From contig OX359189.1 of the NCBI GenBank assembly GCA_947172415.1, forward strand, positions 10,244,501 to 10,308,500: DNA of 64,000 nt. Reading direction: 5' to 3'. The first letter of the stretch is position 1. Each line of letters begins with the position of its first letter. Below are positions 1 to 64,000 of this stretch, one piece after another. Position numbers and translations under genes: made by a program. The notes below the pieces were generated by a model. It did no database searches. It was not told the origin of the DNA and saw only the letters and a list, made by a program, of their open reading frames with translations. Source of the stretch: Chondrosia reniformis. Taxonomy: Eukaryota > Porifera > Demospongiae > Chondrillida > Chondrillidae.

Positions 1-411
1 CTGCAACGGCTTTATTTCGTGTCTCTTAAACAGCTTGCGAGATTTATGAAGATCGACGCATTCCTGGCATATGAAAGCGTCGCAATCCGAACAGAAACTT
101 ACGGCCGATCTCTCTTCTTCGTGTTCCTCCTGACAGATGACGCCTTCCTTCCGGTACTGGTTGCTCAAAGCCTTCCTCAGAGCGAACGGATGGTCAGAAA
201 GATCCTTGAGAGACAAGGAGAACACTTCCTCGCAAATCTTGCAGGAGACGCTGCGATGGAGAATCTTCTCTCGACATTCTACCTTCTCGCACAAAGCTAA
301 CGAGTGGAGACACGGTAGACATTTCAACTCTTTTGCTTTCTCTCCGCAACCGACACAAGAGAGACTAAGCTCGCTGGACTGAAGGGGTGGGACCGCTGGA
401 AGCTCCGCCAT
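1..411 (-). CDS. TRIM-NHL paralogue, N-terminal part (runs off left edge)
   Basis: The reading frame is open from an ATG at 411 to the window edge (137 codons) and is nearly identical to the first 137 codons of the complete TRIM gene at 10266-12446. It covers a RING-type Cys pattern (C19, C22, C31, C34 ... C57, C60) and the first B-box, ending at the motif HEIKPLQ. By family these are E3 ubiquitin ligases with RING, B-boxes, coiled coil, filamin and NHL propeller. Whether the rest of the gene is intact lies outside the window. It is one of at least four TRIM 5' or 3' pieces here, so a tandem array probably extends to the left. Confidence 0.85.
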   Translation of the reverse strand, partial: MAELPAVPPLQSSELSLSCVGCGEKAKELKCLPCLHSLALCEKVECREKILHRSVSCKICEEVFSLSLKDLSDHPFALRKALSNQYRKEGVICQEEHEEERSAVSFCSDCDAFICQECVDLHKSRKLFKRHEIKPLQ

Positions 412-498
412 TTGCAGACCTCGCCTAGTTGCTGTATTTGGTAAATGCTTATTCTTATGCTACTGTTAGTATTTAGTTAATCAGTTCAGTTCGTGTTC

Positions 499-560
499 AC
501 TTAAAGTTCTCTACTACTACTACTCTACTGTTATCACAATTTGCTAGTAAACAACCAACC
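499..560 (-). pseudogene. Remnant of a TRIM-NHL 3' end
   Basis: On the minus strand this short stretch reads CDNSRVVVVENFK and stop, matching the last NHL strand of the complete TRIM protein (SNNSRVVVL, stop). The nucleotides around 500-550 match 10263-10310. It lies about 90 bp upstream (minus direction) of the ATG at 411, as expected if head-to-tail TRIM copies were joined by a deletion. Confidence 0.55.
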
Positions 561-1049
561 ATCATTCAGGACCCTGGCTTGTATGATTCATGTACAGATA
601 ATGCTTCACATGTGTAACATCATGTCTTGTTTCTGTACTTTTTGTAGTATCCACAATTTTTGTAGAATTTTTGTGCTATTTTTAGTTAAGAATGGAGTCT
701 GCATTAGCTATGAATTACTATCTAAACATACATACAATTTTATTCCCCTGCAGCTGGGTATATGAAGTTGCTGATCACGACTCACTGTGTATGACTAAGC
801 ACTTTTATGATGGTATATATGAAGTTGCTGATCACGACTCACTGTGTATGACTAAGCACTTTTATGATGGTATATATGAAGTTGCTGATCACGACTCACT
901 GTGTATGTTAGAGATTTTCGTCTCTTGATCCTTTTTAGCTTATTCTCTCTAAATAGTAAGTTTATTATATAGACCATTAATAAAAATTAAAAAGTCATTC
1001 TTATGTGGATATAATGAATACATTTCTTTCCAATACTGTAGATTTATCA
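561..1049. other. Non-coding interval
   Basis: AT-rich sequence. The only structure seen is the 57-bp tandem repeat at 764-907; no gene was found. Confidence 0.5.
764..907. repeat. 57-bp tandem repeat, about 2.5 copies
   Basis: The string gaagttgctgatcacgact starts at 764, 821 and 878, a period of exactly 57 bp. The unit is a multiple of three and is open in one plus-strand frame, but nothing around it looks like a gene. Confidence 0.9.
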
Positions 1050-2817
1050 ATGGGTATTACCGGGCTAGATGTGTATATGAAAACAGTTAAAGAACTCTGG
1101 AAGCCGTTTAAATTTAACTGTAGTTTGGTTATCGATGGATATGCCTTCCTTTACTACATTTTAGAAACGTACGCGGACAAATTTCCCTGTCAGTACGGAG
1201 GGGAATACAACGATCTTCGCAAAAAGTTTAAATCTTTTTTAGATTGCTTGCAGACTTCCTGTACATTAACATTTGTATTCGATGGCTTCGACTACGATGG
1301 CATTCTTTCTCATTAGCAATTCGGGCTATTTCTCTGTCAGCATCTCCATCTACCACCTGATGTTTGATCTCTCTTTCTCTTAAAACACCGAAAAGTGCAT
1401 CACGCGCTAAAGGTGGCGTAGGGAACCCTTCTTGGTGTTGCTGTGGAGTCTTACCCTTCTTTAGATCGGCTACAATAGAATTGATCCTTTTGGCTTTTTT
1501 TCTTCTTCTACCCTCTTTTTCAATTCGTTTTGAGCCCCTGTACTGTCTAATGATGCAGATTTTTACATCTATGACATCAAATATGGCTATATACCTCTGC
1601 CTACCCTAAAGCTTGAGTCTCATTCCGCAAAACTTTATCTTAGAAAAGATTTTATCGAGAGATGTAAGTTTCCAGACCCAGAACTTATCCTTTGCATACC
1701 ATTCCTACTAGGAAATGACAAATGGAAACCAGAAGGTTTAGAGATTTCAATGGATAAGAAGCTTATAAATAAAATTAATAAATTTAAAACTGTAGATGAC
1801 TTTCTCAAGGATGCCAAAAAGATATCTGATGATCCAGGAACCGTTGTTTCAGGTTTTAAACAGATTAGGGCCATTTACAACACTGGCGGTCATGGCACAG
1901 AGCTGAAAGAAACTGAAATTGATAAATCATTACTCAGCCTTTACAGAGATGGAAAGATTTCACTCAAGCCACTATGCTCTGGAAAAGTCAGTCTACCACA
2001 AGTAATAGAAGATTCAAAGCAGCCATCATGTCATCAAGCTAGCAAAGAGATACGAAAAGTTTCTTATGCTCTACTGCATTTCCATAAGAAAGATGATGTG
2101 AAAATAACGGAGAAGATCTATGGACCTAATCCTGAAAGTGACAGGAGTGAGACAATTACAGTACACCCTGTACAGAAGCTGAAACCACTTCTTCTTCCAT
2201 CTTTGTTATTTCAAAGTACTCAGAAAGAGGCCAAAAGGGATTTAATACTCAAATGTATTGGTTGTACTGATCTTAGTTTTGATGGCATCCGAGAGGATCT
2301 GCACTTGGCTATGCTGGCAACCAGATATTGGTGTACCAAGTGTGAGCCTTCCCAATCTTTTGTAAAAGCTATATTGCTACATTTTCTTAATATTTTTGAT
2401 ATTGAAGAAGATATGGATCCTCAAATCTGTGTAGATACCTTGCGGAAATTTACTCAATGGCAGATTATAATCAAAGATCTTCTAGAGCTAAATGCACTTC
2501 TGTCTGAACCAATTCAAGTACCAACTGATATTTCCCGTATTTATGATGGAAAGAAAATTTTCCGTATCCTGTCTTCAATAAGGGACATTGTTGATAAATT
2601 GACAGTTATAGAAAAGGATTTATACATGACAATGTATCAATTAGTAGATGATAGGCAAGATGAGACCGATAGGCAAGATGAGACCGATAGGCCTAAAGTC
2701 AAAGATAAGAAATCTACATCAAAGAAGAGTTCAAAAGAGGAAGAGAAATCCCAAAAGAAACAGGGAAAAACCCGGTCAGATTTAGGAATTCCATCAAATC
2801 TCTCTCTCTGCAACTGA
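1050..2817 (+). pseudogene. Asteroid (ASTE1)-family gene broken by an internal inversion
   Basis: The frame starts MGITGLDVYMK, the XPG/Asteroid N-terminus, keeps the first acidic motifs (VIDG, FDG) and stops at 1316. About 1301-1534 is inverted: its reverse complement encodes the missing middle of the protein, including GDADREIARIANEKEC, which joins to PVLSNDADFYIYD on the plus strand at 1537. The plus-strand frame then continues without a stop to 2817, covering the C-terminal region shared with the intact paralogue at 5593 (for example the LLELNALL and YDGKKIF segments). One extra base sits at a junction, so the frame does not close exactly even after allowing for the inversion. Catalytic-type acidic residues are present in all blocks. 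As the sequence stands it cannot make the full protein. Confidence 0.85.
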
Positions 2818-2876
2818 CACAAGAGAGACTAACTTAAGCTCGCTGGACTGAAGGGGTGCCATTTGCAGACCTCACC
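2796..2876 (-). pseudogene. Remnant of a TRIM 5' end
   Basis: The sequence ctgcaactgacacaagagag followed by ctcgctggactgaaggggtg and ccatttgcagacctca repeats the start-codon region of the TRIM genes (340-425 and 12375-12460) with small deletions. It overlaps the last codons of the Asteroid copy, which therefore end in antisense TRIM sequence. It marks the left end of the block copied from 12.4-14.6 kb. Confidence 0.75.
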
Positions 2877-3169
2877 ACTATATTTAGTAAATGTTCATTC
2901 TGTCTAGCATCTAATTAATCAGTTCAATTGTTATATATACTATACTTTGATAATTTATGGTTTATGTAGCAATCTATATTTTGTTATAAACCAATACCAA
3001 TCTACATATATGCATGTATCACTTATATTATTGGAAGGAATTATGTTATACAGAACAAATGTACAACCGTACTGATCAAATTGATGTGTATTTTGTAAAT
3101 GAACAAATGTTAAAGGCATAGAGAAGTAGCTATACGTACTTTACAGATATTAAACAGGAAAGCTGAAAG

Positions 3170-4566
3170 TTACACATTGTGAACGAGATGGTCTCTCGAC
3201 CCATCGAGACTGCTCCCCATTGACAAGTCCTCCAGTGTCTCTCTGGAGCCACGTCCTCGCTGGCTCATCTTCTCCTGTCGCTGTCTTGCTTTGCGAGCTC
3301 TGATTGTATTCATCTCCTCATACGTGTTGTCCCCAGGGTCGTACTCCAGTCTAGTTGAGGGGTGTGGCACCGGGGGCGTAGGCTGGGGGCGTGGCTCTGA
3401 AGTCTGAACATCTATTACAACTTCACCTTCTGGATGGGTAACTATGGCAACAGGGAATAGATTAAAAATGGCCGCTATACAACTTACTCCATCTTACCTG
3501 CTGGCTGTACGGTACTGTAAGTTGGGTCATCAAAGATTGGCTCTTCAGTGGTAGCCACTCCGCTCCTTTCCACAAGGGGGCATGTGTCATGGTCAACTAC
3601 AAAGTCGGGATCATTACCTTCATCATAAAAGTACTGACTCGAGTCATCACTGCTGTCCAAGTGATTAAAGTCACCAAAATCTGTTTCATCATTCTCCTGT
3701 TGAGCTACAAACACAAAGTTGTCATCCAGAGCGTCTCTAAACTCAAACCTTCTCGGTTCCACCTCCTCCAGAGGCATCATTGTGGTCTCATGAAGCTCAG
3801 TGACACTGAGAGACAAAGGGAGGACAATTAGGCGTATCCTACATGCACATCTGTGGACGCGTGGATCACTCACTTTGGTTGCAGTCCATGTACTGTAGAC
3901 GTATGCACACATAAGATGAGAGGAAGGAGAAGTGAGACTACATGTTACTCATCTCATTACACACACCAACTCACGTCTGTACTTGAGAGTAGTGTCCTTG
4001 TCCTGATTGCGGTAGCACTTGCGACATATCACAATCAGTACAGAGAGAAACAAGATTGTTACAATGATCGCTATGGCGATTACTGACACCACAGTAATGA
4101 TGAGATTAGAGCCTGCAGCTGAGGTGGGCGTGGTTGGCTCAACTGTGGGCGTGGCCAGGAATGAACTGTTCACTGTCATACCACTTTGAGATGACATTAT
4201 CATAACAGATGATTCTGTGTCAGATATTGAGGAAAACCCTGTCATTAGTATATCTGTGGAAGTTGGCATCACAGATGATGATGTTGCCATGGCAACCAAT
4301 TGTACAGTTACAGCATCTGAGTAGGGTCCAGTATGTTGTTGAGTGCGAGCTCTAACTTCTACAGAATACATTCCTCCTTCTAGCAGATCTGTTATGACTA
4401 TACTCAGACCTGAAGACGCTGACTGAGATACAGTCCGACTGGAACTGGTCAGCAGTGAAGTGTACCTGATGTTGTACCGAGTGATTACTCCATTGGGTGG
4501 GTCAGGTGACTCCCATGTGACCTCCATGGAGGTAGCTGACAGGATGGCCACTCTAACATTGCGAGG
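3170..4566 (-). pseudogene. 3'-terminal duplicate of the large IgSF/FN3 receptor (last FN3, TM, tail)
   Basis: Four exons correspond one-to-one with the last four exons of the gene at 12618-21742: 3975-4566 (FN3, Ser/Thr stalk, transmembrane helix), 3874-3892 (19 nt), 3498-3805 and 3170-3411. Splice sites and phases are kept and the frames are open. The first exon has lost 11 bp at its acceptor, and the exon upstream (equivalent to 14083-14305) is deleted. Homology goes on into intron sequence up to about 4730 and then stops. No signal peptide or Ig exons are present, so this is a truncated copy, although its transmembrane and cytoplasmic part is undamaged. The last exon carries a 12-bp in-frame insertion. 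Confidence 0.85.
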
Positions 4567-4851
4567 CTATGTGCAGTACAGAGAGGATTGTGGATACAAC
4601 ATAAAAGTAATACACACATAAGTCATCGCTTGGTAGATGTCCAAGAGAGATTAGAATATATAACGAATATATAACAAATCAGTTATACTGTACATTTCAT
4701 GTGCAAATGCCATTTTATGTGAATTTACATGTTCCATCACCCCATTCACATTATGTAGGAAATAAGCCCTTTTAAATAGCCTGATTGATGACATCATTCT
4801 CTAGGAGAAACGTTTCCAGCTGGTGGGCTAGAATCTTATGGAATAGCTTAC

Positions 4852-5021
4852 CGACAGTGGCAGTAATATAGAACAATGGGTCTAAAGTTGGGTGGGTTTC
4901 TCGTATCTTCATCTTCAATTCGTTGTCCATTTGTATCCAGTCCAGTATTTCTTTTCTTCTTACTGGCCAATTGGGCCGATCGATCGCGAGTCGCCGCGAA
5001 CTGCACGGGGTTTGACGCCAT
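4852..5021 (-). CDS. Possible first exon of an unrecognised gene
   Basis: An ATG at 5021 opens 56 codons of hydrophilic, coding-like sequence (MASNPVQFAATRDRSAQLAS, then a Lys/Arg-rich stretch and NPPNFRPIVLYY) ending at a good donor, cg|gtaagc, in phase 2. No exon with a matching phase was found downstream on the minus strand; the next feature is the truncated receptor copy, whose first exon is in the wrong phase. It may be an orphaned 5' exon carried by a duplication. I do not recognise the family. Confidence 0.3.
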
Positions 5022-5592
5022 TTTATTCAATACTATATTACTATATAGACTAGTCATACGGCGTCATTATCTCAGTGATTCGAGAAAGAGACTCAGTTAT
5101 CGTTCCAGTTTTTACTTACATTCGATAAAAGAGTTGAAACAAGGGAAATAGGTTCGCGGAAAAGTAGTTAGATGTTTTACCTCGAGCTGGTATAGTTAAT
5201 CATTATAGGTAGAACCTTTAGCTTAAACAAGATCGGCTCGTATATACTGATTTACGTAAATTACTTTAAATTAAAGGCTATATGTTAACGTTCTAGCACC
5301 AACATGAGGTCAGTTTCGCGTAGAGCGGTCGACACTTTTATCACTAAGTTTATTGATTGGAAAATCTGTTAGTTGAATTGTAACTATATACGGTCAGAAA
5401 ATGCACGGTGAAGCTAAATGTTTTCGAAACCTGATCTGTGCTCGATCGAGTTTAATACTCGGCGTTCTGTGTTTGTACTACTGAACTGCTTCTTAAGGAA
5501 ACCTAAAACCGTCAAGAAATGTTTTATCAAAGGCAATGTCGCTTTACTACAATAACTGCTCTTATATCCTCTTATGTAGGAACAAATAAGTC
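5022..5592. other. Upstream region of the Asteroid-like gene
   Basis: AT-rich and without a recognisable gene. A possible acceptor (ttatgtag at about 5573-5580) just before the ATG at 5593 suggests that a 5' untranslated exon could lie here. Confidence 0.4.
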
Positions 5593-8193
5593 ATGGGAAT
5601 TACTGGATTAGACAAGTACATGATGGATAAGGATTGTAAATACTGGAGGGTGCATAAATTCCATAAACAGAAAGATCCCCGTCATTTGGTTCTCGATGGA
5701 AAGGCCTTAATTTACTACATTTTTGAGAAGATTGAGTCTTCTTGTGGATATCCAATCGGAGGAGGGTACAAGGACTTTAATGAAGAATTGGAATCCTTTT
5801 TAGATTACATGAAGGCTCACAACTGGAGATTAATTGTCATTTTCCACGGCTTTAACTATGATTCAAATCAAATCGAAAGAGCAAAGAAGTTAACAAAGAA
5901 TTCTGACAAATTTGAATCTCCTTTAGCTATTCCAGGAAAGGGTAAGATCTCAACCCTGTCAAAAGGATCTCAAGTGATCCTTCCACCATTAGCATATTAT
6001 ACATTTTTCAATATTTTAAGAGAAAAGGGCGTGGCATTTCTGCGGACTGACGGGCCAGCACACCAAAAAGTAGCTCAAATTGCTAATCATCTAAAATGTC
6101 CCGTCTTAGCCAATGATTCTAATTACTACATCTTTGACATTACACATGGCTACATGCCCATACGTACCATGGAGTGCAACAAGGACACCAAAGAGTTTTC
6201 TGCTAAAGTCTACATTAGAGAAGAGTTTGTGACCCACAGGCGATTTGCTAAACCAACCCTCATCTTTGGCATTCCATTGCTATGTGGGAGCAATCTTTAC
6301 CCGTCACCAGGGCCTGATTTTAGAGTTGCTAATGCTGTAGAATTGCTTGCCAAACGTAAGTCTCTGGAGGAATGTACAGTATTAAAGCCAAGAATTACTA
6401 AAGAGGATTTTGTATTGGTGAGAGCCGCTTATGATGCAACTCCTCGACCTCTTGATCAATTTAGAGATAACACAGACATGAAGGTGCATGATGGCTCTGC
6501 AATTGATAAACGATTACTGAGGCTTTACAGGGAGGGAAGAATTTGGCTTCAGTCACTTTGCACTGGTAGAGTTGATCTGCCACTTCACAAATGTCACCTG
6601 GCTGGCAGGGATATACGGAAGATTTCATATGCTCTACATCACTGCCACACAGAGGGAGCTATAGAGGTGATTGAGAGGACTCGCTCCGACTCTGAAGATT
6701 TTAAGGATGATTCTCTGACAGTATGCCCTAGAAAGGTGTGTACCAGGGATGACTTGTTCAGGTGTTTAGGCTGTAAGAACTTTAGATTTGAAGGTCTTGA
6801 GGAGGAGGAAGAAAAGCATTTGGTCCTGTTGGCCACTAGACACTGGGTTTCCAAGTGTAGTCCAGATCCACTGGTAATAGAGGCACTGTTGCACTACTTT
6901 GTGCTTGGTAAGGAAGATGACAACTATGAGAACCTTAATATAGATGTACTTCCTAAATATACTGAATGGCAGGTCATACTGAAGGATCTCTTAGAGCTAA
7001 ATATCCTCTTGGATGAACCCTTTAAAGCACCAATTGACGTTTCAAAATTTTATGATGGAAAGGCAATCCTTTGTTTATTGAAGCAATTGCAACCTACAAA
7101 GCTTGCATTTGAGAGACCTGAGAATGAAGGGCCTAAATTGGGTGCACACGATAAGCAGCTACTGGAGAAAATGTTTCTATTGGTGACTTCGGAAGATTTT
7201 GATAATCCAGCAAAACCAAATAATGGTAAAGTTGGGGATAGAACTAGTAATTTGGGTAGGGCCGGTGATTTGGATAGGGCTGGTCAAGATTGGAATGGGG
7301 CTGGTCAAGATTGGAATGGGGCTGGTCAAGATTGGAATGGGGCTGGTCAAGATTGGAATGGGGCTGGTCAAGATTGGAATGGGGCTGGTCAAGATTGGAA
7401 TGGGGCTGGTCAAGATTGGGATAGTGAATATAGTAGCAATAACCCAACAAGATCCTCATTGAAAACCCGCAGTCGCAAATGGCGTGATGATTATGAGCAA
7501 CCAATAGAATTTAATTCCAAAAGAATTTGTTCTGCTCCTCAAAAAAAAACATTTAATACAGCAAATCCTTATCGCAATCGTGATTGGAATAGATCTCGAG
7601 GTAGTCACAAAGGTACAGATCGTAGTTGGGATAAAGGAGGTCGTAGCTGGGATAGGGGAGGTCGTAGCTGGGATAGGGGAGGTCGTAGCTGGGATAGGGG
7701 AGGTCGTAGCTGGGATAGGGGAGGTCGTAGCTGGGATAGAGGAGGTCGTAGTTGGGATAGAGGAGGTCGTAGTTGGGATAGAGGAGGTTGTAGTTGGGAT
7801 AGGGGAGGTCGTAGTTGGGATAGGGGAGGTCGTAGTTGGGATAGGGGAGGTCGTAGTTGGGATAGGGGAGGTCGTAGTTGGGATAGGGGAGGTCCCAAAG
7901 AGCATTACCATATGGATAGACCAAGAAATTTCAAATTCAAAGGAGGATTTGGTCCTAATTATTATCATGAAGCCTCTGACAGAGCAGCAAAGCTTCATCA
8001 TCCTTCTAAGAGTAGTCACAAATGGATTGGTGAAAATTCAACTGAATCCAAATTCAGAAGAAGGCATGCTCGTGGAGATTTGGATACTGTGGCTAATTAT
8101 GAGCCTCGTCATGATCTTCATCGAGAAAGGAGAAGTCAATATAAATCCATATATGGAGTTAAGCCAAAATTCAGTGGCAAAAGAAGATATTAA
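5593..8193 (+). CDS. Asteroid/ASTE1-like protein with repetitive Gly-Trp-Asp tail
   Basis: Single-exon ORF of 866 aa starting MGITGLDKYM. Residues 1 to about 520 follow the Asteroid family: XPG N-terminal-like block, XPG-I-like block (CPVLANDSNYYIFD) and the C-terminal helical region (DLLELNILLDEP). Human ASTE1 is an XPG-like nuclease linked to DNA-end processing. Here several expected metal-binding acids are replaced: FHG instead of FDG, DGPAHQ where the family has an acid-rich (S)EADRD-type motif, and DSN instead of DSD. Catalysis is therefore doubtful. Residues from about 564 carry seven 7-residue units (GQDWNGA), then thirteen units (RSWDRGG), then a basic tail, resembling RGG-type RNA-binding or condensate-prone regions. 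The family core is normally about 650-700 aa, so the tail is an addition. Confidence 0.8.
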   Translation: MGITGLDKYMMDKDCKYWRVHKFHKQKDPRHLVLDGKALIYYIFEKIESSCGYPIGGGYKDFNEELESFLDYMKAHNWRLIVIFHGFNYDSNQIERAKKLTKNSDKFESPLAIPGKGKISTLSKGSQVILPPLAYYTFFNILREKGVAFLRTDGPAHQKVAQIANHLKCPVLANDSNYYIFDITHGYMPIRTMECNKDTKEFSAKVYIREEFVTHRRFAKPTLIFGIPLLCGSNLYPSPGPDFRVANAVELLAKRKSLEECTVLKPRITKEDFVLVRAAYDATPRPLDQFRDNTDMKVHDGSAIDKRLLRLYREGRIWLQSLCTGRVDLPLHKCHLAGRDIRKISYALHHCHTEGAIEVIERTRSDSEDFKDDSLTVCPRKVCTRDDLFRCLGCKNFRFEGLEEEEEKHLVLLATRHWVSKCSPDPLVIEALLHYFVLGKEDDNYENLNIDVLPKYTEWQVILKDLLELNILLDEPFKAPIDVSKFYDGKAILCLLKQLQPTKLAFERPENEGPKLGAHDKQLLEKMFLLVTSEDFDNPAKPNNGKVGDRTSNLGRAGDLDRAGQDWNGAGQDWNGAGQDWNGAGQDWNGAGQDWNGAGQDWNGAGQDWDSEYSSNNPTRSSLKTRSRKWRDDYEQPIEFNSKRICSAPQKKTFNTANPYRNRDWNRSRGSHKGTDRSWDKGGRSWDRGGRSWDRGGRSWDRGGRSWDRGGRSWDRGGRSWDRGGRSWDRGGCSWDRGGRSWDRGGRSWDRGGRSWDRGGRSWDRGGPKEHYHMDRPRNFKFKGGFGPNYYHEASDRAAKLHHPSKSSHKWIGENSTESKFRRRHARGDLDTVANYEPRHDLHRERRSQYKSIYGVKPKFSGKRRY
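7282..7428 (+). repeat. Coding 21-bp minisatellite, 7 copies
   Basis: Unit ggtcaagattggaatggggct encodes GQDWNGA; the last copy changes N to D. It lies in frame inside the Asteroid-like ORF. Confidence 0.95.
7621..7893 (+). repeat. Coding 21-bp minisatellite, 13 copies
   Basis: Unit cgtagttgggataggggaggt encodes RSWDRGG; one copy has Cys for Arg. It has the same 21-bp period as the array 190 bp upstream and a similar core (ggtc....ttgg.at.gggg), so the two probably share an origin. Confidence 0.95.
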
Positions 8194-8833
8194 CAGATGT
8201 GTGACAGTATACATTTCAGTACATTAACTTAATATTCAGTTTGCATGCCACATATTGTACTTGTATTTGTTGTGAATAATCAGATTACATTTGTACTGTA
8301 TATGTATAAAAAGTATGCACACAGCTTTTTGTTTTGTGTACAATAATAAGTAATAACAAACAGTGAATGAATCATGCAGGTATTTTGTTTTGGGTGCTCA
8401 TTTGAAACTTCTTCAACAGCCGCCCAGGTTTCAAAGGTGCCAAGTATGCCCTAAGAGATTAATTTCATGGGTTTCAAGTTTTTAACAGCCCCCTTTCCAA
8501 GTTTATACATACGTACTTTCATACCTTTTGAAACCTGGCAGTTTCAAGAGTTTCAAATAGGTTTAATTTCTTGCCATCTAAAGCCTAAGATTTGATCCTG
8601 TGAGAGTGGCTTAAAATAGTAACTTTATATATTTCTGCTATGTAAGGAATCTTCAGTGTGACTCCGCATCATAATAAATTTTGCTGCATTTTTATCATTT
8701 TGCTCATGCAGGAAATTCCTCTGTGTCTGCATTGACAGAGCTATATCTAGCCTCTACCAGGTTAAGAATTTATTTAGTATTTACATGGATTACAGTACAT
8801 TTTAAAAGAGGTTATTTCATAATTATAAACATA
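8194..8833. other. Intergenic, 3' flank of the Asteroid-like gene
   Basis: No gene seen. It contains the inverted-repeat element at 8401-8557. Confidence 0.5.
8401..8557. mobile_element. Short inverted-repeat element, MITE-like
   Basis: The left end, tttgaaacttcttcaacagc then caggtttcaaaggt, is mirrored by the right end (accttttgaaacctggcag then tttcaagagtttcaaa) as an imperfect inverted repeat of about 36 bp. The total length is about 157 bp with no coding capacity. The size and terminal inverted repeats fit a MITE; a target-site duplication is not obvious. Confidence 0.5.
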
Positions 8834-8952
8834 GGTGTTTATGGACTGAATTATTACATGAAGACGAAAGAATTTAAGTTTAAGCAGCAAATAGCTCCGG
8901 TCCGCACAAAGTAGTTGTTGATGGAAACATCTTTCTGTACTACATACATTTA
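8834..8952 (+). pseudogene. Third Asteroid-family N-terminal scrap
   Basis: The frame reads GVYGLNYYMKTKEF, a stretch of about 15 residues, a TAG at 8911-8913, then VVVDGNIFLYYIHL. This parallels MGITGLDVYMK and VIDGYAFLYYI of the copy at 1050. The start Met is lost and nothing of the family follows it, so it is a dead fragment. Confidence 0.7.
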
Positions 8953-9313
8953 AATTTTGTATATACACAGCTTTTTGTTTTGTTTTGTGAGGGCAGATAT
9001 ATATATATACAATAAATAAGTCATACTTAAAATAGTAAAACAATACAAAATTTACAGCATAAGATAATTACAGCAGAAAAAAATGTATACTGCCCACCAA
9101 AGAGCAGATCAGAGAGATGAACCCAAATTATACCGAATTCAAATTCCTCTCAAATCAAACCCCATCCCTGGTCAAAGGTCAGCTTCCTTATATGGAAACC
9201 ATTTGGTAGTGAACGACTATGAAATATTGTCTAGTAATTAATTTAATGTATTGTCCATACATACGCAACTCACAAAGCTACTATTACTGTGTGTGTTACA
9301 TATGTGTGTGCAG
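8953..9313. other. Intergenic, nothing recognised
   Basis: AT-rich sequence with a short (at)n run near 8999-9009. No kinase exons were found upstream of the GSK3 exons that follow. Confidence 0.4.
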
Positions 9314-10016
9314 GTATTTAAACCTCGTACTCCTCCTGAAACCATTGACCTGGTCAACTGCCTTCTAGAGTACACTCCTGGTAACAGGACCCCGCCCCTT
9401 GATGCCTGTGCACACGCCTTCTTTGACGAGCTGAGAGATCCAGCAACTCGACTTCCAAATGGCAAGGAGCTACCGCAGCTCTTCAACTTCACTGCACAAG
9501 GTCTGTCATACATCTTCTATACATACAGCATGCTAATGTGAAGTGCTCATTAGTAGCATTAGTATGTACACTTTTGTGAACTGATGGCTTTAAAAGGATT
9601 CCATCTTTGTAAACAACGTTAACCTTTTTCACATACAGGGTTTCTCTTAAGGGGCGGGGTATTTCCCTACTTCTATAGTTGCCAAGTTAAATATATAACA
9701 GAGAAATGTATTGAACTTTACTTTTTCCCTCGAAATTTTGTTATACTGTATTAGCCCCCTATGATATGTACGTATATTATATGAGCACTTCTGCTACACT
9801 TTTCACTTTCTGTGCAACTATACTGTATTTTTCTATTTGTTGTCTCCTAAACTGTAGAAATGGCAATTAAACCATCTCTGATGAATGCACTTTATCCGAG
9901 CCATGCTCAGAAGTCACACGGCATGGCCAGTTTACCCAGTGGGAGTGGCGAACCATCCGGTTCACAGTCCTCTGTCAATCAGAGTGACGGGAAGCCAACT
10001 AACTGAATATACTATC
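9314..10016 (+). pseudogene. GSK3 kinase, last two coding exons only
   Basis: Exon 9314-9500 encodes [20 protein letters not shown] through [11 protein letters not shown] and [16 protein letters not shown], the C-lobe end of glycogen synthase kinase 3, including the conserved FFDELRDP block. It splices in phase 1 to exon 9858-10016, which gives a 52-residue Ser-rich tail ending KPTN and stop. Both junctions are canonical and the frame is intact. The catalytic exons are missing: upstream lies only Asteroid scrap and intergenic DNA. It is most simply a 3' fragment left by a segmental duplication, though an upstream exon beyond an unusually long intron cannot be excluded. Confidence 0.8.
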
Positions 10017-10265
10017 AAAGAATATATAATGTTCTCACACACCCAGACCTCTCCGGACATATTCCCTTACACATTGTATCATTTGTTTTGTTTTTATTGT
10101 TGCTAGGTATTTTCGCATGTATAACCTGTCAATATGTAATAATATTCAACCAAACATTAATATTTTGGTATCGTAGAAGCTCGTTGCATCCAAGAATTGA
10201 AATATTACCATAAGCAATTGTACAAATCATTAAACTGAAATTCAACACATGTTCTCAAAAAGTTC

Positions 10266-12446
10266 TCAAAGTACTACTACTCTACTGTTATTACTATCTG
10301 CTATGTAAATGAGTCCATCACTATCAACTGCTACACCAAAAGGAACATTCAATCCAATATCAGTCACTTCATGGACACACTGTCCATCTTGTGTGAAGAT
10401 GCTGAGCTTATTAGCACTCCATGAAGCGACCACTATATGTCCATCACTTGTGACTGCTATACCTCGTGGACCTTTCACAATGCCATTACCAAACTGCCTA
10501 ATAAACTGACCATTCTGTTGAAACACTTGAATGCGATGATTATGTACATCTGTGACATGCACCAAATCATCAGGTGTTATGAGAATGTAATGAGGGCAAA
10601 TAAACTCTCCTTCAGCTTTACCCAAGTGACCAAACCTGTACAGGAATGTACCTTCTTCTGTAAACACTGAAACACAATTACCTCCAAACTCTACCACAAA
10701 TATATGTCCCTCCTTGTTAACTGCTACACCACATGGATTACTAAGTTGACCTTGATCTTTACCTTTTCCTCCAAACTGCCTTACAAATTCACCAGCTGCT
10801 GTGTAGATACTGATGTAGCCATTATTAATGTCACTAACTATTACATTCCCTGTTCTACTTAGTGCTATTCCATGCAACCAATCACCACTCTTGACTTTGA
10901 AGCTTCTTATAACTTGACCTTGTCTGTTTAGGATAGTCACTTGTCCTTTGTTATCTGAACAGTATAGCAAACCATCTGGACCTACTGCAACACCCATATA
11001 CTGAGAACCTGATGGATGCTTGAACTCCTGCTTGACTGCAGTAATTACGCTACCACCAACTACCTTCACCTCTACGGGACTGCCTGCTACATCATGTCCT
11101 CCAACAGTCACACTCAGATGGCACTTCTCTGAAGGAATACTTGCAAACTGCACCTCATATGTGCCATCTCTCATGTCTGCTACTTTACCAAATACAGGAA
11201 CACCTGCTGTCACAGGACGAAGGACAGCCAACACTTTCTCTCCTCCTCTGCACTCATTGCCTCTCTCGTCTCTTGTCATCGCCTTCAAGTGAAGAGGTTT
11301 CTTGGCAAAGCTTCTGCAGGTAATGACATTATCCTTCACTTTCACTCCTTCCATAGTGCAGTTTGGTGGATGGGGACTGTGATGGATGCTTCCAAGTGAT
11401 GAGATGTACTTTTCCACTTCTTCTCGATCACAGCTCTTTAAACCAACAGAAGGTTGGATGGAGGCTCTTGGCATTGAGATACTGCTGCTGAGAGATGACA
11501 TGCGACTGACAATCTTCTTTGTCACTGATAACTGCTCTTCTCTTGTTCCATTCAAACTCATCTCTTCTGACAGGCAATGGAATGCATCAAGCTTCTTCAG
11601 ACTGACCTTCAATTCTCTCTCGCGTCTCTCAAGTTCTCTTCTTCCCTTGTCTTCTGCTTCCCTCACTTTAGCAGCAAGACCATCACAGCGGGCTGTCACC
11701 ATGGCAAACAGATGCTCCTTCATTCCAGCAATCTCTCCTAACGTATTCTCAGACTGCTGTTGGAGACTAGCCTTGCTGTCCTGCACTTCTTGGAGAGCAG
11801 ATCTGATTGCCTTCCTTTGAGTCCTCACGGATGAAAGGCACTGCGTCAGAGTGGTCTTGTTCGACTTTCCCAGCTCATCGTCAATGTACGACACTTCGTG
11901 AGAATGGTGAGGCTGGATCGATCGACAAATGTGACAAATCATTTCTTCACAAGTGTGACAGTAAAGTTCGCAATTCTTACTGTGTTTCAAGCATTTGAAC
12001 AAATTCTCTTTCTTACTGCCTTGCTCAAACACTTGCTGCAACGGCTTTATTTCGTGTTTCTTAAACAGCTTGCGAGATTTATGAAGATCGACGCATTCCT
12101 GGCATATGAAAGCGTCGCAATCCGAACAGAAACTTACGGCCGATCTCTCTTCTTCGTGTTCCTCCTGACAGATGACGCCTTCCTTCCGATACTGGTTGCT
12201 CAAAGCTTTCCTCAGAGCGAACGGATGGTCAGAAAGATCTTTAAGAGACAAGGAGAACACTTCCTCGCAAATCTGACAGGAGACGCTGCGATGGAGAATC
12301 TTCTCTCGACATTCTACCTTCTCGCACAAAGCTAACGAGTGGAGACACGGTAGACATTTCAATTCTTTTACTTTCTCTCCGCAACCGACACAAGAGAGAC
12401 TAAGCTCACTGGACTGAAGGGGTGGGACCGCTTGAAGCTCCGCCAT
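10266..12446 (-). CDS. TRIM-NHL E3 ubiquitin ligase (RING, two B-boxes, coiled coil, filamin, NHL)
   Basis: Intronless ORF of 726 aa. In order: RING-like Cys cluster at residues 19-61 with a long, atypical spacing; B-box 1 about 90-135; B-box 2 about 150-185 (KCLKHSKNCELYCHTCEEMI ...); a Glu/Lys/Arg-rich coiled coil about 195-300; a filamin-type Ig repeat about 360-455 ending VAGSPVEVKVVGG; then six NHL-type blades to the C-terminus (repeated G-V-A-V ... G-x-I-x-V-A-D pattern). This is the TRIM2/TRIM3/TRIM71 architecture, in which RING supplies ubiquitin ligase activity and the NHL propeller binds RNA or protein targets. Exact orthology cannot be set by eye. The start codon lies within sequence duplicated at 411 and near 2860. 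Confidence 0.9.
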   Translation of the reverse strand: MAELQAVPPLQSSELSLSCVGCGEKVKELKCLPCLHSLALCEKVECREKILHRSVSCQICEEVFSLSLKDLSDHPFALRKALSNQYRKEGVICQEEHEEERSAVSFCSDCDAFICQECVDLHKSRKLFKKHEIKPLQQVFEQGSKKENLFKCLKHSKNCELYCHTCEEMICHICRSIQPHHSHEVSYIDDELGKSNKTTLTQCLSSVRTQRKAIRSALQEVQDSKASLQQQSENTLGEIAGMKEHLFAMVTARCDGLAAKVREAEDKGRRELERRERELKVSLKKLDAFHCLSEEMSLNGTREEQLSVTKKIVSRMSSLSSSISMPRASIQPSVGLKSCDREEVEKYISSLGSIHHSPHPPNCTMEGVKVKDNVITCRSFAKKPLHLKAMTRDERGNECRGGEKVLAVLRPVTAGVPVFGKVADMRDGTYEVQFASIPSEKCHLSVTVGGHDVAGSPVEVKVVGGSVITAVKQEFKHPSGSQYMGVAVGPDGLLYCSDNKGQVTILNRQGQVIRSFKVKSGDWLHGIALSRTGNVIVSDINNGYISIYTAAGEFVRQFGGKGKDQGQLSNPCGVAVNKEGHIFVVEFGGNCVSVFTEEGTFLYRFGHLGKAEGEFICPHYILITPDDLVHVTDVHNHRIQVFQQNGQFIRQFGNGIVKGPRGIAVTSDGHIVVASWSANKLSIFTQDGQCVHEVTDIGLNVPFGVAVDSDGLIYIADSNNSRVVVL

Positions 12447-12617
12447 TTGCAGACCTCAACTACGTATATTTCGTAATTGTAAACGGTTTATGGTTATGTA
12501 GATATATATAGGGTTAGGGTTATAAAAGTTGAAAATAGCTGAAGAGAAGTAGGAAATAGTATAAATCAAGTTTGCCATACATTTCTAAAATAATACAAAA
12601 GTGATTTAAGCTGAAAG

Positions 12618-15600
12618 TTACACATTGTGAACGAGATGGTCTCTCGACCCATCTAGACTGCTCCCCATTGACAAGTCCTCCAGTGTCTCTCTGGAGCCAC
12701 GTCCTCGCTGGCTCATCTTCTCCTGTCGCTGTCTTGCTTTGCGAGCTCTGATAGTATTCATCTCCTCATACGTGTTGTCCCCAGGGTCGTACTCCAGTCT
12801 AGTTGGGGGGTGTGGCACCGGGGGCGTAGGCTCTGAAGTCTGAACATCTATTACAACTTCACCTTCTGGATGGGTAACTATGGCAACAGGGAATAGATTA
12901 AATATGGCCGCTCTACAACTTACTCCATCTTACCTGCTGGCTGTACGGTACTGTAAGTTGGGTCATCAAAGATTGGCTCTTCAGTGGTAGCTACTCCGCC
13001 CCTTTCCACAAGGGGGCGTGTGTCATGGTCAACTACAAAGTCGGGATCATTACCTTCGTCATAAAAGTACTCACTTGAATCATCACTGCTGTCCAAGTGA
13101 TTAAAGTCACCAAAATCTGTTTCATCATTCTCCTGTTGAGCCACAAACACAAAGTTGTCATCCAGAGCGTCTCTAAACTCAAACCTTCTCGGTTCCACCT
13201 CCTCCAGAGGCATCATTGTAGTCTCGTGAAGCTCAGTGACACTGGGAGACAAAGGGAGGACAATTAGGCGTACCCTACGTACACATCTGTGGACGTGTGG
13301 ATCACTCACTTTGGTTGCAGTCCATGTACTGTAGACATGAAGTACACATAAGATGAGAGGAAGGAGAAGTGAGACTACATGTTACTCATCTCATTACACA
13401 CACCAACTCACGTCTGTACTTGAGAGTAGTGTCCTTGTCCTGATTGCGGTAGCACTTGCGACATATCACAATCAGTACAGAGAGGAACAAGATTGTTACA
13501 ATGATCGCTATGGCGATTACTGACACCACAATAATGATGAGATTAGAACCTGCAGCTGAGGTGGGCGTGGTTGGCTCAACTGTGGGCGTGGCCAGGAATG
13601 AACTGTTCACTATCATACCACTTTGAGATGACATTATCATAACAGATGATTCCGTGTCAGATAGTGAGGAAAACCCTGTCATTAGTATATCTGTGGAAGT
13701 TGGCATCATAGATGATGATGTTGCCACAGCAACCAATTGTAGAGTTACGGCATCTGAGTAGGGTCCAGTATGTTGTTGAGTGCGAGCTCTAACTTCTACA
13801 GAATACATTCCTCCTTCTAGCAGATCTGTTATGACTATACTCAGACCAGAAGATGCTGACTGAGATACAGTACGACTGGAACTGGTCAGCAGTGAAGTGT
13901 ATCTGATGTTGTACCGAGTGATCACTCCATTAGGTGGGTCAGGTGACTCCCATGTGACCTCCATGGAGGTAGCTGACAGGATGACCACTCTAACATTGCG
14001 AGGTCTTGTAGGAGCTATATGCAGTACAGAGAGGAGTGTACAACAGATCTGACACAAGATGACATGTCATTATAGACTGTACCTCCTGAAGGTGTTGTTA
14101 AGTGAATTGGCTCAGTCCTTGGCCCCGCCCCCTCACTGTTGTAGAGAGCCACTTGAAAGGAATAAGTTGTAAAGAAAGCTAAACCAGGAATAAAGAAGTT
14201 GGTCTCAGACTTGGCGACGTCATAGACCCCAGCGGCACCAGGTGGGGCAGGTTGGATAAAGACTCGGTAACCATCGAAATCATCGCCAGACACTTCTACA
14301 GGAGCCTGCGTAAACATCACAACACATGTAAACATGACAACATATGTAAACATCACAACACACGTAAACATCACAACACATGTAAACATGACAACATATG
14401 TAAACATCACAACACACGTAAACATCACAACACACGTAAACATCACAACACATGTAAACATGCAGGTTACAACATATAAATATATAAGTAATACACACAC
14501 AAGACATAGGCTGTCATCGCTTGGTAGACGTCCAAGAGAGATTAGAATATATAACGAATATATAACAAATCAGTTATACTGTACAAAGCTAACATTTCTG
14601 TGCAAATGCCACATTTCATGAGGTTATGTTATAAAGTGTGACTTACGTTCCAACTGATGAATGCACTGGTACTGCTTCCCAGCGACCCCACTACATTGGT
14701 GGGCACAGCCATTGGTACTCCTCTGCCGGGAGTGGGCGTGACCAGACTTGACACTCCTACTGAGGAAGATTGTATATTTGATGATAACGGTGGTGTCTGG
14801 GATGTTGGTCTGGAGTCCAGAGAAGAGGAAGTCCCTGTCATTACTGATGAACTGCTGACACTCAGAGAAGAGGATGTCCCTGTCATTACTGATGAACTGC
14901 TGACACTCAGAGAAGAGGATGTCCCTGTCATTACTGATGAACTGCTGACACTCAGAGAAGAGGATGTCCCTGTTATTATTGAAGAGCTTCCGACACTCAG
15001 AGAAGAGGATGTCCCGGTTATTATTGAAGAGCTGCTGATAATCACTGAAGAGGACGTGGGTATAGTTAGTGAACTGCTACTCCTATCAGTGGACGAAGAC
15101 ACAAAAGAGGATATCCCTGTAGCAGATGAGGAGGAGGGTCCAGCAGCAGAGCTCACTACTACACCTGTAGTAGTAAAAAGAATTTTCTTCACTGAAGTCA
15201 TGTGATGTCACATGACTTACCATTCTGAAACAAGATGGTGGCCCCTTCCCCAAACAGGATTGCATCGTTGGTCCCTCTAGTGCTGGCCTGAACTGTAAAG
15301 TTGTACACTTTCCCACTCACCAAACTGGTCACTGTGAACACTCTAGTGAGCAGCAGGGAGGTGGTGGATGGTGCATTAAGGGTGCCATAGAGGACTCGGT
15401 ACAAGAGCAGTTCTCCGTTCAGAGGATCTGGAGTGTCCCATCGCAAGGTGGCGGAGGAGGAGTCTGAGTGAGTGATGCGAAGGTTGCGAGGCCTCGAAGG
15501 AGCTGCAGCAACAAGTAACAACAATAACAAGTAACAACATTATGACAGTAACAACAGTATGAACAGTATGAACAATACATATTGGCTTTGTATCCCATGT

Positions 15601-18600
15601 TCATAGAAATTATCATCTAATTATATTCATAGTCCTCCATTATCCGAGTACATAGAGTGGTGGTACCTTCGGAGAGTGTTGTGACTGATAAAGTGGAAGT
15701 TGGCAGAGATTGGCCCACCACATTCTCAGAGAAGATTCGTAGCTCATATTCCATATAAGGAAGAAGGCCTCCTAGAGTATGTGCTGTCGAGGTAGTGGAT
15801 ACCACATTGTAGACAGCTGATGATGACAGCTTGTATTCAATGACATAGCCAGTGACAGGTGACCCTCCATTGTTGCTAGGGGCAACCCAGCTGACAACCA
15901 GAGACCTCGAGGTCACACTATCAAGTGAAACAGAAGTTGGAACTTCCGGAGGATCTACAGAGAAAGAATAGCACATCTTTGAGTGTCTCTTTGTAACAAC
16001 CATAGCATAGTACACGTATATCAGACTTACACAAAATATTGAGTATTGCCATGGCAACCACTCTCCCCAGCTCATTCTCAGCCACACATGTGTACACTCC
16101 GGCTGTGTCTCGAGTTGCTCTAACTATTAACAGGTATTCTGCAACTTGCCCTACTAAGACATTTCCCTCATGTTGCCAAGCAACCAGAGGGCGTGGTCTC
16201 CCTTCAGCTATGCATGTAAAGTTCACAGAAGAGTTTACATGCACAATCTGATTTGATGGAGGTACCACGATGGCAGGGAATACTTGAGCAGAGGAAGAGA
16301 GAGGGAGAGGAGAGGGAGGGAGAGGGAGGGAGAGGGAGGGAGAGGGAGGGAGAGGAGAGGGAGGGAGAGGGAGAGGGAGAGGGAGAGGGAGAGGGAGAGG
16401 GAGAGGGAGGGAGAGGGAGGGAGAGGGAGGGAGTGGGAGAGGAAGAGGGAGAGGGAGAGAGATGGAGAGGGAGGGAGAGATCACACATATCATATAAAGA
16501 TATCAGAAGATGCATACTTTTGACAACAAGTTGAATTTCCTTTGAATCACTTCCGTATTCATTAGTGGCCATACAAGTATACACTCCCTCATCAGCCAAG
16601 GTTACCATGGAGATGGTGAGGGTCTCTTCAGTCTGACCAGCTACCAGTGCCTGATCCTTGTACCAAGAGACAGTGGGAAGAGGGTTGCCATTGGCAACAC
16701 ACTGAAGATCCACCGAGTCACCTACTACTGTAGTGAGGAATGGGGTTGCTATGGAAACAGTTGCTGGTATGTATACAATCACATCAACTGTATTAGTTGC
16801 CATGCCAACCACATTTGTGGCCACACATGTGTAGACCCCCTGGTCCTGTAAAGTCAAAGGGAAAATGATGAGGTCGTTGCTAGGGGAAACGGCAAATCTG
16901 GAAGAGTTGACAATCCTTTGGCCACTGGGATTGGTCCATGTTACCACAGGGGGCGGGGCTCCACTAACTGAACATCGGATGGATGATGTTGAATTAGCTA
17001 CCACAGTTGCAGAGTCAGCAGTTTGTACAGACGGAGGTACTACAAGGGAAGACCAAAATCATGTGACCTAGTGATGCCATGTGACCTAGTGATGTCATGT
17101 GACCTAGTGATGTCATGTGACCATTAGCTGTCATGGAGACTGACCTTGAACTGTTAAAACAATTGTTCCATTTGCACTACCAATTTGATTAGAGGCTAAA
17201 CACATGTATATACCCTCATCTGAGGGGGATGTCCCTGTAATTAGTAGAGATCCATTTCCAAATATGACAATCCTATCAGAATTGATAATGGGTGAATTCC
17301 CTTTATACCATGTGACCTCAGGAGGCGGAGTCCCAGATACTACACATGTCAGCACCGTTGTCATGGTAGCAACCACAGTCACTTGATCCTGCACCTCCTC
17401 CACTGATGGCAAAACTGCAAACAATTGACAAAAGATACTTGATTTGAGATACATACAGTGATATAGGTCTGGCTGGAAAATGATCAATTATTTAATTGCA
17501 AATATAATGATTATGAAAAAATGATCAATATACGTATATTACCTACTTACCATATACATTTATTGTAACCATGGCAACATCCTCCCCCAAGGTGTTCCTG
17601 GCCTCACAAGTGTATGAACCAGCCTTGCTTAAAGTGACTCTCGAGAAGAACAGAGATCCATTTGCGGAAGAGTGCACCTCTGCAGAGGGGTCAGATGACA
17701 CTGGGGAATCCCCTGGATCGTACCAGGTTATGATCGGAGCTGGATCAGCTACTACAGTGCAGGATAGGCTACCTGGTTGCCCGGCAACCAGAATTACATC
17801 CCCTTGGAATGGAGTAATTCTAGCAGGTACTGTACAAAAGAGAAAGTGAATTGGTTATGAGGAGTAAGTTCAGTTGTGACTGTGTGATATACCTTTCAAA
17901 AAGTATGAGGTTGTGAGTACATACCTTTCACATCAAGAGTGTGCAGCAGTGTGTCATTGCCAGCTGAACTACTTGCAGTACAGACATAGTTCCCCTCGTC
18001 AGACAGGGTGACGCTTGTTATAGTGAGACTGCCATTCTCAAGTACTGTCACACGACTAGATTGACACAGAAAGACCAGATATAGTAATTATTGAATATGT
18101 TTTCAATTATAAGCCTTTCAAATGTTGCAGTTCTACACAGAACAGATATGGGGTACACAGAAGATACTGACACAACCTCTGTCTGCCAATCAACTGATTG
18201 ATTTGCAAAGGTCAGAGGTCAATCTAAGGCTTTCCTACTCACACTTCTCATGTGAACTTACTGATCTTCTAGAGACACATTGGCACTGTTGTTACTCCAC
18301 TGGAGAGTGGGCGGAGGGTTGCCCGTAGCAACACATGGAAATAGTACACTACCACCTTCCACAATTTGAGGGGAGATCCCTTGGGTAATTATAGTGGGAG
18401 GAACTGTGGATAATATAAAGATATATAAATCCAATACATCCAAAGTTTAATGGTGCAACTGACCATGAACTGTCAGCTTGATTTGAGCAGTCACACTCCT
18501 GATACTGTTGGTTGCTTGGCAACGATAGAATCCATCATCTGATGCCATTGCTGAGGTAAATGTCACAGTCTGGTTGCCATTGGATACCACAATTCTATCA

Positions 18601-21600
18601 GAAAAGATTAATTCTTCATCCTCAAACTTCCACACAACTTGAGGAGTGGGATCTCCTCCTACTAGACAACTGATACTGGTAGTATGACCCTCAATTACTA
18701 TTGTGGGCGTGGTCACAGAAATAATGGTGGCTGGGACTACATACATATGTTAGACATGAATGGAAGCAGTGTACAGTGTCACATGACTGTCATGTGACTG
18801 TCACATGAGACATACCTTTGACATCCAGTGTTACAAATGCTGTCTCTGAACCAAGCAGATTAGAAAGGGTACATGAGTAAGTCCCTTCAATTACCTCAGT
18901 AACTGATGTCAACAGTAGACTGCCATTGACAGCAATGTCAAATTGTGTTACTTCCTGTTGACCTTTGAACCATGTGTACATGGTGGCGGGGTTTCCAAAT
19001 ATAAAGCAAGGAAGACTAACATCACTTCCTTCTACAGCAGTTACCATGGTAACAAGAGTTTGAACTTCAGGTGGATCTATACAATATACAGGAAATGACT
19101 AATACCTTATCAGTTATTAACTTATCGTATTTCAGTTCAGTGCTCACATTGCACATCCAGGTATCCCATAGCAACAGCCTCTCCAGCAGTGCTGGTGGCT
19201 ATGCAAGAGTATGCTCCAGTGTCTGATGGCTCCAAATGATGCACACTCAGTTGAGATGAAAGAACTGTGTACTTGGTACTGGTTGCTATAGCAACACCAG
19301 ATGGATCTTCCCAGAGTATCTGGGGGGCAGGATCACCAGTAGCAATACAGGAGAAGGAAGCAGCCGACCCCACAGCTGCACTGACATTCACTGGAGTTGT
19401 TGTGAAGGTAGGAGGGGCTGTGGGAGGGGCAGGGAGGGGTAGGGAGGGGTAGGGAGGGGCAGGGAGGGGCAGGGAGGGGCAGGGAGGGGTAGGGAGGGGT
19501 AGGGAAGGGAAGGGAGGGGCAGGGAAGGGAAAGGTTATAAAAGATATTCCAGTAAGGTAGTTTAAACTTACTTAACACGGTCAGTTCAGCAGGTTGAGTA
19601 GTTCTGGACTGCAGTGTGAGAGGGTTGGTGGCTGTACAGTAGTAGGGGCCGGCATCCTCCAGTGCAAGGGGAGAGATGAGGAGACTGAAGTTGGCGGCTG
19701 TGATGAATCTTGGAGGATGCAGTTGAAAGAAGTTCTTTGTCCAAGAGACATTAGCAGGTGGAACACTCTCGGGAGGCGTGCACCAGAGAAGGACACTTGA
19801 ACCAACCACGCCCACAGTGTCGGATGGACTGATTACAAATATACTGCCTATACCTATATGGGAGAGAGGGAGAGGGGAAGTGAGAGGGAGTGAGAGGGGG
19901 AGAGGGAGGGAGAGGGGGAGGGGGAGGGGGAGGGGAGGGAGAGGGGGGAAGTGAGAGGGAGTGAGAGGGGAGGGAGAAGAGGAGTGCTGTATACACATTG
20001 CTCACTAGCAAGCTGCACGGTGGCAGTATAACTCTCGGTTGTTCCTACAGAGTTACTCAAATGACATTTGTAATTTCCTAAATCTTCCATCACCAAATTG
20101 TGGATCTGTAGAACTGATGATCTATCAAGGGTTGCTATGGTAATATGAGATGATTCTAAAAGGGGATTTCCCTCCAAACTCCATGCTACAGTTGGTTCTG
20201 GTTGACCAGTAAAGTTGCAAGTCAGTGAAATGCTGACACCCAATGATGAGAGGGTAAGGTTTGAAGGATGCGCAGTCACTCTGGGGACCACTGGAACAGC
20301 TGCGGGGAGGAACATGAATATTAGGAATAGCTAGGTCATGTGACTTGTTAACCAGGTCATGTGACTTGTTAGCTAGGTCATGTGATTGTTAGCTAGGTCA
20401 TGTGACTTGTTAGCTAGGTCATGTGACTTGTTAGCTGGGTCATGTGACTTGTTAGCTGGGTCATGTGACTTGTTAGCTAGGTCATGTGACTTGTTAGCTG
20501 GGTCATGTGACTTGTACCTCTAACTGTAAGCAATGCTATAATGCTTTCTGCAAAGCTGTCCTTGATCACTCTGTTTCTTGCTTGACAGGTGTAACTCCCT
20601 TCATCTGCTAAGGTTACAGAAGTGATGTACAATGTACTGGAGGATCGCACTTCACCGGTGACGCTGCTGTGAATGGATATGTGTGAATGAATTTCTGATG
20701 TGATCTGTACTCCCTCAAAGGTCCAGGAGATACTGGCTGCTGGGAGACTGTTGTCATGGTAACAGAAAAGGGCTACACTTTGACCTTCAGTAACTGATTG
20801 ACTGGTAGGTCCTCGTGAAATTGATGATGTGAAAACTGCACACAAAAGCATCAAACATTGTGACACTATATTTGGAACAGGAAGATGCACTTCTTACAAG
20901 CAAATCTCAGAGTCCCAGTTGCCTGATATGTGAGACTGCTACTGATCTCTGTGTAGATGCAGGTATACGTTCCAGCATCTGAGTGCACTGTAGACTTGAC
21001 CAACAATGTACCGTTGGCAAACATTTGTATGCGTGAGGAGGTTACCAGGAGAGTGCCATTCAGTAGCCACTGCTGGCTGACAGCTACTGATGTCTGGATA
21101 GTGCAGTTAAAGTACACATCAGCTCCAACTGCTACAATGGCATCTGTAGGCCTCTCAGTGACTAGGGGGAGGGGAGGGGAGGGAAGGGAAGGGAAGAGGA
21201 GGGGAGAGGAGGGGAGGGGAGGGAAGAGGAGTGGAGGGGAGAGGAGGGGAGGGGAGGGAAGAGGAGGGGAGGGGAGGAGAGGGGAGGGGAGGGAAGAGGA
21301 GAGGAGGGGAGGGGAGAGGAGGGAAGAGGAGGGAAGAGGAGGGGAGAGGAGGAGAGGGGAGGGGAGAGGAGGGGAGGGAGGGAAGGGAGGGGAGGGGAGA
21401 GGAGGGAGGGGAGGGGAGGGGAGAGGAGGGGAGGGAGGGAAGGGAGGGAGGAGAGGGGAGGGGAGAGGAGGGGAGAGGAGAGGAGGAGAGGGGAGGGGAG
21501 AGGAGGGAAGAGGAGGGAGGGAAGAGGAGTGGAGGGGAGAGGAGGGGAAAGAGTGGTAGGGGAGGGGAGGAGAGGGGAGGGGAGAGGAGGGAAGAGGAGT

Positions 21601-21742
21601 GGAGGGGATGAGTATTGTTGTTTGTTGTGGTGTGTGGAAGTGTTAATTAACACCATTTGTTTGAAGGCTTACTTGATTGCGAGAGTGCCAAAGTGATGAA
21701 TGTGCAGAGAAATATTAGCGATTCGTAGGAACGTCTCATCAT
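12618..21742 (-). CDS. Large IgSF/FN3 single-pass receptor (13 Ig, 4 FN3)
   Basis: 22 exons reconstructed from splice sites: 21673-21742 (signal peptide, MMRRSYESLIFLCTFITLAL), 20898-21161, 20518-20835, 20006-20299, 19572-19853, 19148-19417, 18816-19076, 18464-18736, 18262-18403, 17925-18055, 17551-17829, 17145-17414, 16518-17039, 16031-16282, 15667-15954, 15221-15502, 14647-15164, 14083-14305, 13412-14014, 13310-13328, 12934-13241, 12618-12847. The total is 6099 nt, 2032 aa, and every phase closes. The first 13 domains are Ig (Cys ... Trp ... DxGxYxC), mostly one per phase-1 exon; 18262-18055 is one Ig split in two and 16518-17039 holds two. FN3 domains follow; exon 14647-15164 adds a Ser/Thr-rich mucin-like stretch with 15-residue repeats. 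The transmembrane helix (SVIAIAIIVTILFLSVLIVI) is in exon 13412-14014, then an acidic tail. It is probably an adhesion or guidance-type receptor; no ortholog is claimed. Confidence 0.85.
14312..14466. repeat. Intron minisatellite, about 17-bp period
   Basis: Repeats of gtaaacatcacaacaca with variants (catgacaacatat). On the gene strand the array ends at the acceptor (gatgtttacgcag) of exon 14083-14305, and the acceptor-proximal bases gatgtttacg are part of the unit. Confidence 0.85.
14821..15040 (-). repeat. Coding 45-bp repeat in the mucin-like exon
   Basis: About five 45-bp units encode variants of SSSSVMTGTSSSLSV inside exon 14647-15164 of the receptor. The Ser/Thr density suggests an O-glycosylated stalk. 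Confidence 0.85.
16299..16480. repeat. GA-rich (gagagg/gaggga) minisatellite in intron
   Basis: On the gene (minus) strand this is a pure polypyrimidine array just upstream of the acceptor of exon 16031-16282. Confidence 0.9.
17066..17123. repeat. 18-bp intron repeat, 3 copies
   Basis: Three copies of gtgacctagtgatgtcat fill the intron between exons 17145-17414 and 16518-17039. Confidence 0.8.
19421..19530. repeat. 10-bp G-rich array (agggaggggc/t) in intron
   Basis: The complement is a polypyrimidine tract leading into the acceptor of exon 19148-19417. Confidence 0.9.
19860..19980. repeat. Purine-rich array in intron
   Basis: Imperfect gggaga/ggggga repeats. On the gene strand it is the polypyrimidine tract before the acceptor of exon 19572-19853. 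Confidence 0.85.
20329..20516. repeat. 21-bp minisatellite beginning at a splice donor
   Basis: Nine or so copies of gttagctaggtcatgtgactt. On the gene strand the donor gag|gtac of exon 20518-20835 is followed within 4 nt by the first unit. The array fills most of the intron. Confidence 0.9.
21164..21606. repeat. Long gagg(g)a array in intron 1 of the large receptor
   Basis: About 440 bp of ggggagagga/ggggaggaga variants. As polypyrimidine on the gene strand it sits directly against the acceptor (cccctag) of exon 20898-21161. The ORFs seen through it are repeat artefacts. Confidence 0.9.
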
Positions 21743-23382
<1,640 letters not shown>

Positions 23383-23712
23383 ACACTCTGTTAAACTACT
23401 ACAAACTTGAACAGCTGTTTGTTGTATTACGAGTATAAAGCTTCATTATTGAGACATGATATGAAAATTTGAATATAGTTATAAACCTTAGTAAGAGGGA
23501 GTCTTCCCATTGATTACTGTTATTCATGAGATTGTGACATAGTCAAACAATTTTAGAATGGGTTTAAGACAAACTCCATTGTTCCAAAAAAAGGTTTTAT
23601 TGACAAATGTATAACTAATTGTGAGATTAAGCACTAAATAAAAAGGTAATTGTGCATATAATCAAAGGTATACATGCTTGGCATTCATTAAGTGTGTTTC
23701 TGGATGATGAGT
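23383..23712. other. Convergent 3' flanks of alpha-tubulin and the 1269-aa receptor
   Basis: No gene. AATAAA-type signals are visible on the plus strand near 23637 and on the minus strand near 23596, so the two transcripts probably end within, or overlap in, this interval. Confidence 0.5.
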
Positions 23713-26700
23713 TCAAAATAGTCCTGCGGTAGCCTTGTCAATCTCCTTGTGCTTCTTTTGGCCTTTCTTTGTCTTCGTATTGACCTCTGTCAGCAGAGGA
23801 AGGGAGTCTTCTTTCATTGCCTCCTGAGACCTCAATCCTTTCCTCTCCACCTTGGCTCTCTCCTTCTCCCTTTTCTGTTCTCTCTTCCGCTCAATGTGGT
23901 CCTTGGAGACGCTGGAGTAGACCCTCTCATGTGCTGTCACCAGTGCATCAAGATCACCTCCTGTCACATGAGGACTGCTGGCGTACCGGTTGTCCGCTGA
24001 CGAGAAGTGTGAGGTGGCGTAAGGACTCTCATCCTCGCTGTGGTCCATGTTTAAGATGCCATCAAAGGCTTCATCAATTACCTGCATCTCCCTTCCCTAA
24101 TGCACAAATACGCTCACATCACACCAATTGAAACATGTCTCCCTACAAACATGTCTCATGCATTACATATAAACACTACAGACTATGAATAATCACATGA
24201 GAATACTATACCAATGCTCCAGGAATTATGCACTTGTCACTACAGCCAGACCAAATGCAACTAACTCCCTCTACCACGGTCCATGGTATACAGTATATAG
24301 AAGAGTGCTGATTGGGCAGTTCGAATGTGGTAGTACCTCTGCAAGACTGTCTTGCGGCTCCGAGTACAGTTGATTAGGAATACTCTGCTTCAGTTTGACC
24401 CTATTGACCTTTTGAGCTGTTTCTCCTTTGCTGGGGGGCGGGGCTATGTCATCATCTGTTACTATTTTTGGCTGCAAGACTACAAGATCTCCAGCCTGAT
24501 TGCGCACAGCAAACTTGCCAGGATTATCAGGGTCAATGAACGGAGGAGCATCTGCTATTGGACCACTTATCCTACAAACACAAAACTATCAACTTAACAG
24601 GACCAACAAAAGTGACACTGATATGGAGTAGATCACAGTGAATAACTAATTTTAATCAATATTGTTATGCATTTCTGTAGAATCAATACTGAAATACGTA
24701 CTCCTTCAACTGCTCCTCAAATTATGGACAAATTAGATATCATTCCCTATTACAGTTTGTATGAAAACTTACTTTAGATTTCTCTTACTGATTTTCTTAC
24801 TTTCCACTGAATGTTCACCTATCAATAATTATAGTACATGAGGTCACGTGACTATCATGTGACAATCAGCTGACCTTTCTTGTTCCTTCTACAGCAGCAA
24901 CAGCAACAAAAGCAGACACACAATATCAGCAAACAAGTGAGCAGAACAGTGCCACAAGGAATGGTGATGGCCAGAACCAGCGTCAGAGGGAACCCTAGGG
25001 TGAGGGGGTGGGGGAGGGGTGAGACGATGCTGTCCCATGGTGACGCTTAACGACTCACTTAGAGTGCTGTAGGTGTAGAGTGTTGTGTTGGGACCACTGC
25101 CAACTGAAGTGAAGGCTTGCAGTGAGAGTTGATACGACACTTCTGGTAACAGGTCAGTCAGTATGAGGCTTTGAGAGGTCACTGTCACCTTGGAATATGG
25201 CAGGGTGGCACCCACTGATAAATTAAAGGGAGTTACTCGATAGTAAATATTGTATCCTCTAATGACTCCATTTCTCTCTCTGATTGGAGGAGGCTATTAG
25301 TACAGTAAGACAGTAATAACAATACATATAAATGTGTATACTTGTAGAGCATGTGAATGTACCTGCCAAGTCAGGTCTAGTTGGCTGTACCACGGAGTTA
25401 CAGAGATAGCTTCAGGTGCAGCAGAAGGCACTATGAGGACAAACAGCAGAAAATATTCTGACTGACTCACGTAGCGTCTCAGTATGTGGGTGTGTCACTT
25501 CTCATGTGGGTATGTCACTTCTCATGTGGGCGTGTCACTTCTCATGTGGGCGTGTCACTTCTCATGTGGGTGTGTCATTTCTCATGTGGGCGTGTCACTT
25601 CTCATGTGGGCGTGTCACTTCTCATGTGGGTGTGTCATTTCTCATGTGGGTGTGTCACTTCTCATATGGGTGTGTCGTGGACTTACCGTCTTCCAAAGTG
25701 GTGACTTCTAATGTGACTCTCTCTCCTACAAACTCTTGGACAAATATTCCTTTAACTGCAATCAGATATTCAGTTCCCTTCTCGAGGTCTGTCAATCCAA
25801 CAGTCGTGTTACTTGTGTTTGCAATGGCATAGAATTCATCTCTTTTTGGTCGATATTGAATGACATAGTATAAGACACTGTAAGAGTATTGAGGTGGTTG
25901 CCATGACAACTGCAAGGTAGTCCTTGTAACATCAAAAGCAATGGGTTGAATGGGAGGGGCACCTATTAAGTGGGTGTGGTCAGCATATGATTTCATCAAC
26001 TAATTTATATTATACATATGTATAGTATATATATATATAATATACGTATGCAGCTGTTTGGTGTACCTTGTAACTGAAGTAGGACAGTCACTGAACTGGA
26101 ACCCAAAACATTGACAGCTTGACAGGTGTAAACTCCCTCGTCTGACAATTGTACTCGGCTCAAATAGAGTGTGCTACCATTGACCACATCACCAGATACA
26201 GTGGTCCACTGGAGGTGGGGGGCGGGGATGCCACTCCCCTCACACGTGATACTTACAGGACCATCGAGATATGCAAACACTGAAGTGCTTGCCACTGAAG
26301 CCACTGGAGGTACTAGAGAGGAAGGGAGGGAGAGAGTGAGGGAGGGAGAGGGAGTGAGGGAGGGAGAGGGGGAGGATGGGTGAGAGGTGAGATGACTGCT
26401 GTACCACCTACGTACGTACTATAGACAGTGATGTTCCTCCGTACAGTGGAGATGCCATACTCATTCTCAGCAGTGCAAGTGTACTCTCCCTCATCCTTCA
26501 GTGAGACTCTATCAAACATTAATCTGCTATCTGATAGAGGAGCCTTATCGGAGTCAGGGATGGTCCAGCTGATCGTAGGGGAAGGAAAGGTGAACACTAT
26601 AAAACATTCAACCACTCCAGGCTGATCCAGATTTAAGGTAGGTGGCTCTATTGCTATGGCAACAGGACTGCCAGCCACCATCACACTAGCAGTAGCCTCC

Positions 26701-29513
26701 GCCCTCCCCACTCCATTGTCTCCCACACAGGCGTACAGTCCACTCAGGTTCCTGTGCACGCTCAGCAGGGCCAGAGACCCGTTTGAGTACTGACGATAGT
26801 GAGCTCCGTCTACAATGACTGATTTCTGATCAAAGTTGTCAGTGTAGATCCACTTGAGATTTGGTGATGGACTTCCTGTAGCAATGCAATCAAGGCGAAC
26901 TGAGTTACCTGGATAGAGGGTAACCTCAGTGGGCGGTGCTTGTATAATTATAGGAATTTCCCCAACTACAACTTCTGCAGATGCTCTAAGTGGAGTTTCC
27001 AGGTTGACTTCGCATGAGTATGTCCCTTCGTTTTCAGATTGGGCGGACTCAATAGTTAATACAATTGTTTGCTCCCCAGCTAGGGGGATGTCCCTGTGAT
27101 ACCATTGGTAGGCGAGTCCAGCCAATAATTCCGGAGGTGACACTTGACAAGTCATGGTGAAGGTGCTACCAGTGGTAGCAAACACTCTTGCAGGAATGAT
27201 ATCCACTATCGGTTGCTCTGCATGAGATGGGACATACAGAGAGAGGATCACATTAATAGAAGGTCCTTAAGACACCTGGACATTTGGAGTTAATTGTATG
27301 TTGTCATAGGACAATATTTCAAGTAAAAGTACATATTAATATTTGGTCGTAAGCAACCAAAATGGTTCATTGCACCAAATACAGTCCCAAGGTAAATTGA
27401 AATTCAACACCTCAGACTATCCATTGTTAACCTGAACAATATACTTGCATTGCCAAGTTAGTTGATTCATCGCAAAAGACATGAGTTGTGTGTACTTACC
27501 AATAACAGTGACTGTAACTGGAGCAGAGTCAGTCCCGAAGGTATTAGTGACACTGCAGACATACACTCCTCCGTCTGAAGGGTCCACATTAGAGAGATGC
27601 AGTCTGCCCTCCACTGCACTCAGTGTCTCATTAACTCCTCCTCTCCTCCAAGTGGTAGCCAGAGGAGGGGTCCCACTGGCCTGGCACTCGAGCACTACCT
27701 CCTCTCCAATAAACTGTATAGTGTCCTCTGAGACGTGTGTGATGAGGGGAGGGGCCAGGACGGTGATTGTGAAATGTGCTTCAGCTCTGCCTATTGAGTT
27801 TGTGGCTACACAGGAATACTGCCCTTCATCATTGCGCAATAGGCTGCTAGGCAACCACATTCCTCCGAAAGATACAATACTACCACTTGGATTCACAATG
27901 ACAACATTAGGTAGGGGTTTTCCCTCAGCACTACAGATAAAGGGCATTGACGGGGCTTTCCCCTCTACAATAGTGGCATTATTAGGTACAGAAACCAATC
28001 TCGGTAGTGTTTGTACCATTACCATGACAACCACACTACTAGATCCCTGTGTATTATTAGCATAGCAAACATATGCTCCATCATCACTGTCCACTACTGC
28101 TCTAAAGACCAAGGAACTGTTTCCTTGGAGACGGTTGATTGATACTCTCTGTGTGTCCACCACTGAGGATCCGTTCCTCAACCACAGAACAGACGGAATT
28201 GGATTGCCACTGGCAGCACACTGTAAGGTTAGGGAATTACCCTCTGCTGCTAGTATGCTGTCGCTAGGGGCAACAGAAACCAATGGACTACTGTGCTCTT
28301 CTATAGAAATAATAGGAAGTCACATGATAATCACATGACAATCACATGGCATAACAATTTTGCTAAATACCTGTTGAAATGGTTAATCTAGCTGAAGCTA
28401 GTACTGTTCCAATTGCATTACTGGCAACACAATCATAGTACCCCTCATCTGCCAGAGACACATTCCTCACTATGAGCCTCTCTGTACTGACCTCGTACTT
28501 GGCACTGCTGTTGAGCTGGGCCCCTCGATACACCCACGCAACACTACCCGGAGGATCACTTCCAACCACACAGGTAAACACTGCCACACTTCCTAGGGTA
28601 ACTGCTACTGATTGAGGTGGCTCAATAAAGCCTGGATGGCCTGGAAATAGGACACAAACCATTATCAATTACTATTATAAAGTCTCAGCTCTTTCTTCCT
28701 TCCTCAGTCCACCTCCCTCAGTCCACCTCCCCCAGTCCACCTCCCTCAGTCCCACCTCCCTCAGTCCCACCTCCCTCAGTCCCACCTCCCTCAGTCCCAC
28801 CTCCCTCAGTCCCACCTCCCTCAGTCCCACCTCCCTCAGTCCCACCTCCCTCAGTCCCACCTCCCTCAGTCCCACCTCCCTCAGTCCCACCTCCCTCAGT
28901 CCCACCTCCCTCAGTCCCACCTCCCTCAGTCCCACCTCCCTCAGTCCCACCTCCCTCAGTACCACCTCCCTCAGTACCACCTCCCTCAGTACCACCTCCC
29001 TCGGTCCCACCTCCCTCAGTCCCACCTCCCTCAGTCCCACCTCCCTCAGTCCCACCTCTCTCGGTCCACCACCCCCAACTCCGTTACACTTACCAAACAC
29101 ATCGACTGTAGCAGGTGTGCTTCTAAAGAGGATCTGGTCTCGCTCGTCATAGGCGATACATCTGTACACGCTCTCGTGCTGGTACCCCAGGGGACTAAAC
29201 ACAATCGTGGCCTCGCCCGACTGGTAGCCCAGAGCGAGTGATGGCGAACTGGCCAGCGGCAGGCCGTCCCTAGTCCACCTGACGATATACGGCTGGCTGT
29301 CCGAATAGCAGCTAAGTGTTAGTGTCGCTCCGTTTAGTCCAGTAACATTTTGCGGTGGATGGGTAAAGCTACAGACAGTCAGTTCTGCATTGAGAGACAA
29401 GGAGAATTCATTTGTCTCGAACCAATACAGGAGATCGACAGGTCTTGCATATCTATGAAGGCAAACGACTTACCAGTTATGCATAATAACAGAAGGATGG
29501 ACAAAAAAGACAT
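23713..29513 (-). CDS. IgSF/FN3 single-pass receptor (9 Ig, 2 FN3)
   Basis: Thirteen exons: 29474-29513 (signal peptide [14 protein letters not shown]), 29094-29384, 28371-28640, 27500-28300 (three Ig in one exon), 26420-27217 (three Ig), 26067-26312, 25687-25962 (FN3), 25363-25430 with 25059-25293 (second FN3), 24875-24994 (transmembrane helix, [20 protein letters not shown], followed by a Cys run and RRNKK), 24773-24818, 24337-24571, 23713-24096. The total is 3810 nt, 1269 aa, and all phases close. The tail of about 220 aa is hydrophilic with a Lys/Arg/Glu coiled segment ([19 protein letters not shown]). Layout and phase-1 domain exons match the neighbouring large receptor, suggesting old tandem duplication. 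Likely a cell-surface adhesion receptor; ligand unknown. Confidence 0.85.
25480..25675. repeat. 20-bp intron minisatellite
   Basis: About nine copies of cacttctcatgtgggcgtgt. On the gene strand the array starts about 10 nt after the donor gtaagt of exon 25687-25962. Confidence 0.9.
26317..26386. repeat. Purine-rich repeat at an acceptor
   Basis: gggaggga/gagtgagg repeats form the polypyrimidine tract before exon 26067-26312 on the gene strand. Confidence 0.8.
28692..29065. repeat. 15-bp minisatellite, about 25 copies, in intron
   Basis: Unit cagtcccacctccct. It lies between the donor of exon 29094-29384 and exon 28371-28640. The Gly/Arg/Glu/Val repeat ORF through it is an artefact. Confidence 0.9.
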
Positions 29514-29787
29514 TTTTAAAACTTTGAATGAATTTGCATTTGCTCCAGAAGACACGCCCCTCGACCCAAGACGCCCCCTGCGCACTCCGTATACTCATAT
29601 AGTCTACTGTATATACCCCTATAAACCAACCCACCTGATTATCAACCAGTTTTGGATTAAAAGTTCTGAAGTGTATACGTAACACACAGCGAATTGGTAT
29701 ATAGGCGATTACGTACAGTATTACGGTAGCGTAGTTTTGAGTATCTTACAACCTTGTACCTAACCACACGCCTGCCCCCGCCCACTC
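29514..29787. promoter_or_regulatory. Shared 5' region of receptor (-) and death-domain gene (+)
   Basis: The divergent ATGs are 274 bp apart, the same geometry as the receptor/tubulin pair. Inferred bidirectional promoter; no motif assigned. Confidence 0.45.
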
Positions 29788-32670
29788 ATGGCCGTGTCGC
29801 TGCCTGAACTGGTGAGAAGAGATGACCGACCATCTGAAGAGGAGATTAGAACATTTGTAGTTGAAAAGGTTGGTAAGGAATGGCGATCAGTCTGCACGTA
29901 TCTTGGAATAGACCAAAATGAGATAGAAATGGCGCTATTTAATAATCCTGGAAATGTCAAGGAAGCATTCTTCAGTTTACTTGTGAATTGGAGAAACGGA
30001 AAGGTTCCAAACAGACCTGTGACGTGGGCGGTATTGCTGGGAGCGATGGAGAACGCTGGACTAGCAGAAATTTGCAAGAATATCAAACGGAGTCTTGAGA
30101 AAGCTGATCTGTCAAAAAGGAGTGACCTGACAGGTATATAGGTATTGTCCAGTAATGCCTTCTATTATGCAATATAATGTTTTGATATCTCATTTCCAAG
30201 GCAACCTCAGGTCTCCACAGTCGAGTGTCAGTTCAGAAATTTGGCATCCTCTGGTGGATGAGTACTTTGACCTCTGTCAGACCATACTGAGGAGCTACCA
30301 GAAGGAGGGGGAGCTGTCCTTGGATGATCTGATTGCATACTGTAGGTACCTGTTGAGGTGTATAAAGAAGTCAACAGCTGTTATTGAGGCGGAGGAGGCC
30401 CTGAAGGAAGTGAATACCTATGAAAAGCTGGGGGATGTTGTCATGGTGATGACAAAATGGCTGAGTTTCTCCTTCCTAGAGCGGATAGTAGCGAGGTTTC
30501 CAACAACCTCTGCAAAGTCATCATTGGAGGAGTACAAGGCCAAGCTGCATCCAGTCCTTGAGGAGAAGCTAACAAATCTAAAGAGATTACAAAAGAAACA
30601 TCCTGAAGAGTCAAGCACAAGAGAGGGGTTTCTGAAGCTGTTGGTAAGGTACAACTGGGACGCCGATGGGATCACGTTGGAAGATGTATTGGAGAGCCGC
30701 CGGTTCCTCTCCTCCAGTTTGCGTATTCCAGATCACCTGCTACAAGTACCCAGGGTATGGCTCGGTTCAGTCATCGTGGAGTACCTCACATTGAGAGAGT
30801 TTGAGAGAGAGATATCAGAGAAGATACAGAATCCTGAAATGGCCACCCTCTTCCTAGGAGAGGGTGTTATTTCTTTGACTGTTGGAGGGAGAGAATACAA
30901 CACTCGTAAAGTCAGTTGCTTAACCCTTGCTACCTTTTGGTGTATTAATAGTGTGTTGCTCTTGTTAGATCACTAATTTAGATAAGTTTTCTGTGGTGGA
31001 ACACCTCACAAGTCAACTGCTTACTAAATTGGAACACTCAGTTGATTGGGATAGACTTATCTCACATTTGTATGAAGCACAAATTGACCCTCTCCCCACA
31101 GAATACCATTTTCCCTACTATTATTATTATCTGACAAAAAAGTACGACAAATCTGATCAGGAGATGGCATATGCTAAATGGTTCCTCCGTCACAAGTTAC
31201 CTGAAGTAACAAGAAAATGGAAAGTGGATCCGTGGGCACTGCTACTACTGGTTACTACGGGAGAGTATGGTATGATATCTCCTGACGTACTTATCAATTT
31301 ATTTCCTTCTCACTCAAATCACATTGAGAGGTTGTCTGAGCAAGTAAGACAGTTATTCAATTTCTTTACTAAACATACCATGTGTGTCTAATGTGTGTCT
31401 CGGATAGGTGAAGCAGTTGAGAATGATGAAGAGGATGTATGGACTTACAACTGAGAATGTTGCTAAAGAGTTGAAAGTAAGGCAGATTTAAGGTACATAC
31501 ATGCAAGATTGACAAACTATATTTCACACATATCTACAGACGGAAGGATTCACAATGGAAACCAGTGAAATTGAATCAGCTCTGTCTGCTATAAGTTCTG
31601 CATTTATTGATAGAAATGCTACATTGACTGCTGCAATGAAAGAGTTATCAGAAAGTGGAGACAAAGAGTTCTTCCATTCACTCTTCCAATTACTTATAAG
31701 CACAACATCTCAGAAACGCATTGAGAGCTTCTATACTGAGTCCAGTAGAAAAGTCCCTTCTTACTACAAGGAGGATTTAGACAGGGCCTTTCAATCTGTG
31801 AAGGGAGGAGATGAGAAATCTGACACTGGAAAGACTCTACTAGCTGCTGCCACTCCAATGAAGGAGAAACTGGTATCTTTAACAAGTGGCGGAACTGGTG
31901 AGTTTGTTAAGTAATTGGATGATTGTGGTATATACTATATCTGTACTCGTTTTCTATACTTGTTTATCTTACAGAGTCAACAGGTGACATTGCATCGTCC
32001 AAGCTCCAAGAAGGTATATAATATTCACGCATAATATAATATTCATTTACAAATTGATTTCTACATGTCTGCAGTTAAGAGGCAATTCCAAAACCAGCTG
32101 TCCACTGCAATCATACCTCACTTACCAAAGAGAGCAGCTGTTGAGGCACTCCTGAGGAATCTCAAAGCCTTTAAAAGAGTAGACAGTCCTCATCTGCTGT
32201 CAGAGAAGAAGATTGAGAAGCTTCACCAAGAATCAAATCTGCTTCACCTCTGTAACTGGTACGAGTATGGTTTCATGAGAGCACTTGTAGAAGGATTGAA
32301 ACCTTCTGCACTAGAAGAGTTGACAGCGATTGAAAAAAAGAGGAACACGTCTCTCAACTTCTGTTCTGTGGTTGAGTGCTTTCCCTCGGGTCCACTCACT
32401 GACCTGACCCCTCCCCCGGGGTATGGCGTACTAAAGGTCACTATAACTGGACTGCCAACAATTGGAGAACTGTGGACAGTAAAGGAGGCAATTATGAGTG
32501 CCCTGGATCTCCCTCCCCACTCCCTCCTCCTCAGGGGCTACCAGAGGGGGAGTGTGGTGGTCGTGTTCTTTATCACCCAACTAGTGCAGCCCAGTGAAGA
32601 GGTAACTGCAGCCATCAGAGAGAGGTCCTACCAGGAAGGAGTGTCTCTTCACAATATTTCTATCACCTGA
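29788..32670 (+). CDS. Death-domain protein with unrecognised C-terminal region
   Basis: Seven exons: 29788-30133, 30201-30905, 30982-31343, 31408-31476, 31540-31897, 31975-32013, 32075-32670 (2475 nt, 824 aa, phases close). Residues about 15-105 look like a death domain (VVEKVGKEWRSVCTYLGI, then a MENAGLAEICKNI helix), the module that assembles receptor and innate-immune signalling platforms. The middle is helical and Lys/Glu-rich. The last 110 residues (from LNFCSVVECF through WTVKEAIMSALDLP and GSVVVVFFI) look like a compact alpha/beta module that I do not recognise. No transmembrane segment or nucleotide-binding motif is visible. It is probably a cytosolic adaptor; the function of the C-terminus is open. 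Confidence 0.75.
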
Positions 32671-32951
32671 AAGAGATAACTCTCGTAACAATTTACTGTG
32701 TGCACAGTTTGCAATATTAACTTATTAACTAAATTATCATGTGCATAGCTAAGCGATTTTAAGTGATTGAGCCCGCCAGGGAGAGATTGTTAACTCCCGT
32801 TGCGTTAATTTGAAGCGGTGCGGGCCGCGATATGAATTAATGTGGTTCTTTGTGACGTCTCAGGATCTGAGATACTACGTAACCCTCAGAATTGATCAGA
32901 TATCAGTTCTCCAAGATATAGCCACCACAGAACTAGCTTCTCTTGTACACA

Positions 32952-34595
32952 ATGATGGCGGATAGCCAGAAGTATGAATTTGAAAACAATCCCATGCGTG
33001 TCTTTAAGTCATTCAGGGAGATGCGGATGAACAGGGAGTTGTGTGACGTTGAGCTAATCGTCGGAGAGAAGCACTTTTATGCCCACAAACTGATTCTGGC
33101 CGGCCATAGCGCCTATTTTAAGGCCATGTTTACCGGCTCACTTCAGGAAAGTACTCGCAACGAAATCACTTTGAAAGGAGTGGATCCAGCGGCTGTTGAG
33201 ACCCTCCTAAAGTACATGTACGAATCGGCACTAATCGTCACTGAAGAGAACGCCATTTCAGTCCTCACTTTGGCAGCTCAGTGGCAGATTGACGAGATTG
33301 TGCAATTCTGTGGCGAATTTATCGTTGACAGTGAAGGCGGTTTAACTGTCAGTAATTGCATTCAGATGATTACATTTGCTGATGTGCACGGCTGTCCTGT
33401 ACTGGAGGAAGCTGCTCGAGCATTCTGCATAAGGAACTTTTCCGATATTTGTCAAACACGTGCATTCGTTGAGACTCCTGTGGAAGTCTTAGCTGACTTG
33501 CTCAAGTCAGAGTTTTTAAAGATTCAGTCGGAAGAGAAGCTGTTGGAGGACATTCTAAGGTGGTTCCAGAACAAGCCTTATTCCCAAAGAGGGGACATAG
33601 TGAAGATGTTGCAGCTAACCAGATACCCTCTGATACCCTGGGAGGTCCTCAGTGACAGACTGGTGGCCAATAGCTTAGATACAGAACATGAGTGTAAAGT
33701 GATGGTAGAAAAGGCACATCATTTTCAAATGGATCCCAAAATTGCTATTGATCCAAGTGATTCACTTTATGTTCAAAGGAGGTCATTTTTAGGTGAAGCA
33801 AAGCCAATTTATATATTGTCTAAAGATTACACAATTTTTGAATTTGATGTAATTTCAAAATGGTGTAAAAAGGTCTCTGTTTTACCTGTTCCCTTGGCTG
33901 GATACCAGTATTTTGGAATGTGTGTTTGTCAGGGGCTACTGTATTTCCTTGGTGGATGTATAGATGGTAAACCTGCCTCAAGGAGAGTATTTTGTTACGA
34001 TCCAAAATCTAAGAAGTGGAATGAACGAGCTGAAATGGTGGAAAGATACTATAACTGTGTTAGGCATGGGACTGGAGTGATCAATGGAAAATTGTATGCT
34101 ATTGGTGGAGAGCAAGCAAGTGTTCAGATGTATGATCCAGACACAAATATGTGGTGTCTATTGGCTCCTATGGGATCCGGAAAATATATGAGTGATAAGA
34201 GTGTTGCTACCATCAATACAAAGATGTATGTTGTAGAGGCTGAGTATGGGAGGGGTGAGGTATACGATTCTACCACAGACCAGTGGAGCGACATTCAGAA
34301 ATTGTATCCGCATGCTCATGAATGTAGGGCACTGTGTGTGATGGATGGCTTGCTACACGCAGTATGCTATTCAGGAGCTAAACGAGTCTGTGATGTGTAC
34401 ATGTACCACCCGGACAGAAACTTTTGGAGCGATGTCTCAAGGATACCTTATTTTGTGGAAAGTGCAGTAGCAGTGCAAGGACGAATCTACACATTTGGCT
34501 CCAGAGATACTCCAAATATAAAATGCTTTGACCCTAAGACAAATAAGTTGGAGTTTGCTCTGGAAATTGCAGATTGGTACGGATGCTTTGCTTGA
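32952..34595 (+). CDS. BTB-BACK-Kelch protein (KLHL family)
   Basis: Intronless; MMADSQKYEF at 32952 is taken as the start rather than the upstream TTG. BTB at residues about 20-130 (LCDVELIVGEKHFYAHKLIL), BACK about 135-240, then Kelch blades about 290-545 (GGCIDGK, IGGEQASV and similar). In this family the BTB/BACK part binds cullin-3 and the Kelch propeller recruits ubiquitylation substrates. Some blades lack the usual double Gly, so the propeller is divergent. It is the first gene of the left duplication block; a decayed copy lies at 41040-41360. Confidence 0.88.
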   Translation: MMADSQKYEFENNPMRVFKSFREMRMNRELCDVELIVGEKHFYAHKLILAGHSAYFKAMFTGSLQESTRNEITLKGVDPAAVETLLKYMYESALIVTEENAISVLTLAAQWQIDEIVQFCGEFIVDSEGGLTVSNCIQMITFADVHGCPVLEEAARAFCIRNFSDICQTRAFVETPVEVLADLLKSEFLKIQSEEKLLEDILRWFQNKPYSQRGDIVKMLQLTRYPLIPWEVLSDRLVANSLDTEHECKVMVEKAHHFQMDPKIAIDPSDSLYVQRRSFLGEAKPIYILSKDYTIFEFDVISKWCKKVSVLPVPLAGYQYFGMCVCQGLLYFLGGCIDGKPASRRVFCYDPKSKKWNERAEMVERYYNCVRHGTGVINGKLYAIGGEQASVQMYDPDTNMWCLLAPMGSGKYMSDKSVATINTKMYVVEAEYGRGEVYDSTTDQWSDIQKLYPHAHECRALCVMDGLLHAVCYSGAKRVCDVYMYHPDRNFWSDVSRIPYFVESAVAVQGRIYTFGSRDTPNIKCFDPKTNKLEFALEIADWYGCFA

Positions 34596-34752
34596 CTGAA
34601 TTAACAGCTGTGTTGTGTTTAATTTCAATGTGCACTAAATAATTGAATTTCATTCCACCATCATTATTACTAATGCATGAGCGAGTTAATTGTTTCCGTT
34701 GGTACATAGTATGATGGAATCCATTTTTTGTTACCATAGCAACAAAAAGAAA

Positions 34753-36053
34753 ATGTCTGACATTGGTTCAGATGAAGAGCTTGAAGACCAAGGACCCAAT
34801 CTCGGGGTAAGCGTGAAAGCGTAGAGTTATGTATATTGAAAGGTTTAACTCAAGTGGTTCATCGCGTACGAGTTATACTGTTTGTTTTGTAAGAGTTTTA
34901 CTTTAACGTGCTAACTTTGTTGCACCTGCATCTCCTCTAACTTTGCAGACTTACGAAGGAGAGAGAAATGAGAGCGATGAACGACACGGTTTCGGTAAAG
35001 CTGTTCTCCCTAATAAGGACAAATATGAAGGTTACTATGCCAACGGCAAGCGGCACGGCAAAGGGACTTACAGGTTCAAATCAGGTGCCAGGTACGAGGG
35101 CGAGTATGCTGAGAACAAGAAGCAGGGTCAGGGAACATTCCACTATCCTGATGGATCCAAATATGAAGGTATGAGGACACCGTCCTCGAGTAGACAGACC
35201 TACCAGTGATTAATACGTCTGACAGCGGTGGCGCCACCAATTTGACCTTGTTCATCATCCTCGAGTAGACAGACCTGCTTGAACATTTAAACTTGTTCTC
35301 TGTTCTGTCTCTCTGTGTGTGCAGGTTCCTGGTTCAACGACATGAGGAATGGTCCAGGCACGTACACCTACACTAATGGGGACACTTACGAAGGTGAGTG
35401 GGTGGACGGTATGAGGCACGGCCAAGGGAGCTACACCTTCAAGGAGACAGGGGCCAAGTACAGTGGTACCTGGGTGAATGGCCGGAAGGAGGGAGGAGGG
35501 GAACTGTTCTTGGGGAACTATACTTATCAGGGCAGCTTCACTGCGGATCAGGTCAGTTCAGTGTAGTCACACTGATTGCAGATTAATCAGAAAATGGTCA
35601 CTTTAGAATATATTACTGGACTGTTTAGATTGTCGTTAATCTTTGCAAATAACTAGTTTAAAGTAGCTATTGGTAAGGACTTAATTATGATTGTTATTAC
35701 AATGTATCATATTCGTTGTTTAGATTTAAAATTTAATTTTGTTTGTTAGATCAGTAACAATGTAGTACTGATCCTATTCATGTCTATCAAATATTAGTAA
35801 TCATGCAATGTGTATAATATTATAATATATATTACTGGAGTTAGCAATGACTTTGTGTGTCAGATGGTACTGTAACATTTTACTGTTGCAGCCGAGCGGT
35901 CCAGGGAGATATGTGTTTGGGCACTTGGACTGCCAGCACAACGGAGACTATGTTCTGGAGGAGAAGAAGAGAGAGGAAGATGAGCCACAAGATGACGAGG
36001 AGCCAGTCATGATACCTCGCTGGAGAGGCGGTGCCATCTCAGTCAATACATGA
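34753..36053 (+). CDS. RSPH1: Radial spoke head protein 1 homologue (MORN repeats), intact copy
   Basis: Four exons: 34753-34806 ([18 protein letters not shown]), 34949-35168, 35325-35551, 35892-36053; 220 aa, phases close. It contains MORN repeats (YEGxxxxGxRHGxG) over residues about 19-165, then [18 protein letters not shown] and a short acidic tail with VMIPRWRGG, as in RSPH1. RSPH1 is part of the radial spoke head of motile cilia. The tail is shorter than the vertebrate one (about 309 aa). A poly(A) signal aataaa lies at 36217. The gene converges on the XPR1-like remnant. Confidence 0.92.
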
Positions 36054-36272
36054 CACACCCACCTAGCCATTGTGACACACCCATTGCACCATATCCTGCT
36101 AACCTATAACTAATTACATACATATTTGTGTATTTGGGATAGTGTAATAACTGTTATATGTACTATGGCAAAATAATAATATGAATGACATACATACAAA
36201 ATCAAATCAGTGTAACAATAAAATGTACATTTAACAACTACATAAATTAGACAAATATTATTTGAGCAGAAG

Positions 36273-37485
36273 TCAGTGATCCTGTATTGTCCCTTCTTGA
36301 CTGAGACTGTCAATCAACATTTGAGGCTTTTCTTCCTGCAACGTCTGCTCATATTCAACTCTGAAAAAGTTCCACAAAAATCTCCTAAACACCTCACCAG
36401 CTGTCAGCAATGTAAACAAAATGTCTGACTTGACATGGAGGAACACGCCCATTGAAATCTTCAGGGTCTGTGAGAACCTCAGTATTACATCTACCACAAT
36501 CACCACATAATAGACCAGTGTTGGATGGTAGCGCACATCTTTACGCAGAAGAAGGCGATCTTTCTGACAGGAGGTCCACAGTCCCCAGTCCATCTGGACG
36601 TCCCAGCAGAAGGTGTATAAAGCTCTCACTACCATAGCTACGCTCCACAGGGAAATGTAGACCATACCCGTAGTGTCCCATTTACCGTCTGCTGGCCAAC
36701 CCAATGGGTAGTGGGCAGTGTAGAGTGTTGCCGTGGCAACCACAATAATGGTGCAACTGTACTTCATGGCATTTATATAATGTTTGACTTCCCCATAGTC
36801 GTAGGCACATCTCAGACACTGCCAGAATCTAGTCCAGGCCGGCAGAGCAGAGATGAGAGGCCGGATGTAGTAAAAGGTCTGGTTTGCACACATTTGTGCA
36901 TCCGGAGGCTGGCTCCAGTCTCGGGAGCAGTAGCAGACGAGGTACTCCAGATCCAACAGCACTACAGTCAGAGAGTTTAGCTGGTCGGCCAACCAGAAAT
37001 CACAGAAATGTACTTTGTGAAACTGAGAAGTGACTACTCGGAACAGTGCCTTTACCAGACCCCACCTTCCCCAGCAGCGATATGGCTGGACAAGAAAGAG
37101 GATCAAGGCAGACCAGAGAACACACGGAAGGACCTTGAGGTCCACTCTAAAGTGATCAGTCCCACTGCACTGAAGGCTGCAAACACAATGGCAAACCCTC
37201 CTGCAATAGAGACCATCTCGTATGCTGTCAGCATCACTCCTGGTCTGAACTGAAATAGATGCCGATAGTCAATGCCATTTGAGCTCCAAATGGTCATGTT
37301 GAGACTGAGCATGTAGATAAACAGTACTATAATGGCAGGTCCTCTGAACAGTCGGTAGTAGGCCACGGTGGAGCTGTGTCTGTCAATGAGAGCTGTGAGG
37401 ACGACCCAGGTAGTGAGGAAGAGCAGCAAGTGTAACAAAATTGGAATAAATTGGCAACAGTTGGACAATCTTCTCTTCTCTATCT
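36273..37485 (-). pseudogene. XPR1-like gene, 5'-truncated and frameshifted copy
   Basis: Near-identical to the C-terminal 400 or so codons of the intact gene at 42982-45141, ending at the same stop. Homology stops abruptly at about 37485, so the first 320 codons are absent. Relative to the intact copy, 16 bp are missing at about 37137 (frameshift) and 9 bp at about 37073 (in frame). The downstream EXS-type segment (ADQLNSLTVVLLDLEYLVCY ... FRRFLWNFFRVEYEQ) is still open. Confidence 0.9.
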
Positions 37486-38998
37486 TAAAATGTATGACTG
37501 AGTCAATCTGTATATATATAATCTGATGGGGCCTATATAGTGCCAAAAACCAGAGGTAGCCCTACCTTTAAATTATTTGCCATGCCTTTAAGCAATTGTG
37601 TGTGGGCAACTTTGACAACAATTAACCTTGATCACTATACGTACTGCTTGGTAATAACAAATTAGAAAAATAATGCACACCAGTATATTGATGATACAAT
37701 AATGACATCAAACTGTCTCATTGAATGGTTTAACAAATGACATGACATTGTAAAAACAACAAACATATAAATGTCAGATACAAGTATACACAACTACAAA
37801 AGTATAATTATTGATTGTCTTCACTTTATTCTCATGAGAGATGAACTGACTCTTTTAGGAGATCTCTGATGTATTTCAGTACATGTAACGGAGAGTGGAT
37901 GAGTACGTCTACTGAAGATGTAACTGTAGCGAAATATCTCCAGGAGATGTTGGTGATTGCGGTGATATCATTATTTGTTATCACTTTAGATACTGTTACC
38001 TTTACCGACTATCCGACTGAAGATGTAACAGTAGGATCTGTATAGTTCGCCTGTAGCGCTACTGCTGGGGGTACGAGAAGAGATGTAAGTTGGGGAATAC
38101 AACTCCCCGAAGTTGTTGCTCCTGATATCTTCACAAGTAACAAAACCTTCGACTCTGATTCTGACCAAGGTTTCCAGAGAGTTGGCTACTATACAATGTA
38201 GAGCATCAGATGGTGTGACTGTTTCCCAGCAGCCAGATCCAAGACCTGTGATTAGAGTTTTGTGTGAGTTAGAATGAAATATCAAAGTGAGGTTTAAGGA
38301 TGTGAGATTTACTTTATTGTAGCTCCTCCAAACATTACATCTGAGACTACGACTGACGGTTCAATGGAACAAGGAATGTTTACTTTCTCATTCAGTGTTG
38401 CTGGAGTTCCTGAAACTAATCCAGACCTTGCTAACTTTACAGTGATCAAGGATGGAGAGACTATCTTCACGCTCCTTCATAAAGTCTATCTATATATCAC
38501 GTGACCTGAAGAGATAACTCTTGTGAACGTACTGTATACAGCTCATAGCTCGCAACACTCATTTCTATTCGCTATTCATATAATTGGAATTTGGTGTAAT
38601 TAATTTTTAGTTCAGAATACATGTTTGTTTATCATCACAGTACAGTACTTTTTTGGCCGGTTGTCCAGACCGCAAGGTTCTAGATCTGAACTATGTTCAC
38701 ACCTAAGGATCTAAAATATCATATGCGTAGCTAAGCATTTTTTAAGTGATTGAGCCACCTATAAGGAGATTGTTAACTTCTCATTAAAACTGCTGCGAGA
38801 GGAGGAGGTGTAACTGCCTTAGCATGAACCTTGTAAACGTGCAAACTTGTTATTCATAACTACATGTACGTATGCACTGTACTACATAAACAACATTATA
38901 CTTCTTGTTAGAATTGCCACTTTACAGTCTGCAACAGGCAACAAAATAATAAAACATCAGTTGAAACTCAGACAATTACACACATACACTGAAGAATT
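37486..38998. other. Intergenic with exon-like scraps
   Basis: Two stretches look like orphan extracellular exons: 37880-38033 (TCNGEWMSTSTEDVTV after a possible acceptor, sushi-like) and 38322-38500 (APPNITSETTTDGSMEQG..., typical of a domain-start exon). Neither joins a gene. From about 38505 to 38800 the sequence is a diverged copy of 32665-32815 (the 3' end of the death-domain gene and the Kelch upstream region), marking the left end of the right-hand duplicate block. Confidence 0.5.
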
Positions 38999-39047
38999 TA
39001 AGACTAAGTAGCATGCAAGATTGAAATCAAATGTTCCACTGTTATGC

Positions 39048-40850
39048 TCAAACTTCCTTAATAAGGATGCCAGTAAAAAAATGGGTGTGGAGTTCTTCAG
39101 TATACCATTCGATGGAAGAATTGGGAACATGAGGATCGATTGTTTGTTTTGCACCAACAGTCTCCTGACCAACACTGTAGGTATTAGGCTGGATGCGAAG
39201 CTGCAGGGCAAAGCGGTAGCGCCTTCCATTGCAGGGGTAGTCATTAACATAGACTTCAAGATCGCAGTATTTAATGCTGGGACTGAAGAAAATCCTATTG
39301 GTTGGGTTGAAGGTTTCTATTTCTCCAGTACACTCATTTCTACGGCTGAGGCTAGTTTGGATGTGACCATCCCGAACCTTGATGGAGTCACCATTGATGA
39401 GGGTAGAACCGGGAGCAAGTAACTGCCCATGCATAATGATGTCCGACAAGTACTGGTGTTTGGTACTGTGATAACACACATGCCAATTTGCCATTCCCTT
39501 CTCAACAACGTGGGGAGTCTTGTTAGGTTTGATGCCAATCCGTGCAAAGCCAACAGGCAAGATGTAGGTTTGACCACCACGTGTGTAAGTCATGTTGTCA
39601 CCTCGCCTCCGATGGCAGTCGATGCAAAAGCACCTATCACCAGCCTGCTCATAGTGCTTTTTGTTATCAAAATTGATACCGGCCTCTCTGAATACACCTA
39701 AAAGAGCACTTTGGCAGCGTTGCCAATACTGACAGCTGCCTGCTTTTGGTGAACTTATTGGACGTTCGACTGGCTTGGCTACCTCTGTAGGTTTGCTCCA
39801 AATTTTAGGGAGCAAAACTGTCATACGTGGCCACCAATCTGCTGGCTTGCCTTCACAAGAGCGGTAAGTGCCGACACTGATGGTGGAAACATCACGAAGG
39901 ACTGCTTCATAAATCCCTATGCCAGTGGAACGAGATATACTAGCTACTCGCATCAGCCTTCCCGATTCACCCACTCTAGGTAGTGCAGTATAATCGCACC
40001 CAATGACAAGCCCACCTGTTGCAGACAGAGGGTTTCCCTGTCCCAAGTGTGCTAGCAACGCCACAGAGTCTGGACGAGCAATGTTAACAAGGGCATGCTC
40101 AGAACCGGAGGTTGTATTAAGGTTATTTATCCTCCAAACTGGTACCTCGTCGAGCAATATCTGGGGATAAGGGGCGCCAAGTTCAACGTCCGCACATTTC
40201 ACGTGGCCAAGGATTTTCATTGTGCAATTGTATGGAGGTCTACCCTCTGCTTCCGCGCAAGACACGTCCCCAATGCGAACGAGCACGGCACGGGATCCCT
40301 TTGTAACGGTTGCCTTGTAGTCACAAGCAAGGACTAGATGCCCCTTCGCACTCTTCACGTCTCCACCACCCAGCTTTCGCAGCAGTGCCAGCGTGTCATC
40401 ACGCGTTATGTTCACGATCGTGTGCTCGGTCCGCATCGTGTCGAATGAAGGGTCGCCAACAATGCCGAAATTGTGTATCCTCCAAAGAGGCGCAAGGTCC
40501 TGACCGCGTCTTGCCGTGGGGAAAGGCCCTCTCGTTGAGATCTCCAGCACGCGCGCTTGGCATAACACAAGCAACTGAGCATTGTACACTCCTGGCTTGT
40601 CATCGGCCGACACTGCCTTTATACGCACCAGAGTAGCTTCGGTCAGCGTAGAGAGGTTGGTGGAATAGTTGGCGGCGAACGCAATTTTCCCAGCTGCCCA
40701 TATCGGTCCGTGTCCCCCGCTCAACTCCTTGAGTAACGCTACCGTGTCTGACCTGGAGATGTTGGTGACACTGATGGTGTCTCCCGTACTGTTAGAGGAG
40801 AAGTAATGGATGCGCCACAGAGGCAGCTCTACGTCTACGTCTCCAGCCAT
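39048..40850 (-). CDS. Three-repeat protein with ADP-ribosyltransferase-like C-terminus
   Basis: Intronless; start taken at MAGDVDVELPLWRI (600 aa); an upstream ATG at 40949 would add 33 low-quality residues. Residues about 10-335 hold three copies of an unfamiliar 95-110 residue repeat: P-x-W-R-I-x-x-(F/L), N-I-x-R-x-D-(S/T)-x-A-L-L, G-(H/L/K)-(L/I)-x-x-x-x-(D/N)-Y and LVRI/LMRV. After a linker comes a Cys/His cluster (CFCIDCHRRR) and a region with WHVCYHST ... GQLLAPG, RIFFSPSIKY and SSIEWYTEE, spaced like the H-Y-E motifs of PARP/ART folds. The Cys-rich stretch plus ART-like tail recalls the C-terminus of NEURL4, which has been reported as an ADP-ribosyltransferase; that link is from memory and needs a profile search. 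The gene is GC-richer than its surroundings and sits where the duplicated Kelch gene should be. Confidence 0.7.
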   Translation of the reverse strand: MAGDVDVELPLWRIHYFSSNSTGDTISVTNISRSDTVALLKELSGGHGPIWAAGKIAFAANYSTNLSTLTEATLVRIKAVSADDKPGVYNAQLLVLCQARVLEISTRGPFPTARRGQDLAPLWRIHNFGIVGDPSFDTMRTEHTIVNITRDDTLALLRKLGGGDVKSAKGHLVLACDYKATVTKGSRAVLVRIGDVSCAEAEGRPPYNCTMKILGHVKCADVELGAPYPQILLDEVPVWRINNLNTTSGSEHALVNIARPDSVALLAHLGQGNPLSATGGLVIGCDYTALPRVGESGRLMRVASISRSTGIGIYEAVLRDVSTISVGTYRSCEGKPADWWPRMTVLLPKIWSKPTEVAKPVERPISSPKAGSCQYWQRCQSALLGVFREAGINFDNKKHYEQAGDRCFCIDCHRRRGDNMTYTRGGQTYILPVGFARIGIKPNKTPHVVEKGMANWHVCYHSTKHQYLSDIIMHGQLLAPGSTLINGDSIKVRDGHIQTSLSRRNECTGEIETFNPTNRIFFSPSIKYCDLEVYVNDYPCNGRRYRFALQLRIQPNTYSVGQETVGAKQTIDPHVPNSSIEWYTEELHTHFFTGILIKEV

Positions 40851-41039
40851 CGCCTCCACGCTGATCCAATAGGGGTTATATATATATAGGTTAGGGGTGG
40901 GAGTTAGGGTTAGGGTCATTACCTTAATTCCATATTTAGAGAAATTCATGCTAAGTCAGCTTATGAGCTAATCTATACTCAGAAAGTGAAAATCCCTCTG
41001 GTTCACTCACACACGGTGACTGAGACCTGACCCAAATCT
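40851..41039. other. 5' flank of the ART-like gene
   Basis: Contains a short run of ttaggg-like words at about 40886-40917. No gene. Confidence 0.4.
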
Positions 41040-41360
41040 ATCATTGAGAGTGAAGGTGGTTTAATTGATTACATTTGCACAGCTGTAGTGGTTCCAGCAC
41101 AAGTCTGACACTGGGACAGTTACACAATTTTTGAATTTGATGTAAATTACATCAAATTCAAAAATTGTGTAACTGTCATGTTTTACCTGTTCCCAATATA
41201 TGTGGAATTTGTTTGTCATTGAAAAGTATAGATGGAGTAGCAGTGCAAGGGCGAATATACACAATGGATGACAATAGTAGACAATAATAAAATGCTTTGG
41301 TCCAAAAGAAATAAATTGGATTTTGTGTCTCAGCTGAATTTCATTCCACCATCATTATTA
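41040..41360 (+). pseudogene. Kelch (KLHL) gene scraps in the right duplicate block
   Basis: Short matches in order to the gene at 32952-34595: gtgaaggtggtttaa (33330 region), tacacaatttttgaatttga (33830 region), tgttttacctgttccc (33878 region) and gtagcagtgcaagg followed by aaaatgctttgg (34465-34530 region). More than 1 kb of the gene is missing. The 63-bp perfect palindrome at 41115-41177 lies inside. Confidence 0.75.
41115..41177. repeat. Perfect palindrome, 31-bp arms, 1-nt centre
   Basis: The left arm begins gacagttacacaatttttga and the right arm from 41147 is its exact reverse complement. The arm derives from Kelch coding sequence (33826-33853), so it arose by inverted duplication of that piece. 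Confidence 0.95.
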
Positions 41361-41404
41361 TTACTAGTAAGAAATATTAAAAATTTTCTACAAAAATAGT
41401 GAAG

Positions 41405-41671
41405 ATGTAGGGATGGCATAAAAAGTAGAGAAACAAGAAAGGGATGTTACACAGTGAAGCATTAGCTATACATGAATCATACAACACCCTTGCTTTTTTT
41501 AAGGTTTATTATTTCGCCAGCGGGACATATTCGCTTGCTTTTATTTAGAGCATGTAAATTGTATATTTAGCTATACATAGCCTTGTTTTGTCGATTTTCG
41601 GCCTATTTCGGGATTTCGCTCCTATACCGATGTATGGGGAAAACGAAAAAAACCGTGTCATCCCTACATAG
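41405..41671. mobile_element. MITE-like element with atgtagggatgrca termini
   Basis: atgtagggatggca at the left and tgtcatccctacat at the right form about 14-bp terminal inverted repeats around 267 bp of non-coding DNA. The paralogous site in the left block (between Kelch and RSPH1, around 34672) lacks this segment, so it was gained in the right copy or lost in the left. Confidence 0.6.
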
Positions 41672-41778
41672 GGAGTACTACCGTACTCCCCGATTACGAG
41701 CGAATATATAATACATGAGCGAGTTAATTGTTTCCGTTTGTCCATAGTATGAGTATTGTTACCATAGCAACAGAAAAA

Positions 41779-42762
41779 ATGTCTGACATTGGTTCAGATG
41801 AAGAGCTTGAGGACCAAGGACCCAATCTCGGGGTAAATGTGGAAGCGTAGAGTTATGTATCCTGATGGATCCAAATATGAAGGTATGAGGGCACCGTCCT
41901 CGAGTAGACAGACCTACCAGTGATTAATATGTCTGACAATGGCGCCACCAATTTGACCTTGTTCATCATCCTCGAGTAGACAGACCTGCTTGAACATTTA
42001 AACTTGTTCTCTGTTCTGTCTCTCTGTGTCTTCAGGTTCCTGGTTCAACGACATGAGGAATGGTCCAGGCACGTACACCTACACTAATGGGGACACTTAC
42101 GAAGGTGAGTGGGTGGACGGTATGAGGCACGGCCAAGGGAGCTACACCTTCAAGGAGACAGGGGCCAAGTACAGCGGTACCTGGGTGAATGGCCGGAAGG
42201 AGGGAGGAGGGGAGCTGTTCTTGGGGAACTATACTTATCAGGGCAGCTTCACTGCGGATCAGGTCAGTTCAGTGTAGTCACACTGATTGCAGATTAATCA
42301 GAAAATGGTCACTTTAGAATATATTACTGGATAGACTGTTTAGATTGTCGTTAATCTTTGCAAATAACTAGTTTAAAGTAGCTATTGGTAAGGACTTAAT
42401 TATGATTGTTATTACAATGTATCATATTCGTTGTTTAGATTTAAAATTTAATTTTGTTTGTTAGATCAGTAACAATGTAGTACTGATCCTATTCATGTCT
42501 ATCAAATATTTATAATCATCAATCAATATTATAATATATATTACTGGGGTTAGCAATGACTTTGTGTGTCAGATGGTAATGTAACATTTTACTGTTGCAG
42601 CCGAGCGGTCCAGGGAGATATGTGTTTGGGCACTTGGACTGCCAGCAGAATGGAGACTATGTTTTGGAGGAGAAGAAGAGAGAGGAAGATGAGCCACAAG
42701 ATGACGAGGAACCTGTAATGATACCTCGCTGGAGGGGCGGTGCCATCTCAATCAATACATGA
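41779..42762 (+). pseudogene. RSPH1 duplicate lacking most of exon 2
   Basis: Exon 1 (41779-41832), exon 3 (42036-42262) and exon 4 (42601-42762) match the intact gene almost base for base. A deletion of about 312 bp, from intron 1 into exon 2, leaves only the last 22 bp of exon 2 (41861-41882) and no acceptor. At least three MORN units are lost. Exon 1 would not splice in frame to exon 3 (phase 0 to phase 1). Confidence 0.88.
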
Positions 42763-42981
42763 CACACCCACCTAGCCATTGCAACACACCCATTGCACCA
42801 TATCCTGCTAACCTATAACTAATTACATACGTATTTGTGTATTTGGGATAGTACAATAACTGTTATATGTACTATGGCAAAATAATAATATGAATGACAT
42901 ACATACGAAATCAAATCAGTGTAACAATAAAATGTATATTTAACAACTACATAAATTAGACAAATATTATTTGAGCAGAAG

Positions 42982-45141
42982 TCAGTGATCCTGTATTGTC
43001 CCTTCTTGACTGAGACTGTCAATCAACATTTGAGGCTTTTCTTCCTGCAACGTCTGCTCATATTCAACTCTGAAAAAGTTCCACAGAAATCTCCTAAACA
43101 CCTCACCAGCTGCCAGCAATGTAAACAAAATGTCTGACTTGACATGGAGGAACACGCCCATTGAAATCTTCAGGGTCTGTGAGAACCTCAATATTACATC
43201 TACCACAATCACCACATAATAGACCAGTGTTGGGTGGTAGCGGACATCTTTACGCAGAAGAAGGCGATCTTTCTGACAGGAGGTCCACAGTCCCCAGTCC
43301 ATCCGGACGTCCCAGCAGAAGGTGTATAAAGCTCTCACTACCGTAGCTACGCTCCACAGGGAAATGTAGACCATACCCGTAGTGTCCCATTCTCCGTCTG
43401 CTGGCCAACCCAATGGGTAGTGGGCGGTGTAGAGTGTTGCCGTGGCAACCACAATAATGGTGCAACTGTACTTCATGGCATTTATATAATGTTTAACTTC
43501 CCCATAGTCGTAGGCACACCTCAGACACTGCCAGAATCTAGTCCAGGCCGGCAGAGCAGAGATGAGAGGCCGGATGTAGTAAAAGGTCTGGTTGGCACAC
43601 ATTTGTGCATCCGGAGGCTGGCTCCAGTCTCGGGAGCAGTAGCAGACGAGGTACTCCAGATCCAACAGCACTACAGTCAGAGAATTTAGCTGATCGGCCA
43701 ACCAGAAATCACAGAAATGTACTTTGTGAAAGGGAGCAGTGACTACTCGGAACAGCGCCTTCACCAGACCCCACCTTCCCTTGCGGTACCAGCAGCGATA
43801 TGGCTGGACAAGAAAGAGGATCAAGGCAGACCAGAGAACACACGGAAGGACCTTGTCTGCTAGAATGACTGAGGTCCACTCTAAAGTGATCAGTCCCACT
43901 GCACTGAAGGCTGCAAACACAATGGCAAACCCTCCTGCAATAGAGACCATCTCGTATGCTGTCGGCATCACTCCTGGTCTGAACTGAAATAGGTGCCGAT
44001 AGTCAATGCCATTTGAGCTCCAAATGGTCATGTTGAGACTGAGCATGTAGATAAACAGTACTATAATGGCAGGTCCTCTGAACAGTCTGTAGTAGGCCAC
44101 GGTGGAGCTGTGTCTGTCAATGAGAGCTGTGAGGACGACCCAGGTAGTGAGGAAGAGCAGCAAGTGTAACAAAATTGGGATAAATTGGCAACAGTTGGAC
44201 AATCTTCTCTTCTCTATCTCGGACTTTCTCAACTCCTCCACTTTCTCATCATTCTGGTCCTCTGCCACTTTCATCTTCTCATCCAGGTAAAACACTGCTT
44301 CACTGATCCTGCTCATGCACTCCACAACCCTCGGCTGGTGGCTCTGAAAGTGCTCTACACCAGACTTGCTCCCAAAGCTCCTGTCATAGTCCTTGCACAG
44401 ACTGTATATATCAGACATGTTAATTGATAGGGTCTCACTCAGGCAGTGGAGGGCCCGACGAAGATTGTACATGTGTCTTACAAAGGGATTTCCCGAAGGT
44501 GTCTGTAGCATGTCAACTTCTTCTGTGATATCCAACTCCTCCCCCGCTGGGTCGGGGGAACTGTTGTCCACTTTGTGTAGTATGGAGAGCCGATGGGTAT
44601 TTATATAATCGAGCAATAAATCAACCTCACAATGAATTGCAGAGAAAAAGTCGGAATGAGCTGGTTCAATTTCTGAAGAGATTAACTCGCTCTCTTCTTT
44701 ACAAATGTCAAGTTCGCTCAACAGTCCGTTTCTTGGCACTGACACTGAAGTCAAGTATCCAGAATCACTGAAGCGCCTTTTGAAGGTCACTGGGGAGCAC
44801 TGTCCGCTCAACGAGGAAGATAAGACTGAGTTCAGAGGAGTGTTACACGGAGTTCCCGGTCCGTCTGACGTTTCCCCTTTTAAATCTGATAGGGTTGTCT
44901 TGAGGTAGATTACGTCAACTACGCGCCGCTTTGACGAATTCCTGTTTCTCAAAGCCGTTTCTAAAGGAACATTTCTGGTCCACTTTGGGCCGGTTATTGA
45001 CCCATAGCTGTTTGCGGCGCTGCTCTTTTCATAAATGGGTGCCGTGGTCATACCTACGACCCATGCGAGGATGCTCTCTTGTCTCTCAGTCACCTTTCCA
45101 GCGCATTTACAGACGCCCACGTACAGAACCACAAACACCAT
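42982..45141 (-). CDS. XPR1-like phosphate exporter homologue, intact copy (EXS domain, divergent SPX)
   Basis: Intronless ORF of 719 aa from the ATG at 45141; the Met at 45051 (MTTAPIYEKSSA) is an equally possible start. Residues about 330-700 form the polytopic EXS-type region (FHKVHFCDFWLADQLNSLTV, FRRFLWNFFRVEYE), characteristic of XPR1/Pho91-type transporters; XPR1 exports inorganic phosphate from animal cells. The N-terminal third only loosely resembles SPX: FFSAIHCEVDLLLDYI and MYNLRRALHCLSETLSINMS are recognisable, but the usual MKF start is absent and the Lys-rich helix that binds inositol pyrophosphates reads IYSLCKDYDR. Regulation by inositol pyrophosphate is therefore doubtful. 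Its duplicate at 36273 is broken. Confidence 0.85.
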   Translation of the reverse strand: MVFVVLYVGVCKCAGKVTERQESILAWVVGMTTAPIYEKSSAANSYGSITGPKWTRNVPLETALRNRNSSKRRVVDVIYLKTTLSDLKGETSDGPGTPCNTPLNSVLSSSLSGQCSPVTFKRRFSDSGYLTSVSVPRNGLLSELDICKEESELISSEIEPAHSDFFSAIHCEVDLLLDYINTHRLSILHKVDNSSPDPAGEELDITEEVDMLQTPSGNPFVRHMYNLRRALHCLSETLSINMSDIYSLCKDYDRSFGSKSGVEHFQSHQPRVVECMSRISEAVFYLDEKMKVAEDQNDEKVEELRKSEIEKRRLSNCCQFIPILLHLLLFLTTWVVLTALIDRHSSTVAYYRLFRGPAIIVLFIYMLSLNMTIWSSNGIDYRHLFQFRPGVMPTAYEMVSIAGGFAIVFAAFSAVGLITLEWTSVILADKVLPCVLWSALILFLVQPYRCWYRKGRWGLVKALFRVVTAPFHKVHFCDFWLADQLNSLTVVLLDLEYLVCYCSRDWSQPPDAQMCANQTFYYIRPLISALPAWTRFWQCLRCAYDYGEVKHYINAMKYSCTIIVVATATLYTAHYPLGWPADGEWDTTGMVYISLWSVATVVRALYTFCWDVRMDWGLWTSCQKDRLLLRKDVRYHPTLVYYVVIVVDVILRFSQTLKISMGVFLHVKSDILFTLLAAGEVFRRFLWNFFRVEYEQTLQEEKPQMLIDSLSQEGTIQDH

Positions 45142-45171
45142 TTGGGGAATCCCCTACCAGAAGACTTGGCA
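45142..45171. promoter_or_regulatory. 30-bp gap between divergent XPR1-like and XRCC1 start codons
   Basis: If the ATG at 45141 is used only 30 bp separate the two coding starts; with the downstream Met it is 120 bp. The two 5' UTRs must overlap or be minimal, so a shared bidirectional core promoter is inferred. No TATA box seen. Confidence 0.45.
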
Positions 45172-48100
45172 ATGCCTGTGATCAAACTGAAGCATGTCGT
45201 TTCTTGCAGTAGCGAAGATCCGGTAAGTCACTACAGTTAAATTTTTCACAGACATCAGTCCCGCCTTCTTATACACTAGCCACGCCCCTTCCCTTCCTCC
45301 AGTTGTCAAATAGCGTAATTTGCTATATTCAGTGTCCCATTAGTTGCTCATATATAGTCTCTACCTACACTACACTATAGAACAGTCCTTCTGAAAACCT
45401 GATTAAAGAGGAGGTGTATCGCAAGTGGAGGAGCAGGTCCCCAGGAGAGAGACAGCTGACAGTCGTCTTGCAGGTGCGTCGTACACTAACAGAGGTTGTC
45501 CAGAGGGACCTTCATGTGTTACTGTTCACTTTCCTAGTTTGAAAAGTCTTCACAAATTCAGAGCATCGACATTGGTAATCTTGGCATACATTTATACAGC
45601 AACAAGTTGCTATGGTTACCTTTAACACTCCTTATAAGGTAATGAAGGAAGTGGATTTGTGGAGGTGCTGGTGGGTCGGTCAACCTCAGGTGGTTCTGAG
45701 GAGAGAGATTTCAGTGTCCTTTTGATGGCTTCCTCCTTCATGAGCACTGCAGAGAGCAAATCGTGGACCAACACAAATAGAGTTAGAATGTTTGGTGAGC
45801 GCTGGCAGCTCTGTGTATGTCTCAAACAGCCAGACCTCATTGTATCCGCCATTTAAATGTTTTATACTTCATACTTTGGTAGGAAAGGACAAACTGTCAA
45901 AATCAACTTGCGAAGAAAAGTGGGATTTGGTGAAGATTGTCTGCACACAACCTTTCAATAAGGTACTCCACTCTCCACTGACCTTTCAATAAGGTACTCC
46001 ACTCTCCACTGACCTTTCAATAAGGTACTCCACTCTCCACTGACCTTTCAATAAGGTACTCCACTCTCCACCGACCTTTCAATAAGGTACTCCATTCTCC
46101 ACCGACCTTTCAATAAGGTACTCCATTCTCCACCGACCTTTCAATAAGGTACTCCATTCTCCACTGACCTTTCAATAAGGTACTCCACTCTCCACTGACC
46201 TTTCAATAAGGTACTCCACTCTCCACTGACCTTTCAATAAGGTACTCCACTCTCCACCGACCTTTCAATAAGGTACTCCATTCTCCACTGACCTTTCACT
46301 TTCCACAACGGTGTTCATTGATGATAGATGTAGTACCAAATCTTCGTACAAGCAGAGTACTCATATTTTGTCCTTCTTGTTGTTGTAGAAGGAGAAATAT
46401 GGTCTTTCCTTTGTCAAGTTCCACTCTCCCTCTGAGGTTATATCAGATAAGGTCTGTTACTGGTGTTACCACATATATCCCTTGAAATAAGGATCTTCAA
46501 TGTAGCCTGTTGCCATGGATACCACGGGTGTAAAGAAAATTGGTGCCTTTACCTTGAAGGAAGAAACTACTTCTGTGTCAAGTGGTAGTCTCTTCTTTAA
46601 CAAGCAAAAGGGGAAAATCTCAAAGTCCCCCACTTCAGGTAGCACCGCCACCCTGGGGGACCCCTCGGCAGAAGTGACCACATTAGCAGCTAAGGCAAGA
46701 GTGGCTAGCAAAGTAGCTTTGAAGGAAAAGGAAGAGGAAGAAAAGAGGAGTGACCCAGGTGCCACTTTCACAGGGTCTTCCCCATCTAGTAAGGGAACAA
46801 AGAGACCAGCATCAAGTGGCAGTTCTGAGCCAAAAGAAAAGAAAAAGAAAGGTTAGTGTTCACTCTCAGTGAACTGTTTCTTAGAGCAGAATCTCATTCT
46901 TATTTGACTGTCATAGAATCTGACGTCTCCTTCAACTCCTTGATGAAGAATGTAGTGTTTGTGTTGAGCGGGTTCAAGAACCCTCTCAGAGGTCAGCTGA
47001 GAGAGAAGGCTACTGCCATGGGAGCATCCTACAAACCGGACTGGGACCCAACCTGCACCCACCTCATGTTAGTGACCACACCCACCTCATGGTAGCGACC
47101 ACACCCTCCTCATGTTAGTGACTACACCCACCTCATGGTAGCGACCACACCCTCCTCATGTTAGTGACTACACCCACCTCATGTTAGTGACCACACCCAC
47201 CCCATGGTAGCGACCACACCCTCCTCATGTTAGTGACTACACCCACCTCATGTTAGTGACCACACCCACCTAATGGTAGCGACCACACCCACATATGATC
47301 CTGTGACTTAAATTGGGCCATGTGACCAGAATTTAAGCATGCAATTGATAATGATCATGTGACCAGCATAAGATGATCATGTGACCAGCATGAGATGATC
47401 ATGTGACCAACATGAGATGATCATGTGACCAGCATGAGATGATCATGTGACCAGCATGAGATGATCATGTGACCAGCATGTGAACAGTATGTATGAGATA
47501 TTGTCACTCTGTGTAGATGTGCCTTTCCAAACACTCCCAAGTTTGTTCAAGTCCATTCTGAAGGAGGTCTCATTGTCTCCAAAGACTGGATCACTGACTG
47601 CTTCAACAAGAAGCAGAGACTACCATTACGCAAGTGAGATTCAGCCAATGTTACCATAGCAACACTTAGCTATCACAGCAAGCTTTATCTTATTAGGTAT
47701 ATGTTGGGAGGAGATGATGGCAGTAGTGAGGATGAGAGAGGTGTGTCTCCAGATAGGGGTGTGTCTCCTAAAAGGGGTGTGTCTCCTAAAGAAAAGCTAT
47801 CATCTAAAGTAGCGTCACCTAACTTGGCCATAAAAGACAATGAGTAAGATTCTTATGGTGGATCCACCGATGAGGAGGTGGATACAAGGGAAATTCCCCC
47901 TAAGCCCCTCCCACAACAGGAGAGTAGCAGCGAGTGTGACACTGACGAGGAGGTTCAGAGACTCAAAAAGAAAACCAGCCAATCAGATGATGATTATGGA
48001 GGATCTACTGAAGTGGAATCTGAAGAGGAGAGTGGCCTCACAACAAAGAGGAACCTGATGGATCTTCCAAACTTTTTCCTCAAACACCATTTCCTGTTCT

Positions 48101-48534
48101 ATGGCACTTTTGACCCTAATGAGAGGAAATTACTCTTTAGATACATCACAGCTTACAATGGGTAAGGAACACGTTTGATTTCCAGCAATTGCCTCTTTCC
48201 TGACATTTACTTGTAGTCAGTTGTGGTGGATTGTCACTTCCATTACTCTGTCATATCTCCTCTCTGTGTACCTAGTAAGTTGGAGGACTACATGGGGGAC
48301 CAGGTGACCCACGTGCTAACACACCAGACCTGGGACAAGAACTTTGAGGAGGTCAGTCTATTTACATTCCTCACCAGCCTATGTATGCATGTGATTTGGT
48401 GTTATGTTTCACAGGCACTGGAAGATAATGCCAGGCTGAGCTTTGTCAACCCGAGATGGATATTTGCGTGTCATGCTAAACAGAAACTCGTTCCGCAACA
48501 AGCATTTTTGATTGTACCCTCTTCCCAGAACTAG
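45172..48534 (+). CDS. XRCC1: XRCC1, DNA single-strand-break repair scaffold
   Basis: Exons: 45172-45222 (MPVIKLKHVVSCSSEDP), 45381-45473, 45538-45574, 45639-45794, 45883-45962, 46389-46451, 46506-46851, 46917-47067, 47517-47633, 47697-48161, 48276-48351, 48415-48534. The first six encode the N-terminal domain that binds DNA polymerase beta (FVEVLVGRS, MASSFMS, NRVRMFG, VKIVCTQPF); 46506-46851 is a basic linker; 46917-47633 is BRCT1 (VVFVLSGFKNPLRGQLREKA), which binds PARP1; 48040-48534 is BRCT2 (LPNFFLKHHFLFYG), which binds DNA ligase III. Phases close, but exon 47697-48161 contains an in-frame TAA at 47845-47847. Either the protein stops before BRCT2 or a weak 45-nt intron (47844-47888) removes it. 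Two introns are filled with minisatellites. Confidence 0.9.
45951..46299 (+). repeat. 31-bp minisatellite containing an exon end and splice donor, 11 copies
   Basis: Unit cctttcaataaggtactcca then ctctccactga. The first copy spans the true boundary of XRCC1 exon 45883-45962 (cctttcaataag|gtactc), so each further copy carries the same 12 exonic bases and donor. The final partial copy ends in cctttcac. Confidence 0.95.
47056..47291 (+). repeat. 23-bp minisatellite containing an exon end and splice donor, about 10 copies
   Basis: Unit cacccacctcatgttagtga plus cca, with ggtagcga variants. The first copy covers the end of XRCC1 exon 46917-47067 (cacccacctcat|gttagt). Confidence 0.92.
47340..47486 (+). 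repeat. 22-bp intron repeat, about 6 copies
   Basis: Unit tgatcatgtgaccagcatga plus ga, in the same XRCC1 intron after the 23-bp array. Confidence 0.9.
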
Positions 48535-48815
48535 TCTGTGATCACATATAAATTTACCTCTCTAAATTACGAAGTTGCGTAAACCGATTTATAATTAGCT
48601 ATAGCTAACGCTGTGTAGGAGTTGCTGACGAGTAACCACGCCTACGTATATATTTTATCATGCATCCGATGAACCAGTTTTACTATAAGAAATTAAGCGA
48701 GAATCTCTATCGAAGAAGTTGTTGTAAAGTTAGCTCCGCCGCTGTGACTTAGATTATCAATATTATCGAAGACAGTTCACAGAACTGCGGTCACTCAATT
48801 ACAAGTTAAGGAAAA
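48535..48815. promoter_or_regulatory. Intergenic, upstream of the plus-strand receptor
   Basis: 281 bp from the XRCC1 stop to the receptor ATG; presumably the receptor promoter and 5' UTR. No motif assigned. Confidence 0.35.
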
Positions 48816-51800
48816 ATGAAATTTTGTCGAAACACTTTACTGTTTCTCATCTTCTGTAAAATTGTCGATGCAGTAGGTGAGTACTACTGATACTGCATGC
48901 GACGACTAGTATAGTTGTAAATGGTTCGCATGTTTTTATCTTTGTGTGCTCTGCATATTTGCACAGTTAAAATAACTGGCGACTCTACAGCTCGAGCAGG
49001 CGGCGTTCATATACTGACCTGCAGCGTGTCTCCCGACAGTCCCACTCCGAATGGGTTCACTTGGTTTATCAAGGATCGCCCCACAGCATTGGACCAGGGA
49101 CGGTTTACTGTGGAGACGACGACCGAATCATCTACTCTCGCTATAGCTCCAGTAGAGGTCACTGACAGCGGAAAGTACATATGCAGAGTGACATTTAGTG
49201 GTAATAGCAGTGAAGAAGCGAACTTCACATTAACTGTCAAAAGTAGGTTACCTTGAAGTGTAGTACTAGCCACAAGTCCATGAATTAGTATGTATATTTG
49301 TCAAGTTATCAGGTAGAGCTTATATAAGGGACCGGAGTGTGTATATACATGTATAGCTTCACTATATGTGTAGTGAGGTCCTGTCCAACAGAACTGTACA
49401 ATCCTAAATTATACATATTTCTATTTTGTTTAGCAACACCAGTTGTCCAGCTGCCCATGCTTCACGAGGCTACCCTGGGTAGGAACATCACTCTGACCTG
49501 CGTGGCCAGTGATGCCACATTTTTCAAATGGTACTTCAGTGGGACACAGATCCTTTCAAAAGGAAGATTTGACATTACAGGGAAAGGCAATCACAGAAGT
49601 CTTCACATCAGAGATGTGATTATGACTGATAGAGGAGAGTACACTTGTATAGCATTCAACATTGCTGGGTCGGCTATGAATTCCACACAACTGGATGTGT
49701 TGGGTGAGGGAGAAGAGTGCAGTTTGAGATGTGTTGGGTGAGGGAGAAGAGTGTAGTTTGGGATGTGTTGGGTGAGGGAGAAGAGTGTAGTTTGGGATGT
49801 GTTGGGTGAGGGAGAAGAGTGCAGTTTGGGATGTGTTGGATGAGGGAGAAGAGTGCAGTTTGGGATGTGTTGGGTGAGGGAGAAGAGTGTAGTTTGGGAT
49901 GTGTTGGGTGAGGGAGAAGAGTGTAGTTTGGGATGTGTTGGGTGAGGGAGAAGAATGCAGTTTGGGATGTGTTGGGTGAGGGAGAAGAGTGTAGTTTGGG
50001 ATGTGTTGGGTGAGGGAGAGTAGTGCAGTTTGGGATGTGTTGGGTGAGGGAGAAGAGTGCAGTTTGAGATGTGTAGGGTGAGGGAGAAGAGTGCAGTTTG
50101 AGATGTGTTGGGTGAGGGAGAAGAGTGCAGTTTGAGATGTGTTGGGTGAGGGAGAAGAGTGCAGTTTGAGATGTGTTGGGTGAGGGAGAAGAGTGCAGTT
50201 TGGGATGTGTTGGGTGAGGGAGAAGAGTGCAGTTTGGGATGTGTTGGGTGAGGGAGAAGAGTGCAGTTTTGGATGTCTCACTTACATCACTCACCACATT
50301 ACACTTGCTCCTTGTCTTGCATTGAGCTGAGGGTTCACAGATATTCATATGGCACTTCTGCCGTGTCACTGTGTATACAAATTACATCTGTGCCCTTTAG
50401 TATACAAATGTGTTACTTTAGGAATATGTGTTATGATGTGTGTCATATGTCCTCATATATACAGTAGACATATGTACGTGTGTGTAGCGATACCAGTCCT
50501 AAACATGTTGGAGGATTACAGAGAAATTGAAAAGGGAAGCAGCTTCAACATTAGTTGCCAAGTTGTTCAGGGGATTCCCCAGCCGTCACTCGTATGGACT
50601 ATTGGCCAAGATCAAGCAATAAGCATAGAGGGAGTTTCCATAGCAACAGATGAAAACATGTCCATTTTAATGTTTGGAAATATCACTTTTGCGCACTCAA
50701 ACAAGTACACTTGCACAGCTACCAATCGGGTGGGTACCAACAGCAGTGAAGTGGAGATCAAAGTGAGAGGTCAGCCAGGAACAGATAGTGTCACTAACCT
50801 GTTTGGAACTATATCTGCATGGTTCACCAGTTGTGCTACGTTACCGTTGGTCTCTTTATTATATTCATACAGTAATATATTGTAGTATGTCAGACTATGC
50901 AATGAACAATGATATAGTTTGTTAAAGGCATATATTGACCTTCTAAAGGCTAAATTATCCATATATGGGTAATGCTGCTAAACCTCCATATAACTCCTCT
51001 TCTTCTATTCCACTTGTGTACTGTGTCTAGTTCTGTTTTCAATATCTAATTGTTACTAAATTCTCATGATGTTAACGCTCAGCCAAACTGTCTCAGGTAT
51101 GGGGTCAGGAAGAGAGACTTGGTTATGTGTGGGTTGCCATGGCTACTGATGTGTTACCCATCTCCCTTCATTGTAGCAGCAGTGAAGTAAGAGTGCGCTT
51201 GTAATGGATTGACCTCAAGAGTACCTGATATTATGTATTGTTTGTGGGACCAGCCCTCTGTTAGCATAGGAACAATAGAGGGAGGAGAACCCTATTCAGG
51301 AATTAATAAATTCCTCAGTCACTCCCCCAAATATCCTTAAATTTTACCATTATGCTTGAATGCGACTGTCAAACAATAATCCGTTTCTTTAAGTAACAAC
51401 ATTCTGATAGTCACTGGACTACTGTACAGTGTGTATAAACTGATTTGGTAGTGATTGACCGAGTTCTAGTGTAGCATACACATGCATCCACCATCCAGCT
51501 GTTCCCATGTACAACCTATTGTGCTGAATCATACAGTGCCACTAGTGAACTGTACACGCTAGTATGTAGCATCACCCTGTACTTACTCTCTCATTTCACC
51601 TGTGAACTGGAACCAATTAGTACTGCCTTTTGTGCTTGACACATCACCCGTCTCTCCATTTAGTATTGAACAGCTCTTTGTATGATAGCACTTCCAATAG
51701 CAGTCAATGGCACTCGTGATTGTATTACATTACAAGCCATCAGTAATGATATATGTAACAGAAATATTTGTCCTGTCAGAAGTGTGAGTGGGCAGCTCTG

Positions 51801-54800
51801 GAATGGCAAGCTTGTCAAACCCACTAGAGTGTCCTGTTATATGAGAGCAATTGACAGTCAATTAGACAATCTGATTGGACAGTTGGTTGTTGTCATGACA
51901 ACATGATAGAATTATATACAAACTAAATTTAGAACTTATGTATTACTAGTACTTCATATGTTAATACAGTTTAGAAAATTTGCTGCTATATTTTTATATT
52001 TAATACTGTTACTCTATCAAATGGACAGATATGAAGCTGACCCTTTGTGTCAACACTCACACACATCTCTGTTGTAGAGGTGCAATTCTCTCTTCTCTTC
52101 TTCCTTAGGTCCTCCTGATGTCGTAGTAGGACCACCAGTAATGACTGAGGTGGGAGTGGGGCAAGATGTCCAGTTCAGCTGCTCCGTACAGGCCTTTCCT
52201 CTGCTGACAGAAGGTCCTCTTTGGGTGAAGGATGGTCGAGTGCTACAACAAGGCGACAAGTACACTCTGGGTCTGAACAGCCTCACTGTGAAGTCGTTAA
52301 GCAGGGAAGATTCAGGGACTTACTCATGTGTGGCCTCCAACTCTGCTGGCAGTACCAACGACTCTCTCTCTCTCTCAGTTATCGGTGAGCACTTCTGAAG
52401 CAGTCATACGTTGTAACCCAAAGTACCCCACAAACATAATATCTTTTCTCAAAATATATATCATGATAAAATTCCAAAAATGTCAATGTATTGAAAGCAT
52501 ATAATTTTCAATTTTTGGATATACTGTACGTATGTGCATATAAATATGTAAATGGCAGCTAGTGATGTATTGTATAAAGAACAATATGTTTTATGGCCAT
52601 TTTGTGATAAAGTCCTCTCACTTATCATATACTTGAGTAATTTACTAGAGATGATTAGATTGAGTAAATTGAAGTAGTACCGTAGTCGGAAAACAAATTG
52701 ACAGTACTCACTTGAGACTGACAACTTGTAATGGATTTCTGTCTCTTCAAGTGTGTAATTGCATTATCTGTTCAGTTCCTTATTACAATATTGGTGATTA
52801 GTGACAGCAAAAGAGATGTGGTATTACATACAAGTGTTTGACAAACCAAACAGGTCTAGTTCTAATGACCTAATGACTACCCCACCCCCTGGTACACGTG
52901 TCACTGACTCTAGCAAGACTACCCCACCCCCTGGTACACGTGTCACTGACTCTAGCAAGGCTACCCCACCCCCTGGTACACGTGTCACTGACTCTAGCAA
53001 GGCTACCTCACCCCCTGGTACACATGTCACTGACTCTAGCAAGGCTACCCCGCCCCCTGGTACACGTGTCACTGACTCTAGCAAGGCTACCCCACCCCCT
53101 GGTACACCTGTCACTGACTCTAGCAAGGCTACCCCACCCCCTGGTACACGTGTCACTGACTCTAGCAAGGCTACCCCACCCCCTGGTACACCTGTCACTG
53201 ACTCTAGCAAGGCTACCCCACCCCCTGGTACACGTGTCACTGACTCTAGCAAGGCTACCCAACCCCTGGTACACGTGTCACTGACTCTAGCAAGGCTACC
53301 TCACCCCCTGGTACACGTGTCACTGACTCTAGCAAGGCTACCCCACCCCCTGGTACACATGTCACTGACTCTAGCAAGGCTACCCCACCCCCTGGTACAC
53401 ATGTCACTGACTCTAGCAAGGCTACCCCACCCCCTGGTACACGTGTCACTGACTCTAGCAAGGCTACCCCACCCCCTGGTACACGTGTCACTGACTCTAG
53501 CAAGGCTACCCCACCCCTTGGTACACGTGTCACTGACTCTAGCAAGGCTACCCCGCCCCCTGGTACACGTGTCACTGACTCTAGCAAGGCTACCCCGCCC
53601 CCTGGTACACGTGTCACTGACTCTAGCAAGGCTACCCCACCCCCTGGTACACGTGTCACTGACTCTAGCAAGGCTACCCCACCCCCTGGTACACGTGTCA
53701 CTGACTCTAGCAAGGCTACCCCGTCCCCTGGTACACCTGTCACTGACTCTAGCAAGGCTACCCCACCCCCTGGTACACGTGTCACTGACTCTAGCAAGGC
53801 TACCCCACCCCCTGGTACACGTGTCACTGACTCTAGCAAGGCTACCCCACCCCCTGGTACACGTGTCACTGACTCTAGCAAGGCTACCCCACCCCCTGGT
53901 ACACGTGTCACTGACTCTAGCAAGGCTACCCCACCCCCTGGTACACGTGTCACTGACTCTAGCAAGGCTACCCCACCCCCTGGTACACGTGTCACTGACT
54001 CTAGCAAGGCTACCCCGCCCCCTGGTACACCTGTCACTGACTCTAGCAAGGCTACCCCGCCCCCTGGTACACGTGTCACTGACTCTAGCAAGGCTACCCC
54101 ACCCCCTGGTACACGTGTCACTGACTCTAGCAAGGCTACCCCACCCCCTGGTACACATGTCACTGACTCTAGCAAGGCTACCCCACCCCCTGGTACACCT
54201 GTCACTGACTCTAGCAAGGCTACCCCACCCCCTGGTACACGTGTCACTGACTCTAGCAAGGCTACCCCACCCCCTGGTACACATGTCACTGACTCTAGCA
54301 AGGCTACCCCACCCCCTGGTACACATGTCACTGACTCTAGCAAGGCTACCCCACCCCCTGGTACACCTGTCACTGACTCTAGCAAGGCTACCTCACCCCC
54401 TGGTACACATGTCACTGACTCTAGCAAGGCTACCCCACCCCCTGGTACACATGTCACTGACTCTAGCAAGGCTACCCCACCCCCTGGTACACATGTCACT
54501 GACTCTAGCAAGGCTACCCCACCCCCTGGTACACCTGTCACTGACTCTAGCAAGGCTACCTCACCCCCTGGTACACGTGTCACTGACTCTAGCAAGGCTA
54601 CCCCGCCCCCTGGTATACCTGTCACTGACTCTAGCAAGGCTACCCCGCCCCCTGGTACATGAGGCAATCCCAGTAGATCACCTGATCAATCACACTTCTC
54701 CACAATCCAATATCTCCAGGTAACAAGATAGCTTAGTTACTATACCAACTTGCAGTGTTACCAATATGTATTTTTATGTATCAGTCAATGGTCAAGTTAT

Positions 54801-57298
54801 TTGAGGTATTCCAAGCACTCAGCTTCTGTTAAGAAGAGGTCTTGTAGAACAGCCTTTATAATAACTGGTCTTCAAGGTCCAGACCCTTCAGCCTCCATTT
54901 TTAATTAGTTATCTAATCAGATCTGATATAATCAGCCAGAGACTGGAAGGAGCTTAATTAGTTGTCTGAGCTAACTCCTGTCTCCTATGACCAGCCTGAC
55001 TTAATTATATTCATAGGAGACATGATGTTTGTAGAATACTAGTGTGGCCTATCTCTCTCCAGAACCTCCACCTCCTCCGAGACAACTAAGAGTTGAAGGA
55101 GCTGTTGGAACACGCTCTGTCACACTCCTCTGGTCTCCACCCATTTTTACATTGTCCAATCAAATGGTAGATCACTACAGAGTCATGTATCGCAAGGAGA
55201 ATGGAAGCGTCATGGCAACCAAACTGATACATTCACAGCACGGAAACTACTCCTTCACTGATCTGTATCCTGGCACTACCTACTACATGTGGGTCAGGGC
55301 TGGGAATGTGGGAGGAGACAGCAACCAATCAGATGTCATTCAAGTTAAAACTGTACCTTCTGGTAAGTGAGAGCTGCCGTATCAGTTGCCTAGCAACTGA
55401 TCCCTTCCACTTTATATATTGTACTATAGTCCCAAGTGTCAGAGAATTCAACGTCACAGCCCAAAAAGGTGGGCGTGGCATCCTCCTTACATGGAGCCTT
55501 GAATATGATGGTGGTGCAGATATAAAAAGGTAGTGGTTTCCATGGTAACACCGCCTCCTTGCACTAGCACTCTTTCCATCCCATAGTGTGTCTATAGACT
55601 ACAGGATTGAGGGCAGTGAGTGGGTGGTCCTCAATGACACTGTAGCTCCTCACAGCAACACACTCACTGTCAGAGGACTAAAACCACTTTACCAATACAC
55701 CTTCCGACTGAAGCTATCCAACATTCATGGAACAAGCTCGCTGGTGACTAGTACTGCAATGACAGAAAAAGGTCTCTCAGCTTTTATACATGATTCTATG
55801 AGCAAGTTTTATGTATAATTGGTCTTCTATAGGAGTACCAATAAAGCCATCACGGCCAGTTGGAGTTTCCATGGCAACAGACTCTGTGACAATCAAGTTT
55901 ATGTTTTCAGATATAGGTTCAGGAGAACTGATGGGAGTGGCCATCAACATCTCCACAGTGGGGGCGGGGTCCATGATCAGCCATATTGCTGTGTCGGATA
56001 GACTAAAGGCAGATCAGGTAACTAGTGAAATGTTAATAGTGCTTGTGTCACATGACCTGTCACATGACTTGTCACATGACCTGCTGCAGGACATTCGAGT
56101 AACTGTCCCCAGCCTTCAGCAGAACACTCAGTACACCTTCAGAGTGGCTGGAGTGAATGACATTGGACAAGGAGAGTTTAGCGAAGAGTCAGACCCTGTA
56201 ATTACTGCAAAAGGTACATCTCTTTTTCCTTCTCATGTTTCCTAACTCTTGTGGTAGTTGCTGTAGGACATTCTCAGAGCCTGTTGGTACACTGTACACT
56301 CTACATTTGTTAGAGGATCATCTGCTGGTTTTGGTGGTCAGTTCAGTGTCTGGTGTTGTGGCCTTTTCTATTGTGCTTGTGTGCCTCGTCATCACTGTGT
56401 CATGCTGTTGCCGTGCCAACCATGGAAATATAAGTATGTCATTACTGCTACCATGTGTGGTTACAGTATGTCCAATGTGTCTTCTAACCCTTTGGTCACT
56501 CCCTCCTCAGATGCGAAAGGGTCTTCCTCATCTGATTCACCCATTATGAGGTATGTTCTAAGCATGATAGAACTACATCCACTATCATGTAGAGATCCCT
56601 GGAAATTATATAATATATATTGTATATATTATATACTGCCTCTTTCAGTTATTAACTTTCTGAAAGTTTCCAACAAAGTTTGTACACTAACTGTATAGAT
56701 GACGTTCATGTCATTCTATCGATTGGTCCTGTACCTTGACCTCTCCTGTACCTTGACCTCTCCCCTCTCCTCGCTGACCCCTACATAGGGAGCCCCTCCC
56801 TGCCAGATCAGGTGTGGTCCTCACAGACGGATCTTACACTCAGTCTCACAAGAACAGAATGAGTGATGTCATCACTCCGTTTAGCTTGGACTCTATGCCA
56901 AAGGAACCTCCCCCTTATCCCCTCCCCCCTCCCCTCTTCAGTCGGGACCTGGCTGACAGGAATGCAGCCAACTCCAGCGGCAGTCAGCAGATCCTCTGTC
57001 TCAGTCAAGGCTCCGGACAGTACGACACCTTACTAGACAACAAACAACACCATTTCAAAATGGATCCCTCAGGAGGGGGAGAAATGGAGTGGTACCTAAA
57101 GGTAAGTGGGTCTACATTAAAGGTATATATTCAGCCACTCCCACTTCTCTAAGCCCCTCCCACACTCTCCTCTACACTTTATAGTTACTCCTTCTCTCCT
57201 TCTCTCAGGGCATCTCCCGGTCAGACAGTAATGTCAATACAAGCAACTTTCGCTCAAGTGACTTACAAGACTATCAGAACTGCTCAACTGACGTGTAA
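48816..57298 (+). CDS. IgSF/FN3 single-pass receptor (4 Ig, 3 FN3)
   Basis: Fourteen exons: 48816-48876 (signal peptide MKFCRNTLLFLIFCKIVDAV), 48967-49242, 49434-49703, 50488-50769, 52109-52384 (one Ig each), 55063-55362 (FN3), 55430-55529 plus 55587-55771 (FN3), 55833-56017 plus 56090-56213 (FN3), 56314-56433 (transmembrane helix: VVSSVSGVVAFSIVLVCLVI, then CCCR), 56511-56550, 56789-57101, 57209-57298. The total is 2622 nt, 873 aa, all phases close. The tail of about 160 residues has a proline-rich stretch with PPPYPLPPP, a possible WW or SH3 ligand, and several Tyr (QYDTLL, QDYQN). It is likely an adhesion or guidance receptor. Two introns are very long through minisatellite growth. The 42-bp array between Ig4 and FN3-1 is judged intronic because the flanking exons join in phase 1 without it. 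Confidence 0.85.
49694..50277 (+). repeat. 34-bp minisatellite containing an exon end and splice donor, about 17 copies
   Basis: Unit gatgtgttgggtgagggaga then agagtgcagtttgg. The first copy starts in the last 10 bases of the Ig2 exon (gatgtgttgg|gtgagg), so the exon end and donor recur in nearly every copy. Confidence 0.95.
50770..52108. other. Long intron of the plus-strand receptor
   Basis: 1.3 kb without array structure or recognisable exon. A few unsupported ORFs occur. Confidence 0.5.
52385..52875. other. Intron sequence before the 42-bp array
   Basis: AT-rich, no exon recognised. A short open stretch from 52801 runs into the array but has no supported start. Confidence 0.5.
52876..54661 (+). 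repeat. 42-bp minisatellite, about 42 copies
   Basis: Unit actaccccaccccctggtaca then cgtgtcactgactctagcaag. Point variants (cgtg/catg/cctg, ccca/ccgc/ctca) are scattered among copies. As 42 is a multiple of 3, two plus-strand and several minus-strand frames stay open throughout. One copy near 53250 lacks a base, shifting the Pro/Thr/Ser-rich frame. Taken as an intronic array. Confidence 0.9.
54662..55062. other. Intron sequence after the 42-bp array
   Basis: No exon seen; ends at the acceptor ctctctccag of the first FN3 exon. Confidence 0.5.
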
Positions 57299-57786
57299 CT
57301 GTTTTACTTCACTCAACTGTCGCATTCACTGATCTCATTTGTACAGTACACCTCCTTCAGTAAATCATTCAGTCAACTGTATCAGTTTGTCAGTCATTGT
57401 ATAATGTATTGTATATAATTCACTTATATATACAAATTCCACATATAAATTCAAGTATAAGGATAATAGAATAAGGATTTCCTCTTAACTTTGTCGAACA
57501 AATCTTTTGATTTTGTAAAGATGCAGTCTTGTTCTCTCTTCTTGGTATACACCAGCCACAAACGTTTTCTTAGGCAATTACTTTATTTAAATAGAAGATT
57601 AAAACCTTATATGTAGGCTGGTTTTACATATATTCGTTTCATACAGGCCAACTATATAAGTTTTTATATATACTTGCTGTCAGCACTTGCAGGGATCAAC
57701 AAAACATACTATTATACAGATCATGAGGTTTAGAACTGATATCAATTGTAAGTAATATTTGTGTCATGGCACAGAAAATGGTATAA
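57299..57786. other. 3' flank of the receptor gene
   Basis: AT-rich, no gene recognised; presumably 3' UTR then intergenic DNA. Confidence 0.45.
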
Positions 57787-58183
57787 CATTAGCATCTGAC
57801 ATATCTCTATCATTGTATCAGCTCAGAATCTGACATATCTCTATCATTGTATCAGCTCAGAATCTTACATATCTCTATCATTGTATCAGTTCAGAATCTT
57901 ACATATCTCTATCATTGTATCAGCTCAGAATCTTACATATCTCTATCATTGTATCAGCTCAGAATCTTACATATCTCTATCATTGTATCAGCTCAGAATC
58001 TGACATATCTCTATCATTGTATCAGCTCAGAATCTGACATATCTCTATCATCGTATCAGCTCAGAATCTGACATATCTCTATCATTGTATCAGCTCAGAA
58101 TCTGACATATCTCTATCATTGTATCAGCTCAGAATCTGACATATCTCTATCATCGTATCAGCTCAGAATCTGACATATCTATA
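57787..58183. repeat. 34-bp tandem array, about 12 copies
   Basis: Unit gaatctgacatatctctatc then attgtatcagctca, with t/g and t/c variants alternating between copies. Confidence 0.92.
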
Positions 58184-58339
58184 ATATGCAGACACCAAAC
58201 AAAATCAATTACAGACATTAATATGATGACAAAACAAACAAAATCAATTTAATATGATGATGATAAATATCGGAAATCTCGCTCTCCAAATTTCTGCATT
58301 ATGAAAAATCGCCATTTATCCATTATTCTCAACTTTTAG

Positions 58340-59610
58340 ATGGACACAAAGAATTAGCTTCATATCTCTCCATTTGATAGAGTGACAGCCCTCAATGTAC
58401 ATTAAATTCTGGTATACAAAAGTTAATGTATGGTGAGAGATAGGGCAAATTTTAAGTTCCATCAAAATTTCAAAAACTCATTGGAAATACTCTATAGGTG
58501 ACTGTGAATGTTGACACAAAACATTAGCTTCATATCTTTCTGTTTGATAGAGTGACAGCCCTCAATGTACATTAAATTCTGGTATACAAAGTTTTATGTA
58601 TTGTGAGAAATAGGGCAAATTTTAATTTTCATCAAAATTTCAAAAACACATTGGACATGTTCTATAGATGTCTGTGAATGCTGACACAAAGTGTTAGCTT
58701 CGTATCTCTCCATTTGATAGAGTGACAGCCATCAATGTACATTAAATTCTGGTATACAAAGTTAATGTATTGTGAGAAATAGGGCAAATTTTAATTTTCA
58801 TCAAAATTTCAAAAACACATTGGACATGTTCTATAGATGTCTGTGAATGCTGACACAAAGTGTTAGCTTCGTATCTCTCCATTTGATAGAGTGACAGCCC
58901 TCAATGTACATTAAATTCTGGTATACAAAGTTAATGTATTGTGAGAAATAGGGCAAATTTTAATTTTCATCAAAATTTCAAAACCTCATTGGACATGTTC
59001 TATAGATGTCTGTGAATGTTGATACAATGTTTTAGCTTCATATCTTTACTTTGGGTAGAGTTACAGCCCTCAATGTACATTAAATTCTGGTATACAAAGT
59101 TAATATATGGTGAGAGATAGGGCAAATTTTAATTTTCATCAAAATTTCAAAAACTCATTAGACATGTTCTATAGATGTCTGTGAATGCTGACACAAAGAT
59201 TCAGCTTCATATCTCTCCATTTGATAGAGTGACAGCCCTCAATGTACATTAAATTCTTGTATACAAAGTTAATATATGGTGAGAGATAGGGCAAATTTTT
59301 TATTTTCATCAAAATTTCAAAAACCCATTGGACATGTTCTATAGATGTCTGTGAATGCTGACACAAAGAATTAGCTTCATATCTCCCCATTTGATAGAGT
59401 GACAGCCCTCAATGCACATTAAATTCTGGTATACAACTTTAATGTATGGTGAGATATAGGGCAAATTTTAAATTCCATCAAAATTTCAAAAACTCATTGA
59501 ACATGCTCTATAGTTGTCTGTAAATATTGATACAATGTTTTAACTTCATATCTTTACTTTGGGTAGAGTTACAGCCCTCAATGTACATTAAATTTTTACA
59601 ATACGACCTT
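58340..59610. repeat. 170-bp satellite array, first block (about 7.5 monomers)
   Basis: Monomers start at ttagcttcatatctctccat-like words spaced 169-170 bp (58354, 58524, 58694, 58863 ...). Conserved internal words are gacagccctcaatgtacatt, agggcaaattttaattttca and gttctatagatgtctgtgaa. Monomers differ by scattered substitutions. No coding potential. Confidence 0.95.
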
Positions 59611-60650
59611 TAATGGTGTAGAATTATATCGTGCGATACTATTATGGAAATTATCGGCATACCAAGTTATAATGATTTGACATGAATGGGGCAACTAGAA
59701 ACACGCAGGGACAGTCCAGAACGCAGCTATTAGAAGGTCTTTATATAGAGGCAGGTAGCCATTATGTTATTACAGCAATTGAGATGGAGTGTGGCTGGTT
59801 ATACCAGTTTACGTTCATATCGGAACACCTCTCGCTAAAATAGTTTCTACATGGGACTAGAAAAGTAGTTCTCCTCCGACAATCAAGACACTAACAGGAT
59901 TCTATCCATTTTTCCCAGTTTCTAGATGAACCACAAATACTGGATATACCTTTAAAATGGCTTGGAACGATGCACTGATCCCGAATTAACTTGATATAAT
60001 TTGACTACATTTTTCTCGCAAATACCCTATTCTTAAGTATGGAATAGCGCCAACCACAATCGTTTCCTTTTGAAATTTTGTTGTTTAAATAGAAGCGAAA
60101 AACCTTATAAAGTAGGCCTACCTGGACACATCTCTATGGTGGTTGCGGTTCCCATAGAGGTTGGTAGCGCTTAGACTCTGAAGCTGTCTCCTAATCGGTT
60201 GGTGCCATAGAGACGTGCTCACCAATAATCCGGATTTCGGGGGGGTTCCACGTAATGTGGGATTGGCATCTGATATCTTAGGATTCATATGAGTCGGCCA
60301 TATCGAGAAGAACTGGTTCTTCTCACGCAAGTGACACCCAAAGCTCAACTCGGCAGAGCGTTACCACCGATCCCGGCCTCTGAGCGTCGTGGATGGTAGC
60401 GTTCGGTATGGTCCAACTTTTTTTCTTTGGACTTTCGTTGGCCGTCGATTGGCAAAATTTCAATTTAACGACATCCATATAATATATGTGGATAGATACT
60501 GCTTCAACAACAATCAAGTACTACACAGTGCATATCCATGTGTATAAGAAATATTTCAAAGAGTTCTAATTTTCAAAAATATATGAAGTACCGTATCTCA
60601 CTCTAATACCTACTCAAGGTCGGCCATTTATAGTATTACGCAATTAGGGT
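59611..60650. other. Unique spacer inside the satellite region
   Basis: About 1 kb of non-satellite DNA. The first part (to 59727) recurs at the end of the window. 60310-60329 is a short hairpin (gagaagaac, tg, gttcttctc). 60110-60430 is GC-richer than its surroundings but matches no RNA gene I recognise. Confidence 0.6.
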
Positions 60651-61010
60651 TAGTTAATGTATTGTGAGAGATATGGCAAATTTGAGTAAGTATTAAAATT
60701 TGCAAAACTCATTCAAAACATTTCATATATCTCTGTGAATAATGAGATAGAGTGTTAGATTCACATCTCTTCATTCGGAAGAATTACAGCACTTCATGTA
60801 CTTTTTATTACTGTTATACGTAGTGAATGAGTGGTGAGAGATAGGGCAAATTTGAGTAGATATCAAAATTTGCAAAACTCATTGGAAACCTTTCATACAT
60901 CTCTGTGAATACTGAGATAGAGTTTCGGATTCATATCTCTTCATTTGGAAGAGTTAGTGCCATAAATGTATTTTAAATTACTACAATACAAGTTAATGTA
61001 CGTATGGTGA
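60651..61010. repeat. Diverged satellite monomers
   Basis: Two monomers related to the 170-bp satellite but clearly more diverged (tttgagtaagtattaaaatt, cacatctcttcattcggaag), as often seen at array edges. Confidence 0.75.
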
Positions 61011-63870
61011 GAGATAGTGCAAATTTTAAATTCCATCAAAATTTCAAAACCTCATTGGACATGTTCTATAGATGTCTGTGAATGCTGACACAAACAATTA
61101 GCTTCATATCTCTCCATTTGATAGAGTGACCGCCCTCAATGTACATTAAATTCTGGTATACAAAGTTAATATATGGTGAGAGATATGGCAAATTTTAATT
61201 TTCATCAAAATTTCAAAAACTCATTAGACATGTTCTATAGATGTCTGTGAATACTGACGCAAAGAATTAGCTTCATATCTCTCCATTTGATAGAGTGACA
61301 GCCCTCAATGTACATTAAATTCTGGTATACAAAGTTATTGTATTGTGAGAAATAGGGCAAATTTTAATTTTCATCAAAATTTCAAAAACTCATTAGACAT
61401 GTTCTATAGATGTCTGTGAATGCTGACACTAAGAATTAGCTTCATATCTCTCCATTTGATAGAGTGACAGCCCTCAATGTACATTAAATTCTGGTATACA
61501 AAGTTAATGTATTGTGAGAAATAGGGCAAATTATTTATTTTTATGAAAATTTCAAAAACTCATTGGACATGTTCTATAGATATCTGTGAATGCTGATACA
61601 ATGTTTTAACGTCATATCTTTACTTTGGGTAGAGTTACAGCCCTCAATGTACATTAAATTCTGGTATACAACTTTAATGTATGGTGAGAGATAGGGCAAA
61701 TTTAAATTTCCATCAAAATTTCAAACACTCATTGGACATGTTCTATAGATGTCTGTGAATGTTGATACAATGTTTTAGCTTCATATCTTTACTTTGGGTA
61801 GAGTTACAGCCCTCAATGTACATTAAATTCTGGTATACAAAGTTAATGTATAGTGAGAAATAGGGCAAATTTTAATTTTCATCAAAATTTCAAAAACTCA
61901 TTAGACATGTTCCATAGATGTCTGTGAATGCTGACACAAAGTGTTAGCTTCATTTCTCTCCATTTGATGGAGTGACAGCCCTCAATGTACATTAAATTCT
62001 GGTATACAAAGTTAATATATGGTGAGAGATAGGGCAAATTTTAATTTTCATCAAAATTTCAAAAACTCATTAGGCATGTTCTATAGATGTCTGTGAATGT
62101 TGATACAATGTTTTAGCTTCATATCTTTTCTTTGGGTAGAGTTACAGCCCTCAATGTACATTAAATTCTGGTATACAAAGTTAATGTACGTATTGTGAGA
62201 AATAGGGCAAATTTTTTATTTTTATGAAAATTTCAAAAACTCATTGGACATGTTCTATAGATATCTGTGAATGCTGATACAATGTTTTAACGTCATATCT
62301 TTACTTTGGGTAGAGTTACAGCCCTCAATGTACATTAAATTCTGGTATACAACTTTAATGTATGGTGAGAGATAGGGCAAATTTTAATTTTCATCAAAAT
62401 TTCAAAAACTCATTAGACATGTTCTATAGATGTCTGTGAATGCTGATACAAAGTGTTAGCTTCGTATCTCTCCATTTGATAGAGTGACAGCCCTCAATGT
62501 ACATTAAATTCTGGTATACAAAGTTAATGTATTGTGAGAAATAGGGCAAATTTTAATTTTCATCAAAATTTCAAAAACTCATTGGACATGTTCTATAGAT
62601 GTCTGTGAATGTTGATACAATGTTTTAGCTTCATATCTTTACTTTGGGTAGAGTTACAGCCCTCAATGTACATTAAATTCTGGTATACAAAGTTAATGTA
62701 TAGTGAGAAATAGGGCAAATTTTAATTTTCATCAATATTTCAAAAACTCATTAGACATGTTCCATAGATGTCTGTGAATGCTGACACAAAGTGTTAGCTT
62801 CATTTCTCTCCATTTGATGGAGTGACAGCCCTCAATGTACATTAAATTCTGGTATACAAAGTTAATATATGGTGAGAGATAGGGCAAATTTTAATTTTCA
62901 TCAAAATTTCAAAAACTCATTAGGCATGTTCTATAGATGTCTGTGAATGTTGATACAATGTTTTAGCTTCATATCTTTTCTTTGGGTAGAGTTACAGCCC
63001 TCAATGTACATTAAATTCTGGTATACAAAGTTAATGTACGTATTGTGAGAAATAGGGCAAATTTTTTATTTTTATGAAAATTTCAAAAACTCATTGGACA
63101 TGTTCTATAGATATCTGTGAATGCTGATACAATGTTTTAACGTCATATCTTTACTTTGGGTAGAGTTACAGCCCTCAATGTACATTAAATTCTGGTATAC
63201 AACTTTAATGTATGGTGAGAGATAGGGCAAATTTTAATTTTCATCAAAATTTCAAAAACTCATTAGACATGTTCTATAGATGTCTGTGAATGCTGACACA
63301 AAGTGTTAGCTTCATATCTCTCCATTTGATAGAGTGACAGCCCTCAATGTACATTAAATTCTGGTATACAAAGTTAACGTATTGTGAGAAATAGGGCAAT
63401 TTTTTTATTTTTATGAAAATTCTAAAACTCATTGGACATGTTCTATAGATATCTGTGAATGCTGATACAATGTTTTAACTTCATATCTTTACTTTGGGTA
63501 GAGTTACAGCCCTCCATGTACATTAAATTCTGGTATACAACTTTAATGTTTTGTGAGAGATAGGGCAAATTTTAATTTCCATCAAAATTTCAAAAACTCA
63601 TTGGACATGTTCTATAGATGTCTGTGAATGCTGACACTAAGTGTTAGCTTCATATCTCTCCATTTGATAGAGTGACAGCCCTCAATGCACATTAAATTCT
63701 GGTATACAACTTTAATGTATGGTGAGATATAGGGCAAATTTTAAATTCCATCAAAATTTCAAAAACTCATTGAACATGCTCTATAGTTGTCTGTAAATAT
63801 TGATACAATGTTTTAACTTCATATCTTTACTTTGGGTAGAGTTACAGCCCTCAATGTACATTAAATTTTT
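61011..63870. repeat. 170-bp satellite array, second block, with 850-bp higher-order repeat
   Basis: About 17 monomers. Distinct variants recur at exactly 850 bp (gttgatacaa at 61761 and 62611; tgatacaatg at 62101 and 62951), meaning five monomers form a higher-order unit copied at least once. Confidence 0.92.
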
Positions 63871-64000
63871 ACAATACGACCTTTAATGGTGTAGAATTAT
63901 ATCGTGCGATACTATTATGGAAATTATCGGCATACCAAGTTATAATGATTTGACATGAATGGGGCAACTAGAAACACGCAGGGACAGTCCAGAACGCAGC
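63668..64000. repeat. Second copy of the 59395-59727 segment
   Basis: The last 333 bp of the window match 59395-59727 at a constant offset of 4273 bp, including the non-satellite words tcgtgcgatactattatgg and acgcagggacagtccagaac. The window ends inside this copy. Confidence 0.92.

Follow-up and report, generated by a model that had tools for sequence, protein, structure and literature searches.

The locus described here raises the question of why a gene should stand in three pieces on two strands, its middle reading backwards between a beginning and an end that read forwards. The window (the whole stretch of DNA analysed, 64,000 nucleotides) corresponds to C1:10244501–10308500 of Chondrosia reniformis assembly odChoReni1.1, whose 15 contigs total 117,379,552 bases; contig C1 comprises 10,409,357 bases and contig C8, on which related genes are found, 8,125,224 bases. 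We consider it very probable that a recent, balanced microinversion of 232–238 bp knocked out one Asteroid/XPG-type nuclease-like gene. The features on which the argument turns are given below in window coordinates.

1050–1301, plus strand: N-terminal piece of the Asteroid/XPG-type gene, 84 codons (MGITGLD...VFDGFDYDG), with two of the seven putative metal-binding acidic residues
1299–1301, plus strand: left breakpoint GGC, an exact inverted arm (3-nt inverted microhomology)
1302–1533, minus strand: inverted middle piece, 232 nt (238 nt with the GGC/GCC at both breaks), with two of the seven acidic residues (DGDAD)
1495–1534, plus strand: polypyrimidine tract plus AG resembling a 3' splice site, created by the inversion of Lys/Arg-rich codons
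1534–1538, plus strand: right breakpoint GCC, within a C run, 1 nt above the paralogue frame (by frame comparison and paralogue alignment)
1537–2817, plus strand: C-terminal piece to the stop, 426 codons plus stop, with three of the seven acidic residues (SNDAD, GND)
5593–8193, plus strand: open paralogue C1c, 866 codons plus stop, in the uninverted order, with two of the seven acidic residues

Three pieces of one protein

The plus-strand frame that begins with the ATG at 1050 ends after 88 codons at a stop (1314–1316); its first 84 residues read as an XPG-type protein and are followed by four extra residues. The reverse complement of 1302–1533 is open throughout its 77 codons (SKRIEK...IANEKE, zero stops), and the plus strand picks up at 1537 with PVLSNDADFYIYD (PVLSNDADF), remaining open until the stop at 2817. 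No further stop or frameshift occurs across the ~587 codons of the broken gene. From 1050 to 2817 there are 1768 nt, a multiple of three plus one, and one surplus nucleotide at the right junction, in the C run 1535–1538, puts the frame off by one. The exact break positions are ambiguous within the 3-nt GGC/GCC, because an inversion with endpoints 1302–1533, 1301–1534, 1300–1535 or 1299–1536 yields the identical string.

To place the pieces on a common scale, we used a profile of five open paralogues encoded in this genome (two on C1, the window's own C1c among them, and three on C8), with the broken gene left out, and scanned it against all six frames of the whole window. The N-terminal piece matched profile positions 1–86 on the plus strand (E 1.4e-19), the middle piece positions 75–157 on the minus strand (E 2.7e-09) and the C-terminal piece positions 158–556 on the plus strand (E 1.1e-75), so that the three tile one protein in the order plus–minus–plus. 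Only these pieces and C1c itself (E 2.3e-263) fell below E 0.01; two others (E 0.037 and 8.9) can be disregarded. The minus-strand match is not due to chance: the middle piece scores 28.0 bits, whereas among its 500 residue shuffles, 31 of which were reported at all, the highest score was 1.3 bits.

Aligned with the three C8 paralogues, the pieces are gap-free at both junctions, except for the residue touched by the surplus nucleotide; the paralogues C1a and C1c are five residues longer at the left junction than both the pieces and the C8 copies. A reverse-complement segment thus lies between collinear flanks, as in a microinversion, and relative to the C8 paralogues flank sequence is neither duplicated nor missing, apart from the one surplus nucleotide, as in a balanced one. 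The uninverted order is present in the five open paralogues, and is seen in paralogues only.

These results bear out most of the original prediction, which had described a plus-frame stop at 1316, a missing middle in the reverse complement of about 1301–1534, a plus strand resuming after it, a length one over a multiple of three (now confirmed by frame comparison) and pieces without other obvious lesions, and had concluded that a precise small inversion lies inside an Asteroid-family gene (here, one with XPG_N and XPG_I_2 matches and same-genome paralogues in the uninverted order). Its further proposal that one base was gained at a junction stands as far as the surplus nucleotide itself is concerned, but a separate indel is another possible source; the surplus could be either a junction scar or such an indel.

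Identity of the gene and its apparent constraint before the flip

Joined in paralogue order, the pieces pass the Pfam cut-off for XPG_I_2 (E 1.7e-06, 28.2 bits, cut-off 24.2) and come just under that for XPG_N (E 3.4e-04, 21.5 bits, cut-off 22). Taken singly, the N-terminal piece matches XPG_N (E 4.6e-04, 21 bits against the cut-off of 22), the C-terminal piece matches XPG_I_2 (E 0.0079) and the middle piece has zero Pfam matches. Among the paralogues, C8a is above both cut-offs, and C1a passes neither, reaching only XPG_I_2 below its cut-off (E 0.0048). A profile of four family members, the broken gene's pieces included, matches five EXO1 sequences (E 0.0013–0.0063), after which come three presumably chance matches (E 0.4–0.6); searching solved structures with the N-terminal part of C8a as the sole query returned no match.

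Seven acidic columns of the family alignment, which we take to be putative XPG/FEN active-site positions with a role carried over from EXO1 and FEN1, are all kept in the broken gene's pieces (two of them within the inverted segment). All seven are likewise kept in each C8 paralogue, and two of the seven in C1a and in C1c; six of the columns lie inside the EXO1 alignment. The gene resembles the Asteroid and XPG–FEN nuclease superfamily in its MGI.GL N-terminal start, its XPG_N and XPG_I_2 matches and these seven acidic positions, and on that basis is a predicted, nuclease-like member of the Asteroid/XPG-type family. It departs from the superfamily in that the sponge copy is interrupted by the inversion, and the nearby C1a and C1c in the loss of five of these positions.

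The retention of all seven positions suggests that the broken gene was under constraint before the flip and, because C1a and C1c keep only two, the broken copy looked like the one still enzyme-like among the three C1 copies. Over the first 510 codons, dN/dS among the paralogues is 0.54–0.84 overall, indicating weak to moderate constraint, with a dS of 0.025 and a dN of 0.013 between C1a and C1c, and a dS of 0.05–0.09 and a dN/dS of 0.58–0.84 within the C8 trio. As the paralogues are constrained to this degree only, the gene may have mattered little even before the flip. The sequences depict the Asteroid-like family as small and fast-evolving, with gene birth and loss and with predicted coding frames free of introns. 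Both C1c and the copy at C1:10230413–10233385 carry long tandem repeats in their C-terminal halves (e.g. GQDWNGA, GGRSWDR), and the acid-poor C1 paralogues are candidate pseudo-enzymes with a new repeat tail.

Mechanism, age and rival readings

A balanced flip of 232–238 bp inside an intronless coding frame would have broken the gene, leaving as possible products an 88-residue N-terminal fragment or a 355-residue C-terminal piece starting from an internal Met at 1750. Since only such fragments could be made, the allele is probably null as far as any nuclease is concerned. Published options for the origin of microinversions include template switching, microhomology-mediated break-induced replication and end-joining of two breaks (PMC8755829). 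All three are possible over 232 bp, and we lean towards a copying mechanism that uses microhomology over double end-joining. GGC and GCC, originally put forward as candidate inverted microhomology, are indeed exact 3-nt inverted arms, but a match of at least 3 nt is expected at ~5% of random breakpoint pairs at the observed spacing, and they are therefore weak evidence of mechanism.

Six tests for longer inverted repeats were made, each set against 300 shuffles. In the outer flanks of 30, 60 and 120 nt, the best inverted match was reached by 270, 95 and 53 shuffles, respectively; in the three tests straddling the breaks, it was matched by 6, 282 and 37 shuffles, the value of 6, the one among the six tests to stand out, belonging to a 7-nt TCATTAG/CTAATGA plus GGGCT/AGCCC. 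None of the 17 inverted pairs in 1100–1750 has arms at both breaks, and one (1468–1484/1520–1536, 76% identity) ends at the right break. Nor was recurrent inversion found nearby: a blastn scan of 223.5 kb of C1, which sees similar duplicates only and misses very short inversions and divergence at the level of this gene and its paralogues, gave zero minus-between-plus cases among 124 minus and 2239 plus HSPs.

The age of the flip can be bounded from the integrity of the pieces. With indel/substitution ratios of 0.05–0.15, and assuming no selection on the pieces, ~136–254 nonsense or frameshift lesions are expected in ~587 codons per unit of neutral divergence, and zero lesions beyond the inversion place a 95% upper bound of 0.012–0.022 on that divergence (0.019–0.035 if the surplus base is counted as a later lesion). 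This bound is near the dS of the C1a/C1c duplication given above, and the flip is therefore probably about as old as the latest duplications of the array, or younger. The lesion count thus fits the original description of the inversion as young, and the inversion may still be segregating.

Four other readings of the locus were weighed. The evidence presented here is the assembled consensus alone, and a one-base surplus at a junction is error-like, as would be expected if the assembly or library had flipped the segment in the consensus and the animal carried the uninverted order only. The genome paper (PMC12181767) describes 14 chromosomes and the mitochondrion, assembled with hifiasm from PacBio HiFi data (10.31 Gb in 0.80 million reads, ~70x), with a QV of 69.8 for the primary haplotype; division of these totals gives a mean read of ~12.9 kb. 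The HiFi reads are deposited as ERR10224860, and an alternate haplotype (GCA_947172445.1) and RNA-seq data of this specimen (ERR10177766) also exist. Reads of ~13 kb at that depth and quality would cross a segment of 232 bp many times over; the window is free of N; 3 nt of microhomology offers, in our judgement, no evident cause for an assembler to flip a segment; and the terms ‘amplif’, ‘ultra-low’ and ‘low input’ are absent from the main text of the genome paper. Mis-assembly, the main alternative according to the original prediction, is unlikely in the light of a HiFi assembly of this QV and depth, and we keep it as a rival with a small probability. Trans-splicing of a minus-strand exon, which would supply the middle and let the gene work in three pieces, might draw on the 125-codon open stretch in which the minus-strand piece sits; no canonical donor is apparent by eye at the left plus-strand boundary (GATGGC|ATTC), and we find this reading scarcely credible.

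The two remaining rivals would give the flip a function. In one, found post hoc, it made a working intron, such that splicing from a GT at 1189 or 1261 to the AG at 1534 excises the flipped DNA and yields a shortened protein in frame. Among the 4563 AGs on the plus strand of the window, no other follows a 38-nt tract so rich in pyrimidines and free of AG (7 of 4368 minus-strand AGs do), and joining 1188 or 1260 to 1535 keeps the frame, with 473 or 497 stop-free codons. The donors, however, are weak: of the 4028 GTs on the window's plus strand, ranked with a generic donor matrix, 1189 falls within the best 15% and 1261 within the best 38%; the highest-ranking GT of the stretch (1413) lies past the stop at 1316 and is of no help, two others that were tried (1169 and 1193) are out of frame, and either product would be without three of the seven acidic residues. 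We regard a working intron as very unlikely, and extend the same low expectation to what it would imply, namely the birth of an intron in one step from a flipped exon piece, with the shortened protein expressed and the gene not dead. In the other, the segment is a reversible or programmed switch, germline or somatic, that toggles the gene on and off, as the precise and balanced inversion and the otherwise lesion-free gene might suggest. An inverted repeat with arms at both breaks amounts to 3 nt at most, which is not the recombinase-target repeat of a site-specific invertible switch; the blastn scan of similar duplicate pairs in the 223.5 kb around the locus gave no other inversion; and, since re-inversion alone would keep the frame off by one, a reversible switch is disfavoured and its likelihood remote.

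Known microinversions and the setting of the locus

Small inversions are already known as a kind of mutation, and the sponge flip is a further case. Published surveys in birds, in human and chimpanzee, and in Drosophila differ in method and detectable range. The definite human–chimpanzee microinversions described in one such survey (Potapova, Kondrashov and Mirkin 2022, PMC8755829) measure 17–33 nt and are all flanked by inverted repeats, 11% of them with 3-nt arms; the sponge flip resembles them in being small, balanced and an essentially exact copy with short inverted microhomology at its ends, and differs from them in its 232–238 bp, its position in coding sequence, its one surplus junction base and its arms of 3 nt only. 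Between two Drosophila species, 143 microinversions of <5 kb, many of them <1 kb and 142 of them single-copy, were reported, three being confirmed by PCR and resequencing; none of the 143 overlaps an exon of its host gene, and seven overlap an exon of a nested or overlapping gene (PMC1779558). Our case is likewise a small inversion in or near genes but, unlike that set, lies wholly within coding sequence and breaks the gene. Avian microinversions, reported from non-coding loci only and accumulating slowly, span 5–38 bp (PMC3123225); they share with the sponge flip the character of a short local inversion, whereas the latter is longer and coding. A 6-kb inversion in a human gene (PMC4969072) is not close to the sponge case.

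A microinversion in coding sequence from which the whole protein can still be read would usefully illustrate gene loss at an early stage. It may also be a trap for gene finding, as annotation could turn a gene split into three pieces across both strands into two short genes or miss it altogether. Should the flip still be segregating, its frequency and effect could be measured directly from the two alleles.

The broken gene belongs to a tandem array (~C1:10226500–10258500) of TRIM-NHL-like genes (minus strand), a fibronectin-III-like gene (minus strand) and Asteroid-like genes (plus strand), the first two named from a reading of their translations. It was found in a single unit of the array. 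In two other units, ~76 and 150 nt separate the TRIM 5' end from the next shared block, with no such gene between, and in a third unit ~1.9 kb of other sequence occupies its place. The Asteroid gene of this third unit has its first ~ten codons joined to its tail, with ~2.6 kb lost relative to C1c; the deletion junction lies upstream of the window, at C1 ~10240544–10240620, and the loss extends from about codon 11 to near the end. A second genomic copy of the broken gene, whether a retained haplotype or a source copy, was sought by a DNA search of the same genome with window positions 1001–1900, which returned the window itself only.

The upstream flank of the gene has at least 59 matches in the genome, one being itself and 58 falling within one dispersed repeat (the best 40 of 662 candidates were scored); the downstream flank has at least 40, comprising itself, 33 on C2, four more on C1 and two on C5 (40 of 64 candidates scored), and, judging from the local copies, we infer that these are relatives of the TRIM 5' region. 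At 2800–2929, an old copy of that region (68–73% identity) overlaps the 3' end of the broken gene. Just upstream of the gene, at 759–907, a blastn self-comparison revealed ~2.6 copies of a 57-bp repeat, which are 100% alike and therefore mark a very recent expansion. A dispersed repeat of ~120 bp at ~571–690 recurs on many chromosomes, often as nearby plus/minus pairs, and is perhaps a small inverted-repeat transposon. No tRNA was found in window positions 1–5000. Farther along the window, a tandem array with a spacing of ~84 bp occupies 52877–54659 (C1:10297377–10299159), and another with a spacing of ~169 bp, together with longer-range repeats, runs from 58343 through the window's end at 64000 and beyond (C1:10302843 to 10330274), some 79–107 kb from the end of the contig.
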